Shown piece after piece: positions 1 through 46,415 of a stretch of 46,415 nucleotides of DNA. A model generated the notes under the pieces. That model was not told where the DNA came from, searched no databases, and was given only the letters and a program-made list of their open reading frames with translations. Position numbers and translations under genes: made by a program. This DNA comes from Caldisericota bacterium (GTDB lineage: Bacteria > Caldisericota > JANLFM01), in assembly GCA_024655865.1 (NCBI GenBank), contig JANLFM010000008.1, positions 35,577-81,991 of the forward strand, in the 5' to 3' direction. Every line of letters starts with the position of its first letter. Positions within the stretch are counted from its first letter, which is position 1.

Positions 1-1
1 C

Positions 2-640
2 ATTCACGCTCCCTACTATATTAATTTGAATTCCCATGATCCGGAAAAAAGAGCCGCTTCTAAAAAGAGGTTAGAGGATGCTGCAAAGGCAGGACAACTC
101 GTAGGGGCTACAGATATTGTTTTTCACCCCGGATTTTACCAGGGAGACTCACCGGAGATTGCCTATAGAACAATCAAGGAGGAGCTCCTGGAGATCACTG
201 GGAAACTTAAGGAACTGGAAATAAACGTTACTTTAAGAGCGGAAACGACAGGGAAGCACAATCAGTTCGGATCTTTGGAAGAGACTCTGCGCCTGGCAGC
301 GGACCTTCCAGGATTGAAGCCCTGTATAGACTTCTCCCACTTGCACGCTCGCCGCCAGTATCACGGGAAAGGGGATTTTCTCAGGGACATTCGTATGATG
401 GAAAGTACCATTGGTCCGGAATCCCTCCAGGAAATGCACATTCACTTATCCGGCATGCATTATTCCAAAGGGGGAGAGGTAAATCACCTTAACCTGGAGG
501 AATCGGATTTCCCCTATCTAGAGCTTTTGGAAGCATTATTCGAAAGTAAAATTTCAGGAAGAATAATTTGCGAGAGCCCAAACCTGGAGGAAGATGCTAC
601 CCTGCTCAAAGGCCAGTGGTTGAATATTTTTCACCGATAG
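2..640 (+). CDS. Endonuclease IV-like TIM-barrel protein (5' partial)
   Basis: The frame is open from base 2, so the gene starts before the window. The visible 212 residues follow the endonuclease IV (AP endonuclease, Nfo) pattern: an HAPYYINL segment right at the edge, FHPGF, an AETT glutamate segment, CIDFSH, HIHLSG, and ESP near the C-terminus. In this family these segments supply the His/Glu/Asp ligands of a trinuclear zinc site that cuts DNA at abasic sites. The segment that normally reads D-x-H reads EVNHLNL here, so one aspartate ligand seems replaced by asparagine. Related TIM barrels include sugar isomerases, but the ligand order fits endonuclease IV best. The stop codon abuts the stop of the convergent MoxR gene with no gap. 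Confidence 0.8.
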   Translation: MHAPYYINLNSHDPEKRAASKKRLEDAAKAGQLVGATDIVFHPGFYQGDSPEIAYRTIKEELLEITGKLKELEINVTLRAETTGKHNQFGSLEETLRLAADLPGLKPCIDFSHLHARRQYHGKGDFLRDIRMMESTIGPESLQEMHIHLSGMHYSKGGEVNHLNLEESDFPYLELLEALFESKISGRIICESPNLEEDATLLKGQWLNIFHR

Positions 641-1588
641 TTAAGTGCCTATATTTATAGGGGTTGTATTCAGGATTTTCTCGATTACGCTTTCGCTGGT
701 CTCTCCTCTCAAACGAGCCTCGGTCTTTAGCAATATCCTATGAGGGAGGGCGAATGGGGTTGCCAGTTTTACGTCATCGGGGGCAACATAATTTCTTCCC
801 TGCATGACGGCTAAGGCCTGACTCAGGTGCAAAAGGGCTATGCTTCCCCGAGGGCTTGCTCCCAGGTAAACATCCTCGTTTTTCCGTGTAGCTCCTACTA
901 AGGAGACGATATACTGATAAACAGTTTCGTCTACAAAAACCTCTCTTGTACACCTTTGTGCTTCCTGGAGCTCCATTTGATTTGCTACCGGCTCCAGTGA
1001 GTAAATGGGATGTGTTGACCTTAGCCTCTGGAGCATCTCTTGCTCGTAATGCTCCTCGGGGTACCCTAATTTTAACCTGATGATAAAACGATCCAGCTGG
1101 GCCTCGGGTAAGGGAAAAGTTCCCTCGTATTCGATTGGGTTCTGAGTTGCCATAACGACAAAAGGTTCCTCTAGGTGATAAGTGACTCCATCGATAGTCA
1201 CTTGCCTTTCTCCCATAGCTTCAAGCAGGGCGGATTGGGTTTTAGGCGTAGCTCGATTTATCTCATCAGCCAAAAGAAAATGGGTGAAGATGGGCCCTGG
1301 TTTAAATTCAAACTGCTGGGTTTTCATATTGAAAACGGAGAGTCCCAAGATATCTGAGGGGAGAAGATCCGGGGTAAACTGGATTCTTTGAAAATTGCAG
1401 CCGAATGAGCGAGCGAGGGAACGACAGAGCATTGTTTTTCCTACCCCCGGAACATCCTCCACCAAGATATGCCCTCCAGCTAAGACCGCAGCCAGAGCCA
1501 TGGTTATCGCCTCCTTTTTGGAAACGATAACTTTTTCCACGTTGTTTAAAACTCTATCCGTTAGATTTTGTACTTCCTGCGGTAGCAT
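641..1588 (-). CDS. MoxR-family AAA+ ATPase
   Basis: About 315 residues. Walker A is VPGVGKT (about residues 46-52), Walker B is LLADEINRA (about 105-113), sensor 1 is ATQNP (about 147), followed by PEAQLDRF. These are hallmarks of MoxR ATPases, chaperone-like AAA+ proteins that help mature or activate partner proteins, often with VWA-domain proteins. I chose the ATG at 1588 because it places the usual short lead before the AAA+ core and has a GAGG just upstream; a longer frame would need a TTG at 1639 deep inside def. It overlaps the 3' end of def by 35 bases and is the last gene of the leftward por cluster. The usual DUF58/VWA partner is not visible, so its client is unknown. Confidence 0.88.
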   Translation of the reverse strand: MLPQEVQNLTDRVLNNVEKVIVSKKEAITMALAAVLAGGHILVEDVPGVGKTMLCRSLARSFGCNFQRIQFTPDLLPSDILGLSVFNMKTQQFEFKPGPIFTHFLLADEINRATPKTQSALLEAMGERQVTIDGVTYHLEEPFVVMATQNPIEYEGTFPLPEAQLDRFIIRLKLGYPEEHYEQEMLQRLRSTHPIYSLEPVANQMELQEAQRCTREVFVDETVYQYIVSLVGATRKNEDVYLGASPRGSIALLHLSQALAVMQGRNYVAPDDVKLATPFALPHRILLKTEARLRGETSESVIEKILNTTPINIGT

Positions 1589-2135
1589 GAGCCTCAATAA
1601 ATTTCCAGAGTTCTTCTGGGACGGGATACCCTTCGACAACTTCCAAGGTATCCCAGTCCTTGACTCTGTCTATGAACAGGATCCCGTTTAAATGGTCGAT
1701 TTCGTGTTGTAGAACTCTGGCAAGCAGGCCCTCGGCCTCAATTTCTACCTTCTTGCCATCCTTGTTAAGACCGACGACCTTCACCCAGCTCCACCTTTCC
1801 ACTTCTGCGTAAATACCGGGGAGGCTGAGGCAACCCTCCTTATCAGCTTCTTTTCCTTTATGAGAGACCATCTTCGGGTTTATTAGGGCTATAGGTCCTT
1901 CCCCAATGTCAGCCACGATGATCTGCATGGGTATGCCTACCTGAATGGCAGCCAGACCAATTCCCTTCGGTTCCGCGGCATACATCGTTTCGATCATCTC
2001 CCCGATAATCTTTCTGACCTCTAAGTTAACCGTCTTGATGGCCTTGGCCTTTTTTCGCAGAGTCGGATTGGGAAAAGTAATTACTTTCCTCGTGGGCTTA
2101 TCCCTCGTAGAGTTTGTACCTTCTGATGTTCTCAT
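1554..2135 (-). CDS. def: Peptide deformylase
   Basis: 193 residues with all three deformylase motifs: GIGLAAIQ (58-65), EGCLS (100-104, cysteine metal ligand) and HEIDH (144-148, two histidine ligands and the catalytic glutamate). The enzyme removes the formyl group from the N-terminal methionine of new proteins. The ATG at 2135 lies inside porB and overlaps it by 38 bases. The conserved protein starts only near residue 17 (RKVITFPNP), so the first residues may be a short extension and the true start could lie downstream of the porB stop. Translational coupling to porB is likely. There is a further C-terminal tail after HEIDH of about 45 residues, longer than the minimal enzyme. Confidence 0.95.
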   Translation of the reverse strand: MRTSEGTNSTRDKPTRKVITFPNPTLRKKAKAIKTVNLEVRKIIGEMIETMYAAEPKGIGLAAIQVGIPMQIIVADIGEGPIALINPKMVSHKGKEADKEGCLSLPGIYAEVERWSWVKVVGLNKDGKKVEIEAEGLLARVLQHEIDHLNGILFIDRVKDWDTLEVVEGYPVPEELWKFIEAHATAGSTKSNG

Positions 2136-3009
2136 CAGCGATGGCCTGGATTTTCTTGAGTTCCTCTTCTGCTCCTGGTTTAAACAGGTGTCGGAACCGA
2201 GCCTGAGGTTTCAGGTAATCCTCAACCGGACGAGGTTTGGGAGTTATTTTTACTACTGAAGTGATCTCCCCATTTTCCATTTCAAATAGAGGATATAGTC
2301 CGGTCTGTACTGCCAGGCGAGCAATTTTAATGGTCAAGGAAGTGTCGTGGCCCCAACCCAGGGGGCAGGGAACGTGGATTTGCAGAAATTTTGGCCCCTT
2401 GATCCCTGCGGCTTTCTGTACTTTTCTCTCCAGGTCCCGGTAGTATCCTACTGAGGTCACGGCCACGTAGGGAGCCCCGTGTGCGGCAACAATTTGAGCT
2501 ACAGGCTTTTTATCCGTAGGATTACCGAAGGAACACCCTCCCGCAGGACTGGTAGTGGTTGAGGCATCAAAAGGGGTCAACCCGGAGCGTTGTACCCCAG
2601 TGTTCATGTAAGCTTCGTTATCGTAAACGATGAATAATATGTTATGACCACGCTCAATGGCTCCAGATAGAGCTCCGAATCCAATGTCCGCAAATCCTCC
2701 ATCCCCTCCCTGGGCGACGACAATAGCTTCATCTTCCCGGCCTAAGGCTTTCAAGGCAGCCTCTATGCCTGAAGCAACCGCGGGAGTATTTTCAAACAGG
2801 GAATGGATCCACGGGACCTCCCATGAGGATTGGGGGAAATTGGAGGAGAAGACTTCGAGACAGCCCGTGGCATTTGCTACTATTACATTTGGCCCAAGGG
2901 CGTTTAGCACTAAACGAGCGGCCAAAGATTGACCGCATCCTGCGCAGGCGGTATGGCCCGGGGCAAAAAGGTTATTGTTATAAGGTTGTGAGACTCCAAT
3001 TTGATACAT
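2098..3009 (-). CDS. porB: Pyruvate/2-oxoacid:ferredoxin oxidoreductase, beta subunit
   Basis: 303 residues. This is the thiamine-diphosphate subunit of the enzyme that interconverts pyruvate plus CoA and acetyl-CoA plus CO2 with ferredoxin. Seen: CAGCG (C22, C25) and ATGC near residue 50, cysteines that bind the proximal [4Fe-4S] cluster in this family, and GGDGGFADIG with a following YDNEAYMNTG, the TPP/Mg-binding segment. The ATG at 3009 has GAGGTG five bases upstream. It follows porA after two bases. The order gamma-delta-alpha-beta is the classical four-subunit por layout of anaerobic bacteria and archaea. A related 2-oxoacid as substrate cannot be excluded, but YMNTGVQRSG is typical of PorB. 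Confidence 0.93.
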   Translation of the reverse strand: MYQIGVSQPYNNNLFAPGHTACAGCGQSLAARLVLNALGPNVIVANATGCLEVFSSNFPQSSWEVPWIHSLFENTPAVASGIEAALKALGREDEAIVVAQGGDGGFADIGFGALSGAIERGHNILFIVYDNEAYMNTGVQRSGLTPFDASTTTSPAGGCSFGNPTDKKPVAQIVAAHGAPYVAVTSVGYYRDLERKVQKAAGIKGPKFLQIHVPCPLGWGHDTSLTIKIARLAVQTGLYPLFEMENGEITSVVKITPKPRPVEDYLKPQARFRHLFKPGAEEELKKIQAIADENIRRYKLYEG

Positions 3010-3011
3010 TT

Positions 3012-4202
3012 TTACACCTCTTCCAGAAGTTCAGGGTTCAAATCCAGGAAGGTGCATAAATGGTCGCTTTCCTGAGCTAATCTCAGACCCTTGAGCACCG
3101 TCTCCCTGGTTACGTCACGGCCTCCCAAACCTACCACAAAACCACTGAGTCTGGGAACGTTAGCCTTTCCATAAAAAGCAGCCCTTATCTCTTGAGCGAG
3201 AACGCCGGTGGCGCCTAAAGATATGTCCTTTTCCATCACTATGACAATTTTTGCCCCGGAAATGGCACGCACGATCTCCTCAAAGGGGAAGGGGCGGAAG
3301 GCCCTGATTTTCAGTACCCCAACCTTTTTCCCCTCCTGTCTTAATTCTTGAGCGATGGCTCTCAAGTTGCTAACAAGGGACCCCATAGAGACAAAGATTA
3401 TTTCGGCATCTTCCGTTAAATAAGTGTCTATCAAGTCTCCGGAGAATCGTCCGAATTTTTCCTTAAACTCCTGGGCAACCTCCACGATTACCTGACGGGC
3501 GTTTTGCTGCGCCTTATGAAGCATATAACGAGCCTCGGTATAGAACTCGGGATCAGTTTTTGTTCCCATGGTTAAAGGGGCTTTAGGAGTTAAGTAGAAT
3601 ACCGGCTTATAAGGGGGCAAAAACTCATCCACCTCTTCCTGAGTAGGAAGGGAAACGGGCTCAAAGGAGTGCGTGAGAATGAAGCCGTCCATGCCGATCA
3701 ATACCGGCAATAGGACCCTATGGTCCTCCGCAATTTTGAAAGCCTGGATGTGCATATCTAACGCTTCCTGGTTGTCTTCGGCGTAGAGTTGTACAAACCC
3801 TGTATCTCGGGCTGCGAGAGAATCTTGAATGTCGTTGTGGATAGTTAAGGGAGCGGAAATCCCTCTGTTGACGGCAGTTAGTACAACTGGCAGTCTCAGG
3901 CCCGCCATATTGTAAAGAACTTCAAGCATCAACAGAAAACCTTGAGAGGTAGTGGCTGTATAGGCACGTGCTCCAGCGGCAGAAGCTCCCAGGACAGCGG
4001 AAGCGGCGGAGTGTTCGCTTTCCACACGGATGTTTTCGGCTTTCAAAAGCCCATCCGCTACCATCTGGGAAAGGTTCTCCACAATGTGCGTCTGGGGAGT
4101 AATGGGATAGGCTGCAATCACGTTAGGGCGGCAGAGCCTAACTGCTTCTGCTACCCCCCGTGAGCCCTCAAGAACAACGGTTTTCCTTACCTGATCCATC
4201 AT
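3012..4202 (-). CDS. porA: Pyruvate/2-oxoacid:ferredoxin oxidoreductase, alpha subunit
   Basis: 396 residues. The N-terminal part (GSRGVAEAVRLCRPNVIAAY, then PITPQTHI) is the pyrimidine-binding domain that reacts with TPP together with PorB; the C-terminal part (around VGVLKIRAFRPFP) is the transketolase-C-like domain. PITPQTHIVE and TTSQG are strongly conserved in PorA. The start overlaps the porD stop in an ATGATGA arrangement; GGAGGT lies just upstream and serves either the ATG at 4202 or the one at 4199. It is co-transcribed with porC, porD and porB. Confidence 0.93.
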   Translation of the reverse strand: MMDQVRKTVVLEGSRGVAEAVRLCRPNVIAAYPITPQTHIVENLSQMVADGLLKAENIRVESEHSAASAVLGASAAGARAYTATTSQGFLLMLEVLYNMAGLRLPVVLTAVNRGISAPLTIHNDIQDSLAARDTGFVQLYAEDNQEALDMHIQAFKIAEDHRVLLPVLIGMDGFILTHSFEPVSLPTQEEVDEFLPPYKPVFYLTPKAPLTMGTKTDPEFYTEARYMLHKAQQNARQVIVEVAQEFKEKFGRFSGDLIDTYLTEDAEIIFVSMGSLVSNLRAIAQELRQEGKKVGVLKIRAFRPFPFEEIVRAISGAKIVIVMEKDISLGATGVLAQEIRAAFYGKANVPRLSGFVVGLGGRDVTRETVLKGLRLAQESDHLCTFLDLNPELLEEV

Positions 4203-4459
4203 CTTACCTCCGGTCTCATTTCAATATCGTGAACCGGGCATTCCTCGGCGCAAATACCGCAACCTTTGCAGTATTCCAGGTCAGCATAAAAATTCTTTTT
4301 ATCAGCCTTAAAGATGCATCCTTCCGGGCAAAGTTTTTGGCATAGACCACAGTCAGTGCAGCGAATGTGCAGAAATTCAGGATAAAATACTCGCCACCCC
4401 CCTGTCTTGTTCAAGCGAGAGGAACCGGGGGCTGCGACTCCTCCTAAAGTAATTTTCAT
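4199..4459 (-). CDS. porD: Pyruvate:ferredoxin oxidoreductase, delta (2[4Fe-4S] ferredoxin) subunit
   Basis: 86 residues with two complete C-x2-C-x2-C-x3-C sets: C34, C37, C40, C44 and C64, C67, C70, C74, which bind two [4Fe-4S] clusters that carry electrons from the TPP site towards free ferredoxin. An extra cysteine at 48 lies between the sets. The N-terminal stretch before C34 is typical of PorD as opposed to free ferredoxins. The start overlaps the porC stop by one base (TAATG), with AAAGGAGGT upstream, and its end overlaps the porA start by four bases, so the four subunits are tightly coupled. Confidence 0.94.
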   Translation of the reverse strand: MKITLGGVAAPGSSRLNKTGGWRVFYPEFLHIRCTDCGLCQKLCPEGCIFKADKKNFYADLEYCKGCGICAEECPVHDIEMRPEVR

Positions 4460-5007
4460 TATTGACCTCCTTTGACAAGCTTATAGGCGTATTCTGCAGC
4501 TTCTTCGTTTTTCCTGGCGATTTCGCCGGAGAAGCGGTGTCGAATAGATTCCTTCACCCCTTCGAGAGTGACCACTCCAGTCAGCCCGGCAAAGGCTCCA
4601 ATGAGAATCGTGTTTGGGATTGGCCTCTGTAGGATTTCTAAGGCGATGCGCGTGGCGGGAACAGTAGCTACCCGGAATCGATTGCCCTCAATTTTAATCT
4701 CCTCGGGCTTTTTCTCACTGTTAATAAGAACATAACCTCCATCTTTCAGCCCGCTGAAGATATCGTAGGCACCGATCAGCGTTGCGTCCTGTACGATCAA
4801 AAAATCTGGGTTGTAAACGTGAGTGCGCATAAGAATTTTTTCTTCCGAGATACGGACAAATGCCTGTACAGGCGCCCCCATCCTTTCAGACCCGAAAGAC
4901 GGTATTGCTTGCGCGTACTTTCCATCCGCGTGAGCCGCGATTGCCAGAAGTTCAGCCGCCGTTACGACTCCTTGTCCTCCTCTTCCGTGAATCCTGATCT
5001 CTTTCAT
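4459..5007 (-). CDS. porC: Pyruvate:ferredoxin oxidoreductase, gamma subunit
   Basis: 182 residues from the ATG at 5007, which has AGGAG eight bases upstream; the longer frame up to 5049 has no better site. The N-terminal IHGRGGQGVVTAAELLA and the following FGSERMGAPVQAFVRIS are diagnostic of the gamma domain, which binds CoA in this enzyme family. It is the first gene of the por set, so the promoter should lie in the 150 bases between it and iscU. That gap shows a GTTAGG / CCTAAC inverted repeat near 5071-5104 but no clear -35/-10 pair. Confidence 0.92.
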   Translation of the reverse strand: MKEIRIHGRGGQGVVTAAELLAIAAHADGKYAQAIPSFGSERMGAPVQAFVRISEEKILMRTHVYNPDFLIVQDATLIGAYDIFSGLKDGGYVLINSEKKPEEIKIEGNRFRVATVPATRIALEILQRPIPNTILIGAFAGLTGVVTLEGVKESIRHRFSGEIARKNEEAAEYAYKLVKGGQ

Positions 5008-5157
5008 CTTTAAAACTCCTAAATTAGTTTTGTCATTAGCCTCATACAAAACACACCCTTACGCTCTCCGGTTAGAGTTAGGGCCGAAAACGCGAGCCTA
5101 ACACTATTAGATTGCCTTCTAGTCCTCGCCCCGGAACTTACTCTGATCAACCCTCCT

Positions 5158-5574
5158 TTACTTGAGATTTTGGGTGTCCCGATTCAGGCTTTTATCTTGC
5201 TGGTGCTTCCTGTGGTAATCCTCTATTGCCGCTTTTAAAGCCTCCTCAGCAAGAACAGAACAATGAAGCTTTACCGGTGGTAAGCCACCGAGAGCTTCCA
5301 CCACTGCTCTATTGGATATTTTTTCGGCTTCGTCCAGAGTCTTTCCCTTTACCAGCTCAGTAACCATGGAACTTGTGGCGATAGCTGCACCACAGCCGAA
5401 TGTCTGAAACTTTATGTCAGCAATTCTGCCATCCTCGACCTTGATCATGAGCTTCATAACGTCCCCGCAAACTGGATTGCCTACTTCTCCCACTCCATCG
5501 GGATCAGGAATTTCGCCCATATTACGAGGATGGAGAAAATGCTCCATTACTTTTTCCCCATATTGTATACTCAT
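5158..5574 (-). CDS. iscU: IscU/NifU-type iron-sulfur cluster scaffold
   Basis: 138 residues. The three scaffold cysteines are in place: C36 with D38 in GNPVCGD, C61 in FGCGAAIA, and C105 in LHCSVLAEEAL. The scaffold receives sulfur from a cysteine desulfurase and passes [2Fe-2S] or [4Fe-4S] clusters to apo-proteins. The C-terminus (DYHRKHQQDKS and onward) is an ordinary short tail, not the extra domain of full NifU. No iscS/nifS is adjacent in the window. It sits upstream of the por cluster, whose PorB and PorD need clusters, and diverges from lpdA. An inverted repeat in the divergent gap (5616-5631) may be an operator. Confidence 0.93.
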   Translation of the reverse strand: MSIQYGEKVMEHFLHPRNMGEIPDPDGVGEVGNPVCGDVMKLMIKVEDGRIADIKFQTFGCGAAIATSSMVTELVKGKTLDEAEKISNRAVVEALGGLPPVKLHCSVLAEEALKAAIEDYHRKHQQDKSLNRDTQNLK

Positions 5575-5615
5575 GTTGCTACTACCTTCCTTTTTTTAAT
5601 GATAACACTTTTTTA

Positions 5616-5631
5616 TAGCAAAAGATTGCTA
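5616..5631. promoter_or_regulatory. Inverted repeat between iscU and lpdA
   Basis: TAGCAA and TTGCTA are perfectly complementary arms with a four-base spacer (AAGA). They sit in the 85-base gap between the divergent iscU and lpdA starts, next to AT-rich runs suitable for a -10 box. The position suits a shared operator; the protein that binds it is unknown. Confidence 0.35.
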
Positions 5632-5659
5632 AATTTGAGGCTTGCGAAAGGAAATTAAA

Positions 5660-7036
5660 ATGTTCGACTTGATAATTGTGGGAGCAGGAACAGCGGGTTA
5701 CGTAGCAGCCCTTTATGCTGCCAGGCATAACCTGAAGGTAGCCTTAGTGGAGAAAGATAAACTCGGTGGAGTTTGCCTCAATCGAGGATGCATTCCCTCT
5801 AAAGCCCTCATCGCCTCTGCAGAGGTTTTCGAGAAAATAAATAGAGCGGAAGAATTCGGGATAAAAGTAGAGGGAAGGGTTATTCCCAACATGGATGCCA
5901 TAGTTGATCGGAAGAACAAAGTAGTTGAGACCCTCAGACGGAGCTTAGAAGGCCTCATCAAAGTAAATAAGATCGCTTTTTTTGAAGGCCAGGCGAGGGT
6001 TCTGTCCCCCGGATCAATCCAGGTTGGTCAGGAAATCTTGGAGGGGAAAAACTTGCTCATTGCTACCGGCTCTTCGCCTGCCAATATTCCCGGCTTTCCC
6101 ATTGATGGGACGAGCGTTCTTTCCACGGATCACATCCTGGAGCTGAGAAACATTCCAGAACATTTAATTATAATCGGTGCCGGAGCTGCTGGTTGCGAAA
6201 TGGGGACCTTCTTTGGGACATTAGGTGCCCAGGTAACCATCCTGGAAATTCTTCCAAGGGCTCTGCCTCAGGAAGACCCTGATATCTCCCGCCTTCTGGA
6301 ACGAGAAATGAGGAAAAGGGGAATTCAATTGAGGACGGGGGTTAAGGTGGAGGGCATGGAGAGGATGGAAGAAGGGGTAAGGGTATTCTTATCAGAGGGC
6401 GAGATAATCCAGGGCAGCATGGTTTTTGTCTCTGTGGGCAGAAGCTTTAACAGCAAAGGTTTTGGACTTGAGGAAATTGGGATTTCTTTGGGGCCAAAGG
6501 GAGAAATTGTGGTCGATCCCTTGATGCGCACCTCTCTCCCTAATGTTTTCGCCGCAGGCGATGTAATTGGCGGCCTCCTCCTGGCACATGTAGCCTCTGA
6601 GGAAGGGAAGACCGCTGTGGATGCTATTCTGGGCCAGGGAAGGCCAATCAATTATCACAAAATCCCCTGGGGTATTTTCACCATGCCGGAGATAGGGAGA
6701 TTTGGCCTTACTGAGCCTGAAGCCCGCGAAAAGTACGGCGAAATCAATGTGGGCCGTTTTGCATATCGTTCCCTGGGCAAAGCTCACGCTATTTCGGAAA
6801 TCTCAGGTGAAGTGAAAATAATTTCCAAAAAGGAGGACGGGGAAATTCTCGGAGCCCATATTATAGGTGCCTTTGCCGCTGATTTAGTGCAGGAGATATC
6901 TCTGGCAGTTCAGGCAGGGGCAAGAAAGGAAGACTTAGCCCGTGCTATTTTTGCTCACCCCACTTTATCGGAAGCGGTAATGGAGGCCATCCATGACCTG
7001 AAAGGCCTCTCCTTGCACAGGCTACCATCAGGTTAG
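5660..7036 (+). CDS. lpdA: Dihydrolipoamide dehydrogenase (FAD-dependent disulfide oxidoreductase)
   Basis: 458 residues from the ATG at 5660 (AAAGGA upstream; a TTG at 5642 is less likely). FAD-binding GAGTAGYVAA is at residues 8-17. The redox pair is C39/C44 in GGVCLNRGCIPSKAL. The NAD-binding GAGAAGCEMG is near residue 180, the second FAD motif AAGDV near 300, and the C-terminal HPTLSEAVMEA carries the catalytic His and Glu. All match E3 of the pyruvate, 2-oxoacid or glycine cleavage complexes. No E1, E2 or glycine cleavage genes are adjacent, so its partner complex is encoded elsewhere. Confidence 0.93.
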   Translation: MFDLIIVGAGTAGYVAALYAARHNLKVALVEKDKLGGVCLNRGCIPSKALIASAEVFEKINRAEEFGIKVEGRVIPNMDAIVDRKNKVVETLRRSLEGLIKVNKIAFFEGQARVLSPGSIQVGQEILEGKNLLIATGSSPANIPGFPIDGTSVLSTDHILELRNIPEHLIIIGAGAAGCEMGTFFGTLGAQVTILEILPRALPQEDPDISRLLEREMRKRGIQLRTGVKVEGMERMEEGVRVFLSEGEIIQGSMVFVSVGRSFNSKGFGLEEIGISLGPKGEIVVDPLMRTSLPNVFAAGDVIGGLLLAHVASEEGKTAVDAILGQGRPINYHKIPWGIFTMPEIGRFGLTEPEAREKYGEINVGRFAYRSLGKAHAISEISGEVKIISKKEDGEILGAHIIGAFAADLVQEISLAVQAGARKEDLARAIFAHPTLSEAVMEAIHDLKGLSLHRLPSG

Positions 7037-7172
7037 TAAAGGGGCTGTTTTATTAATTTTTATTTGATCGGAGATGAATAAAGTTCTTTATTTTTTAAAT
7101 TGATTAGTTTATTATTTTTCTCAAAGGTGGGTAAATGTGAAAAAGGCTAATTGAAGGGAGCTACAGATTACT

Positions 7173-7805
7173 TTGGAAGAGGAAAAATCCACTAAAAGGC
7201 AGATATTATTAATTCTTAAGAAAAAGGGCAAAATGACCATTGCTGACTTAGCGAGGGAGCTGGAAATTACTCCCATGGGGGTCAGACAGCACCTCTCCTT
7301 ACTGGAAAGGGACGGCCTGGTTGCCACAAGGATCATGCGCAAGCCTATGGGGCGTCCAGTATACGTCTACTCCTTAACCGAAGAAGCCGACAACTTATTT
7401 CCCAAAAAATACGAGGACCTTTTAGAATCCATAATTGAAAGCGTAGTTCTGCTTGATGGCGCCGAAAAGCTCGACCAAATACTTAAAACAAGAGCTACCA
7501 GGATAGCCGATCTCTATCACGGAAGGTTTGACAATCTGGATCTTGCCGGGAGAGTGGAGGAACTGGAACGGGTGCTGAACGAGATGGGCTACTTGGTAGA
7601 GGTTAAAAGAATAAACAATCATTCCTTTGCCCTGGATAACTATAATTGTATCCTGAATTCTATTGCCAGGAAGTATCCCCAAATATGCAAGTGGGAGCTT
7701 GAGACATTCAGGACCCTCCTGGGAGTGAAGGTGGATAGGATTTCCGATCTTGCCACAGGAGGACTCAATTGCTCCTTCCTGATCCAGGGAATTCCACAGG
7801 ATTGA
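7173..7805 (+). CDS. SufR-like winged-helix regulator with a Fe-S-type cysteine triad
   Basis: 210 residues from a TTG with AGGGAG upstream; the spacing is long but no better start is seen. The N-terminal third is a winged helix (TIADLARELEITPMGVRQHL, then a wing with RPVYVYSLTEEA). The C-terminus has three cysteines, C159, C172 and C200, spaced C-x12-C-x27-C with a glutamate just after the second. As I recall, this spacing equals that of the [4Fe-4S] ligands of cyanobacterial SufR, a repressor of suf genes. The gene lies near iscU and the por cluster, so a role in sensing Fe-S status is a reasonable inference. Its stop is five bases from the stop of the convergent MFS gene. Confidence 0.82.
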   Translation: MEEEKSTKRQILLILKKKGKMTIADLARELEITPMGVRQHLSLLERDGLVATRIMRKPMGRPVYVYSLTEEADNLFPKKYEDLLESIIESVVLLDGAEKLDQILKTRATRIADLYHGRFDNLDLAGRVEELERVLNEMGYLVEVKRINNHSFALDNYNCILNSIARKYPQICKWELETFRTLLGVKVDRISDLATGGLNCSFLIQGIPQD

Positions 7806-7810
7806 ATTAA

Positions 7811-9046
7811 TTACTTCCTTCTTTCAAAGCGGCGAAAGAAAGCATAATAAACCAGCGAAGAACACAGGTACAGGCTAATTGTAATGTAAAAAGAGAGGCT
7901 GAAGGAATACCTGTGGATTATTGTCCCTCCCAGAAAGGCTGAAATAGTCCAGGCTCCGTTCCAGGCGAAGGAAGTCATGCTGTTAGCCAGCTCCCTGTGT
8001 TCCGCGGGAACTGCTTCCATGTTGAAGAGGTTTTGAATTGGCGAGGACATATTCATCAAGGCGCCCCTGATCCAGAAAGAAAGAACAGCAAGCGGAAGCG
8101 AGGGTGCCAGGGCCAGGATAAGCATGAAGGGAATGGAAAGGAGTTGTGTTCCCACTATGGTATTTATCAAGCCAAACTTTTTGGAGAGCAAGGGTCCCAA
8201 AAGGAAGCCCAGGACCATCAAGGCCTGAAGCACCGCAAAGTAAATCCCAATTTGATTTGTGGAAGCATTGAAGACCTCTCTAAAGTAGAGGTTTAAGAAG
8301 GGAATAATCAGCCCAGCGCCCATCCCTATTAAAGCGTAAGGCAAGCAAAGCTTGAACAAGTGGATAATCGTATCCCGGTTTGGTTTAGTGAACTTGGTGG
8401 CTCCATCCTCAATTTTACTTTCACTAATGAACAGGTAAGGCAAAATTCCAAAAAGGCCCATTATCGCACCGGTGGCCAACGAGTACTGAAGAGATGTTAG
8501 CTCCTTTGCCCCCAGCGCTTGATAAAGATGGGGAAGATATCCCCCAATCAAGTTTCCTATGATCCCTGCAAGGACGCCAACAGCCATGGAAAAGGCAAAA
8601 AGGTGCGCCCTTTCTCGGCTGGAACTATTGCGCATAAAAAAAGGCGAGGAAATTAACCGGGAAACAGTTACGACAGAGCCCACAAAGAGGTTAGCGCCCA
8701 TAAGTACACCAGGAGAAAGGTAAAAAGATTGAACAAGATAGCCCAGAGAAGCAAGGAGGGTGGTAAGAGCCAAGATCTTTCGTGATTCATACTTTCTTGC
8801 CAGATAAGCGGACGGTAAAGCCATGACGATAGTTCCCAGGGAGCCAAAGGAAAGCACCCTCCCGATGATTTCCTCAGAGACCCCAGCTTCTCTGAGGTAA
8901 AGGTTAAAGAGCAAACTGAATGAAGAAAATCCGATGTTTGTTAAGAAACTACCGAGAAGGAAGAACCGCGCGTTTGCCTGGAAAGAACGCACAGCTCCCC
9001 AATATTCTATAATTCCTCTTTTGAATTTTGCCAATCCCGAAACCAC
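7811..9046 (-). CDS. Major facilitator superfamily transporter
   Basis: 411 residues starting at a GTG, with about twelve hydrophobic segments. The first half holds FLTNIGFSSFSLLFNLYL and a loop with ARKYESRKILAL (the MFS motif-A position between TM2 and TM3). A polar mid-loop (ESKIEDGATKFTKPNRDT) separates the two halves. MFS proteins move small solutes using ion gradients; this one resembles multidrug or sugar exporters in general, and the substrate cannot be read from the sequence. It is divergent from the aminotransferase gene, with a gap of only about 48 bases. No strong ribosome site is visible before the GTG, so the start is uncertain. Confidence 0.85.
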   Translation of the reverse strand: MVSGLAKFKRGIIEYWGAVRSFQANARFFLLGSFLTNIGFSSFSLLFNLYLREAGVSEEIIGRVLSFGSLGTIVMALPSAYLARKYESRKILALTTLLASLGYLVQSFYLSPGVLMGANLFVGSVVTVSRLISSPFFMRNSSSRERAHLFAFSMAVGVLAGIIGNLIGGYLPHLYQALGAKELTSLQYSLATGAIMGLFGILPYLFISESKIEDGATKFTKPNRDTIIHLFKLCLPYALIGMGAGLIIPFLNLYFREVFNASTNQIGIYFAVLQALMVLGFLLGPLLSKKFGLINTIVGTQLLSIPFMLILALAPSLPLAVLSFWIRGALMNMSSPIQNLFNMEAVPAEHRELANSMTSFAWNGAWTISAFLGGTIIHRYSFSLSFYITISLYLCSSLVYYAFFRRFERRK

Positions 9047-9094
9047 AGATTAAAATTATTACCGGAAAAATTAACCTTGAAAAGGGGATGTGCC

Positions 9095-10453
9095 ATGCAG
9101 AAGCTTAGTCGTGATGAAGTGGTGGAAGCGATTAAAGAAAATCTCTGGCCCCATTATGCCTTTCAGAAAGAAATCAGGGAAAAGGGACCCAAAGTATTAG
9201 TGAAGGGGGAGGGTGCGCTTCTCTGGGACATTGAGGGGAAAGAGTACATCGATGGGCACTCCATTCTTTGGGTGGTGAACGTGGGCCACGGAAGAAAAGA
9301 AATTGTTGATGCCATGGCCGAGCAGGCAAATAAAATTGCCTATGCCAGTCTTTTTGGAGGCTATTCCAATGAGCCCGCCGGGATCTTAGCCCAGAAATTA
9401 GCCAAGATCACTCCGGGAGACCTTTGGGTTTCTTTTCTCGTTTCAGGGGGTTCAGAAGCTGTGGAGGTAGCTATCAAAATTGCCCGACAATACCAGACGC
9501 TCAAGGGTTTCCCTCAGCGCTTTAAGGTTATAGCCCGAAAGGAGTCCTACCACGGTGCCACTTTAGGGGCTCTGTCGTGTACCGGCTTGAGGGTGTATCG
9601 TACCAGCTTTGAGCCGCTACTCCCTGGCTTTGTCCACGTCCCGCCTCCTTATTGCTACCGTTGTGAGTATAACCTTGAATATCCCTCCTGCAACCTTCAA
9701 TGTGTCAAAGCCATTGAGGAAGCCATTCTGTGGGAAGGTCCCAAGACCGTGGCTGCGGTGATTGCTGAACCCATCATGAGCGCTGCTGGCGCTCTTGTCC
9801 CTCCTCCAGAGTACTTTCCTCGGCTGCGTCAAATTTGCGATCAATATGGCGTGCTTCTGATTATTGATGAGGTCCTAAATGGATTTGGGCGTACAGGGAA
9901 GTTTTTCGCTATTGAACGCTATGGTGTGATTCCCGACATAATGACTATGGCTAAAGCCATGAGCGGGGGATATGCTCCTATAGGGGCAGCCATCTCGAGA
10001 AAGGAGATTTCCGACGCTTTTCAGGATTATATGATGATGCACGGTATCACTTTCGGGGGACATCCTGTAGCCTGCGTCGCTGCCCTAAAAAATATAGAAA
10101 TTCTTGAAAGGGAAAACCTTCCTGAAAGAGCGGAAAAGATGGGGGAGGAGCTCAAGAAATTACTGGAGCCCCTGAAAAAACATCGCATGGTGGGCGACAT
10201 CAGAGGGATAGGATTGCATTTTGCTATCGAGTACGTCATGGATAAAGGGACGAAAGCCAGAATCCCAAGCGATCAGCGCGTTGCCGCAAGAGTAGAGGAA
10301 CTTTGCTGGAGTAAAGGGCTCTACCTTTGCAGAGCTTCTGTCGATAAAACCTACATTGCTCCCCCACTAATTGTTACCTATGAACAGCTTCAAAGGATAG
10401 TTGAGATCCTTGACCAATCGATTGCCGAGGTGGAAAGAGAGATTTTTGCCTAA
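9095..10453 (+). CDS. Class III pyridoxal-phosphate aminotransferase
   Basis: 452 residues from the ATG at 9095, seven bases after AAGGGG. It is a fold-type I enzyme: SGGSEAVEVAIKIAR (PLP phosphate), ESYHGATLGALS (ring stacking), IIDEVLNGFGRTG with D258 contacting the PLP nitrogen, and K287 in TMAKAMSGGYAPIGA as the Schiff-base lysine. A cysteine-rich insert (YCYRCEYNLEYPSCNLQC, about 186-203) occurs in the subgroup annotated as aspartate or taurine/beta-alanine:pyruvate aminotransferases. The amino donor cannot be predicted. A histidine phosphatase gene follows after 61 bases. Confidence 0.9.
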   Translation: MQKLSRDEVVEAIKENLWPHYAFQKEIREKGPKVLVKGEGALLWDIEGKEYIDGHSILWVVNVGHGRKEIVDAMAEQANKIAYASLFGGYSNEPAGILAQKLAKITPGDLWVSFLVSGGSEAVEVAIKIARQYQTLKGFPQRFKVIARKESYHGATLGALSCTGLRVYRTSFEPLLPGFVHVPPPYCYRCEYNLEYPSCNLQCVKAIEEAILWEGPKTVAAVIAEPIMSAAGALVPPPEYFPRLRQICDQYGVLLIIDEVLNGFGRTGKFFAIERYGVIPDIMTMAKAMSGGYAPIGAAISRKEISDAFQDYMMMHGITFGGHPVACVAALKNIEILERENLPERAEKMGEELKKLLEPLKKHRMVGDIRGIGLHFAIEYVMDKGTKARIPSDQRVAARVEELCWSKGLYLCRASVDKTYIAPPLIVTYEQLQRIVEILDQSIAEVEREIFA

Positions 10454-10514
10454 GGTAAAGACTCCTTTCACCATATCCTGCTCGACGGTATAACTCCAGG
10501 AGGAAATTCAGTAA

Positions 10515-11138
10515 ATGGAGAAGGAACTCAGGACAAAATTTTATTTGGTCAGGCACGGGAGTACTGCCTGGAATGAAATCGTTCGGTTTCGAGGTTCTGC
10601 AGACATTCCTTTAAGCGAGAAAGGGCTAAAGCAAGCTGAGGCTCTTGCCCGTTTTCTCAAAGATGTTAAATTTTCAGCAATTTATACTAGCCCTCAAAGG
10701 CGAGCCCGGGATACCGCAAACATAATCAACAAATTCCAGGGACTCTCTATTCAGGAACGCCCAGAGCTGAAAAGCGTGAATTACGGAGCATGGGAGGGAA
10801 AACTGGAGGGAGAAGTTGCTCGGGATTACCCCGAGCTTTATCGGGAATACCTTGAGCACATAGAGAGCTTCCGCTTTCCTCAGGGAGAAACCCTTGAGGA
10901 TTTAAAGGATAGGTCCCTGCGGGTGATAAATGAAGCGCTGTCCACCTACAATGGAAGAGATATCCTGATTGTATCCCATCAGGTAGTAACCAGGGTTTTA
11001 ATCTGCGCACTCCTGGGAATTAGCAATGCTCTTTACTGGCAAATAGGACAGGATCCGGGTTGCTTGAACATATTTGAACACCATCGGGGGAAATTCTACC
11101 TGAAACTGCTGAATTACTGTCCGGAATTCCCAGATTAG
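10515..11138 (+). CDS. Histidine phosphatase family protein (phosphoglycerate mutase-like)
   Basis: 207 residues. The phosphoacceptor motif LVRHGSTAWNE is at 11-21 (H14 is phosphorylated), a second arginine lies in YTSPQRRARDTA, the acid segment is VNYGAWEG, and the second catalytic histidine is in ILIVSHQVVTR near 155. Length and motifs fit the GpmB/CobC-like branch, which includes alpha-ribazole phosphatase and sugar-phosphate phosphatases. There are no cobalamin genes nearby, so the substrate stays open. AGGAGG is 8-9 bases before the ATG. It is probably co-transcribed with the aminotransferase. Confidence 0.9.
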   Translation: MEKELRTKFYLVRHGSTAWNEIVRFRGSADIPLSEKGLKQAEALARFLKDVKFSAIYTSPQRRARDTANIINKFQGLSIQERPELKSVNYGAWEGKLEGEVARDYPELYREYLEHIESFRFPQGETLEDLKDRSLRVINEALSTYNGRDILIVSHQVVTRVLICALLGISNALYWQIGQDPGCLNIFEHHRGKFYLKLLNYCPEFPD

Positions 11139-11165
11139 GGATAGAAGAAAAGCGGCATCCCGAAC

Positions 11166-12530
11166 TTATCTGCTCGCTTTTTCTAACATAAGGAGGCTAA
11201 GCTCGTTAGCCTTCCGAATAATTTCTTCCTCCTGGACTCTGGCTACTTTCCCTTCTTCCACGACTACCTCGCCATTGACAATGGTAGTATCTACGATGTG
11301 GCTATCTCCGGAGTAAATCAAAGCAGCCAATGGATCGGCAAGAGCCCCGGCATAACCGATCTGATTAATATTGATCAAAACAAGGTCAGCCGCCTTTCCT
11401 GGCTCTATAGCTCCTATCTCGGAAAAGCCCAATACCCGCGCTCCCCCAACTGTAGCCATTTGGAAGACCTTGGCGGCGGTAATTGACTGAACCCCGTGGG
11501 TTAGCTTATGCACTAAAAGGCAGGAGCGCAATTCCCCTAACATGTCCGAAGAGTCATTGGAGGCGCTGCCGTCGACAGCGAGACCTACATCAATTCCCAG
11601 CTCCAGCATTAAGGGGACAGGGGCTACCCCGGAACCCAATCGCATATTTGAAGTTGGGCAATGAGCCACTTTTGATCCCGTATCCTTGATCTTTCTCAAC
11701 TCCCCCTCTGTTAAGTATATACAGTGAGCAAACCAGACATCCGGGCCCAACCAACCCGTGCTTTCCAGGTATTCTAAGGGTCGCATTCCCAACCGCGATA
11801 GACAATATTCCTCTTCGTCCCTGGTCTCTGCCAGATGAGTATGGAGGCGAACATCCTTTTTGCGACCAAGCTGGGCTGTCAGTACCAGGAGTTCTCGCGA
11901 TACAGAAAAGGGGGAACAGGGCGCAAGGGAAATGCGCAGCATAGAATAGGGTGAGGGGTCATGGTATTTAGCGATCAACCTTTCACAATCTTTAAGGATG
12001 GTCTCCTCATCCTGAACCACATCGTCTGGAGGCAGCCCTCCTCTGCTTTCTCCGAGAGACATACTTCCCCTGCAGGGCTGGAACCTTATCCCCACCGTTT
12101 TCGCGGCCTCAATCTCCGCATCGACAAGGTCCTGGGGGGCACCTTTCGGGAATACATAGAATTGATCGGTGGTTGTTGTACATCCTGTTTTTAAGAGCTC
12201 AGACATTCCCAGAAGGGCACTCCAGTAGACTATTTCAGGGTCAATATTGCGCCAAATCTGATAAAGGGTTTTCAACCACGGGAAGAGCTCTGCATCTTGA
12301 ACCAAGGGTAAGTTCCTTTGGAAGGTCTGATAAAGGTGGTGATGTGTGTTTACCAGCCCGGGGATTACCACTTTATCCTTAGCGTCAATGATCCTATCGG
12401 ATGGTGTTTTAATCTCGCCGCCTACTGCTTTAATCCTGTTTCCTTCAATCAGGATATCCCCAGAAATAATTTCCACTCCCTTATCAGTGCAAGTGATTAT
12501 CTTGTGCGCGTTTTTAATGAGTGTGTTCAA
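11166..12530 (-). CDS. Amidohydrolase, 8-oxoguanine deaminase-like
   Basis: About 454 residues. Metal-dependent amidohydrolase of the chlorohydrolase/guanine deaminase group: NTHHHLYQT (first metal histidines), HTHLAET, WFAHCIYL and AVDGSASND (the aspartate). The segments FQPCRGSMSLGESRGGLPPD and APCSPFSVS are characteristic of 8-oxoguanine deaminase as I recall it; s-triazine and cytosine/isoguanine deaminases are the alternatives. It would turn 8-oxoguanine into urate-like products, which fits the purine genes nearby. I prefer the TTG at 12530, six bases after GGAAGG, which gives MNTLIKNAH, the usual family start. An ATG at 12551 lies further inside plsY with no clear ribosome site. Confidence 0.85.
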   Translation of the reverse strand: MNTLIKNAHKIITCTDKGVEIISGDILIEGNRIKAVGGEIKTPSDRIIDAKDKVVIPGLVNTHHHLYQTFQRNLPLVQDAELFPWLKTLYQIWRNIDPEIVYWSALLGMSELLKTGCTTTTDQFYVFPKGAPQDLVDAEIEAAKTVGIRFQPCRGSMSLGESRGGLPPDDVVQDEETILKDCERLIAKYHDPSPYSMLRISLAPCSPFSVSRELLVLTAQLGRKKDVRLHTHLAETRDEEEYCLSRLGMRPLEYLESTGWLGPDVWFAHCIYLTEGELRKIKDTGSKVAHCPTSNMRLGSGVAPVPLMLELGIDVGLAVDGSASNDSSDMLGELRSCLLVHKLTHGVQSITAAKVFQMATVGGARVLGFSEIGAIEPGKAADLVLININQIGYAGALADPLAALIYSGDSHIVDTTIVNGEVVVEEGKVARVQEEEIIRKANELSLLMLEKASR

Positions 12531-13131
12531 GTTTTTCCTTCCTTTTGTCATTGATCATTACTACCAGCCTTCTTACGCCGATTTCAATTCCCAAAAGCAA
12601 AATCATCAATCCGTACCAGATAAAACCATATTTCAGGTTCACGAAAATAAAGAAAGCTATAATACCGAAAATCGCTGCAGCGGGTACGGGTCGTCCCAGA
12701 ACCCGAACTGCTTTTCCCAGCGGAGTCTTCCAAAAAATAAAGGCAAGCAACAAGGTGCCTAAGGTGAAAATTCCCGTGTCAACGGGCAAAATTACAATCA
12801 GGAAGCCAAAAAGGGTAGCTAACCCTCCTCCTCCGGAAAATCTAAAAAAAATCGGCCAGTCATGGCCAGCTACCACAGAGACCCCGGAAATCACTAAGCA
12901 CCATGTCTGCACTGAGAGGGCTATCGCTACCCAACCAACTATTACCCCTTTCAAAAGGTCCAGAATAAGGGTTGCTGTCCCTAAAGCCGGGCCATACTGG
13001 CGAAATACTCCCGAAGCTCCAGCATGGTCGCTTTCCCTGATATCGGATTTTTTAAGCAATTTGCTGAAAATTATGGCAAAATTTAGAGAACCCAAAAGGT
13101 AACTCCCCAGAATTAAAAAGATTTCCTTCAT
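12514..13131 (-). CDS. PlsY-like glycerol-3-phosphate acyltransferase, divergent
   Basis: 205 residues with about five to seven membrane segments and a positively charged tail. Overall layout matches PlsY, which uses acyl-phosphate to acylate glycerol-3-phosphate: DIRES followed by GASGVFRQYG, then GHDWPIFFRFSGGGGLATLFG, then KTPLGKAVRVLG. Two signature positions differ. The usual GATNVLR is GASGVFR, and the usual GGKGVAT is GGGGLAT, so a conserved Asn and Lys are missing. It may be a paralogue with another substrate. The start overlaps the lipid kinase stop by four bases, which supports a shared role in phospholipid metabolism. Confidence 0.8.
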   Translation of the reverse strand: MKEIFLILGSYLLGSLNFAIIFSKLLKKSDIRESDHAGASGVFRQYGPALGTATLILDLLKGVIVGWVAIALSVQTWCLVISGVSVVAGHDWPIFFRFSGGGGLATLFGFLIVILPVDTGIFTLGTLLLAFIFWKTPLGKAVRVLGRPVPAAAIFGIIAFFIFVNLKYGFIWYGLMILLLGIEIGVRRLVVMINDKRKEKLEHTH

Positions 13132-14024
13132 TCTGACTCCCTCGGCAAAATTACTTTCACCTTTCTCGACTTAATGGAGAAGCTTGCGGGCAGGGTTCCA
13201 AGAACCTCCCCGTCGGCAAAATAGTAAACTCGAGCCCCGTTTAAACAGCGAAGCTCCACCTTTTCCGGCTGGAAATAATGGATCCCTTTGTCTTTCAGAT
13301 GTTCGCCTGTGAAAACTGTAGGGAAGATTTTTAGTAAGTGCCATCGGGAGCGGGAGGTAACAACACAGACGTCCAGCTTCCCATCTATGAAGGAAGCCCG
13401 CGGCAGGATACGCATCCCCCTGGAATAAGAAACTGTGTTGCCTATAGCCACGAGGTATGTGTTATCGAAATGATATGTGTTTCCATCCAGGGTTATTTCC
13501 AAGGGGAAGGGAGGATAGTATAGAAGAGTAATAACTGCCCCCAATTCATAGGCGATAAAATCGGATCTGAGGATTTTGCGCCAGCGATTTCCGTTCACGG
13601 CTACCTGAGCATCAACCCCTACGCCGCCTACTCCTAAAAATAAGCCCTGCGGGGACTCTGCGGCGTCCACCTCTACCGGCTTTCCTTTGATTAAGGCCTC
13701 GATCGGCTCCTCCACTCCTTGTGGTATTCCGAGGTCTTTGGATACGTCATTGCCTCTGCCCCAGGGGAGGATCCCCAGGGTAGCACCGGTGGATTGAATT
13801 CCGTTTAAAACCTCGAAGACTGTTCCGTCTCCTCCACAGGCAACAACCGTCTCATAGCCCTCGAGCGCTGCCTTTCTCGCCAGCTCTACTGAATTCCTGG
13901 CTCCCTCGCTTAAGAAAACCTGAACTTTAAAGCCTGCGTCCTTAAGTTTCTTTTCTGCAAAAGGAGCAAGTTTATATGCTTTGCCGGCACCGGCGATAGG
14001 ATTTACTATAATTGCCAATTTCAT
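13128..14024 (-). CDS. Diacylglycerol kinase-like lipid kinase (YegS/DagK family)
   Basis: 298 residues. NPIAGAGKA at the N-terminus, the nucleotide-binding ACGGDGTVFEVLNG near residue 60, and LGILPWGRGNDVSKDLGIP are the standard motifs of the DAGK/YegS/LCB5 catalytic fold. The C-terminal beta-sandwich ends in PASFSIKSRKVKVILP. The canonical LPLGTGND reads LPWGRGND, a mild variation. The enzyme phosphorylates a lipid hydroxyl (diacylglycerol or similar). It is first of a leftward three-gene run with the PlsY-like gene and the amidohydrolase, and divergent from xpt. Confidence 0.9.
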   Translation of the reverse strand: MKLAIIVNPIAGAGKAYKLAPFAEKKLKDAGFKVQVFLSEGARNSVELARKAALEGYETVVACGGDGTVFEVLNGIQSTGATLGILPWGRGNDVSKDLGIPQGVEEPIEALIKGKPVEVDAAESPQGLFLGVGGVGVDAQVAVNGNRWRKILRSDFIAYELGAVITLLYYPPFPLEITLDGNTYHFDNTYLVAIGNTVSYSRGMRILPRASFIDGKLDVCVVTSRSRWHLLKIFPTVFTGEHLKDKGIHYFQPEKVELRCLNGARVYYFADGEVLGTLPASFSIKSRKVKVILPRESE

Positions 14025-14101
14025 TTTTTAAATTTGACTGCTCCTTTACTTTTTCGGTTTCTCGAGGAAGAACAATTGAATTAAACTATTTACTCGGAAG
14101 C

Positions 14102-14140
14102 TTGACAATAGGCCTTGAATTGTTTAATCCGGATTACAAT
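14102..14140 (+). promoter_or_regulatory. Promoter with 12-base palindrome upstream of xpt-guaA
   Basis: TTGACA (14102-14107) is followed 15-16 bases later by TTTAAT/TTAATC. Overlapping this -10 region is TAATCCGGATTA (14125-14136), a perfect 12-base palindrome. The position is ideal for a repressor operator on the purine-salvage operon. The leader from here to the ATG is about 115 bases; it holds a small AGGG/CCCT hairpin followed by six T (14154-14172) that may act as a weak attenuator. Confidence 0.5.
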
Positions 14141-14253
14141 AATTAGGCAAAACAGGGCTGAGACCCTTTTTTAGAGGAAAAAAGTAATTTGCAGGGATAA
14201 TTTTCTTCTCGTTTAAAGGTTTCGAAGAAATTGCTTAACAGGAGGACCTTATA

Positions 14254-14829
14254 ATGAAAGAACTGGAAGAGAGAATACTTAAAGAAGGAAAACACTTAGG
14301 GGGAGGAATCCTGAAGGTTGACAGTTTTCTCAATCACCAGGTGGACACCCTCTTAATGACTAAATGTGGGTCCGAGCTGGCTCGTTTCTTTGCTCCCTTC
14401 AAACCCGAAAAAGTTTTAACTGCGGAAATATCCGGAATTGCACCGGCTTTAATGACAGCTGCGGAGTTGGGAATCCCTGTGATTTATGCCAGAAAGCAGA
14501 AGCCCATCACCATGGCCAACGATGTTTATTTTACCTCTGCGCCCTCTCATACTAAAGGCCTTGAAATTTCCCTGATGGTCTCCCGAGATTTCCTGAAAAA
14601 AGGTGAGAAGATCTTAATTGTGGACGATTTTCTGGCTACAGGGGAAACAATTATGGCTCTGGCCCGAATAGTGTTCGCAGCGGAAGCCGTGCTTGTGGGC
14701 ATTGGTGCGGTGATTGAGAAGACCTTCGAGAGGGGTCGGGAACTCCTTAGCCCTTTAGGGGTACCGGTTTTCTCTTTAGCCCGGATCAAGGCCATGTACA
14801 ACCAGCATATTGAGATGGATTCGCAATGA
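14254..14829 (+). CDS. xpt: Xanthine phosphoribosyltransferase
   Basis: 191 residues, the normal length. Xpt converts xanthine plus PRPP into XMP. ILKVDSFLNHQVD near residue 20 and TAEISGIAPALMTA are typical of this enzyme. The PRPP loop is ILIVDDFLATGET (about 124-136), and YARKQKP matches the Xpt active-site loop. AGGAGGA lies seven bases before the ATG. Its stop overlaps the guaA start by four bases, so Xpt supplies XMP directly to GMP synthase. I looked for a guanine riboswitch upstream and did not find its conserved core. Confidence 0.94.
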   Translation: MKELEERILKEGKHLGGGILKVDSFLNHQVDTLLMTKCGSELARFFAPFKPEKVLTAEISGIAPALMTAAELGIPVIYARKQKPITMANDVYFTSAPSHTKGLEISLMVSRDFLKKGEKILIVDDFLATGETIMALARIVFAAEAVLVGIGAVIEKTFERGRELLSPLGVPVFSLARIKAMYNQHIEMDSQ

Positions 14830-16355
14830 AAGCAGCAATTGTCCTGGATTTTGGTTCCCAGTACAGCCAATTAATAGTGCGACGAGTGCGGGAACTCGGA
14901 GTATATGCTGAGCTTTTTCCCCACGATGCTTCTCCTGAACAATTTGCCCACTTAGATCCGGGAACCTTTATTCTTTCCGGGGGACCAGCATCAGTCTACG
15001 AACCCGACGCCCCATCCTTTCCTGCATATCTTTTTGACTTCCAGGTTCCCGTTTTAGGTATTTGTTATGGAATGCAGGTTCTGGCGAAAGCCTTTGGGGG
15101 AAAAGTAGAGCCAGGTCAAGGGGAATTTGGCGGTACAACCTTTCGTGTTATTGAAAATCACCCCGTTTTTCATGGATTGCCTCAAGAATTCCACGTATGG
15201 ATGAGCCATGGCGATAACGTTATCTCCCTTCCCAGCTCCTTTCAAATTCTGGGAAGAACGCAGGCATGTCCTATAGCGGCAATTAGCGACCTTAATTCCC
15301 ATTTTTTAGGCCTCCAATTTCATCCGGAGGTGGAACATACAGAGTTTGGTCGGGAAATACTCGCCAATTTTCTTTTTAGAGTCTGCCACCTTACTAAGGA
15401 ATGGAACCCCTCTTTGATTGTGGAAAAGGCGATTCAAGAGATCAGGGAGAGAACTAAAAATGGCCGCGTCCTCTGCGCTATTTCTGGAGGCGTGGATAGC
15501 ACAGTAACAGTATTCCTTTTAAAGAGGGCTATCCCCGGACAATTTCTCCCTTTGTTTGTAAATACGGGGCTTCTACGTTATCAAGAAGAGGAGCAGGTTA
15601 AAAAGGTTCTCAAAGACGCAGATATCGATCTCCATTACGTTGATGAATCCTCTAAATTTTTAGGTGCTCTTCAAGGGGTAACGGATCCCGAGGAAAAGAG
15701 AAAAATAGTGGGAAATCTATTCATCGAGGTGTTTGCCAGGGAAGCGAAAAAACTGGGTCCTTTTGAATTCCTTGCTCAGGGCACAATCTACCCTGACGTA
15801 ATTGAAAGCAGAGGAAAGGAGAGAAAAACCGCTGACAAGATTAAAACCCACCACAACGTGGGCGGACTTCCCGAGGTGCTTCCTTTTAAATTGATTGAAC
15901 CCCTGCGCTACCTGTTCAAGGACGAGGTCCGGCAAATAGGCCAACTCCTCGGCGTGCCAGCGGAGATCTTGAACCGACAACCATTTCCTGGTCCTGGTCT
16001 AGCAGTTCGCATTCTGGGAGAGGTCACCAAGGAGAGGGTTGAAATCCTTAAAAGGGCGGACTTCATTTATCAAGAGGAAATAAAACGCGCTCAGCTTGAG
16101 AGACGTCCCGACCAGTACTTTGCGGTTCTATTACCAGTAAAAGCCGTAGGGGTAACGGGTGATAGGAGAGCTTATGGATACGTACTCGCCCTAAGAGCAG
16201 TTCGCACAAAGGACTTCATGACCGCTGACTGGTTTCCTCTGCCCCTTGACCTTTTGAAAAAGGTTTCCTCCCGAATTTGTAACGAAATCAGGGAAATAAC
16301 CAGGGTGGTTTATGATGTTACCAGTAAGCCTCCGGCCACCATAGAATGGGAATGA
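14826..16355 (+). CDS. guaA: GMP synthase (glutamine-hydrolysing)
   Basis: 509 residues. The class I glutamine amidotransferase domain has the nucleophile C80 in VLGICYGMQ and the His-Glu pair in FHPEVEHTEFG. The ATP pyrophosphatase domain has the PP-loop SGGVDSTVTV near residue 220. The C-terminal dimerisation domain ends in the conserved PATIEWE. The enzyme aminates XMP to GMP using glutamine and ATP. Its four-base overlap with xpt gives a two-step xanthine-to-GMP salvage unit. Confidence 0.97.
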   Translation: MKAAIVLDFGSQYSQLIVRRVRELGVYAELFPHDASPEQFAHLDPGTFILSGGPASVYEPDAPSFPAYLFDFQVPVLGICYGMQVLAKAFGGKVEPGQGEFGGTTFRVIENHPVFHGLPQEFHVWMSHGDNVISLPSSFQILGRTQACPIAAISDLNSHFLGLQFHPEVEHTEFGREILANFLFRVCHLTKEWNPSLIVEKAIQEIRERTKNGRVLCAISGGVDSTVTVFLLKRAIPGQFLPLFVNTGLLRYQEEEQVKKVLKDADIDLHYVDESSKFLGALQGVTDPEEKRKIVGNLFIEVFAREAKKLGPFEFLAQGTIYPDVIESRGKERKTADKIKTHHNVGGLPEVLPFKLIEPLRYLFKDEVRQIGQLLGVPAEILNRQPFPGPGLAVRILGEVTKERVEILKRADFIYQEEIKRAQLERRPDQYFAVLLPVKAVGVTGDRRAYGYVLALRAVRTKDFMTADWFPLPLDLLKKVSSRICNEIREITRVVYDVTSKPPATIEWE

Positions 16356-16359
16356 GCCC

Positions 16360-16839
16360 ATGAAAAGATTCCACTTAAGGAGAAAAGAAAAGGAAATTGA
16401 ATCCCTTGAAGAGATTTACGAAATTTTGCGTTCCCAGAGATATATGACTGTTGCCTGTTCTAAAGATAATATCCCTTACCTCTTCACGGTAAATTATGCC
16501 TTTGAGCCCGAAAAGAAATTACTTTATTTTCACTGTGCCCCTCAAGGTAAGAAGCTGGAATACATTTCCTCTAATCCCAGAGTGTGGGGAGAGGTAATCG
16601 AAGATCGAGGCTACTTGGCAGGTAAATGCGATTACAACTATCGCTCTGTGCATTTCCAGGGAGAGGCGGAGATCGTCAGGGAAGAAAAAGAAAAAATCTT
16701 AGCCCTGGAACTATTAATAGATCAACAGGAGCCAGACCCAGAAAGCGTAAAGGATAGCCTTTCTCCTGAGCAGATAAGTAAAACGACAATAGTAAAAATC
16801 CGAATCAGAGGCTTAAGCGGGAAAAAGTACCTTAATTAG
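16360..16839 (+). CDS. Pyridoxamine 5'-phosphate oxidase-like FMN split-barrel protein
   Basis: 159 residues. The pattern RYMTVACSKDNIPYLFTVNYAF, then LLYFHCAPQGKKLEYI, then the C-terminal strand FQGEAEIV, is that of the small FMN-binding split-barrel proteins related to NimA (nitroimidazole resistance) and PNPOx. Such proteins reduce or bind flavin-dependent substrates; the natural substrate is rarely known. It begins four bases after guaA and is probably co-transcribed with it, though a functional link to purines is not evident. Confidence 0.85.
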   Translation: MKRFHLRRKEKEIESLEEIYEILRSQRYMTVACSKDNIPYLFTVNYAFEPEKKLLYFHCAPQGKKLEYISSNPRVWGEVIEDRGYLAGKCDYNYRSVHFQGEAEIVREEKEKILALELLIDQQEPDPESVKDSLSPEQISKTTIVKIRIRGLSGKKYLN

Positions 16840-16890
16840 AGGGAACCCACCTCAAATTCCTCCGTCTAATAGGGCAAAAGGAGGAAGAAC

Positions 16891-17787
16891 ATGAAGTGGA
16901 AACTGATAATCCCGATATTAATTTTGGCTATGCTTGTGGGCGGGTATTTTTTAGGACAACCCCTTTTGAAAGATAAAACGGATCTAATACCCTCTACCGG
17001 GACCCAAGCAAAGGGCCAGAATTTCGATTTTCGGGAAGCAGAGTCCGATCTAACTCCGAAATCCGCTCCTCCGGTGGCTGAGACAGGCATTTCTAGCGCC
17101 CCTTCTTATGAGTACGATTCCCGCGTCATCAAGAGTGCATCTGTCGAGCTTAAAGTGGAGAAAGGGCAGGTAAAATCAGCCCAGGATCGGGTAAGGGCGA
17201 TCGCGGAAAGCAAAGGGGGCTATGTTCAGTCCTCCCAGTTTTCCTCGGGAGAGGAGTACGCGGAGGCTTACATAGTGATTAATGTTCCCGAAAGCGAATT
17301 CAACGCTACCTTGAAGGAGCTGGAGAATCTTGGTGAGGTCTTAACCTCCCAGATTTCAGGGAAGGACGTCTCTCAGGAATACCACGATTTAGAGCTTGAT
17401 TTGAGCCACTGGGAAACCGAGAGGCAGACTGTGCTTGCACTCCTGGATAAAGCCACTACTATTGATGAGATCATCAAAATCCGCCAATTTCTGGAGCCTA
17501 TCGATAGGGAAATAAATCAAATCAAGGGCCGACTGCAATACCTGAAGGCCAAAACCGACCTCTCCTCTATCGAGGTAATCATTAGAGAAAATCAGAAGCA
17601 AGACAAACCCCAGCCCACTATCTGGACAAAGATTTGGGGGGTCTTTCTTGATAGTCTCACCGGGATCCTCGCTTTTCTTGCAGCGGCTATCCCCTTTCTC
17701 GCCCTGGCATTCTTTCTTGGTTATTTAATCTGGTTAGCAGTTAGAAGTTATCGTAAGAAGCGCACACCTGCTCCTCCAGCCCCTTAA
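16891..17787 (+). CDS. DUF4349-type membrane protein
   Basis: 298 residues. A hydrophobic segment at about residues 5-25 can act as signal anchor, followed by a low-complexity Pro/Ser/Thr region. A DUF4349-like domain (about 75-235) includes SASVELKVEKGQ, YVQSSQ, YIVINVPESEF, and a helical stretch with probable coiled coil (LDLSHWETERQ to IKGRLQYLKAKTDLSSIEV). A second membrane span (about 250-280) is followed by a basic tail, RSYRKKRTPAP. The extracellular domain is anchored at both ends. Function unknown; homologues occur widely in envelope contexts. AAAGGAGG lies eight bases before the ATG. Confidence 0.85.
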   Translation: MKWKLIIPILILAMLVGGYFLGQPLLKDKTDLIPSTGTQAKGQNFDFREAESDLTPKSAPPVAETGISSAPSYEYDSRVIKSASVELKVEKGQVKSAQDRVRAIAESKGGYVQSSQFSSGEEYAEAYIVINVPESEFNATLKELENLGEVLTSQISGKDVSQEYHDLELDLSHWETERQTVLALLDKATTIDEIIKIRQFLEPIDREINQIKGRLQYLKAKTDLSSIEVIIRENQKQDKPQPTIWTKIWGVFLDSLTGILAFLAAAIPFLALAFFLGYLIWLAVRSYRKKRTPAPPAP

Positions 17788-17803
17788 GCTTCAGGAAAAA
17801 GTT

Positions 17804-17833
17804 AACCGGGGAGAGGGGTCCCACTCCCCGGTT
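17804..17833. terminator. Ten-base-pair hairpin after the DUF4349 gene
   Basis: AACCGGGGAG and CTCCCCGGTT form a perfect ten-pair stem with a ten-base loop, 17 bases after the stop. No T-run follows on either side, so it is a processing or pausing structure, or a terminator of non-standard form, between two converging transcripts. Confidence 0.5.
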
Positions 17834-17855
17834 CTGGAGGAGTGAGTTAATCTCT

Positions 17856-18035
17856 TTAAACCGGTCTTGCCGTCATTCTTAACAAGGCCCTGGGGTCATC
17901 CATCAGTTGCTGATTCCTTTCAAAAGGCCTTCTTTCTTTTTCCCAGTTGTTGTCCACGCTTTGCCTATTTGGGGTTTGAGCCTCGAACCCCGGTTTTCTC
18001 TGATTCTTTTCCAGTTCCCAGCTCTTTAAATTCAT
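17856..18035 (-). CDS. Small hydrophilic protein of 59 residues, unknown function
   Basis: I do not recognise it. Evidence that it is real: the ATG at 18035 has GAGGTG six bases upstream, and a TTGACA (18086-18081), 17-base spacer, TAAAGT (18063-18058) promoter lies just before it, giving a leader of about 15 bases. The product is strongly charged and polar (begins MNLKSWELEKNQRKPGFEAQ), has a run of Arg, Asn, Gln and Glu, no membrane segment and no cysteine, and ends in RMTARPV. It converges on the DUF4349 gene with a hairpin between the two stops. Confidence 0.55.
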   Translation of the reverse strand: MNLKSWELEKNQRKPGFEAQTPNRQSVDNNWEKERRPFERNQQLMDDPRALLRMTARPV

Positions 18036-18057
18036 TCCTCTCACCTCTTTTAAGGTG

Positions 18058-18086
18058 ACTTTAGGGTCTGTGAAAAAACATGTCAA
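18058..18086 (-). promoter_or_regulatory. Promoter of the 59-residue gene
   Basis: Minus-strand TTGACA at 18086-18081 is a perfect -35 box. After 17 bases comes TAAAGT at 18063-18058, a four-of-six -10 box. The downstream ATG at 18035 with its GAGGTG site fits the expected start. Confidence 0.55.
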
Positions 18087-18200
18087 AACTTTGTTAAGTT
18101 TCTTGGGATTTTTATTTTCGATTGGCTTAAATTCACTTTTCTCGGGGAATGAGGACCGGATTTTTTGTCAAGTTAATTTGCAACTTCTGCAAGCTGTTCC

Positions 18201-18229
18201 TTGCAAAAACCCTGAACTTCCATTTAAAT
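18201..18229 (+). promoter_or_regulatory. Possible transketolase promoter
   Basis: TTGCAA (18201-18206), 17-base spacer and TTAAAT (18224-18229). It lies about 50 bases before the preferred transketolase ATG at 18279. The earlier in-frame TTG at 18246 would leave almost no leader, which supports the downstream start. Confidence 0.35.
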
Positions 18230-18278
18230 AAAAGTTGCGTTTCGCTTGAAAAGTAAAATCGAAAAGGAGAAGTGGCTG

Positions 18279-20573
18279 ATGAGAGATGTAATGGCGGTAA
18301 TACCCTATTGGGAAAGGATCAAAGATTTAGTTGATCAGCTCATAGATATCACTTTAAATTTCCGTCAGTCAGGACATCCTGGAGGTTCTCGTTCTAAAGT
18401 TCATATCTTTTTAGCAACCCTGCTTTCTGGTGTCATGGCCTACGACCTCAGGGACCCGGTGAAGAAATTTTCCGATCGCTTCATCCTGACAGCGGGGCAT
18501 ACCATCCCCTTAGTTTACTGTACCATGGCAGTGCTGGACGAGGCCTTAAGAATTAAATACCAGCAGACTGGCGATGAGAAATATAAAATTAAAGTTGACG
18601 TAGTATACCCCGAGGACCTGCTTAATTTTCGCCGTAGGGGAGGGCTACCGGGTCATGCAGAGTTCGGCGGGAAAACCCTCTTTTTGAAGTTCAACACCGG
18701 TCCTTCAGCTCATGGTTCCCCGGCAGCAGTTGGACAAGCTCTTGCCTTAAAACGTGCTGGCGCAGGACAGGTCAAGGTATTTGCTCTGGAGGGCGATGCC
18801 GCTTTGACTCCTGGTGCCGTGCACGAGAGCATGAACTCTGCCTGGGCATTGGGTCTGGATAACTTATTTTTCTTGATTGACTGGAACGACTTTGGCATTG
18901 ATGATCATAGGCTCGCGGAAACTGTTTATGGGACTCCAACGGAATGGTTTTCAGCTCACGGCTGGAGGGTGGAAGGGACTCAGGAAGGGCACAATTTCAA
19001 GGAAATTGCCCAAGTGCTGGAGAAGCTGGTGTTCGGGCAAAATCCCAACCACGTCCCTGGGGCTGCCTGGTTCCGAACCAAAAAGGGCAGGGGATATGGG
19101 GTTTACGATAACAAATCTCATGGAGTTCCTCATCCCCCGAACTCCCCGCTTTTCTGGGAGACCAAGAAGGAATTCCAGGAAAAATACGGCGTGGAATTCG
19201 AGGGTTTCGGTCAGCCCGTACCTTCCAACCACGATGACTTCCGTAAACAAACCTGGGCCAATATCCAAAAGGTCATTGATGTCCTGCGCAGAGACCAAGC
19301 CCTGGTGGATTACATTGCGGATACCATTGTGGAGCTGGGAGAGCGAGTCCCCAATGAAATTCAAGGGCTTAAAATCCAGGGGAAGAACCCCTTCCGCGAT
19401 CCCAGGATCTACGATTTTAAAAACTACCCCGCGGAACTTTTTGCGAAACCAGGTGAAAAAGTTCCCAATAGGGCGGCTCTTGCCAAATTCGGGGCATGGA
19501 TTAATGCCCTGGGGGCACGAGAATACGGCCGCCCGTTGTTCATTGTCTGTTCCGCTGATCTGGCTGAGTCTACAAATATCGCCGGTTTTGCTAAGCCCTG
19601 GGGGGATTTTAAGGGTTGGGGAGAATACCACAGAGTGAACAATCCGGAAGGAGCTCTTTTGCCCCAAGAAATCACGGAATTTGCTAACTCGGGAATCATG
19701 GTGGGGATGGCTACTGTGAACTTCGCTGACAATCCTTATGAGGAATTTCAGGGATTTTGGGGGGCCTGCTCCACTTACGGCTCCTTTGCCTACTTAAAGT
19801 ATGGAATGATGCGCCTGTTTAGCCAGATGGCTCAGGATTGCCCTCTTAAGTTAGGAAAGGTTATCTGGGTTGCCGGCCACTCTGGTCCGGAAACTGCGGA
19901 TGATTCTCGCACTCACTTTGGCATTTTCGAACCGGGCGTCACCCAGCTTTTCCCGAGAGGGCAGATAATTAACCTCCATCCCTGGGAACATAACGAGGTA
20001 CCGGTTGTTTTGGGAGCAGCTTTAAGGCTTGACGCTCCAATTATTGCCCTACACCTTACTAGGCCTCCGATTGAGATCCCCGATCGTGAGGCGCTGGGAA
20101 TTCCTTCTCACTTTGAAGCGGCGAAAGGCGCCTATGTCATTAGAGAATACAAACCAGGTCTCCCCAAGATGGGAACAGTGATCGTGCAGGGAACCTCTAC
20201 GACCAATAATATCCTCAAGCTTTTGCCCACCCTGGAGGAAAAGGGAATGAACGTAAAAATTGTGGCAGCAATAAGTTATGAGCTATTCCAGCTCCAGGAC
20301 GAGGAATACAAGAATAAGGTATTACCCTGGGAGGATTGGCTGGATTCCATGGTCATCACCAATGAGGCCCTAATCTGCATGAGGGATTGGATAGCTTCCG
20401 AGGTCTCCAGGGAATACTCGCTTTCCTCAGACTGGGACAACCGTTGGCGCACAGGGGGCACCATTGAGGAGGTTCTTGACGAAGCCCACCTCACAGCTCC
20501 CTGGCTACTCCAGGGGATTGAGAAGTTTGCAAGCGATAGGGAGAAGAGATTGGCCCGGCTGAAAATTACCTAA
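18279..20573 (+). CDS. tkt: Transketolase (long-form)
   Basis: 764 residues from the ATG at 18279, which has AAGGAGA eight bases upstream. The N-terminal half binds thiamine diphosphate: RQSGHPGGSRSK, TAGHTIPLVY, FEVEGDAAL-type segment read here as ALEGDAALTPGA, and DWNDFGIDDH. The second half carries the pyrimidine and C-terminal domains (CSADLAESTN, HFGIFEPGVTQ, HPWEHNEVPV). It is somewhat longer than E. coli transketolase and resembles a branch I recall from anaerobic bacteria; a pyruvate dehydrogenase E1-type activity is a weaker alternative. Its stop shares the bases CTAA with the opposing membrane-protein stop. Confidence 0.85.
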   Translation: MRDVMAVIPYWERIKDLVDQLIDITLNFRQSGHPGGSRSKVHIFLATLLSGVMAYDLRDPVKKFSDRFILTAGHTIPLVYCTMAVLDEALRIKYQQTGDEKYKIKVDVVYPEDLLNFRRRGGLPGHAEFGGKTLFLKFNTGPSAHGSPAAVGQALALKRAGAGQVKVFALEGDAALTPGAVHESMNSAWALGLDNLFFLIDWNDFGIDDHRLAETVYGTPTEWFSAHGWRVEGTQEGHNFKEIAQVLEKLVFGQNPNHVPGAAWFRTKKGRGYGVYDNKSHGVPHPPNSPLFWETKKEFQEKYGVEFEGFGQPVPSNHDDFRKQTWANIQKVIDVLRRDQALVDYIADTIVELGERVPNEIQGLKIQGKNPFRDPRIYDFKNYPAELFAKPGEKVPNRAALAKFGAWINALGAREYGRPLFIVCSADLAESTNIAGFAKPWGDFKGWGEYHRVNNPEGALLPQEITEFANSGIMVGMATVNFADNPYEEFQGFWGACSTYGSFAYLKYGMMRLFSQMAQDCPLKLGKVIWVAGHSGPETADDSRTHFGIFEPGVTQLFPRGQIINLHPWEHNEVPVVLGAALRLDAPIIALHLTRPPIEIPDREALGIPSHFEAAKGAYVIREYKPGLPKMGTVIVQGTSTTNNILKLLPTLEEKGMNVKIVAAISYELFQLQDEEYKNKVLPWEDWLDSMVITNEALICMRDWIASEVSREYSLSSDWDNRWRTGGTIEEVLDEAHLTAPWLLQGIEKFASDREKRLARLKIT

Positions 20574-21646
20574 CTCTTCAGGTCCGATTTTACTTTCACT
20601 GCTTGAGAGCTCCAGGTCTTGCGCCTCCAGATAAACAAAAGAGCCCCCAGGCCTACGATGATTGTGAAGTGGTAAGTCAAAAGCCTCCACAGTAAAGTGA
20701 ATAATGCGAGCAGCGCCTGGGGCACCATATTGAGAAAGAGGGTAGCAAGTCCAAACTCAGCAGCTCCACTCCCACCAGGGGTAGGGGAAAAAGCTAAAAG
20801 TATATTTAAGGCTAATTGTCCGGTAAAAGCCTGAACCAGGTAGAGGTCAGCCACCCTTAAAGAGTAAAGCACTAAAGGGGCAATAGCCAGCATGGCGCCC
20901 CAGTAAAGTAGGGCGCAAAGAAATGCGCACAGAAGATTTCTCCAACCTATAGAGAGGAGCACTCTGGCGGATATTCGGAGCTTTTTGCCCTGAACCAGGC
21001 TCCAACGGAAGGCCCTTCTGAACTTTTCATTCTTCAAAAGGTAGCGAAGGGGCCAGGAGCGGCATTTTCGAAAATAAGAATCAGGCTTCCGAGAAGACCT
21101 GGTATAAAAGTAAAGCAACAAAATCAAGCTCAATATCAGGGTAAAGGGCAGCGAGTATGTTATTGGGGAGGCCCCGCTGGTGAAAACTCTGGGACCATAA
21201 ATCAGCCAAAGAACAGGCAAAACCAGAAGGGCCAGGATCGCCGTGATGCTCATCCGGGTAGTCAAAACCAAGGCGCTTTTCCCGACATCCACTCCCTTTT
21301 TGCTGAGCAGGTAAATGAAGGCCGGAGGCCCCCCTGCGTAAAATGGTGTTATGTTGGAAATCAGGGTTCCCACCATGTTGAACAAAAAGAGGTCCTTGAA
21401 TGGCACAGGATTTCTTATCCCTCGGAACAAGAACCAGAAAACAGAAGCGTCCAGGCCCCAAACAAAAAACATCAGACATGCGGCGAGAACAAAATAAAGA
21501 GGGTCTAAGTTCCTAATTAACCCTATCCCTTCCCAACCTCTGGTAAAGTAAAATACGCCCAGGGTACCGAAGGATGAAATGCCAAGGGCGATTAGAAATC
21601 GCCTGGGTAAAGTCTTAAGATTCAAGCCAGCCTTGATCAGACTCAC
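20570..21646 (-). CDS. Flippase-like / LPG synthase-type membrane protein (UPF0104)
   Basis: 358 residues with about eight membrane segments. Marker segments of the lysylphosphatidylglycerol-synthase transmembrane/flippase-like family are present: NMVGTLISNITPFYAGGPPA and, near the C-terminus, NILLAFSPTPGGSGAAEFGLA. Members without the soluble transferase domain, like this one, are thought to move lipids or lipid-linked sugars. No glycosyltransferase is adjacent. It ends on the transketolase stop with a four-base convergent overlap. Confidence 0.85.
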   Translation of the reverse strand: MSLIKAGLNLKTLPRRFLIALGISSFGTLGVFYFTRGWEGIGLIRNLDPLYFVLAACLMFFVWGLDASVFWFLFRGIRNPVPFKDLFLFNMVGTLISNITPFYAGGPPAFIYLLSKKGVDVGKSALVLTTRMSITAILALLVLPVLWLIYGPRVFTSGASPITYSLPFTLILSLILLLYFYTRSSRKPDSYFRKCRSWPLRYLLKNEKFRRAFRWSLVQGKKLRISARVLLSIGWRNLLCAFLCALLYWGAMLAIAPLVLYSLRVADLYLVQAFTGQLALNILLAFSPTPGGSGAAEFGLATLFLNMVPQALLALFTLLWRLLTYHFTIIVGLGALLFIWRRKTWSSQAVKVKSDLKS

Positions 21647-21735
21647 AGGTAAAACATTACCAAAAATCTACGAGATTGTCATCTGAAAAGCGCTAAGGGT
21701 GATTGGTCTGAAATCGCCTACCCCAAAGGGGACTC

Positions 21736-22512
21736 TTATAAATCGGGGGGAATTGGGAATTCGGTTCTGATTTTTTCTACCAGGGAGAGGTCTATTTCCA
21801 GAGAGAGGACAGTTTCTTTTTCTCTCGCTTGGAGGAGTATCTCTCCCCAGGGATCAACGATCATGGAGTTCCCAAAATAGGAAAGGGAAGGAGAATCTTT
21901 TCCCACGCGATTGCAAGCCGCAACAAAATATTGATTCTCGATAGCTCTCGCTCTTAAAAGGGTGGTCCAGTGACTTTCTCTGGGGTGAGGAAACTGGGCT
22001 GGCACAAAAACAATTCGCGCACCCTGGCTGCGCAACTTCTGAAAACCTTCTGGAAACCTAAGTTCATAACAGATCATGACTCCCACTTTACCCCAAGGTG
22101 TTTGTAAGCATTGGACGTCAAGCCCAGGGGTGAAGTATTCTTCCTCCTTTAAAAGGGGGAAGAGCTTCCTTTTGCGGTAAAAGCCCAGAATTTCTCCAAA
22201 TGGGGAGATCAGGAAAGAGGTATTGTAGATCTTGTCTCCAATTACTTCAGGGATTGTGCCCCCAAGAAGGTAAAGCCTGTATTTATGAGCCCAATTGCGC
22301 ATCAAGTTGAGTGTTTCCTGAAAGTACTTTCTGGCGAGGGAAGGAAAGTTAACGTCCAGGGAAAAACCCGTGCTCCACATTTCGGGTAGCAAACATATTT
22401 GTGCCTCGAGATTGGATACCTGTTCTAAATAAGGAGCTAACCGCATGGTATTTTCCTCCCATTCGCCCCTTTTTATGTCAGTCTGAATTAAAGCAATCCT
22501 AACCTTTTCCAT
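21736..22512 (-). CDS. Carbon-nitrogen hydrolase (nitrilase superfamily, omega-amidase-like)
   Basis: 258 residues with the Glu-Lys-Cys triad: E44 in LLPEMWSTGF, K114 in FYRKRKLFP and C148 in MICYELRFPE. MWSTGF after the glutamate and the compact length fit the omega-amidase/NIT2-like branch, which hydrolyses omega-amides of 2-oxo acids made by glutamine or asparagine transaminases. The substrate remains an inference. The residue that is usually histidine in the K-x-H-L-F motif is lysine here. It diverges from the DJ-1/PfpI gene over a 50-base gap. Confidence 0.88.
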   Translation of the reverse strand: MEKVRIALIQTDIKRGEWEENTMRLAPYLEQVSNLEAQICLLPEMWSTGFSLDVNFPSLARKYFQETLNLMRNWAHKYRLYLLGGTIPEVIGDKIYNTSFLISPFGEILGFYRKRKLFPLLKEEEYFTPGLDVQCLQTPWGKVGVMICYELRFPEGFQKLRSQGARIVFVPAQFPHPRESHWTTLLRARAIENQYFVAACNRVGKDSPSLSYFGNSMIVDPWGEILLQAREKETVLSLEIDLSLVEKIRTEFPIPPDL

Positions 22513-22562
22513 TTTCCCTTATGATTTAGTTTAAAATAAAAGGTGCGGAGGTGAATAGAGAA

Positions 22563-23129
22563 ATGGCAAATAGATTAGAAGGAATTAGGGTATTGAGTGT
22601 GATTTCGCCCCAAAATTTCCGAGACGAGGAATACCTGGAGCCCAGAAAAATTCTGGAATCAGAGGGGGCGATAGTGAAGGTAGCGAGTACTTCCCTCGAT
22701 GAAGCCAAGGGCATGCTCGGGTTGAAGGTGAAGCCCGACCTTAGTTTAACCGATGTTGATGTTACTGACTTTAATGCTGTTATCGTTGCCGGTGGCTCTG
22801 GCACACCCCAATACTTATGGGGAAATTCTTTGCTCCATTACATTCTTAAAGAGGCGATTAAACAGTCCAAGGTTGTGGCTGCTATTTGCCTTGCTCCCGC
22901 TATTTTGGCTGAAGCTGGACTGTTGAAGGGATTGACTGCTACCGTATTCCCCTCCTCAGATGCTATTGCCAAATTAAGGAATGGGGGCGCAAAATATGTA
23001 GACCAACCAGTAGTCGTGGAAGAAAAAATAATTACCGGTCGCGACCCCAGTGCGGCATCCGTTTTTGGTAAAGCTGTTGCGCAGGCTATCTGGAAAGAGG
23101 TGCTGAAAAAACCTCTTGTTGAATGGTAA
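22563..23129 (+). CDS. DJ-1/PfpI family protein
   Basis: 188 residues from the ATG at 22563, which is preceded by GGAGGTGA; the GTG at 22551 lies within that ribosome site. The fold's nucleophile elbow is AAICLAPAILAEAG with the cysteine near residue 105, after VIVAGGSGTPQY. Members act as glyoxalases, deglycases, proteases or chaperones; this sequence does not decide between them. The family's upstream acidic residue may be the glutamate in DEEYLEPRKILE. It precedes the GlmS-like gene by 35 bases and may share its transcript. Confidence 0.88.
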   Translation: MANRLEGIRVLSVISPQNFRDEEYLEPRKILESEGAIVKVASTSLDEAKGMLGLKVKPDLSLTDVDVTDFNAVIVAGGSGTPQYLWGNSLLHYILKEAIKQSKVVAAICLAPAILAEAGLLKGLTATVFPSSDAIAKLRNGGAKYVDQPVVVEEKIITGRDPSAASVFGKAVAQAIWKEVLKKPLVEW

Positions 23130-23164
23130 TCACCTTATAGCTTTAACCTAGAAAGGAATTTGGC

Positions 23165-24961
23165 GTGTGCGGAATATTCGGAATCGTCTTCGCTGAAAAG
23201 AAGGAAAATTTAGGGAAAATTTTAGTAGACGCCGCTCACAATTTAACTTATAGAGGTTACGACTCCGTTGGATGTGCTGCCTTTAATGAAAATGGAGAAA
23301 TCCAGCTCAAAAAAGATGTAGGTCGCGTAACAGAGGTTGACTCAAAATATTCTCTTAGTTCTCTCACCGGCCTAAGAGGAATAGTCCAATTGCGCTGGGC
23401 TACCTTTGGAGTTCCCTCGCAGAGAAACTCTCAACCCCATTTTGACTGCGACGGAGATCTTGTTGGAGCCCACAATGGAAATGTAATCAATACGATTTCT
23501 CTCAGGGAGGAGTTTCTCCGGGAGGGGCATTTGGTTCGGGGAGAAAATGACGGAGAAATAGTAGTTCATGCTGTGGAAAGACATTTTGATCGCTTGGGAG
23601 ATTTGAAAGAGGCAATAATCCGGGCAGCTATGGATCTGAAGGGAGACTACGCTTACTTAATTTCCCACAAAGATGAAAATGCGATTTACGCCGTAAAAAT
23701 GGGTTCCTCTCTTTACGTAGGAATAGGGAAGGGATTCACATGCGCTTCTTCTGATCTTCCCTCTATTCTCGACCTGACAGAGGAAATCCTGATAGTGCAG
23801 GATGGAGAGGGTGTCAGGTTATCTCCCGATGGGTATCAGATTTTTAATCTGAAAACCGGGGAAGATATTTTAAGGAAGCCGGGAAAATGCCCATTTAATA
23901 AAGAATCAGCGAGCAAGGGGGGTTACCCGCATTTCATGCTTAAAGAAATAAGTGAGCAACCGGAAAAGGTAAACAATCTCCTGCACTACCTCGGCGAATC
24001 CCCCCAATTCGAGGAATTTTCCCATATAATTAAAAGCGCCCAAAGGCTTTTTCTAATAGGTTCTGGGTCCTCCTTCCACGCATGCCTGGTGGGCTCCTAT
24101 TACCTGAACAAGCTTGCCTCCAAAACAGGAATTCCCGTACCCGCCGGGGCCTTCATTGAGCAATACGGGAATTCCCTGACAGAGGACGATATTGTGCTCT
24201 GTGTTTCCCAGAGTGGAGAAACAAAAGACGTGATCAATGTTGTTAACTTCTGTAGGGAGCAAAAGCGCGGGAGGGTTCTTTCTTTTGTTAATGTTCTGGG
24301 ATCCACCTTGAGTTTGAGGAGTGAAGCTTTTCTCCCGATTGTATGTGACCTTGAGATCTCTGTTCCTGCCACAAAGACCTTTATAAACCAGCTTGTGCTC
24401 TTCCTGAGCCTATCCTTTAAGTTAGGGAAAAAGGACCTCAAGGAATTATATGAGCTTCCGAAATTTCTTGAGGAAACCCAGAATTCCTTAACACCCCAGA
24501 TTCAGGATATTGCCAGGCTGCTTCTTAAATACGATGACTTCTATTGCCTGGGATATGGAATTACACATGGAATAGCATTGGAGGGCGCTCTGAAAATTAA
24601 AGAGGTGGTCTACAACCACTGCGAGGGCGCTTATTCCTCAGAATTCAAGCACGGCCCCCTTGCTATCGTTTACCCCGGGTATCCCGTCCTATTCATCACT
24701 ACAAGTGAGGATTCCGGAATGCTAATTTCCCACATAAATGAGGTCTCCTGCAGGGAAGGAAGAGTTATAACCATGGCCCCGTTCCACCCACTGCTTAAGG
24801 AATATTCGGACGTTTTTCTCCCTCTGCCCTCCAACGAGTACTACCTGGTACCTATTCTGGGCACCGTTCCCTTTCAGCTGCTTGCTTACTTCATGAGCGT
24901 GGAAAAGGGTAACGACCCTGATTATCCGAGAAACATTTCCAAAACCTTAACTGTGGATTAG
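23165..24961 (+). CDS. GlmS-type glutamine:fructose-6-phosphate aminotransferase
   Basis: 598 residues, full length. Starts at a GTG with AAAGGAA upstream, so the N-terminal cysteine nucleophile follows at once (MCGIFGIV). The class II amidotransferase domain has LTYRGYDSVG, LRWATFG, and GAHNGNV. Two SIS domains follow (IGSGSSFHACLVG, VSQSGET; then GITHGIALEGALKIKE, EFKHGPLA). The C-terminal ISKTLTVD matches the family's sugar-site tail. It makes glucosamine-6-phosphate for cell wall or glycan synthesis. Canonical HTRWATHG reads QLRWATFG, so two histidine/threonine positions differ, as in some divergent archaeal-like forms. Its stop overlaps the PspC stop by four bases. Confidence 0.88.
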   Translation: MCGIFGIVFAEKKENLGKILVDAAHNLTYRGYDSVGCAAFNENGEIQLKKDVGRVTEVDSKYSLSSLTGLRGIVQLRWATFGVPSQRNSQPHFDCDGDLVGAHNGNVINTISLREEFLREGHLVRGENDGEIVVHAVERHFDRLGDLKEAIIRAAMDLKGDYAYLISHKDENAIYAVKMGSSLYVGIGKGFTCASSDLPSILDLTEEILIVQDGEGVRLSPDGYQIFNLKTGEDILRKPGKCPFNKESASKGGYPHFMLKEISEQPEKVNNLLHYLGESPQFEEFSHIIKSAQRLFLIGSGSSFHACLVGSYYLNKLASKTGIPVPAGAFIEQYGNSLTEDDIVLCVSQSGETKDVINVVNFCREQKRGRVLSFVNVLGSTLSLRSEAFLPIVCDLEISVPATKTFINQLVLFLSLSFKLGKKDLKELYELPKFLEETQNSLTPQIQDIARLLLKYDDFYCLGYGITHGIALEGALKIKEVVYNHCEGAYSSEFKHGPLAIVYPGYPVLFITTSEDSGMLISHINEVSCREGRVITMAPFHPLLKEYSDVFLPLPSNEYYLVPILGTVPFQLLAYFMSVEKGNDPDYPRNISKTLTVD

Positions 24962-25350
24962 CGCCTGGACCTGATTATCAAGTAAGCACCAAATCCAATT
25001 AAGATCAGGGGTACGATAATGCGCCAGCCCCAATACCAGATGCGCCAATCGAGAAGATTACCCAAAAGCAGGAGGGCGCCAATCAGAATTACAAAAAGGC
25101 CGAATATTACACCCCATTCCACTGTCGAAATTCGATGGGGGATTACATCATGAGTGAGAGGTTCTCCCTCCGGGGCTTCCGGGATTACGATCATGGCCAG
25201 GATATAAGCGAAGATGCCAAAACCTCCAAAGAAGACCGTGATTCCCCAGATAAATCTAATAAGAGTTGAATCAATTCCTAATAACTCAGCGAGGCCGCCG
25301 CAAACTCCGGCGATCATCCTGTCCCTGCGAGAACGGTACCACTTTTTCAC
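24958..25350 (-). CDS. PspC-domain membrane protein
   Basis: 130 residues from a GTG at 25350 with AAAGGA upstream, giving the usual family start MKKWYRSRRDRMIAGVCGG; an ATG at 25431 would add an unusual 27-residue lead. The PspC domain (about 4-62) has the RMIAGVCGGLAE signature and one long hydrophobic segment. Two further membrane segments follow, separated by WRIWYWGWR, and the protein ends in RSRR. PspC proteins sense or buffer envelope stress in other bacteria; no pspA or pspB is nearby. Confidence 0.87.
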   Translation of the reverse strand: MKKWYRSRRDRMIAGVCGGLAELLGIDSTLIRFIWGITVFFGGFGIFAYILAMIVIPEAPEGEPLTHDVIPHRISTVEWGVIFGLFVILIGALLLLGNLLDWRIWYWGWRIIVPLILIGFGAYLIIRSRR

Positions 25351-25449
25351 GATTATTTTTCCTTTCTCACTTTTTTGGAAAACGATTACTTTTTCCGGGT
25401 TAAAGCTATTATAAGGAAAAACATTATGCATAGGGAGGCAAGATAAATT

Positions 25450-26079
25450 ATGGAACTTAAGGAAGCCATACTGAATCGTAGGTCGATTAGAAAATTTCAG
25501 GACAGGGATGTTTCCCAGACCCAGGTTGAAGAGCTTTTAAAGCTGGCTTCCTGGGCCCCAAGCGCTAACAATTACCAGATGTGGTTTTTTTATGCGGTGC
25601 ACTCTAAAGAGGTAAAGGAGAAAATCTCCAGCGCCATAGAAAAAAAGCTCCAGGAAATTCTTTCCTGGCCTGAAGTGGAACCCCTTAAAGAGAGGCTCGC
25701 CGGCCTGAAGAGATACGCCCAATATACCAGAGAGGCTCCCTGGTTAATCGTCTTCTGCTTAGAGGAAACGAGGTCTTCCTTTGAAGAGCTCCTTATAAAA
25801 AAGGGCCTGGATAGAGAAAGGTTGGAGCGTTGGCGTCCCCATGCAGGGCTTCAGAGCGTGTCAGCCGCTATTCAAAACTTCCTTTTGGCAGCTCACGCAG
25901 AAGGGTTGGGCACAGTCTGGATGGTAGGTCCACTTTTTGCGGTGGAAGAGATGGAGTCCATTCTCGGCGTCCCTTCAGGCAGGAGAATAGTGGCCCTTGT
26001 CCCCCTTGGTTATCCTGCAGAGTCTCCAGCTCCCAAGCTCAGGAAGGCTCCGGAAGATACCTGGAAGTTCATTTTGTGA
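25450..26079 (+). CDS. Nitroreductase family flavoprotein
   Basis: 209 residues. RRSIRKFQDRDVS at the N-terminus and ASWAPSANNYQMWFF hold the FMN-phosphate contacts of the nitroreductase fold; the helix with AAIQNFLLAAHAEGLGTVWM and the C-terminal GYPAE with a lysine-rich tail complete the pattern. Such enzymes use NAD(P)H to reduce nitro, quinone or flavin substrates; the physiological one is unknown. The gene overlaps the 3' end of ileS by 11 bases in convergent orientation. Confidence 0.92.
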   Translation: MELKEAILNRRSIRKFQDRDVSQTQVEELLKLASWAPSANNYQMWFFYAVHSKEVKEKISSAIEKKLQEILSWPEVEPLKERLAGLKRYAQYTREAPWLIVFCLEETRSSFEELLIKKGLDRERLERWRPHAGLQSVSAAIQNFLLAAHAEGLGTVWMVGPLFAVEEMESILGVPSGRRIVALVPLGYPAESPAPKLRKAPEDTWKFIL

Positions 26080-29000
26080 ACTTTTCCAGCCCGATTTGAA
26101 ACTTGTGCCCATCAATTTCAACTTCTCGCACGAAAACCCCTTCCTTAATTTCGGGAACCAGCTTTTCCGATAAGGTCTCTTTTTGCAGGTACTCAGAGAA
26201 TTCATCAAAGATCTCCCTTAAGGGGGGCTCGGCCTGGAAATAGGTTATGATGCGATCCTCAACATTAAACTGTGCCTCTTTACGCAGCAATTGTATAGTA
26301 TGGGCTACATCCCTGGCCCATCCTTCCTTACGCAGTTGAGGGGTGATCTGAGTATCCAGGATTACGAGGTGGCTTCCTTCCGCCTCTGCGGCAAAGCCGG
26401 GAAGATCCTTTCTTTGAATGAGTACCTCTCCGGGCTCCAGGTAAATAACCTCTTCCGGTAAGGTGAGCGCCAGAAGTTTACCTTCGAGAACAGTCTGGGC
26501 AGCTTTTTCGCTGTCGAGCTCCTGCAGGGCTTGTTTGATTATAGGAAGTTTCTTCCCATACTTAGGCCCTAAAAGTGGAAGATTGGGCAGGATATTGACT
26601 TCCTGCATTCCTTTCGCTTTGTCCTCAAAAACCAATTCCTTGATATTCAACTCTTCCAGAATGAGCTCTTTCAGGTCAAGGACGACCTCTTTTTCCTCAT
26701 CTTCCAGCCCCACAAGAATTAAGCGGGGAAGGGGCTGGCGCACCTTGATCGAGGCCTTATTCCGGGCTGCCCTGCCCATGCTGACTATTTTTTTGACGAA
26801 GGACATCCTCGCTTCTAATTGAGGGTTAATCAACCCAGTGTGAGCCTCAGGATAAGAGGTTAAATGAACGGAAATGGGGGCCAGAGAGTTCACAGAGCGA
26901 ACCAGGTTCTGGTACATGGACTCAGTAAGGAATGGGATCACCGGGGCTAGGAGGCTCGAGAGGGTAGTGAGAATTTCATAGAGCGTAAGGTAGGCATCTA
27001 CTTTGTCCTTATCCTCTTCGGATTTCCAGAACCTCCGCCTGCTCCTCCTTAGCCACCAGGTGGAGACATCATCCACGAACTCCTCAGCTTCTTTAACCAG
27101 GGCAGCTACGTCGTAGACGTCCAGGCTCTCCCTGCTAATTTTTATCAAGCTGTTCAGGCGGGAAATGATCCATTGATCGAGGAAGGATCGCTGTTCCACA
27201 GGGGACTGATGTTTCGTGGGGTCAAACCTGTCAATATTGGCGTAAGTAACGAAAAAGGCGTAAATGTTCCACAAGAGGAGCATTTTTCTCGTTACTTCTT
27301 CCGCCGGTCCATACCCGAAAAGGAGGTTCTGGAAATCCTGTGAGGCATAGAGCCAGCGCATGACGTCCGCTCCCATTCTCTCCACGGCCTCATCAAACCA
27401 GATGGCATTTCCCAGGCTTCGGTGCATTGGCCTTCCCTTCTCGTCCAGAAGCTTTTCGTAGACCAAAGCGATAAGATAAGGAGTCCTTTCTTCTAAGGTT
27501 ACGCTCATAAAGAGCATGGAGTAGAACCAGAGCCTTATCTGTTCTCTCATCTCGGTAATGAAATGGGCAGGAAACCAGCGTTCCCAATAAGATCTGTCGT
27601 GGAGGTAATTCAGGGTGGAATAGGGGACAATGCCGGCATCAAGCCAGCAGTCACCAACTTCAGGAATCCGCTCGGCAGTACCTCCACAATGTGGACACCG
27701 GATTTTCACCTCATCTATCCAGGGCCGGTGCAGTTCAGGGACCTTTACCGGTTTTTCCAGAGCAAGGCTTTCCAGCTCGGCTTTGCTACCTATAATGGTC
27801 ATTTTTCCGCAATCTTGGCATGTATAGAAGGGAAGTGGCAATCCCCAGAACCTCTTTCGGGAAATACACCAATCCCCCATGTTTTCCAGCCAATCTCTCA
27901 TTCTCTTCCCCGCCGATTCCGGAATCCAGTGCACCTTTTCTGCCTCTCTGATGAGCATCGGCCTGATTTCCTCGGTAGAGATGAACCATTCATCTACGAC
28001 TTTGAAAACCAGTTCCTCATGGCAACGCCAGCAAACCGGGTATCTATGCTTATACTGTTCTAACTTGAATAGCAGGCCTTTCTTTCTCAGTTCATCAAAA
28101 ATGAGGGGGTTTGTCTCCTTAATGGATTTGCCCGTGAGCAAGCCGTAGCCACTCACGTAAAATCCATCATCATCGATGGGGACGAGAACGGGAAGATTGT
28201 GGATTTTGGAGAGCTCGAAGTCCTCAGCGCCGCACCCGGGAGCAATATGGACTATTCCTGTTCCTTCCTCTTCTCCGACCTCCTCCCAGGGAATGACTTT
28301 ATGCATAACTCCTTTTTGAGCGGTGAACTCATCGAACGGTCCGCGGTATTTTAGCCCCAAAAGCTCCTTTCCCTTAAAGACTTTGACAATCTCCCCTCTG
28401 GGGAGCAATTCTTTGGCTTTAGCGAGAGAGAGGATATAAGAGGTATCATTGAAGTTCACGAGAGCGTAATCCAACTCAGGGTGTACCGCTAAAGCCACGT
28501 TAGCTGCAAGGGTCCAGGGGGTGGTAGTCCACACAAGGAAGTATTCATCCTTTTTCCCCAAAACCGGCAAGCGTACGAAAATTGCTGAGTGAGTCAGCTC
28601 CTGATAGGAATCAGAGCCCAAAAGTTCGTGCTGGGAGAGTGATGTTCCACAGCGAATGCACCAGGGCATGCTCCGATGCCCTTTGTAAAGCCAGCCTTTT
28701 TCGTAACATTTCTTCAGGAAATGCCAGATGTGCTCAATGTTGTTGTCTGTGAGTGTGAAGTAGGAGTTTTCCCAATCCATCCACATTCCCAATCTCTGTG
28801 ACTGCTCAGTGATCAGGGAGGCGTACTTGAAGACTCTTTCCTTACACTTTTCCGAAAAACGATCCAGCCCGAATTCCTCAATCTCCCTTTTTGAGTTAAA
28901 CCCGAGCTCTTTCTCTACTTCAACTTCCACCCACAAACCCTGGCAGTCAAAACCGTTCTGATAACGCTGGTGATAACCCAGCATGGCTTTATACCTCTGG

Positions 29001-29203
29001 TAAAGGTCCTTGTAAGTCCTTCCCCAGGCATGGTGAACCCCCATGGGATTGTTGGCGGTAATGGGCCCATCGATAAAGGAAAAAATAGGACCGTTCTCAT
29101 TCTTTTTTCGAAGGAGGTCGAATACTCTCTCTTCTTTCCAGAACTTCAAGATCTCGTTTTCCTCTAAGGCAAAATTCGGTTTTGAGCTTACCAGCTTGAA
29201 CAC
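26069..29203 (-). CDS. ileS: Isoleucyl-tRNA synthetase, atypical motif variant
   Basis: 1044 residues of class I synthetase architecture: catalytic core, an editing domain insertion (VWTTTPWTLAANVALAVHP), a zinc-type segment (CRCGTSL and later CPHCGG) and an anticodon-binding region (STWWLRRSRRRFW). The HIGH motif is replaced by GVHHAWG and KMSKS by MHRSLGN. I recall a branch of bacterial IleRS proteins with exactly these variants, so they are probably functional. The leader is an isoleucine T-box (see separate entries), which confirms both substrate and regulation. The end overlaps the nitroreductase gene. Confidence 0.88.
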   Translation of the reverse strand: MFKLVSSKPNFALEENEILKFWKEERVFDLLRKKNENGPIFSFIDGPITANNPMGVHHAWGRTYKDLYQRYKAMLGYHQRYQNGFDCQGLWVEVEVEKELGFNSKREIEEFGLDRFSEKCKERVFKYASLITEQSQRLGMWMDWENSYFTLTDNNIEHIWHFLKKCYEKGWLYKGHRSMPWCIRCGTSLSQHELLGSDSYQELTHSAIFVRLPVLGKKDEYFLVWTTTPWTLAANVALAVHPELDYALVNFNDTSYILSLAKAKELLPRGEIVKVFKGKELLGLKYRGPFDEFTAQKGVMHKVIPWEEVGEEEGTGIVHIAPGCGAEDFELSKIHNLPVLVPIDDDGFYVSGYGLLTGKSIKETNPLIFDELRKKGLLFKLEQYKHRYPVCWRCHEELVFKVVDEWFISTEEIRPMLIREAEKVHWIPESAGKRMRDWLENMGDWCISRKRFWGLPLPFYTCQDCGKMTIIGSKAELESLALEKPVKVPELHRPWIDEVKIRCPHCGGTAERIPEVGDCWLDAGIVPYSTLNYLHDRSYWERWFPAHFITEMREQIRLWFYSMLFMSVTLEERTPYLIALVYEKLLDEKGRPMHRSLGNAIWFDEAVERMGADVMRWLYASQDFQNLLFGYGPAEEVTRKMLLLWNIYAFFVTYANIDRFDPTKHQSPVEQRSFLDQWIISRLNSLIKISRESLDVYDVAALVKEAEEFVDDVSTWWLRRSRRRFWKSEEDKDKVDAYLTLYEILTTLSSLLAPVIPFLTESMYQNLVRSVNSLAPISVHLTSYPEAHTGLINPQLEARMSFVKKIVSMGRAARNKASIKVRQPLPRLILVGLEDEEKEVVLDLKELILEELNIKELVFEDKAKGMQEVNILPNLPLLGPKYGKKLPIIKQALQELDSEKAAQTVLEGKLLALTLPEEVIYLEPGEVLIQRKDLPGFAAEAEGSHLVILDTQITPQLRKEGWARDVAHTIQLLRKEAQFNVEDRIITYFQAEPPLREIFDEFSEYLQKETLSEKLVPEIKEGVFVREVEIDGHKFQIGLEKFTK

Positions 29204-29482
29204 TTTTACCCTCCGTGTATCCTCAATTTGAGAAAAAATGCTTATCTAAAATAAAAAACCTCTACCATCCAAAGGACGAGAGGTTTTCCCGCGGTACCAC
29301 CTTAATTGGCAAAAAGCCCGCTCAGGGCGAAGCCCTTACTGATAACGGAGTACCCGGTAGCGCCTACTTTAGGAGTTCGGGCCACAGCTCCGAGGTGATT
29401 TTCTGGTACCCTTACCTCCAGGCTCGCACCAAACCCTGTTCGCTTAAGGGAAGAAGTACCGTACTCGTCCTCTTCATCGCTT
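29204..29482 (-). promoter_or_regulatory. T-box riboswitch leader, isoleucine-specific
   Basis: The minus strand carries the T-box sequence AAGGTGGTACCGCGGG (29303-29288), which can pair with the free NCCA end of an uncharged tRNA. A long stem I region precedes it, with GGTGCGAG and an AATCACC segment whose ATC at 29399-29397 is the expected specifier for tRNA-Ile. A rho-independent terminator follows (29287-29253). When charged tRNA-Ile is scarce, uncharged tRNA stabilises the antiterminator and ileS is expressed. Confidence 0.93.
29253..29287 (-). terminator. T-box terminator hairpin
   Basis: AAAACCTCT and AGAGGTTTT form a nine-pair stem ending in a T-rich tail on the minus strand. It overlaps the end of the T-box sequence, the arrangement expected for mutually exclusive antiterminator and terminator folds. 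Confidence 0.9.
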
Positions 29483-29488
29483 TCCCAT

Positions 29489-29517
29489 TTTTTACTCGAA
29501 AGGAGTCTGGCTGTCAA
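29489..29517 (-). promoter_or_regulatory. ileS promoter
   Basis: Minus-strand TTGACA (29517-29512), 17-base spacer, TAAAAA (29494-29489). Transcription would start near 29482, just at the base of T-box stem I. Confidence 0.65.
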
Positions 29518-29587
29518 TGATGGAGGGAACCAATTTTAAAAAACTACGAATTTGTCTTTTCCTTCAACAGGAAGTAGGTCAGAATTA

Positions 29588-29615
29588 TTGACTTTTGCAA
29601 AGCACTTTATTTAAT
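29588..29615 (+). promoter_or_regulatory. Promoter of the XRE-cupin regulator
   Basis: TTGACT (29588-29593), 16-base spacer and TTTAAT (29610-29615). It gives a start near 29621 and a leader of about 25 bases to the ATG at 29646, which argues against the earlier in-frame start at 29595. Confidence 0.55.
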
Positions 29616-29645
29616 CTAATTAAAACTAAAGGACAAATCGGGATT

Positions 29646-30233
29646 ATGAACAAGGGTAATAGGAAAAGCAACCAATCCTTAAACACTGGCATTGCCCAGA
29701 AAATTAAGCAGATTCGGAATAGCATCGGGATGTCCCTTCAGGAACTCTCTCAGAAAACCGGCCTTTCCATGACCTTCCTTTCTCGCTTGGAAAACGACAA
29801 GGCCAATATCAGCATCTTAAATTTGAGAGCCGTGGCTAATGCCCTCGGCGTCCCCATTGCCTCTCTGTTCTCCGATGACCGACAATCCCAGATAAAAGTA
29901 TCCAGGGCCGGCCAGAGGCGCAAGATGATCCTTATGGTTTTTAAGGGGAAAAAAGTTACCGAAGAGTGGCTTCTCTCTGACTCCAGTGCAAAACTGGAGC
30001 CTGCTGTGGTCTCCCTTCCTCCGGGAACCAATGGCGGCCCTCCCTTTTCTCATGAGGGCGAGGAATTCGTCTGGGTGTTGAAAGGCAATGTTCGTTTCCA
30101 TCTTGGAGCCGAGGTTTTTAATTTAGAACAAGGTGATAGTCTCTATTATCCGGCAACCATTCCGCATCAGTTTTTTAATGACACTGGGAAGAAAGCGCTC
30201 TTGCTCTTCGTGGCTACACCCTGGTCCTTCTAA
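29646..30233 (+). CDS. XRE-family regulator with cupin sensor domain
   Basis: 195 residues. The N-terminal helix-turn-helix (about 15-70) contains KIKQIRNSIGMSLQELSQKTG and LSRLENDKANIS. The C-terminal cupin domain (about 120-190) has PFSHEGEEFVWVLKG and YYPATIPHQFFN, which supply possible metal-binding His and Glu residues. This fusion is common in regulators of small-molecule uptake or catabolism, in which the cupin binds the effector. It is immediately upstream of, and in line with, the molybdenum hydroxylase cluster, and is its likely regulator. Two direct repeats around the next promoter (30273-30302) are candidate operators. Confidence 0.9.
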   Translation: MNKGNRKSNQSLNTGIAQKIKQIRNSIGMSLQELSQKTGLSMTFLSRLENDKANISILNLRAVANALGVPIASLFSDDRQSQIKVSRAGQRRKMILMVFKGKKVTEEWLLSDSSAKLEPAVVSLPPGTNGGPPFSHEGEEFVWVLKGNVRFHLGAEVFNLEQGDSLYYPATIPHQFFNDTGKKALLLFVATPWSF

Positions 30234-30272
30234 TTAGTTCTGTATAGAAATCGGGCTGTTTTTTAGAAAATT

Positions 30273-30302
30273 TTTAAAAATACTTGACTTATATTTAAAA
30301 AT
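30273..30302 (+). promoter_or_regulatory. Direct repeats flanking a -35 box before the hydroxylase operon
   Basis: TTTAAAAAT occurs at 30273-30281 and again at 30294-30302, 21 bases apart start to start, so both face the same side of the helix. TTGACT (30284-30289) lies between them. The best -10 (TACCAA after TG, 30308-30313) is poor, which suggests dependence on a regulator, plausibly the adjacent XRE-cupin protein. Confidence 0.45.
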
Positions 30303-30341
30303 GGTGCTACCAAAATTGTGGGAAGGAAAGGAGGCCGACTT

Positions 30342-31196
30342 TTGATAAATTGCGAATACTTGAAACCAGTTGATTTACAGGAGGCATTAAAATTCGCATC
30401 TCAATTCGCAGACCGAGCTCGTTTTGCTGCCGGTTGTACAAACATTTTGCCCGATATTCACACGGGAAAACTAAGAGACTGCGTTTTGATCGATATCTCC
30501 GATTTAAAAGAGCTAACGGGCATTAATAGGGAAGACGATTTTATTTCTTTAGGCAGTGCCACCACCGTTGCGGAACTGCTGAATTCGGAAATTATAAGAA
30601 ATGAAGCCCCAGTACTTTGGGAGGCAGCTTCGAGGTTTGCCGATCCCGTAGTGCGCAATCGGGCCACTGTTGGTGGGAACCTGGCCTATGGCTCCCCAGC
30701 GAGCGATATGAGCGTACCGCTTTTAGTTTTAGACGCTACCGTTTTAGTGCAGAGCATGGAAAAGGGAATCAGGGAAATCCCTCTGCGAAATTTTTTCGTA
30801 GGCCCTGGCAAAACGGTACTTTCTCCTTCTGAAGTCATCTTGAGAATAAAGTTTGAACCTCTTTCTGATTTCAAATTTTACTACACCAAGTTTGGCAAGC
30901 GAAACGCCATGGCGATCTCCATCGCAAGCTTAGCGGTTGGCATCAAGCTGGGGAAAGCGATAGAGGAAGCTCGCATTGCCCTGGGTGCCCTTGCTCCCAT
31001 TCCCCTCAGGGCTTTGCGGACAGAGGAATTTTTAACTGGAAAACCAGTACAAACTGAGATCCTGGAAAAGGCCAGCGAAATTCTGCTTTCCGAGATTAAT
31101 CCCATAAGCGATATCCGCGGTTCCAAAGAGTATCGTTTGGAGCTCACAAGGGCCCTGTTCCTCAGGGCCGTGAATAATATTCTCTCTTTAAAGTGA
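30342..31196 (+). CDS. Molybdenum hydroxylase FAD subunit (first set)
   Basis: 284 residues from a TTG eight bases after GGAGG. It belongs to the XdhB/CoxM FAD-binding family: an AAGCTNILPDI segment near residue 30 (canonical AGGTDLL) and VGGNLAYGSPASD near 110 bind FAD; the C-terminal domain holds KFGKRNAMAISIAS and IRGSKEYRLEL. The subunit passes electrons from the 2Fe-2S clusters to the external acceptor. The variant AAGCT in place of AGGT is a mild departure. It is followed after seven bases by the Fe-S subunit. Confidence 0.9.
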   Translation: MINCEYLKPVDLQEALKFASQFADRARFAAGCTNILPDIHTGKLRDCVLIDISDLKELTGINREDDFISLGSATTVAELLNSEIIRNEAPVLWEAASRFADPVVRNRATVGGNLAYGSPASDMSVPLLVLDATVLVQSMEKGIREIPLRNFFVGPGKTVLSPSEVILRIKFEPLSDFKFYYTKFGKRNAMAISIASLAVGIKLGKAIEEARIALGALAPIPLRALRTEEFLTGKPVQTEILEKASEILLSEINPISDIRGSKEYRLELTRALFLRAVNNILSLK

Positions 31197-31203
31197 GGGA
31201 CCC

Positions 31204-31767
31204 ATGAAGAATTTAGAGATGGTTACTATTATTGTAAACGACAGGCCCGTTACTGCCCCCGTTGAGGCCCATGAATCGTTACTCGATTTCCTGCGTAACA
31301 AGGCTGGAGCAGTGGAAGTAAAGTGTGGTTGTAATCAAGGCGATTGCGGGACATGTACAGTTCTTTTTCAAGGGAAGGCAGCGAAGTCATGCTTGATATT
31401 AGCCCTTCAAGCTCAGGGAAAGGAGGTCCGAACCATTAAGGGTTTTTCGGGAGACTCTTTAATGGAGCAACTCCAGGAAAGTTTCGTGAGAAATGGCGCC
31501 ATCCAGTGCGGTTTTTGTACTCCAGGGATGCTCATTTCCTCTTATGCCTTTTTGCAAGCCACTCCTCAACCTGCAAGGGAAGAGATCAGGAATGCGATCT
31601 CCGGGAACCTTTGCCGTTGCACCGGATACAAGAAAATCATCGACGCCGTTGAGGAAGTAGCGCTGAAACGAACCGGCAAACAACAGGACAAACAGACCAC
31701 TCCCTCGTCTTTCTCTGAAGGCCAGGAAGAGGCCAAGGGCAATTATCTCCTTCTGGGAGGAGGGTAA
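31204..31767 (+). CDS. Molybdenum hydroxylase 2Fe-2S subunit (first set)
   Basis: 187 residues. The plant-type ferredoxin domain has CGCNQGDCGTC and a following KSC; the helical domain has QCGFCTPGM and CRCTGYKKI. Eight cysteines bind two [2Fe-2S] clusters. It has an extra C-terminal tail of about 30 polar residues (KQQDKQTTPSSFSEGQEEAK) not needed for clusters and absent from the second set's 156-residue homologue. It stops two bases before the catalytic subunit, with GGGAGGAGGG as that gene's ribosome site. Confidence 0.94.
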   Translation: MKNLEMVTIIVNDRPVTAPVEAHESLLDFLRNKAGAVEVKCGCNQGDCGTCTVLFQGKAAKSCLILALQAQGKEVRTIKGFSGDSLMEQLQESFVRNGAIQCGFCTPGMLISSYAFLQATPQPAREEIRNAISGNLCRCTGYKKIIDAVEEVALKRTGKQQDKQTTPSSFSEGQEEAKGNYLLLGGG

Positions 31768-31769
31768 AA

Positions 31770-34073
31770 ATGGAACTCAAAGTCATTGGAAAAAGCGTTC
31801 CTAAATACGATGCCTGGGGAAAAGCCAGGGGAGAGGTAATTTACGCAGACGACTTCAGTATGCCCGGAATGCTTTACGGCAAGGTCTTCCGCGCCTCCCT
31901 GCCCCGGGCTAAAATCCTAAGTATTGACACGAGCAAAGCGGAAAATTTGCCCGGAGTTCATGCCGTGATTACTCACAAAGATGTCCCCAAAAATAACCTC
32001 AGAGCCAGATTTGGCCAGGGAACCGAGATAGGAGCTCAATTTGAAGGACTTTATCGAGTTCTTGCCGAAGGGGAAGTCCGCTATTACGGAGAGCCCATAG
32101 CTCTCATTGCCGCTGAGACTTCGGAAATTGCAGAAAAAGCTTGTGAGCTAATAGAGGTTCAGTATGAACCTCTTCCTGGGGTATTCGATCCCTTAGAGGC
32201 TATGCAACCCGGAGCCCCTCAGGTGGGTGAAAAAGAGAACAACATCGCATCTCACTTCAAAATAAGAAAAGGGGATGTGGAGAAGGGCTTCGCCCAGGCC
32301 GATGTTATTGTAGAGGGCTTTTATCAAGTGGGATATCAAGATCATGCCTATCTTGAGCTGGAGAGCGGTGTGGCCTGGGTGGATGACGATGGGACTATCG
32401 TGATCCGGGTTTCCAGCCAGGTAATCGAGCATTTTAGGGAAGTGGCCGAGGTCCTTGACCTACCGCACAGCAGGGTTCGCTATATAGGAACACTGATCGG
32501 AGGAGGATTTGGGGGAAAAGAGGACATCACTGTAGAGTCTTATCTTGCCCTTTTGGCCTGGAAGACCCGTAGGCCGGTGAAGCTTACTTACACACGGAAG
32601 GAGTCCCTGCTGGTGCACTCCAAAAGGCACCCGTACTACATGTATTATAAAACCGGTGCCACAAAAGACGGAAAAATTACCGCTGTCCATGCCAAGCTGA
32701 TCTCGGATGCTGGTTCTTACGCTGCTTTATCTCCCTGGGTGCTACTTTATTCAACAGTGGACGCTGTCGGTCCTTACAATGTGGAAAACGTGAAGGTGGA
32801 TGCTTATACGGTAATGACCAATACGCCCATCACTTCCGCCTTTCGTGGATTTGGTGCTCCCCAGGTAAATTTAGCCTACGAATCCCAGATGAACGAACTG
32901 GCGAAAAAATTGGGTATGAACCCCATGGAGTTGAGAAGAAAGAACTACCTGAAACAGGGGGATTCCTTGGCCACCGGATACGTCTATGATCGCCCGGTTC
33001 CCCTGGATTTATTAGCTCAAAAGGCCTGGGAGGCTCTCGGCCCAAAGAGGACAAGTAGCAAACCTCAAGTGAAGATAGGTCGAGGGCTGGCAGTCGGGAT
33101 GTGCAGTTATGGTCGATTGACTTTTCTCCATGACACATCCCGATCCTACGTAAGGCTTGAGCTGGACGGCAGCGCTCTGATTCGTTGCGGGGTTCCCGAT
33201 GTAGGAGGTGGACAGGGCCACATCCTGGCTCAAATTGTCTCAGAGGAGTTAGGTGTTCCTTTGAACCTGATTAAAATCCACGTAACCGACTCCCAGCTTA
33301 CACCTTTGGCCGGCACTACTACAGCCACCCGTCAACTTTACATGTCTGGGAATGCCACTTTAAAAGCCTGCCGGGAACTGAAGCAGAGGATGTTCAGAAA
33401 GGCTGCTCAGATGCTCTTAACCAATGAGGAGGATCTTGAAGTGGGGGAGGGCAAAGTATATTTAAAAAGTGATCCTACCAGGTATATTGCGCTTGTTCCG
33501 CTAATTAACAGGATGTCCGCAGATGGAGATGAGCTTTACGTAGAAGCCCAGTTCAATGCCCCCTTCTCTGATGTTCCTGCTAAAGAGATCATTGAAGGGC
33601 GGACTTTTCCTGATTTCACCTTTGGCGCTTATGCCGTTGAGGTAGAGGTAGATGAGGAAACAGGAAAGGTGGAATTAAAAAGGGTAGTAGCAGCTTTCGA
33701 CGTCGGTAGGGCCCTTAATCCCATCTTGGTAGAAGGGCAAATTGAAGGAGGGGCCGTACAGGGTGCCGGTTACGCCCTTATGGAGGATATGGTCATTAAG
33801 GACGGGATCATTCAAACTCCCTCTTTACAGGAATACCTCATTCCCACTTCCCTGGATGTTCCCGATGTGGAGTCCATCCTTATAGAAAGCGGTACTGGCC
33901 TGGGTCCCTACGGAGCCAAAGGTATTGGGGAGCCTCCAATTGTAGGTATTGCTCCAGCAATCCTGAACGCAATTGATGATGCTGTAGGTGTGCGTATTAC
34001 CTCATTGCCTGTAACCTCGGAAAAGATCCTTATGGAACTCAAAGCCTCGAAGGAAGGAAATAAAGCGGCATGA
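31770..34073 (+). CDS. Molybdopterin-binding hydroxylase subunit, xanthine dehydrogenase-like (first set)
   Basis: 767 residues, the normal length for the bacterial large subunit. Molybdopterin contacts and active site: GGGFGGKED near residue 245, AFRGFGAPQ near 355, VPDVGGGQGH, and the catalytic glutamate in GAKGIGEPP close to the C-terminus. By comparison with bovine xanthine oxidase, the Glu after GGGFGGK and the Arg in FRGFG are the residues that position xanthine; both are kept. The purine context (8-oxoguanine deaminase, Xpt) makes a purine substrate plausible, though many N-heterocycle and aldehyde hydroxylases share this fold. Confidence 0.88.
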   Translation: MELKVIGKSVPKYDAWGKARGEVIYADDFSMPGMLYGKVFRASLPRAKILSIDTSKAENLPGVHAVITHKDVPKNNLRARFGQGTEIGAQFEGLYRVLAEGEVRYYGEPIALIAAETSEIAEKACELIEVQYEPLPGVFDPLEAMQPGAPQVGEKENNIASHFKIRKGDVEKGFAQADVIVEGFYQVGYQDHAYLELESGVAWVDDDGTIVIRVSSQVIEHFREVAEVLDLPHSRVRYIGTLIGGGFGGKEDITVESYLALLAWKTRRPVKLTYTRKESLLVHSKRHPYYMYYKTGATKDGKITAVHAKLISDAGSYAALSPWVLLYSTVDAVGPYNVENVKVDAYTVMTNTPITSAFRGFGAPQVNLAYESQMNELAKKLGMNPMELRRKNYLKQGDSLATGYVYDRPVPLDLLAQKAWEALGPKRTSSKPQVKIGRGLAVGMCSYGRLTFLHDTSRSYVRLELDGSALIRCGVPDVGGGQGHILAQIVSEELGVPLNLIKIHVTDSQLTPLAGTTTATRQLYMSGNATLKACRELKQRMFRKAAQMLLTNEEDLEVGEGKVYLKSDPTRYIALVPLINRMSADGDELYVEAQFNAPFSDVPAKEIIEGRTFPDFTFGAYAVEVEVDEETGKVELKRVVAAFDVGRALNPILVEGQIEGGAVQGAGYALMEDMVIKDGIIQTPSLQEYLIPTSLDVPDVESILIESGTGLGPYGAKGIGEPPIVGIAPAILNAIDDAVGVRITSLPVTSEKILMELKASKEGNKAA

Positions 34074-34159
34074 GGTTTTCCTCATTAAATTGAGTAAGAC
34101 AGGGAAGGTAAGGTAAAATGGCCACTTATTCAGATTGCTTAAAGGGGGAAGGGACCTTT

Positions 34160-36490
34160 ATGTTTAATGTCGTTTCTAAAAAAACCCCGCGGTTGGATGC
34201 CGAAGCTAAAGTCAAGGGCCTGGAAAAATTCGCCAGCGACATCGCCCTCCCAGGTATGCTCTATGCCGTTGTGCTTCGCAGTCCTTACCCTCACGCGGAA
34301 ATCTTGCGTATTGATACCAGCGAGGCCGAGGCCATGGGAGCAGTTTGTCTGACCCCGGACGACGTTCCTGATGTCCTTTACAACGAAAGAGGGGTGAGTA
34401 TTCCTGCAAAGACCTATCGCGATAGGCGCGTACTTCCCAGAAAGGCTCGTCACTATGGGGAGGCTATTGCCGCAGTAGCCGCTGAAAGCGAGGAGTTGGC
34501 CTGGAAGGCCCTCAAAGCTTTGAAAGTTGAGTATAAAGTTCTTCCCCCGGTACTTGACCCGATTAAAGCTATAGAGCCAGAATCAGCTCAACTTTATGAA
34601 AGGGTGTTTTTTGGGGAAGAGGAGATTGCCATAAAAAACAATATCGCCTGCGAACGGGAGATCACCGTAGGAGATGCGGATAAAGCCATTGCCTCCTCAG
34701 ATTTTGTGGTGGAGGAGGAATATGAGCTTCCGAGAGTTTATCACTTCCAATTAGAGACAAAATCTGCAGTGTGCAATCCGGAGCCCGATGGCAGTCTCAC
34801 TATCTGGTGCACCACGCAATCAATTCATAACGTTCGTATCCTGATCGGCTCCATTTTCGGTATCCCTCTGAGCAAAGTGAACGTCAAGAAGATCCCGGTG
34901 GGAGGCTCTTTCGGCTCCAGCATCCAGATGAACTCCATAATCCCTATTTGCGCCGCCCTGGCCCTGAAAGCCCATAGACCGGTAAAGCTCGTCTCCTCGA
35001 GAGAGGAAGACATGTACGATCATTGCAAGTATCCCTCAAGGATCCGATTGAGGGTCGGCGTAAACAAGGATATGAGCATTCAGGGAGTGGAGGCAGAAGT
35101 TCTCGTTGATATCGGTGCGCATCAGATTCAAGCTTATCCCCTCTTAGGAAGCATGGCTGGATGGCTGGTTTCCCTTTATAAATGGAAAAATATTAAGTAC
35201 CGGAGCCGAGCAATTTATACCAATAAAGTGCCTGCCTGCGCCATGCAAGGTTACGGTAACCCTCAGATGAATTTCGCTGTCGAGTCCCACGTAGATTTGA
35301 TCTGTGAAAAGTGCGGTTTCGACCCCATAGAATTTCGACTTAAAAACCACGTGGGAATCGGGGACGAGTTCTGGGGACAAGGGCCCACAGTGCGCTCAAT
35401 TATTAAAAGCTGCGGACTTGAGGAATCATTAAAAACTGGCTCGGAACTCATCAACTGGAAAGAAAGAGGGCATCCAATAAATAAGACCGGAAGGTATAGA
35501 AGAGGAATCGGGCTCGCCAGGGGATTTCACACCTCGAGCGCCGGTGCTCCTGGTCCGGCTGAGGTTATTGATTATTCTGGGGCCACCGTAAAAGTCAACG
35601 AGGACGGCAGCGTGGACGTGCTCACGGCGGTGATGGACCTGGGAGGAGGAACCTGGGACGCCATCGCTAAAATTGTAGCCGAGGTCTTAGGTCTCCCTCT
35701 GGAGAAAGTTAGCCTTTCGCCCGTGGATACCAGAACCACGGTTTACGATGTTTGCACTCACGCCTCCAGGGGCGTGTTTGCTGGCGGCGGGGCTGCCTAT
35801 AAAGCTGCTCAGGAAGTTAAAAGGAAGATCCTGGAAGTTTCTAGCGTCTTTCTTCAGGAGCACCCGGAAAACCTTGAACTGGTATTTGATCCAAAGAGGA
35901 ACGACGCTGTGATTCGTCCCAAAGGAGTACCCTTTAAATCTATGACTCTCGGAGAGGTTGCCAGAAACGCCATGGTTACCGGCTTGGGAAGCATCGCCGC
36001 TACCGTGAGCTTCAGGCAGAAGACCTGTCCGCCTTCCTTTGTGACTAATTTTGTCGAGGTTGAAGTCGATACTTTTACCGGGATAGTCAAACTGCTGCGT
36101 GCAGTGTGCATTGCTGATTGCGGAACCCCCATAAATCCTGATGGTGTAAAAGGCCAGTTAATTGGTTCTCTTGCGCGTTATGGGGGATATGCTCTTTGTG
36201 AGGAGACGGAATACAGCGAACAGGGTAGGCTTAAGTGTGAAGGCTTTATCACGGATAACAAGATCTTCACTACTGAGGAAATGCCTTTTTTGAATAATAT
36301 CGTTGTTCATTTTACGAATACTTATGAGCCTACAGGACCTCTGGGAGCGAAAGGTATCGGAGAGGCTGCTGGAAACTCGGTGGCTTCAGCAATTGCCAAC
36401 GCAGTTTATAACGCCATTGGTATCAGGTTCACCCGCCTTCCCATTACCCCAGAAAAAGTGCTCGAAGCTTTAAGGGGAAAGGAGGCCTAA
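34160..36490 (+). CDS. Molybdopterin-binding hydroxylase subunit with altered substrate residues (second set)
   Basis: 776 residues from the ATG at 34160, which has GGAAGGGA just upstream and gives the family start MFNVVSKKTPRLDAEAKVKG; an ATG at 34118 is the alternative. The catalytic glutamate is kept in GAKGIGEAAGN. However, the usual GGGFGGKE reads GGSFGSSI and the usual FRGFGAPQ reads MQGYGNPQ, so the Glu and Arg that hold xanthine in known xanthine dehydrogenases are Ile and Gln. The enzyme should be active on a different compound, perhaps another N-heterocycle. It begins a second complete three-gene set directly after the first. Confidence 0.87.
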   Translation: MFNVVSKKTPRLDAEAKVKGLEKFASDIALPGMLYAVVLRSPYPHAEILRIDTSEAEAMGAVCLTPDDVPDVLYNERGVSIPAKTYRDRRVLPRKARHYGEAIAAVAAESEELAWKALKALKVEYKVLPPVLDPIKAIEPESAQLYERVFFGEEEIAIKNNIACEREITVGDADKAIASSDFVVEEEYELPRVYHFQLETKSAVCNPEPDGSLTIWCTTQSIHNVRILIGSIFGIPLSKVNVKKIPVGGSFGSSIQMNSIIPICAALALKAHRPVKLVSSREEDMYDHCKYPSRIRLRVGVNKDMSIQGVEAEVLVDIGAHQIQAYPLLGSMAGWLVSLYKWKNIKYRSRAIYTNKVPACAMQGYGNPQMNFAVESHVDLICEKCGFDPIEFRLKNHVGIGDEFWGQGPTVRSIIKSCGLEESLKTGSELINWKERGHPINKTGRYRRGIGLARGFHTSSAGAPGPAEVIDYSGATVKVNEDGSVDVLTAVMDLGGGTWDAIAKIVAEVLGLPLEKVSLSPVDTRTTVYDVCTHASRGVFAGGGAAYKAAQEVKRKILEVSSVFLQEHPENLELVFDPKRNDAVIRPKGVPFKSMTLGEVARNAMVTGLGSIAATVSFRQKTCPPSFVTNFVEVEVDTFTGIVKLLRAVCIADCGTPINPDGVKGQLIGSLARYGGYALCEETEYSEQGRLKCEGFITDNKIFTTEEMPFLNNIVVHFTNTYEPTGPLGAKGIGEAAGNSVASAIANAVYNAIGIRFTRLPITPEKVLEALRGKEA

Positions 36491-36491
36491 G

Positions 36492-37382
36492 ATGAATACG
36501 AATACCAAGATCCTTCCCTTGGAGTTCGAATATTATGAGCCGGAAAATTTAGACGAAGCGCTGGAACTGCTTTCTCGCTTTAAGGAAAGAGCACGTATCA
36601 TTGCTGGCGGTACCGATTTACTGGTAAAAATGAAGAGGGAGCTCCTCAAACCTGAGGTTCTGATTTCTCTATCCAGAATCTCTAACTTAAAATACATAGA
36701 TGAGGGCGAAGGGAGCCTTAGAATTGGAGCGGGGACTCCTCTTTCTGAGATAGAAAACAACCCCACTGTGGAAAGATCTTATAGCGCTCTCTTTGAGGCT
36801 GTGAGATCCATGGCTGCGCCTGCTATCAGGAATATGGGTACCATCGGGGGAAATTTGGCCAATGCCTCTCCTGCTTGTGACACCGCTCCTCCCCTTTTAG
36901 TTTATGGCTCAAGCTTAAAAATAAAAAGTAAAGGAAACGAGAGAGTTGTTCCTCTGGAAGAGTTTTTCCTCGGCCCGGGTATAACAGTGCTCTCGCCGGA
37001 AGAGTTGATTGCGGAAATTCAGATATCTCAATCTGAGCCACCGAAGGGATCGGCGTTTTTAAAGCTGGGCAGGGTCTCTGCGGACATTGCCAAAATAAAT
37101 GTTGCCGTATACCTGAAAAGGGAAGGAAAAAGATGCTCTTGTTGTCGGATAGCTTTTGGCTCTGTGGCCCCCACACCGCTAAGGATTTATCAGGCGGAGA
37201 AAATGGCCGAAGGGGAAATTTTTGAGGAACAAGTGATCAAAAAAGTGGCCCTGGAATGCCAGAAACAGATTAAACCAATAGACGATGTCCGTTCCAGCAA
37301 AGACTACAGGGTCTGGGTGAGCGCTATCCTCGCAGAGGAAGCGCTGAAAGCAGCATGGCTTAGAAGCGAAGGCTCGCTATGA
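36492..37382 (+). CDS. Molybdenum hydroxylase FAD subunit (second set)
   Basis: 296 residues. FAD motifs are canonical: IAGGTDLLVKMKRE near residue 35 and GTIGGNLANASPACD near 117. The C-terminal part holds CRIAFGSVAPTPLR and DDVRSSKDYR. It starts one base after the large-subunit stop, inside GGAAAGGAGGCC, and overlaps the 2Fe-2S gene by four bases. It is a clear paralogue of the first FAD subunit; gene order in this set is Mo-FAD-FeS against FAD-FeS-Mo in the first, so the pair is not a simple tandem copy. Confidence 0.93.
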   Translation: MNTNTKILPLEFEYYEPENLDEALELLSRFKERARIIAGGTDLLVKMKRELLKPEVLISLSRISNLKYIDEGEGSLRIGAGTPLSEIENNPTVERSYSALFEAVRSMAAPAIRNMGTIGGNLANASPACDTAPPLLVYGSSLKIKSKGNERVVPLEEFFLGPGITVLSPEELIAEIQISQSEPPKGSAFLKLGRVSADIAKINVAVYLKREGKRCSCCRIAFGSVAPTPLRIYQAEKMAEGEIFEEQVIKKVALECQKQIKPIDDVRSSKDYRVWVSAILAEEALKAAWLRSEGSL

Positions 37383-37849
37383 GAGATAAGTTAATCAACC
37401 TCAAGATAAACGGTAAGAAATACCAGATCACCGTTAAGTCTAATACTCTGCTTTTGAACTTGCTCCGAGAGCTGGGATATACTGACCCCAAATATGGTTG
37501 CGGCATTGGGGAATGCGGTGCCTGCTCAGTCCTTCTGGATGGCCAGCTTACTCTATCTTGCCTCACGCTGGCCATTTCCTGTGACAATAAAGAAGTGATT
37601 ACCGCAGCAGGGCTCTCAGAAAAAGATCAGCTTCATCCCCTGGCACAATCCCTTATTGAACACGCCGCCATCCAGTGCGGTTTTTGTACTCCGGGAATGA
37701 TAATCGCGGGGAAATCGCTTCTGGACAAGAATCCCAATCCTACAGAAGAGGACGTCCGCCAGTATCTCAGGGGAAATCTGTGCAGGTGCACCGGTTACGC
37801 CCCCATAGTCGAGGCCGTGTTGGACCAGGCAAGGAAAAGCAAATCCTGA
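37379..37849 (+). CDS. Molybdenum hydroxylase 2Fe-2S subunit (second set)
   Basis: 156 residues, the normal length. First cluster: CGIGECGAC with LSC; second cluster: QCGFCTPGM and CRCTGYAPI. It starts with ATGA overlapping the FAD subunit stop. It is the last gene of the hydroxylase cluster; no molybdenum cofactor insertion protein (XdhC type) or transporter follows in the window. Confidence 0.95.
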   Translation: MRDKLINLKINGKKYQITVKSNTLLLNLLRELGYTDPKYGCGIGECGACSVLLDGQLTLSCLTLAISCDNKEVITAAGLSEKDQLHPLAQSLIEHAAIQCGFCTPGMIIAGKSLLDKNPNPTEEDVRQYLRGNLCRCTGYAPIVEAVLDQARKSKS

Positions 37850-37919
37850 AAATTTCACTGTGTCTTTGAACGATTAAATTTTTCACCCCGATTTTTGTCT
37901 TTTTGGGTTAATAAAGCGA

Positions 37920-37925
37920 TATAAT
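37920..37925 (+). promoter_or_regulatory. TATAAT -10 box before pckG
   Basis: A perfect TATAAT lies about 70 bases before the preferred pckG start. The best -35 candidate is TTGTCT at 37895-37900 with a long 19-base spacer, so the -35 element is weak. Confidence 0.45.
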
Positions 37926-37995
37926 TAAAAAGTGCAAGAATCCTTACTTTTTGCGCTATATGAAGCAAAACGATGAACGCAGGAGGTTTTTTGAA

Positions 37996-39882
37996 ATGGA
38001 ACGCGCCACAGAGGAAATCTTGAAACAGAGACTCTCTTCCCAGGGACTGGAAAGAGTAAAAAACATTCCCAATCCGCGCCTTCACGATTTCTTAGCCAGG
38101 TTTCTGGAGTTGCTCAACCCGGACAGGGTTTATGTCTCAATAGGGACCCCGGAGGATCTGGAATATATACGGAATAAAGCACTGGAGAATGGCGAGGAGA
38201 GAAAACTGGCAATTCCCGGGCACACGATTCATTTCGACAACTATGGTGATCAGGGAAGGGACAAGAAAAATACCGGAATCCTCGTCCCTAAAGGGGTAGA
38301 TTTAGGACCCTCTATTGAGACTAAAGACAGGGATTCCGCGCTCCTGGATATTCAAAAGATCATGAAGGGGATCATGGTTGGCAAGGGAGCATACGTTTGC
38401 TTCTATTGCCTTGGTCCCACCAATTCAGCGTTTTCTATTCCCTGTGTTCAGATTACCGACTCCAGCTACGTGGCTCACTCCGAAAATATCCTTTACCGAC
38501 AGGGATATAATGAGTTCCTCAGGCAAGGACCGGATACGCGTTTTTTCAAGTTCGTTCATTCCCAGGGGGAGCTGGATGAGCGAAAAACCTCCAAAAATCT
38601 TGATAAGCGGCGCATCTACATTGACCTCGAAGAGGACATCGTTTACAGCGTAAATACCCAGTACGGAGGAAACACAATTGGCCTGAAGAAGCTTGCTATG
38701 CGTCTGGCGATCTATCATGCTTCTCAGGAAGGATGGCTAACCGAGCACATGCTTGTGATGGGCGTTCATGGCCCTGAAAACCGAGTAACCTACTTCACTG
38801 GCGCTTTCCCCTCCCTTTGCGGTAAGACTTCTACTGCCATGCTTGAAGGAGAAACAATTCTTGGGGATGATATCGCGTATTTGAGAAAAAAGAATGGTTT
38901 GGTCTATGCGGTGAACGTGGAACAGGGAATGTTCGGCATTATCCAGGGGATAAATTCCAAGGACGACCCCATCCAATGGAAGGCGCTACACTCCCCCGGG
39001 GAGGTAATCTTTTCCAATGTTTTGGTCACTGAAGAAGGCAAAGTACACTGGATAGGAAAGGATGGAGAAGTTCCTCCCAGGGGAGAAAATCACTCCGGAG
39101 AATGGTGGATTGGGAAGACTGACACGAACGGTAAGGAAATCCCTTGTTCTCATCCTAATGCTCGTTTCACCTTGAGCCTTTCCTCTCTGGATAACGTTGA
39201 CCCCAGGCTTCACGATCCCGAGGGTGTGGTGATTGGCGGTATCGTTTACGGAGGCCGGGACTCCGACACCTCATGCCCAGTGGAAGAATCGTTTGACTGG
39301 GAACACGGTATTATTACGAAGGGAGCTATTCTGGAGTCCGAAACAACTGCAGCCACTTTAGGGCAAGTAGGAGTGCGCGAGTGGAACCCAATGTCTAACC
39401 TGGATTTTCTTTCTATTCCCGTGGGACGCTACATCCAGATAAATCTCGATTTCGGAAAGGGCTTGAAAAACCCTCCCAGGATATTCGCAGTGAACTATTT
39501 CTTGAAAAATAGAAATGGGCAGTACTTGAACGAGAAGAACGATAAGAAAGTGTGGTACAAATGGATGGAGCTTCGGGTTCACGGAGAAGTGGATGCCATT
39601 GAAACTCCCACTGGCCGGATTCCTAAATACGAGGACCTGAAAGTACTGTTTAAGAGGATTTTGAATAAGGATTACAGCCGTGAGGAATATAATGAACAAT
39701 TCATGGTTCGCATCCCGGAGCATCTATCCAAGATCGAAAGGGTAAAGACCATTTTCGAGAGCAAAGTGAAAGACACCCCTCCCGCTCTCTTTGAGGCCCT
39801 CGAGGCCCAGAGGAAAAGGCTCCTGGAATACCGGGAAAAATACGGGGATTACATTTCGCCCGATCAATTGATCTCCAGGTAA
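37996..39882 (+). CDS. pckG: Phosphoenolpyruvate carboxykinase (GTP)
   Basis: 628 residues from the ATG at 37996, which follows AGGAGG by nine bases; an in-frame start at 37951 lacks a site. The GTP-type signature is present: YGGNTIGLKKLA (substrate site), the P-loop PSLCGKTSTAM with the mobile cysteine of GTP-PEPCK, and a conserved ENHSGEWW/HPNARFT region. The enzyme interconverts oxaloacetate plus GTP and PEP plus CO2 plus GDP, for gluconeogenesis or, in anaerobes, for carboxylation. Together with Por it links acetyl-CoA, pyruvate and C4 acids. Confidence 0.95.
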   Translation: MERATEEILKQRLSSQGLERVKNIPNPRLHDFLARFLELLNPDRVYVSIGTPEDLEYIRNKALENGEERKLAIPGHTIHFDNYGDQGRDKKNTGILVPKGVDLGPSIETKDRDSALLDIQKIMKGIMVGKGAYVCFYCLGPTNSAFSIPCVQITDSSYVAHSENILYRQGYNEFLRQGPDTRFFKFVHSQGELDERKTSKNLDKRRIYIDLEEDIVYSVNTQYGGNTIGLKKLAMRLAIYHASQEGWLTEHMLVMGVHGPENRVTYFTGAFPSLCGKTSTAMLEGETILGDDIAYLRKKNGLVYAVNVEQGMFGIIQGINSKDDPIQWKALHSPGEVIFSNVLVTEEGKVHWIGKDGEVPPRGENHSGEWWIGKTDTNGKEIPCSHPNARFTLSLSSLDNVDPRLHDPEGVVIGGIVYGGRDSDTSCPVEESFDWEHGIITKGAILESETTAATLGQVGVREWNPMSNLDFLSIPVGRYIQINLDFGKGLKNPPRIFAVNYFLKNRNGQYLNEKNDKKVWYKWMELRVHGEVDAIETPTGRIPKYEDLKVLFKRILNKDYSREEYNEQFMVRIPEHLSKIERVKTIFESKVKDTPPALFEALEAQRKRLLEYREKYGDYISPDQLISR

Positions 39883-39946
39883 AAACTTAAAGCGCTATTT
39901 ATCAATTTTTGCTTTTCCTCTATGATGTTCATTAAGAGGAGATAGC

Positions 39947-40594
39947 ATGAATTTGCCCTGGTGGGAAATACTTCTGAGGTTGTTCCTGGCAACTCTTGCC
40001 GGTGGCATAGTTGGTTTGGAACGGGAGATCACGGGGAAACCCGCAGGATTAAGGACCATGATTCTGGTTTCCCTCGGTTCCGGATTATTTATGATTCTCT
40101 CAATCACCGCTTTCCCCTCCGGTTCCTCAGACCTGGGAAGGATTGCTGCCGGAGTGGTAACCGGGATTGGTTTTCTGGGAGCTGGCGCTATTTTCAGAGA
40201 GGGAGTCACAATCAGAGGCCTCACTACCGCAGCCACTATCTGGGTGACCTGTGGATTAGGATTAGCAATTGGGGCTGGCCTTTACCTGGAGGCATTATTC
40301 GGCCTGATTTTTGCCATCATCGCGCTCGTAGCCCTGCATCCCGTTGAAGAGTCCGTGCCCAAGCAGAAGCTTTATCGCCTTTCCATTACTTTAAACCCCA
40401 GGCCTGAGCGACTGAGTGACCTGTTTTCCTATTTCCGGGAAATTGGTGCCAGAATCGAGGAAGTGGAGCAGGAAGGGGCTGGAGGCCTGTGGAAGATTTC
40501 CCTGGTTGTTCCCTCCAAAATAAAAATTGAGGATCTGCTCAAGGCTATGCCCGAATATGCCGGATCTTACGCCATTTCTCTGGAACAGAGATAA
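39947..40594 (+). CDS. MgtC/SapB family membrane protein
   Basis: 215 residues. The N-terminal half has four or five membrane segments with the family signature: GGIVGLEREITGKPAGLRTMI, TGIGFLGAGAIFREG and GLTTAATIWV. The C-terminal soluble part (about 145-215) resembles an ACT-like domain, with PRPERLSDLFSYFREI. MgtC proteins are associated with growth at low magnesium and with control of ATP synthase in pathogens; in environmental bacteria the role is unclear. AAGAGGAG lies six bases before the ATG. Confidence 0.92.
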   Translation: MNLPWWEILLRLFLATLAGGIVGLEREITGKPAGLRTMILVSLGSGLFMILSITAFPSGSSDLGRIAAGVVTGIGFLGAGAIFREGVTIRGLTTAATIWVTCGLGLAIGAGLYLEALFGLIFAIIALVALHPVEESVPKQKLYRLSITLNPRPERLSDLFSYFREIGARIEEVEQEGAGGLWKISLVVPSKIKIEDLLKAMPEYAGSYAISLEQR

Positions 40595-40680
40595 GCAGAC
40601 TGTTCGAACGTTTCCTTTTTGATTCGAACGCATCAGGGTTTTATATTTGCACGAGACCGGCTTGTGCTGTGGGGCACCCT

Positions 40681-40699
40681 GCTTTTGCTCTGCAAAAGC
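40681..40699 (-). terminator. Hairpin 3' of tRNA-Arg
   Basis: GCTTTTGC, a three-base loop and GCAAAAGC form a perfect eight-pair stem, 17 bases beyond the CCA end of the minus-strand tRNA. There is no T-run after it, so it may be a processing or stop signal of non-standard type. Confidence 0.4.
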
Positions 40700-40715
40700 A
40701 TCAATAAATTAATTC

Positions 40716-40791
40716 TGGTGCGCCCGACAGGATTCGAACCTGCAACCTACGGCTCCGGAGGCCGTCGCTCTATCCCTTGAGCTACGGGCGC
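40716..40791 (-). tRNA. tRNA-Arg (anticodon CCG)
   Basis: A complete cloverleaf on the minus strand: acceptor GCGCCCG/CGGGCGC, D stem GCTC/GAGC, anticodon stem ACGGC/GCCGT with loop CTCCGGA (anticodon CCG, reading CGG), a five-base variable loop, T stem GCAGG/CCTGT with loop TTCGAAT, discriminator A and an encoded CCA. It marks the boundary between ordinary genes and the accessory region. Confidence 0.96.
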
Positions 40792-40960
40792 GCAATTGGA
40801 GCCACTTTCCCGTTTTCGGCCCCGCCTTAGAGCCATCGGTCATTTTAGAATAGTCTCCCTAAGGAGCCATCTTAATTATATATGTTTTCGTCAATAGACG
40901 GCAGAAACATTTAGGAGAAAATTATCCGATCAAAATTTTGTAAAAACACCCTTCTTGTGG

Positions 40961-41027
40961 ACTTAATTGGAAGCCTCTCAAAGTGCTTTAGAGAACGCTA
41001 ACCCTTAGTGGAAAACTCCAATTAAGT
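40961..41027. repeat. Eleven-base inverted repeat
   Basis: ACTTAATTGGA (40961-40971) and TCCAATTAAGT (41017-41027) are exact complements 45 bases apart. The second arm ends two bases before the next stem begins. It is the first of a series of inverted repeats reaching to 41563 in gene-free DNA. Confidence 0.7.
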
Positions 41028-41028
41028 A

Positions 41029-41228
41029 GCGGCCCCTGCGCTCTCTTCCTTCGGCTCCAGCCACACCAGCCAGCCGAAGGTCGAGAGCGCTCCCTCAGGG
41101 ACGAGCGCTTCGCGCTCGAGGGCCGCAAGAAACAGAAGGAAAGGAAAGCCCTCCCTGCCTGCCCCAGTCGGGCTTTCCTTTCCTGGGCGGGGTGGCCCAG
41201 CCTCACCAGCCAGGCGCCCCGCCTTTTT
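41029..41228 (+). other. Structured non-coding segment: three hairpin units ending in a terminator
   Basis: Unit 1 is a closed junction: GCGGCCC (41029) pairs with GGGCCGC (41120). Inside it, GCGCTCTC..CCTTCGGCT pairs with AGCCGAAGG..GAGAGCGC (41038-41090), and CGAGCGC pairs with GCGCTCG (41102-41118). Unit 2 is a perfect 15-pair stem, 41137-41151 with 41170-41184. Unit 3 is GGCGGGG with CCCCGCC (41186-41223) followed by five T. The loops of units 1 and 3 share a 15-base motif differing at one base (41057-41071 and 41197-41211). I find no credible protein here on either strand. It reads like a structured RNA ending in a rho-independent terminator; no clear promoter is seen upstream. Confidence 0.55.
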
Positions 41229-41363
41229 CATTTAGAAAAAAAGCAAAAAGAGCGCCCATACTTTTTTACCCTGATCCTCTTTGACCCGCGCTTTACGGGG
41301 CAATTTGAGGCCATTTTGGAGGAAAGGCAGAGGGAGCAAGTAGGCTTCGCCCAGTAAAACCTC

Positions 41364-41543
41364 ATTTTTTTGACCCCGCTGCGGCCGGCGACATTAAACC
41401 TCTCGGCGCATTTAAGCTGTCAAGGGTGCGGGGGCCCCTCCCACAGGGCGCCCTCCCCGCAGCCCTTGAGGCCAAGCCCTTGACAGCCTGCGCCTCGAGG
41501 AAAAGCGTCGCCTGTGGCCCGCAGCTTTCGGGTCAAAAAAAAT
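41364..41543. repeat. Nested inverted repeats upstream of the 154-residue gene
   Basis: Outer arms are ATTTTTTTGACCC (41364-41376) and GGGTCAAAAAAAAT (41530-41543). Inside, GCTGTCAAGGG (41416-41426) pairs with CCCTTGACAGC (41477-41487), and TGCGGGG pairs with CCCCGCA (41427-41461). A second GCCCTTGA copy (41462-41469) offers an alternative partner for TCAAGGG. No ribosome site or convincing reading frame lies here. Confidence 0.6.
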
Positions 41544-41563
41544 ATGCCGGAAAAAGCCGGCAT
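41544..41563 (+). promoter_or_regulatory. Hairpin next to the ribosome site of the 154-residue gene
   Basis: ATGCCGG and CCGGCAT form a seven-pair stem with loop AAAAAG, ending a few bases before GAGGAGG. It may stabilise the leader or influence translation. Confidence 0.4.
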
Positions 41564-41578
41564 CAGAGGAGGTTTAAG

Positions 41579-42043
41579 ATGAAAATTGAAGTGGCACCTG
41601 AAAGAGATGGCCGAGTGGTCATCACCATCCTTCCTGAAGAGGGTGGCGTCCCTAAGGCGGCCCTGGTGGAGAAGGCCAAGGAAGCTCCCCAGCCTGTAGA
41701 GCCCAAGCCGGAAAAGGCCGAGGATGTAGTGGTAAAGGATCCGGAAATCATCGCCCGGGATATGCAGAACGATCCCCACACCTGGGAAGAGATCGAGAAA
41801 GCAGCTAAAGCAAAGGAAGCGCGCCGGGCCACGGAGAAGCAAATCCGATACTTTCATTATCTGGCACGGAAAGCCGGGATTAAGGACACACACGCCTGGA
41901 TGGAAAAGAACGGTTTTCCCCCTTCATCGAGGGATTGCTCCCAGGCTCAGCTCTCCCGCGCCATTGACCTCTTAAAAGACGAGGAATGGGCGCGCTCCCT
42001 GGAGCCGCCCGGGTGGCGGATGGAGCCTCAAGAAGCCGCCTAA
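41579..42043 (+). CDS. Hypothetical protein, 154 residues
   Basis: Not recognised. The ATG at 41579 has GAGGAGG seven bases upstream, a strong site; the frame is open further upstream only through the inverted repeats. The first 30 residues (KIEVAPERDGRVVITILPEE) look like a beta-hairpin; then a Pro/Glu/Lys linker; then a helical C-terminal half with ATEKQIRYFHYLARKAGI and a second helix block (QLSRAIDLLKDEEW). Segments like TEKQIRY-LARKAGI occur, as I recall, in phage and plasmid proteins. The gene is followed by a perfect hairpin and by the 65-residue gene, probably on one transcript. Confidence 0.8.
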   Translation: MKIEVAPERDGRVVITILPEEGGVPKAALVEKAKEAPQPVEPKPEKAEDVVVKDPEIIARDMQNDPHTWEEIEKAAKAKEARRATEKQIRYFHYLARKAGIKDTHAWMEKNGFPPSSRDCSQAQLSRAIDLLKDEEWARSLEPPGWRMEPQEAA

Positions 42044-42051
42044 ACAAGAAT

Positions 42052-42075
42052 GGGGAGGGGCTTTCGCCCCTCCCC
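42052..42075 (+). terminator. Ten-pair hairpin between the two small genes
   Basis: GGGGAGGGGC and GCCCCTCCCC with a TTTC loop, nine bases after the stop. It lacks a T-run, so it may protect the 3' end or partly stop transcription before the next gene. Confidence 0.5.
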
Positions 42076-42106
42076 CCAGGAAGGAAGCTGAAAATGAGGA
42101 GGGAAA

Positions 42107-42304
42107 ATGTCTCAGGAAATTATACAGGAAAAGAGCAAGCGAATTTTAGACGTGCGCTGGTTCTCCAACCTGAAGGAGGCCCGGGCCTGGATCAGGAGCC
42201 TGGGGCCTGAGTGGAAGCCCTGGACGGAGATCGAGCCCGCCGGCTTTTGCCGCAAGTCAGGGTGGAAAGTGAGGGTCTTTGAACCTCTCATGGAGGAGGA
42301 ATGA
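42107..42304 (+). CDS. Hypothetical protein, 65 residues
   Basis: Not recognised. GAGGAGGG lies just before the ATG. The protein is Trp-rich for its size (five tryptophans) with SNLKEARAWIRSLG and KSGWKVRVFEPL, and has a single cysteine and no membrane segment. The length, strong ribosome site and closely following terminator support it as a real gene, in the same transcription unit as the 154-residue gene. Confidence 0.7.
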   Translation: MSQEIIQEKSKRILDVRWFSNLKEARAWIRSLGPEWKPWTEIEPAGFCRKSGWKVRVFEPLMEEE

Positions 42305-42306
42305 AG

Positions 42307-42330
42307 AGAGGGGAGCGCAAGCTCCCCTTT
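42307..42330 (+). terminator. Rho-independent terminator of the small-gene pair
   Basis: AGGGGAGC and GCTCCCCT close a GCAA tetraloop (GNRA type), followed by TTT. It starts a few bases after the stop of the 65-residue gene. Confidence 0.8.
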
Positions 42331-42383
42331 TAATTGGGAGCTGATCGAGTGATTGATTAAGCGCCAAAAGCCAGGACAGGAAG

Positions 42384-42422
42384 AAAAAGCCCCCTCTGAT
42401 GTTGGATGCTGACCGAGGGGGG
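42384..42422 (-). terminator. Possible minus-strand terminator
   Basis: On the minus strand CCCCCTC and GAGGGGG form a stem followed by CTTTTTC. It could stop transcripts coming from the Nudix gene, which ends about 400 bases upstream. Confidence 0.4.
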
Positions 42423-42510
42423 TGCCTTCAAGAAGTTAGTAAGCAGGAGCCGGCCTTCTGGCGGGTCGCCCCCTGCTCATCGAATAGAGGCCCTCCCGCC
42501 CAGTTCCGGC

Positions 42511-42810
42511 GGCACCGGTCGCAGGGAGGGAGCGCCTGCTCCCTCTCAGGCGGTGGCCAGACCCATCCTCCCCACCGCCTGGGTGCCGTCTCCGCTTCCC
42601 ACTGTTTTTTGTCAGCTTGAGGCCGCAGAGAATATCCTCCTTATGGTCACAGAAAAGATGAACGAAAGTTATGGCAAGAGGACCTTGTCTAACTTGCACC
42701 TGAGCAAGCCATATTTGGAAGAGCTCAGGAACGATAGATATGGTCCAAAGGCTCAGTCAGAGGAGGGGCTGGTTGAGGTAAAGAAGATGTGGCACAAAAG
42801 TCTTTACACC
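42511..42810 (+). repeat. Diverged repeat, copy A
   Basis: Shares its whole length with copy B at 44076-44365. The common parts include GCTCCCTCTCAGGC, CATCCTCCCCACCGCC, a 46-codon frame beginning ATGGTCAC and the end CACAAAAGTCTT. In the 46-codon part, 29 residues agree (63%) and many differences are silent third positions, so the parent sequence once coded for protein. In this copy the frame stays open past the end of the repeat. Probably the 3' end of an old insertion sequence that I cannot name. Confidence 0.7.
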
Positions 42811-42829
42811 GCCTATTTGTATGCAAGGT

Positions 42830-43327
42830 CTACCCTGGAGTTGTGGGTTGTTCACAATTATTCGGTGGGAATTTTCCCATATTGTCCTTACGAAAGCCAA
42901 CATATTTAATTTGGGGAAAACCCTCCTTATAGTCTTCCCACAGGGTTGTTTTGATAAAATCTGGATATACTTTAATATTTTTTAATTCCCCAAAACTAAA
43001 GAATTTCGCATCCTGCAAAAAGCTTTCCTCCGCCTCCAGGTTACACAAACCAAGTGTTCCACCAATTATTGAACAAATTACCCAAATTTTGCATATGTAT
43101 TTATCGTCATCAATTAATTCCTCAAGGTAAGCAATTTTGTTGGGCTTTACTATTAAATTTGTCTCCTCAAAGACTTCTCGTTCGACACATTTAAAAATGC
43201 CTTCATCATTTTCTAAACCCCCACCTGGAGGAACCCAAAAATCAAATTGTCCGTCTTTTTTATGATGAACTAATAAAATTTTACTATCTTTTATTATTAT
43301 GGCACCAGCACTGATTCTTTGTTTCAT
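42830..43327 (-). CDS. Nudix hydrolase
   Basis: 165 residues from the ATG at 43327 with AAGGA about eight bases upstream. The Nudix box is complete: GGGLENDEGIFKCVEREVFEETNL contains G-x5-E-x7-R-E-x2-E-E. Nudix enzymes hydrolyse nucleoside diphosphates linked to another group; the substrate is not predictable. Base composition is clearly more AT-rich than the flanks, and the 3' end runs into DNA adjoining repeat copy A, giving an odd tail (NNCEQPTTPG). It sits alone between mobile-element remnants and was probably acquired by transfer. Confidence 0.88.
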   Translation of the reverse strand: MKQRISAGAIIIKDSKILLVHHKKDGQFDFWVPPGGGLENDEGIFKCVEREVFEETNLIVKPNKIAYLEELIDDDKYICKIWVICSIIGGTLGLCNLEAEESFLQDAKFFSFGELKNIKVYPDFIKTTLWEDYKEGFPQIKYVGFRKDNMGKFPPNNCEQPTTPG

Positions 43328-43426
43328 AATTGTATCCTTTTTACTTTGTAACATTTTGTATAACGTTCCGCTGTTAGGGGAAGAAGGTCAAGCCCACTCT
43401 CTCCTGTATAAACTAGGAGCCTACAT

Positions 43427-43702
43427 CTAAACACATATTAACTCCTTTTCCTTCATGGGGGAAGATTCTAATCCCAGTTCCCTTCTCAAGGCATCAATCT
43501 TCTGAAGTTCCCTCTCTCCCATAGGGATTCCTCCACCACCTGCTTGAGGCTCGGATTAGAACAGAGAAGACCAGCTTCAGGCACCCCATTTCCGTTTAGA
43601 ATCCCGGGATCACTTTCGTCCTCCTTCTTTCTTCCACGAAGCTCCTCTCAATCAAATTGGTGGAGTGCAGGCATTTCCTGTGCAATTTTCTCAAATCTTC
43701 TC
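43427..43702 (-). pseudogene. IS256/Mutator-type transposase, C-terminal remnant
   Basis: The minus strand reads a typical C-terminal transposase segment: CLHSTNLIERSF, EERRRTKVIPGF, then an in-frame TAA, then GCLKLVFSVLIRAS and RELGLES after a frameshift. STNLIERSF-x-EERRRTKVIPGF is the strongly conserved end of IS256-family DDE transposases. No N-terminal or catalytic DDE part is visible, so the gene is dead and truncated. Confidence 0.75.
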
Positions 43703-43822
43703 AGGTCGTATCCATAACTTTTCCACGGAGAGTAAGCGATATCCTCAGGTTGCAGTCCCTGCAAGGGCATTTAACCCCTGACCTCGCCAGGATTCAAAGA
43801 GGATAGATATAAAAAAGCAGAT

Positions 43823-43950
43823 TTACTCTAAAGGCTGAAGCTTGCTGAGATATGCCAGAGCGCGGTAAATCAGGCTTGCCGCCTCAATCCTTGTAATGGG
43901 CTGATCCGGCCTGAATGCCCCGCCCTCGTACCCGTGATGATCCCCAGCTC
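43823..43950 (-). pseudogene. S-layer homology (SLH) domain remnant
   Basis: The minus strand reads GYEGGAFRPDQPITRIEAAS, then LIYRALAYLSKLQPLE and a stop. FRPDQPITR-x-EAA is the core of the SLH repeat that anchors proteins to the cell wall. The expected GIITG lead is present just upstream but one base out of frame. Only this single C-terminal repeat survives. Confidence 0.7.
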
Positions 43951-44075
43951 ACCCCGGGCCCGGCGATTTTTCTGGCTTTACCTCCCCAAGAGCAGCATTG
44001 AAGTCCAGTGTGAATAAAAAATGGATGCAATTCCCATCCTAAGTGTGTAAACAACAGCCCACCCTGCGCTCCGTC
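43951..44075. other. Gene-free stretch
   Basis: Between the SLH remnant and repeat copy B I see no reading frame, hairpin or promoter worth calling. Together with the pseudogene pieces it makes up a 1.1 kb stretch (43328-44488) without an intact gene. Confidence 0.5.
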
Positions 44076-44365
44076 CGCGCCGGTCGCGGGGAACGCCCGC
44101 TCCCTCTCAGGCTTTGGCCAGACTCATCCTCCCCACCGCCAGCACCCCGCCTCCGCTTGCCCTTTTGCCAGCCTGAAGAAAAATAGAAGATCCTCTTAAT
44201 GGTCACGGAGCAGATGAACTCCAGTCACAGAAAAAGAACCTTGCAGAACTGGCACTTAAGCAAGCCAGCTCTAGAGAAAATGAGAAAAGAGAAATATGGG
44301 ACAGAGGTTCGATCAGAGGAGGCGCTGGTTGAGGTCTAGAAGAACTGACACAAAAGTCTTGACAC
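44076..44365 (+). repeat. Diverged repeat, copy B
   Basis: Second copy of the repeat described at 42511-42810. The 46-codon frame here ends in TAG right after LVEV, and a TAG interrupts the codons before the ATG, so it is not an active gene. The end CACAAAAGTCTTGACAC supplies the -35 hexamer of the promoter for the ABC transporter downstream. Confidence 0.7.
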
Positions 44366-44388
44366 TACCCCGAAACTTCCGCTATAAG
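44359..44388 (+). promoter_or_regulatory. Promoter of the ABC transporter, -35 within a repeat end
   Basis: TTGACA (44359-44364), 18-base spacer, TATAAG (44383-44388, five of six). The -35 lies in the terminal bases of repeat copy B; copy A has TTACAC at the same place. Confidence 0.6.
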
Positions 44389-44488
44389 TTACGGTGACAA
44401 ATTTAGTGGTTTTCACTACAAATTAGTATTTTCTTTCTGGGTGTGAGAAGTTAATCAAGAGCATATAGGCAAAGTGGGCACACTTGAG

Positions 44489-45409
44489 ATGAATGACCAG
44501 GTCGTGATCCAGGTAGAGAATCTGACCAAGGTCTATGGCAGGCTCAAGGCCGTGGACGGGATTTCCTTCGAGGTCAAAAGAGGGGAAATTTTCTGCATGG
44601 TGGGGCCCAACGGGGCAGGAAAGACCACCACCATCGAGTGCATTGAGGGTTTGAGGAAGCCTACTTCGGGTAGCATCCGCGTTTTAGGCCTGGACCCTCA
44701 AAGTCAAAGCCACCTCCTCAAAGAGAAGATAGGAGTTCAACTCCAGAATGCCGTCTTACAACCCCGAATGAAGGTCTGGGAAGCCATAGACCTGATAGGT
44801 TCTTTCTATCCCAAGACGATCGATTTTGTACCTCTCCTTAAGGAAATGGGATTGGAGGAAAAGAAAAAGGCCTATCTTTCCTCCCTCTCCGGAGGTCAAA
44901 AACAGCGCCTTTTCATCATCCTGGCCCTCATCCACGACCCGGAAATAGTCTTTTTGGATGAACTGACGACCGGTCTGGACCCCCAGGCCAGGAGGGCCAT
45001 GTGGCAGATGGTGGAAAGTATCCGGGAAAAAGGGAAGACCATCTTCCTGATCACCCACTTCATGGAGGAAGCAGAGAGGCTGGCCGATCGGGTGGCGATC
45101 GTGGATCAGGGAAGGATCATAGCCCTGGACACCCCCACCCGCCTAATCAGCCAATTTGGAGGGGAGATGAAGATCATCTTCACCGTCCGGGATTCCCCGT
45201 CTTCCTTCTCTCTCGAGGGAATTGAAGGAGTCTCCCGCACGGAGAGAGTGGGGGAGAAGGCGGTCGTTTACGGCAGGGGGGACTCCCTGGTCGGGGACGT
45301 GGTGAATTCGCTCCTTCGAGGGGGGATCAAATTCTTTGATTTTCAGACTAAGGCCTCAAATCTGGACGACGTTTTCTTGGCTCTTACCGGAAAGGAGATG
45401 AGAGACTGA
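44489..45409 (+). CDS. ABC transporter ATPase (DrrA-like exporter)
   Basis: 306 residues from the ATG at 44489, chosen because MNDQVVIQVENLTKVYG is the usual family start; a GTG at 44474 is possible and neither has a strong ribosome site. Walker A GPNGAGKTT is near residue 40, the signature LSGGQKQR near 135, Walker B FLDELTTGLD near 158 and the switch histidine in LITHFMEEA. The usual DEPTTGLD has Leu for Pro. The C-terminal domain (from about 225) is that of ABC-2 drug or antibiotic exporters. The stop overlaps the permease start by one base. Confidence 0.93.
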   Translation: MNDQVVIQVENLTKVYGRLKAVDGISFEVKRGEIFCMVGPNGAGKTTTIECIEGLRKPTSGSIRVLGLDPQSQSHLLKEKIGVQLQNAVLQPRMKVWEAIDLIGSFYPKTIDFVPLLKEMGLEEKKKAYLSSLSGGQKQRLFIILALIHDPEIVFLDELTTGLDPQARRAMWQMVESIREKGKTIFLITHFMEEAERLADRVAIVDQGRIIALDTPTRLISQFGGEMKIIFTVRDSPSSFSLEGIEGVSRTERVGEKAVVYGRGDSLVGDVVNSLLRGGIKFFDFQTKASNLDDVFLALTGKEMRD

Positions 45410-46152
45410 TGCGACCTCTCTTGAAACTCCTTTCAGTGCAGATCAAACTCTATTTGAGGGAGCCGGTGGCCGCCTTCTTCACCTTAGCCTTTGCCCCCAT
45501 GATGCTCGTCCTTTTTGCTACCATCTACGGGAACTCTCCCAAACCTCTCTTCGGCGGACTGGGGACGGTGGACGTGAGTGTACCCGCCTATCTGGGCCTG
45601 GTCATTGTTACTGTAGGCCTGATCAGCATTCCCATTTCCGTGGCAGCGGAAAGGGAAATCGGTGTCTTTCGCAGACTGCGAGTGACGCCCTTTTCTCCCT
45701 TTCTCTACCTTGTCTCGAGCGTCCTCACGAACTATCTGATGACCCTCCTGGGAAGTCTCCTTCTCGTCCTCATAGGTTCTCTGGCCTACCACATGCACTT
45801 CCAGGGAAACGTTCTTAACGTATTTCTGGCCTTTACTTTAGGAAGCCTTTCTTTTTTCTCCCTGGGTTACCTTTTAGCCGCCGTGGCTCCTTCTTCTCGC
45901 TTCGCCCAGATCGTGGGGATGGTTCTGGCCTACCCCATGATGTTTCTTTCGGGAGCCTCAATTCCTCTGGAAATTCTTCCATCTTCTCTGAAAGAGGTGA
46001 TCAAATTCATTCCCCTGACCCACGTGGTCACGATGATGAGGGGACTCTGGCTGGGAGAGCCCTGGGGAGGGCACCTTCTGGAGGTAGCTGTACTGGTGGG
46101 TATGCTCGTTTTGGGAGCAATTCTTTCGGTGCGTTTCTTCCGCTTCGAATGA
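45409..46152 (+). CDS. ABC-2 type permease
   Basis: 247 residues with six membrane segments. The layout of the ABC-2 family is clear: cytoplasmic N-terminus (KLLSVQIKLYLREPVAAFF), EREIGVFRRLRVTP as the coupling-helix region between segments two and three, and the late MFLSGASIPLEILPSSLKEV with FIPLTHVVTMMRGLWLG. It pairs with the preceding ATPase to export an unknown lipid, drug or glycan. AAAGGAGA lies about eleven bases upstream of its ATG. Confidence 0.93.
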   Translation: MRPLLKLLSVQIKLYLREPVAAFFTLAFAPMMLVLFATIYGNSPKPLFGGLGTVDVSVPAYLGLVIVTVGLISIPISVAAEREIGVFRRLRVTPFSPFLYLVSSVLTNYLMTLLGSLLLVLIGSLAYHMHFQGNVLNVFLAFTLGSLSFFSLGYLLAAVAPSSRFAQIVGMVLAYPMMFLSGASIPLEILPSSLKEVIKFIPLTHVVTMMRGLWLGEPWGGHLLEVAVLVGMLVLGAILSVRFFRFE

Positions 46153-46398
46153 TCTGGTATAGACCGCCTTCTTATTAATTTTCTGGAAAGTGTGGCCTCA
46201 CGACTGGCGCTCAGCCTGAAGAGGCTAATTGTGGGAAGAAAGCGTAACAGCCAAAAACAAAAATAATCCCAAAACAAAATGTATGAATGCAAGACGGGAT
46301 CGCTTTCATAGTGTATCGTTTCTTGATTCCATGAAAAGGTAGCCTCCCGTGCTACTCTTCTTTTGGAGTAGGAGCAGCAACAAAAGGAGGCTGAAATC
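46153..46398 (+). other. Non-coding leader with two hairpins
   Basis: No convincing gene. Hairpin 1: TATGAA (46282-46287) with TTCATA (46305-46310), plus an inner GC pair. Hairpin 2: AGCCTCC (46341-46347) pairs perfectly with GGAGGCT (46386-46392) and encloses CTACTC/GAGTAG (46352-46371). The 3' arm of hairpin 2 is the ribosome site of the next gene. If that gene is an IS110-type transposase, this is where a bridge RNA would be encoded. Confidence 0.4.
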
Positions 46399-46415
46399 AT
46401 GTTACATGCAGGGAT
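46399..46415 (+). CDS. Start of a truncated gene, possibly IS110-family transposase
   Basis: AAAGGAGG lies six to eight bases before the ATG, and the frame reads MLHAG followed by a codon beginning AT (Ile or Met). IS110-type transposases often start M-L-x-x-G-I-D with the first catalytic aspartate, so the start fits, but five codons are far too few to decide. The mobile-element debris to the left makes an insertion sequence plausible. Confidence 0.3.

Follow-up and report, generated by a model that had tools for sequence, protein, structure and literature searches.

Constrained hairpins make up the left end of a mobile-looking, dispersed repeat in one Caldisericota genus

What a run of strong hairpins that carries nearly the same loop sequence twice is doing in front of a small orphan gene is the question raised by positions 41029–41228 of the stretch analyzed here, 46,415 nucleotides of the Caldisericota draft genome GCA_024655865.1 (contig JANLFM010000008.1; hereafter the window). 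The initial annotation described three successive hairpin units ending in a terminator-like stem with five T, and this architecture was confirmed: the RNA fold of 41020–41235 reaches −119.2 kcal/mol (z = −7.9), none of the shuffled sequences folds equally well, and the arms of hairpins 1 and 2 are recovered as inverted repeats (Table 1). The first unit is a closed domain (41029–41126) in which the stem P1 encloses hairpin 1 and two small hairpins; it is followed by hairpin 2 and by the terminator-like hairpin 3. The repeated loop sequence lies within a direct repeat of 20 nt (41057–41076 and 41197–41216, 90%), and a 17/19 repeat inside the segment is attained by 1 of 150 dinucleotide shuffles. 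Almost identical 15-mers had been assigned to the loops of two unlike stems; their positions, their near-identity and the loop of hairpin 1 stand, whereas 41197–41211 is not a clean loop in the window, where hairpin 3 is partly decayed. It is a clean loop in the other copies described below.

Table 1. Features of the unit and its surroundings (window coordinates unless a locus is named).
Feature	Position	Strand	Basis and remarks
tRNA-Arg (CCG), intact, 232 bp from the unit	40716..40791	-	ARAGORN; order MgtC, tRNA-Arg also in G001
Flank with the tRNA promoter side	40792..41023	.	Second copy on contig C6, extending through AAGTAGCGGCxCC
Left end AAGTAGCGG; multibranch domain with closing stem P1 (41029-41035 / 41120-41126)	41024..41126	+	RNA fold
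Hairpin 1, arms 41038-41056 / 41072-41090, loop CCAGCCACACCAGCC at 41057-41071	41038..41090	+	Repeats, fold
Hairpin 2, 15 perfect pairs, arms 41137-41151 / 41170-41184	41137..41184	+	Repeats, fold
Hairpin 3 (41185-41224) with T5, intrinsic-terminator-like, CCAGCCTCACCAGCC at 41197-41211	41185..41228	+	Fold
Near-invariant linker GAGCGCCCATACTTTTTTACCCTGAT, terminator to leader hairpin	41250..41275	+	Alignment of copies
Leader hairpin of ORF-A, about 220 nt, main arms 41365-41393 / 41513-41541	41358..41578	+	Repeats, fold
ORF-A, 154 aa, orphan, C-terminal helical domain	41579..42043	+	ORF list, profile searches, dN/dS, structure prediction
ORF-B, 65 aa	42107..42304	+	Intact in the window and on C28; frameshifted in both G001 copies
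Right-end hairpin R1	42443..42476	+	Three compensatory pair changes, six copies
Conserved right end, including hairpin R2 (42549-42579)	42480..42619	+	Copy comparison
3' remnant of IS256-family element (last ~190 nt)	42620..42809	+	Several copies share its start point behind the right end
Second right-end copy, left-truncated, then IS256 remnant to about 44375	44056..44166	+	Copy search
Tyrosine integrase family, ~298 aa	L060 2680-3640 (G000 C6); L008 1713-2700 (C55); L082 1020-1990 (C38); L081 8700-9699 (C22)		

A DNA search of 41 genomes found the segment in two draft MAGs of one Caldisericota genus only, the window's own assembly (G000) and a congener (G001), where it makes up the left end of a 1.8-kb unit (approximate length) so far restricted to this genus. 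Four left ends were recovered: in the window, on G000 contig C55 (L008), and on G001 contigs C46 (L009) and C33 (L010). All begin at AGTAGCGGCC, the sequence before it is unrelated between copies, and the boundary of the conserved unit is the foot of P1; in L010 the unit starts about 10 nt past the stop codon of a gene that reads into it. Right-end copies number about ten, truncated ones included, and several of them, in both genomes, run at a fixed point into the 3' end of an IS256-family element. Four left ends in unrelated surroundings and right ends joined in this way make the unit mobile-looking, and the proposal that the segment belongs to a mobile unit is borne out to the extent that several copies share their ends at unrelated places. 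The IS256 junction recalls MITE-like or IS256-derived non-autonomous elements, but the left end lacks a matching IS256 inverted repeat and no target duplication was found around the copies. Their flanks share no fixed insertion tetranucleotide, and no transposase for the unit was found; a mobilising enzyme would have to be presumed. The copies come from two genomes, some are cut by contig ends, and the alignment is accordingly shallow.

Between the window and L009, identity across the non-coding left region is 84%, rising to 94% around hairpin 1, as against 52% at the third codon positions of ORF-A, which argues that the front end is strongly constrained. In every comparison, columns that pair are better conserved than those that do not (0.89 vs. 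0.79 identity for the window and L009). Indels between copies measure 1, 2 and 55 nt and are mostly not multiples of three, so that a conserved reading frame is unlikely and the region appears non-coding; a sense or antisense protein, which the initial annotation had named as evidence against its reading, was rejected, since the ORFs present in the segment have no Pfam match and are disrupted by these indels. Non-coding DNA that changes several times more slowly than synonymous positions in the gene that follows points to a functional device in a phylum of which little is known; the conservation could have been inflated by recent exchange between copies. Covariation cannot be assessed for hairpins 1–3 because their stems hardly vary: RNAalifold reports no compensatory change in them and one compensatory pair region-wide, in the leader. 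Stem mismatches in the 5' domain are A–C about as often as G–T, without visible strand preference, and strand bias, tried as a test for RNA, thus gave no clear signal. These two results fall short of demonstrating selection at the RNA level. The arms of hairpin 2 are identical in three copies and the hairpin is deleted from L008, while P1 is retained in L009 and L010 despite differing inner hairpins; as whole hairpins are absent from some copies, hairpin 1, hairpin 2 and the middle domain each seem dispensable.

The loops are retained wherever their hairpins exist. That of hairpin 1 reads CCAGCCACRCCAGCC in the three copies that have the hairpin, and that of hairpin 3 is invariant in all four, each with its T-run (T5 in the window, T6 elsewhere). 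The loop motif occurs twice in the window, where 0.29 occurrences would be expected at up to two mismatches. Across both genomes the 19-mer CCAGCCNCRCCAGCCAGCC has seven matches with at most one mismatch, every one a loop of hairpin 1 or hairpin 3 (a single one in L010, which lacks hairpin 1), and a second mismatch adds one further match, in G001. A both-strand scan of G000 for the complement of the loop, at up to two mismatches, returned the loops alone. In IMG/VR the motif is found on 52 scattered contigs without the flanking stems, which we judged to be chance matches in unrelated sequence, and the linker GAGCGCCCATACTTTTTTACCCTGAT has no exact match there. Selection on the loops, as initially proposed, is therefore supported by their retention in every hairpin-bearing copy together with the slow evolution of the non-coding region and the higher conservation of its paired columns.

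The further proposal that the loops form two-quartet G-quadruplexes is not supported. In the window we count the spacing GG-N2-GG-N3-GG-N2-GG 6 times vs. 2.8 times in shuffled sequences (at most 9 in any of 50 shuffles), while two-quartet patterns of looser spacing number 111, so that this feature is not above chance. The GG positions of the loops are conserved, as is nearly all of the remaining loop sequence. Since the likely sense transcript, terminating at hairpin 3 and leading towards ORF-A, would have C-rich loops, a quadruplex could form on the minus strand only. It is there that the segment shares the spacing of the thrombin aptamer, from which its loop residues differ. Such patterns may arise incidentally where a hairpin loop is GC-rich, and should be read with caution.

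The gene that follows is itself under constraint. Comparison of the window with L009 gives dN of about 0.25 and dS of about 1.3 for ORF-A (dN/dS about 0.2), indicating purifying selection. The frame is intact in three copies and open in a fourth, cut by the end of contig C28, which probably completes the C55 copy, a join that we infer. Homologues are carried by the MAG Caldisericota bacterium A05DMB09, apparently G001; among the phages, plasmids, IMG/VR sequences and other relatives searched there were none, the gene being confined to G000 and G001. Neither Pfam nor NCBIfam matches ORF-A, PADLOC gives no convincing match, and the protein is not recognized as a transposase; a type III toxin–antitoxin system, with RNA repeats and a ToxN-like toxin, was rejected on the same searches. 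It weakly matches PHROG 286 (E 0.0034), a family of unknown function. The C-terminal helical domain is confidently predicted, and fold searches gave nothing significant, the best being a 155-aa myovirus protein over 49 columns (E 0.46). Beside the unit copy on C28 (L042 5175–8745) lie genes for a HATPase protein, a 151-aa protein and a sigma70-region-4 protein, the last weakly matching MzaA (E 3.6e-6); they are possibly a defence cluster.

In front of ORF-A, AACCTC at the foot of the leader hairpin (41358–41363) or a CCTC stretch upstream of it (about 41276–41281) can pair with the Shine-Dalgarno sequence AGGAGG (41567–41572). In the window, L009 and L010 the predicted probability that this site is unpaired is 0.05–0.14 for the full leader vs. 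0.54–0.66 for a transcript starting after AACCTC, and the contrast keeps its direction at 65 °C. The leader is thus predicted to hide the ribosome-binding site unless transcription begins inside it. A search for a consensus promoter inside the leader found no convincing one; an atypical one may be present.

The transposase genes of IS10 and IS50 are protected from impinging transcription. There, as in the folding model of these three copies, a read-through transcript from the end of the element hides the ribosome-binding site of the element's gene, which is free in shorter transcripts; here it is an orphan small protein rather than a transposase that would be controlled, the hairpin block is long, and the effect is a prediction. 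By this comparison the account that we prefer, tentatively and short of calling it probable, is that this left-end segment may shield the unit, and the small gene behind the hairpins, against impinging transcription by means of a terminator and a translational lock. Chromosomal transcription entering the unit would meet a block of strong hairpins ending in an intrinsic terminator (hairpin 3, T5–T6). In a transcript that read through, the two CCTC stretches would pair with the ribosome-binding site of ORF-A within the large leader fold, and because of this pairing ORF-A would remain untranslated; only transcripts starting inside the leader would expose the site.

Several of the observations above are as such a shield would have them: the four AGTAGCGGCC starts at unrelated flanks, including the one close behind an inward-reading gene, the T-run behind hairpin 3 in 4/4 copies, the concealed Shine-Dalgarno sequence in the three complete copies, the slow, preferentially paired and frame-breaking evolution of the non-coding part, the purifying selection on ORF-A, the confinement of the motif to loops (7/7) and the fixed IS256 junction. 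They have to be weighed against the lack of a convincing internal promoter, the absence of compensatory change in hairpins 1–3 with A–C mismatches as common as G–T, the dispensability of hairpin 1, hairpin 2 and the middle domain, the missing target duplication and a record of two genomes with copies cut by contig ends, in which exchange could inflate conservation; moreover, ORF-A being no recognized transposase, the need for protection is left unexplained. If true, the shield would indicate how the mobile units of this group stay silent beside active host genes. Its two near-identical loops most likely, as far as we can guess, repeat one recognition site, read by some protein that the unit encodes; ORF-A itself is perhaps that protein, as a candidate only. 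A bolder version, in which two or, with the right end, three similar 15-nt loops on unlike stems make up a modular recognition code read by ORF-A, linking control of its expression to mobility in a previously undescribed RNA- or ssDNA-based device, seems to us unlikely; loops read by ORF-A would amount to a new loop-recognition module.

The palindromes might act in DNA instead, forming hairpins or cruciforms in single-stranded or supercoiled molecules, with the loops as the site at which a protein of recombination or replication would act to mobilise the unit, on the model of IS200/IS605 ends and rolling-circle origins. We consider this rather unlikely. The hairpins of 41020–41235 are strong on both strands and as DNA (z = −6.4 for the minus strand, z = −8.1 for the DNA fold, no shuffle as stable), the stem mismatches lack a strand bias and the unit begins at the foot of P1, all of which would suit a DNA structure. 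The opposite end of the unit is consistent with it as well: in other copies the loop of R2 contains CCCAGCCTCCCCA, resembling the hairpin 3 loop with a similar CCCAGCCTC core, a likeness reached by 4–10 of 500 shuffles in three copies; but the resemblance is slight and, in the window copy, lacks significance. Neither a relaxase nor a Rep protein was recognized in the unit, its flanks offer no fixed insertion tetranucleotide, and the genus' Y1 (TnpA_REP-like) transposase genes adjoin palindromes of their own, of the GGGGACAGTCCCC type. Dispersed palindromes with GTAG at the foot (AGTAGCGG) are shared with REP/REPIN sequences and IS200/IS605 ends (PMC3116915, PMC8266576), from which the unit differs in its low copy number, its length of 1.8 kb and its genes; a REP/RAYT origin was rejected, as the palindromes flanking the Y1 genes of both genomes (L046, L047) are different ones. 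Those RAYT-like genes, around 1190 and 1880, have AAAAATGGGGACAGTCCCCATTTTT-type palindromes on both sides and are a likely REP system of the genus.

A stand-alone structured non-coding RNA of about 200–400 nt, ending at hairpin 3 and carried on a phage-like integrative element in the manner of the ornate phage RNAs, is in our estimation distinctly unlikely. The multibranch domain with its retained closing stem and final terminator, and a constraint exceeding that of synonymous sites, would fit such a molecule, and R1 at the right end does covary, its three compensatory pairs among six copies being reached by 7 of 500 shuffles. Like GOLLD, ROOL and OLE (PMC12286853), large and strongly structured non-coding elements of phage-related DNA that often lie near tRNA genes, the segment is highly folded; but it is shorter, has an internal terminator, leads into a gene and has neither an Rfam match nor a covariation model. 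Indeed, at the gathering score the 4227 Rfam families leave the hairpin segment unmatched, the window yielding a T-box and tRNA only; covariation is absent from hairpins 1–3, functional-looking copies lack whole domains, and the unit starts at its first stem, leaving no room upstream for a promoter of its own. The T-box leader lies on the minus strand (29269–29486, RF00230).

The phage-like carrier finds some support in the surroundings of the unit. The same tyrosine integrase family adjoins truncated tRNA genes on C6, C55, C38 and C22, and on C55 and C33, which hold two of the four left ends, the distance to such an integrase or a remnant of one is at most about 2 kb, which makes a phage-like integrative element plausible as a former carrier. 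The integrase start codon lies about 16 nt behind the tRNA gene, which in three of the four cases (Arg-CCG, Lys, Arg-TCT) is cut in the T-loop, so that transcription from the tRNA promoter could occur; the fourth integrase abuts a tRNA-Ser-like fragment. Comparison may be made with tRNA-dependent lysogeny as outlined in PMC10865867. At the window locus itself, the gene order of G001 (MgtC, tRNA-Arg, SLH/L,D-transpeptidase-like gene) is split in G000. The window keeps MgtC, the intact tRNA-Arg, the 232-bp flank and the unit; on contig C6 we find the SLH/transpeptidase-like gene, a duplicate of the flank whose last bases are AAGTAGCGGCACC, an initial tRNA portion of about 59 nt and the integrase gene, followed by ImmA/IrrE-HIRAN, CI-like repressor and HNH genes. 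The integrase element seems to have contributed the 5' half and promoter region with which the intact tRNA-Arg was restored. An association of the element with other tRNA genes, suggested as a check, holds in part: the flank and the first bases of the unit are duplicated at the tRNA-splitting integrase of C6, but the other unit copies are not beside intact tRNA genes.

Mere decay, in which a dead mobile element has left relic palindromes kept similar by recent copying or conversion, we hold improbable. The many truncated right ends, the IS256 and SLH-like fragments, the frameshifted ORF-B and the decayed stems of the window copy are what it would leave behind, but ORF-A is intact in three copies, open in the cut fourth and under purifying selection, and across species the non-coding region evolves several times more slowly than dS. 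A retrotransposon-like origin of the many left-truncated copies was rejected, with no reverse transcriptase recognized in the unit and truncations resembling ordinary decay. Fragments of this kind recur at 43830–44375 of the window, where an SLH-like 3' fragment, a right-end copy and an IS256 3' remnant follow in order; the SLH-like fragment and right end are also found on contig C20. At the contig end, 46320–46415 is a repeat also present on C7 (97%), on C12 and in G001, which by eye we judged to be an IS110-like remnant.
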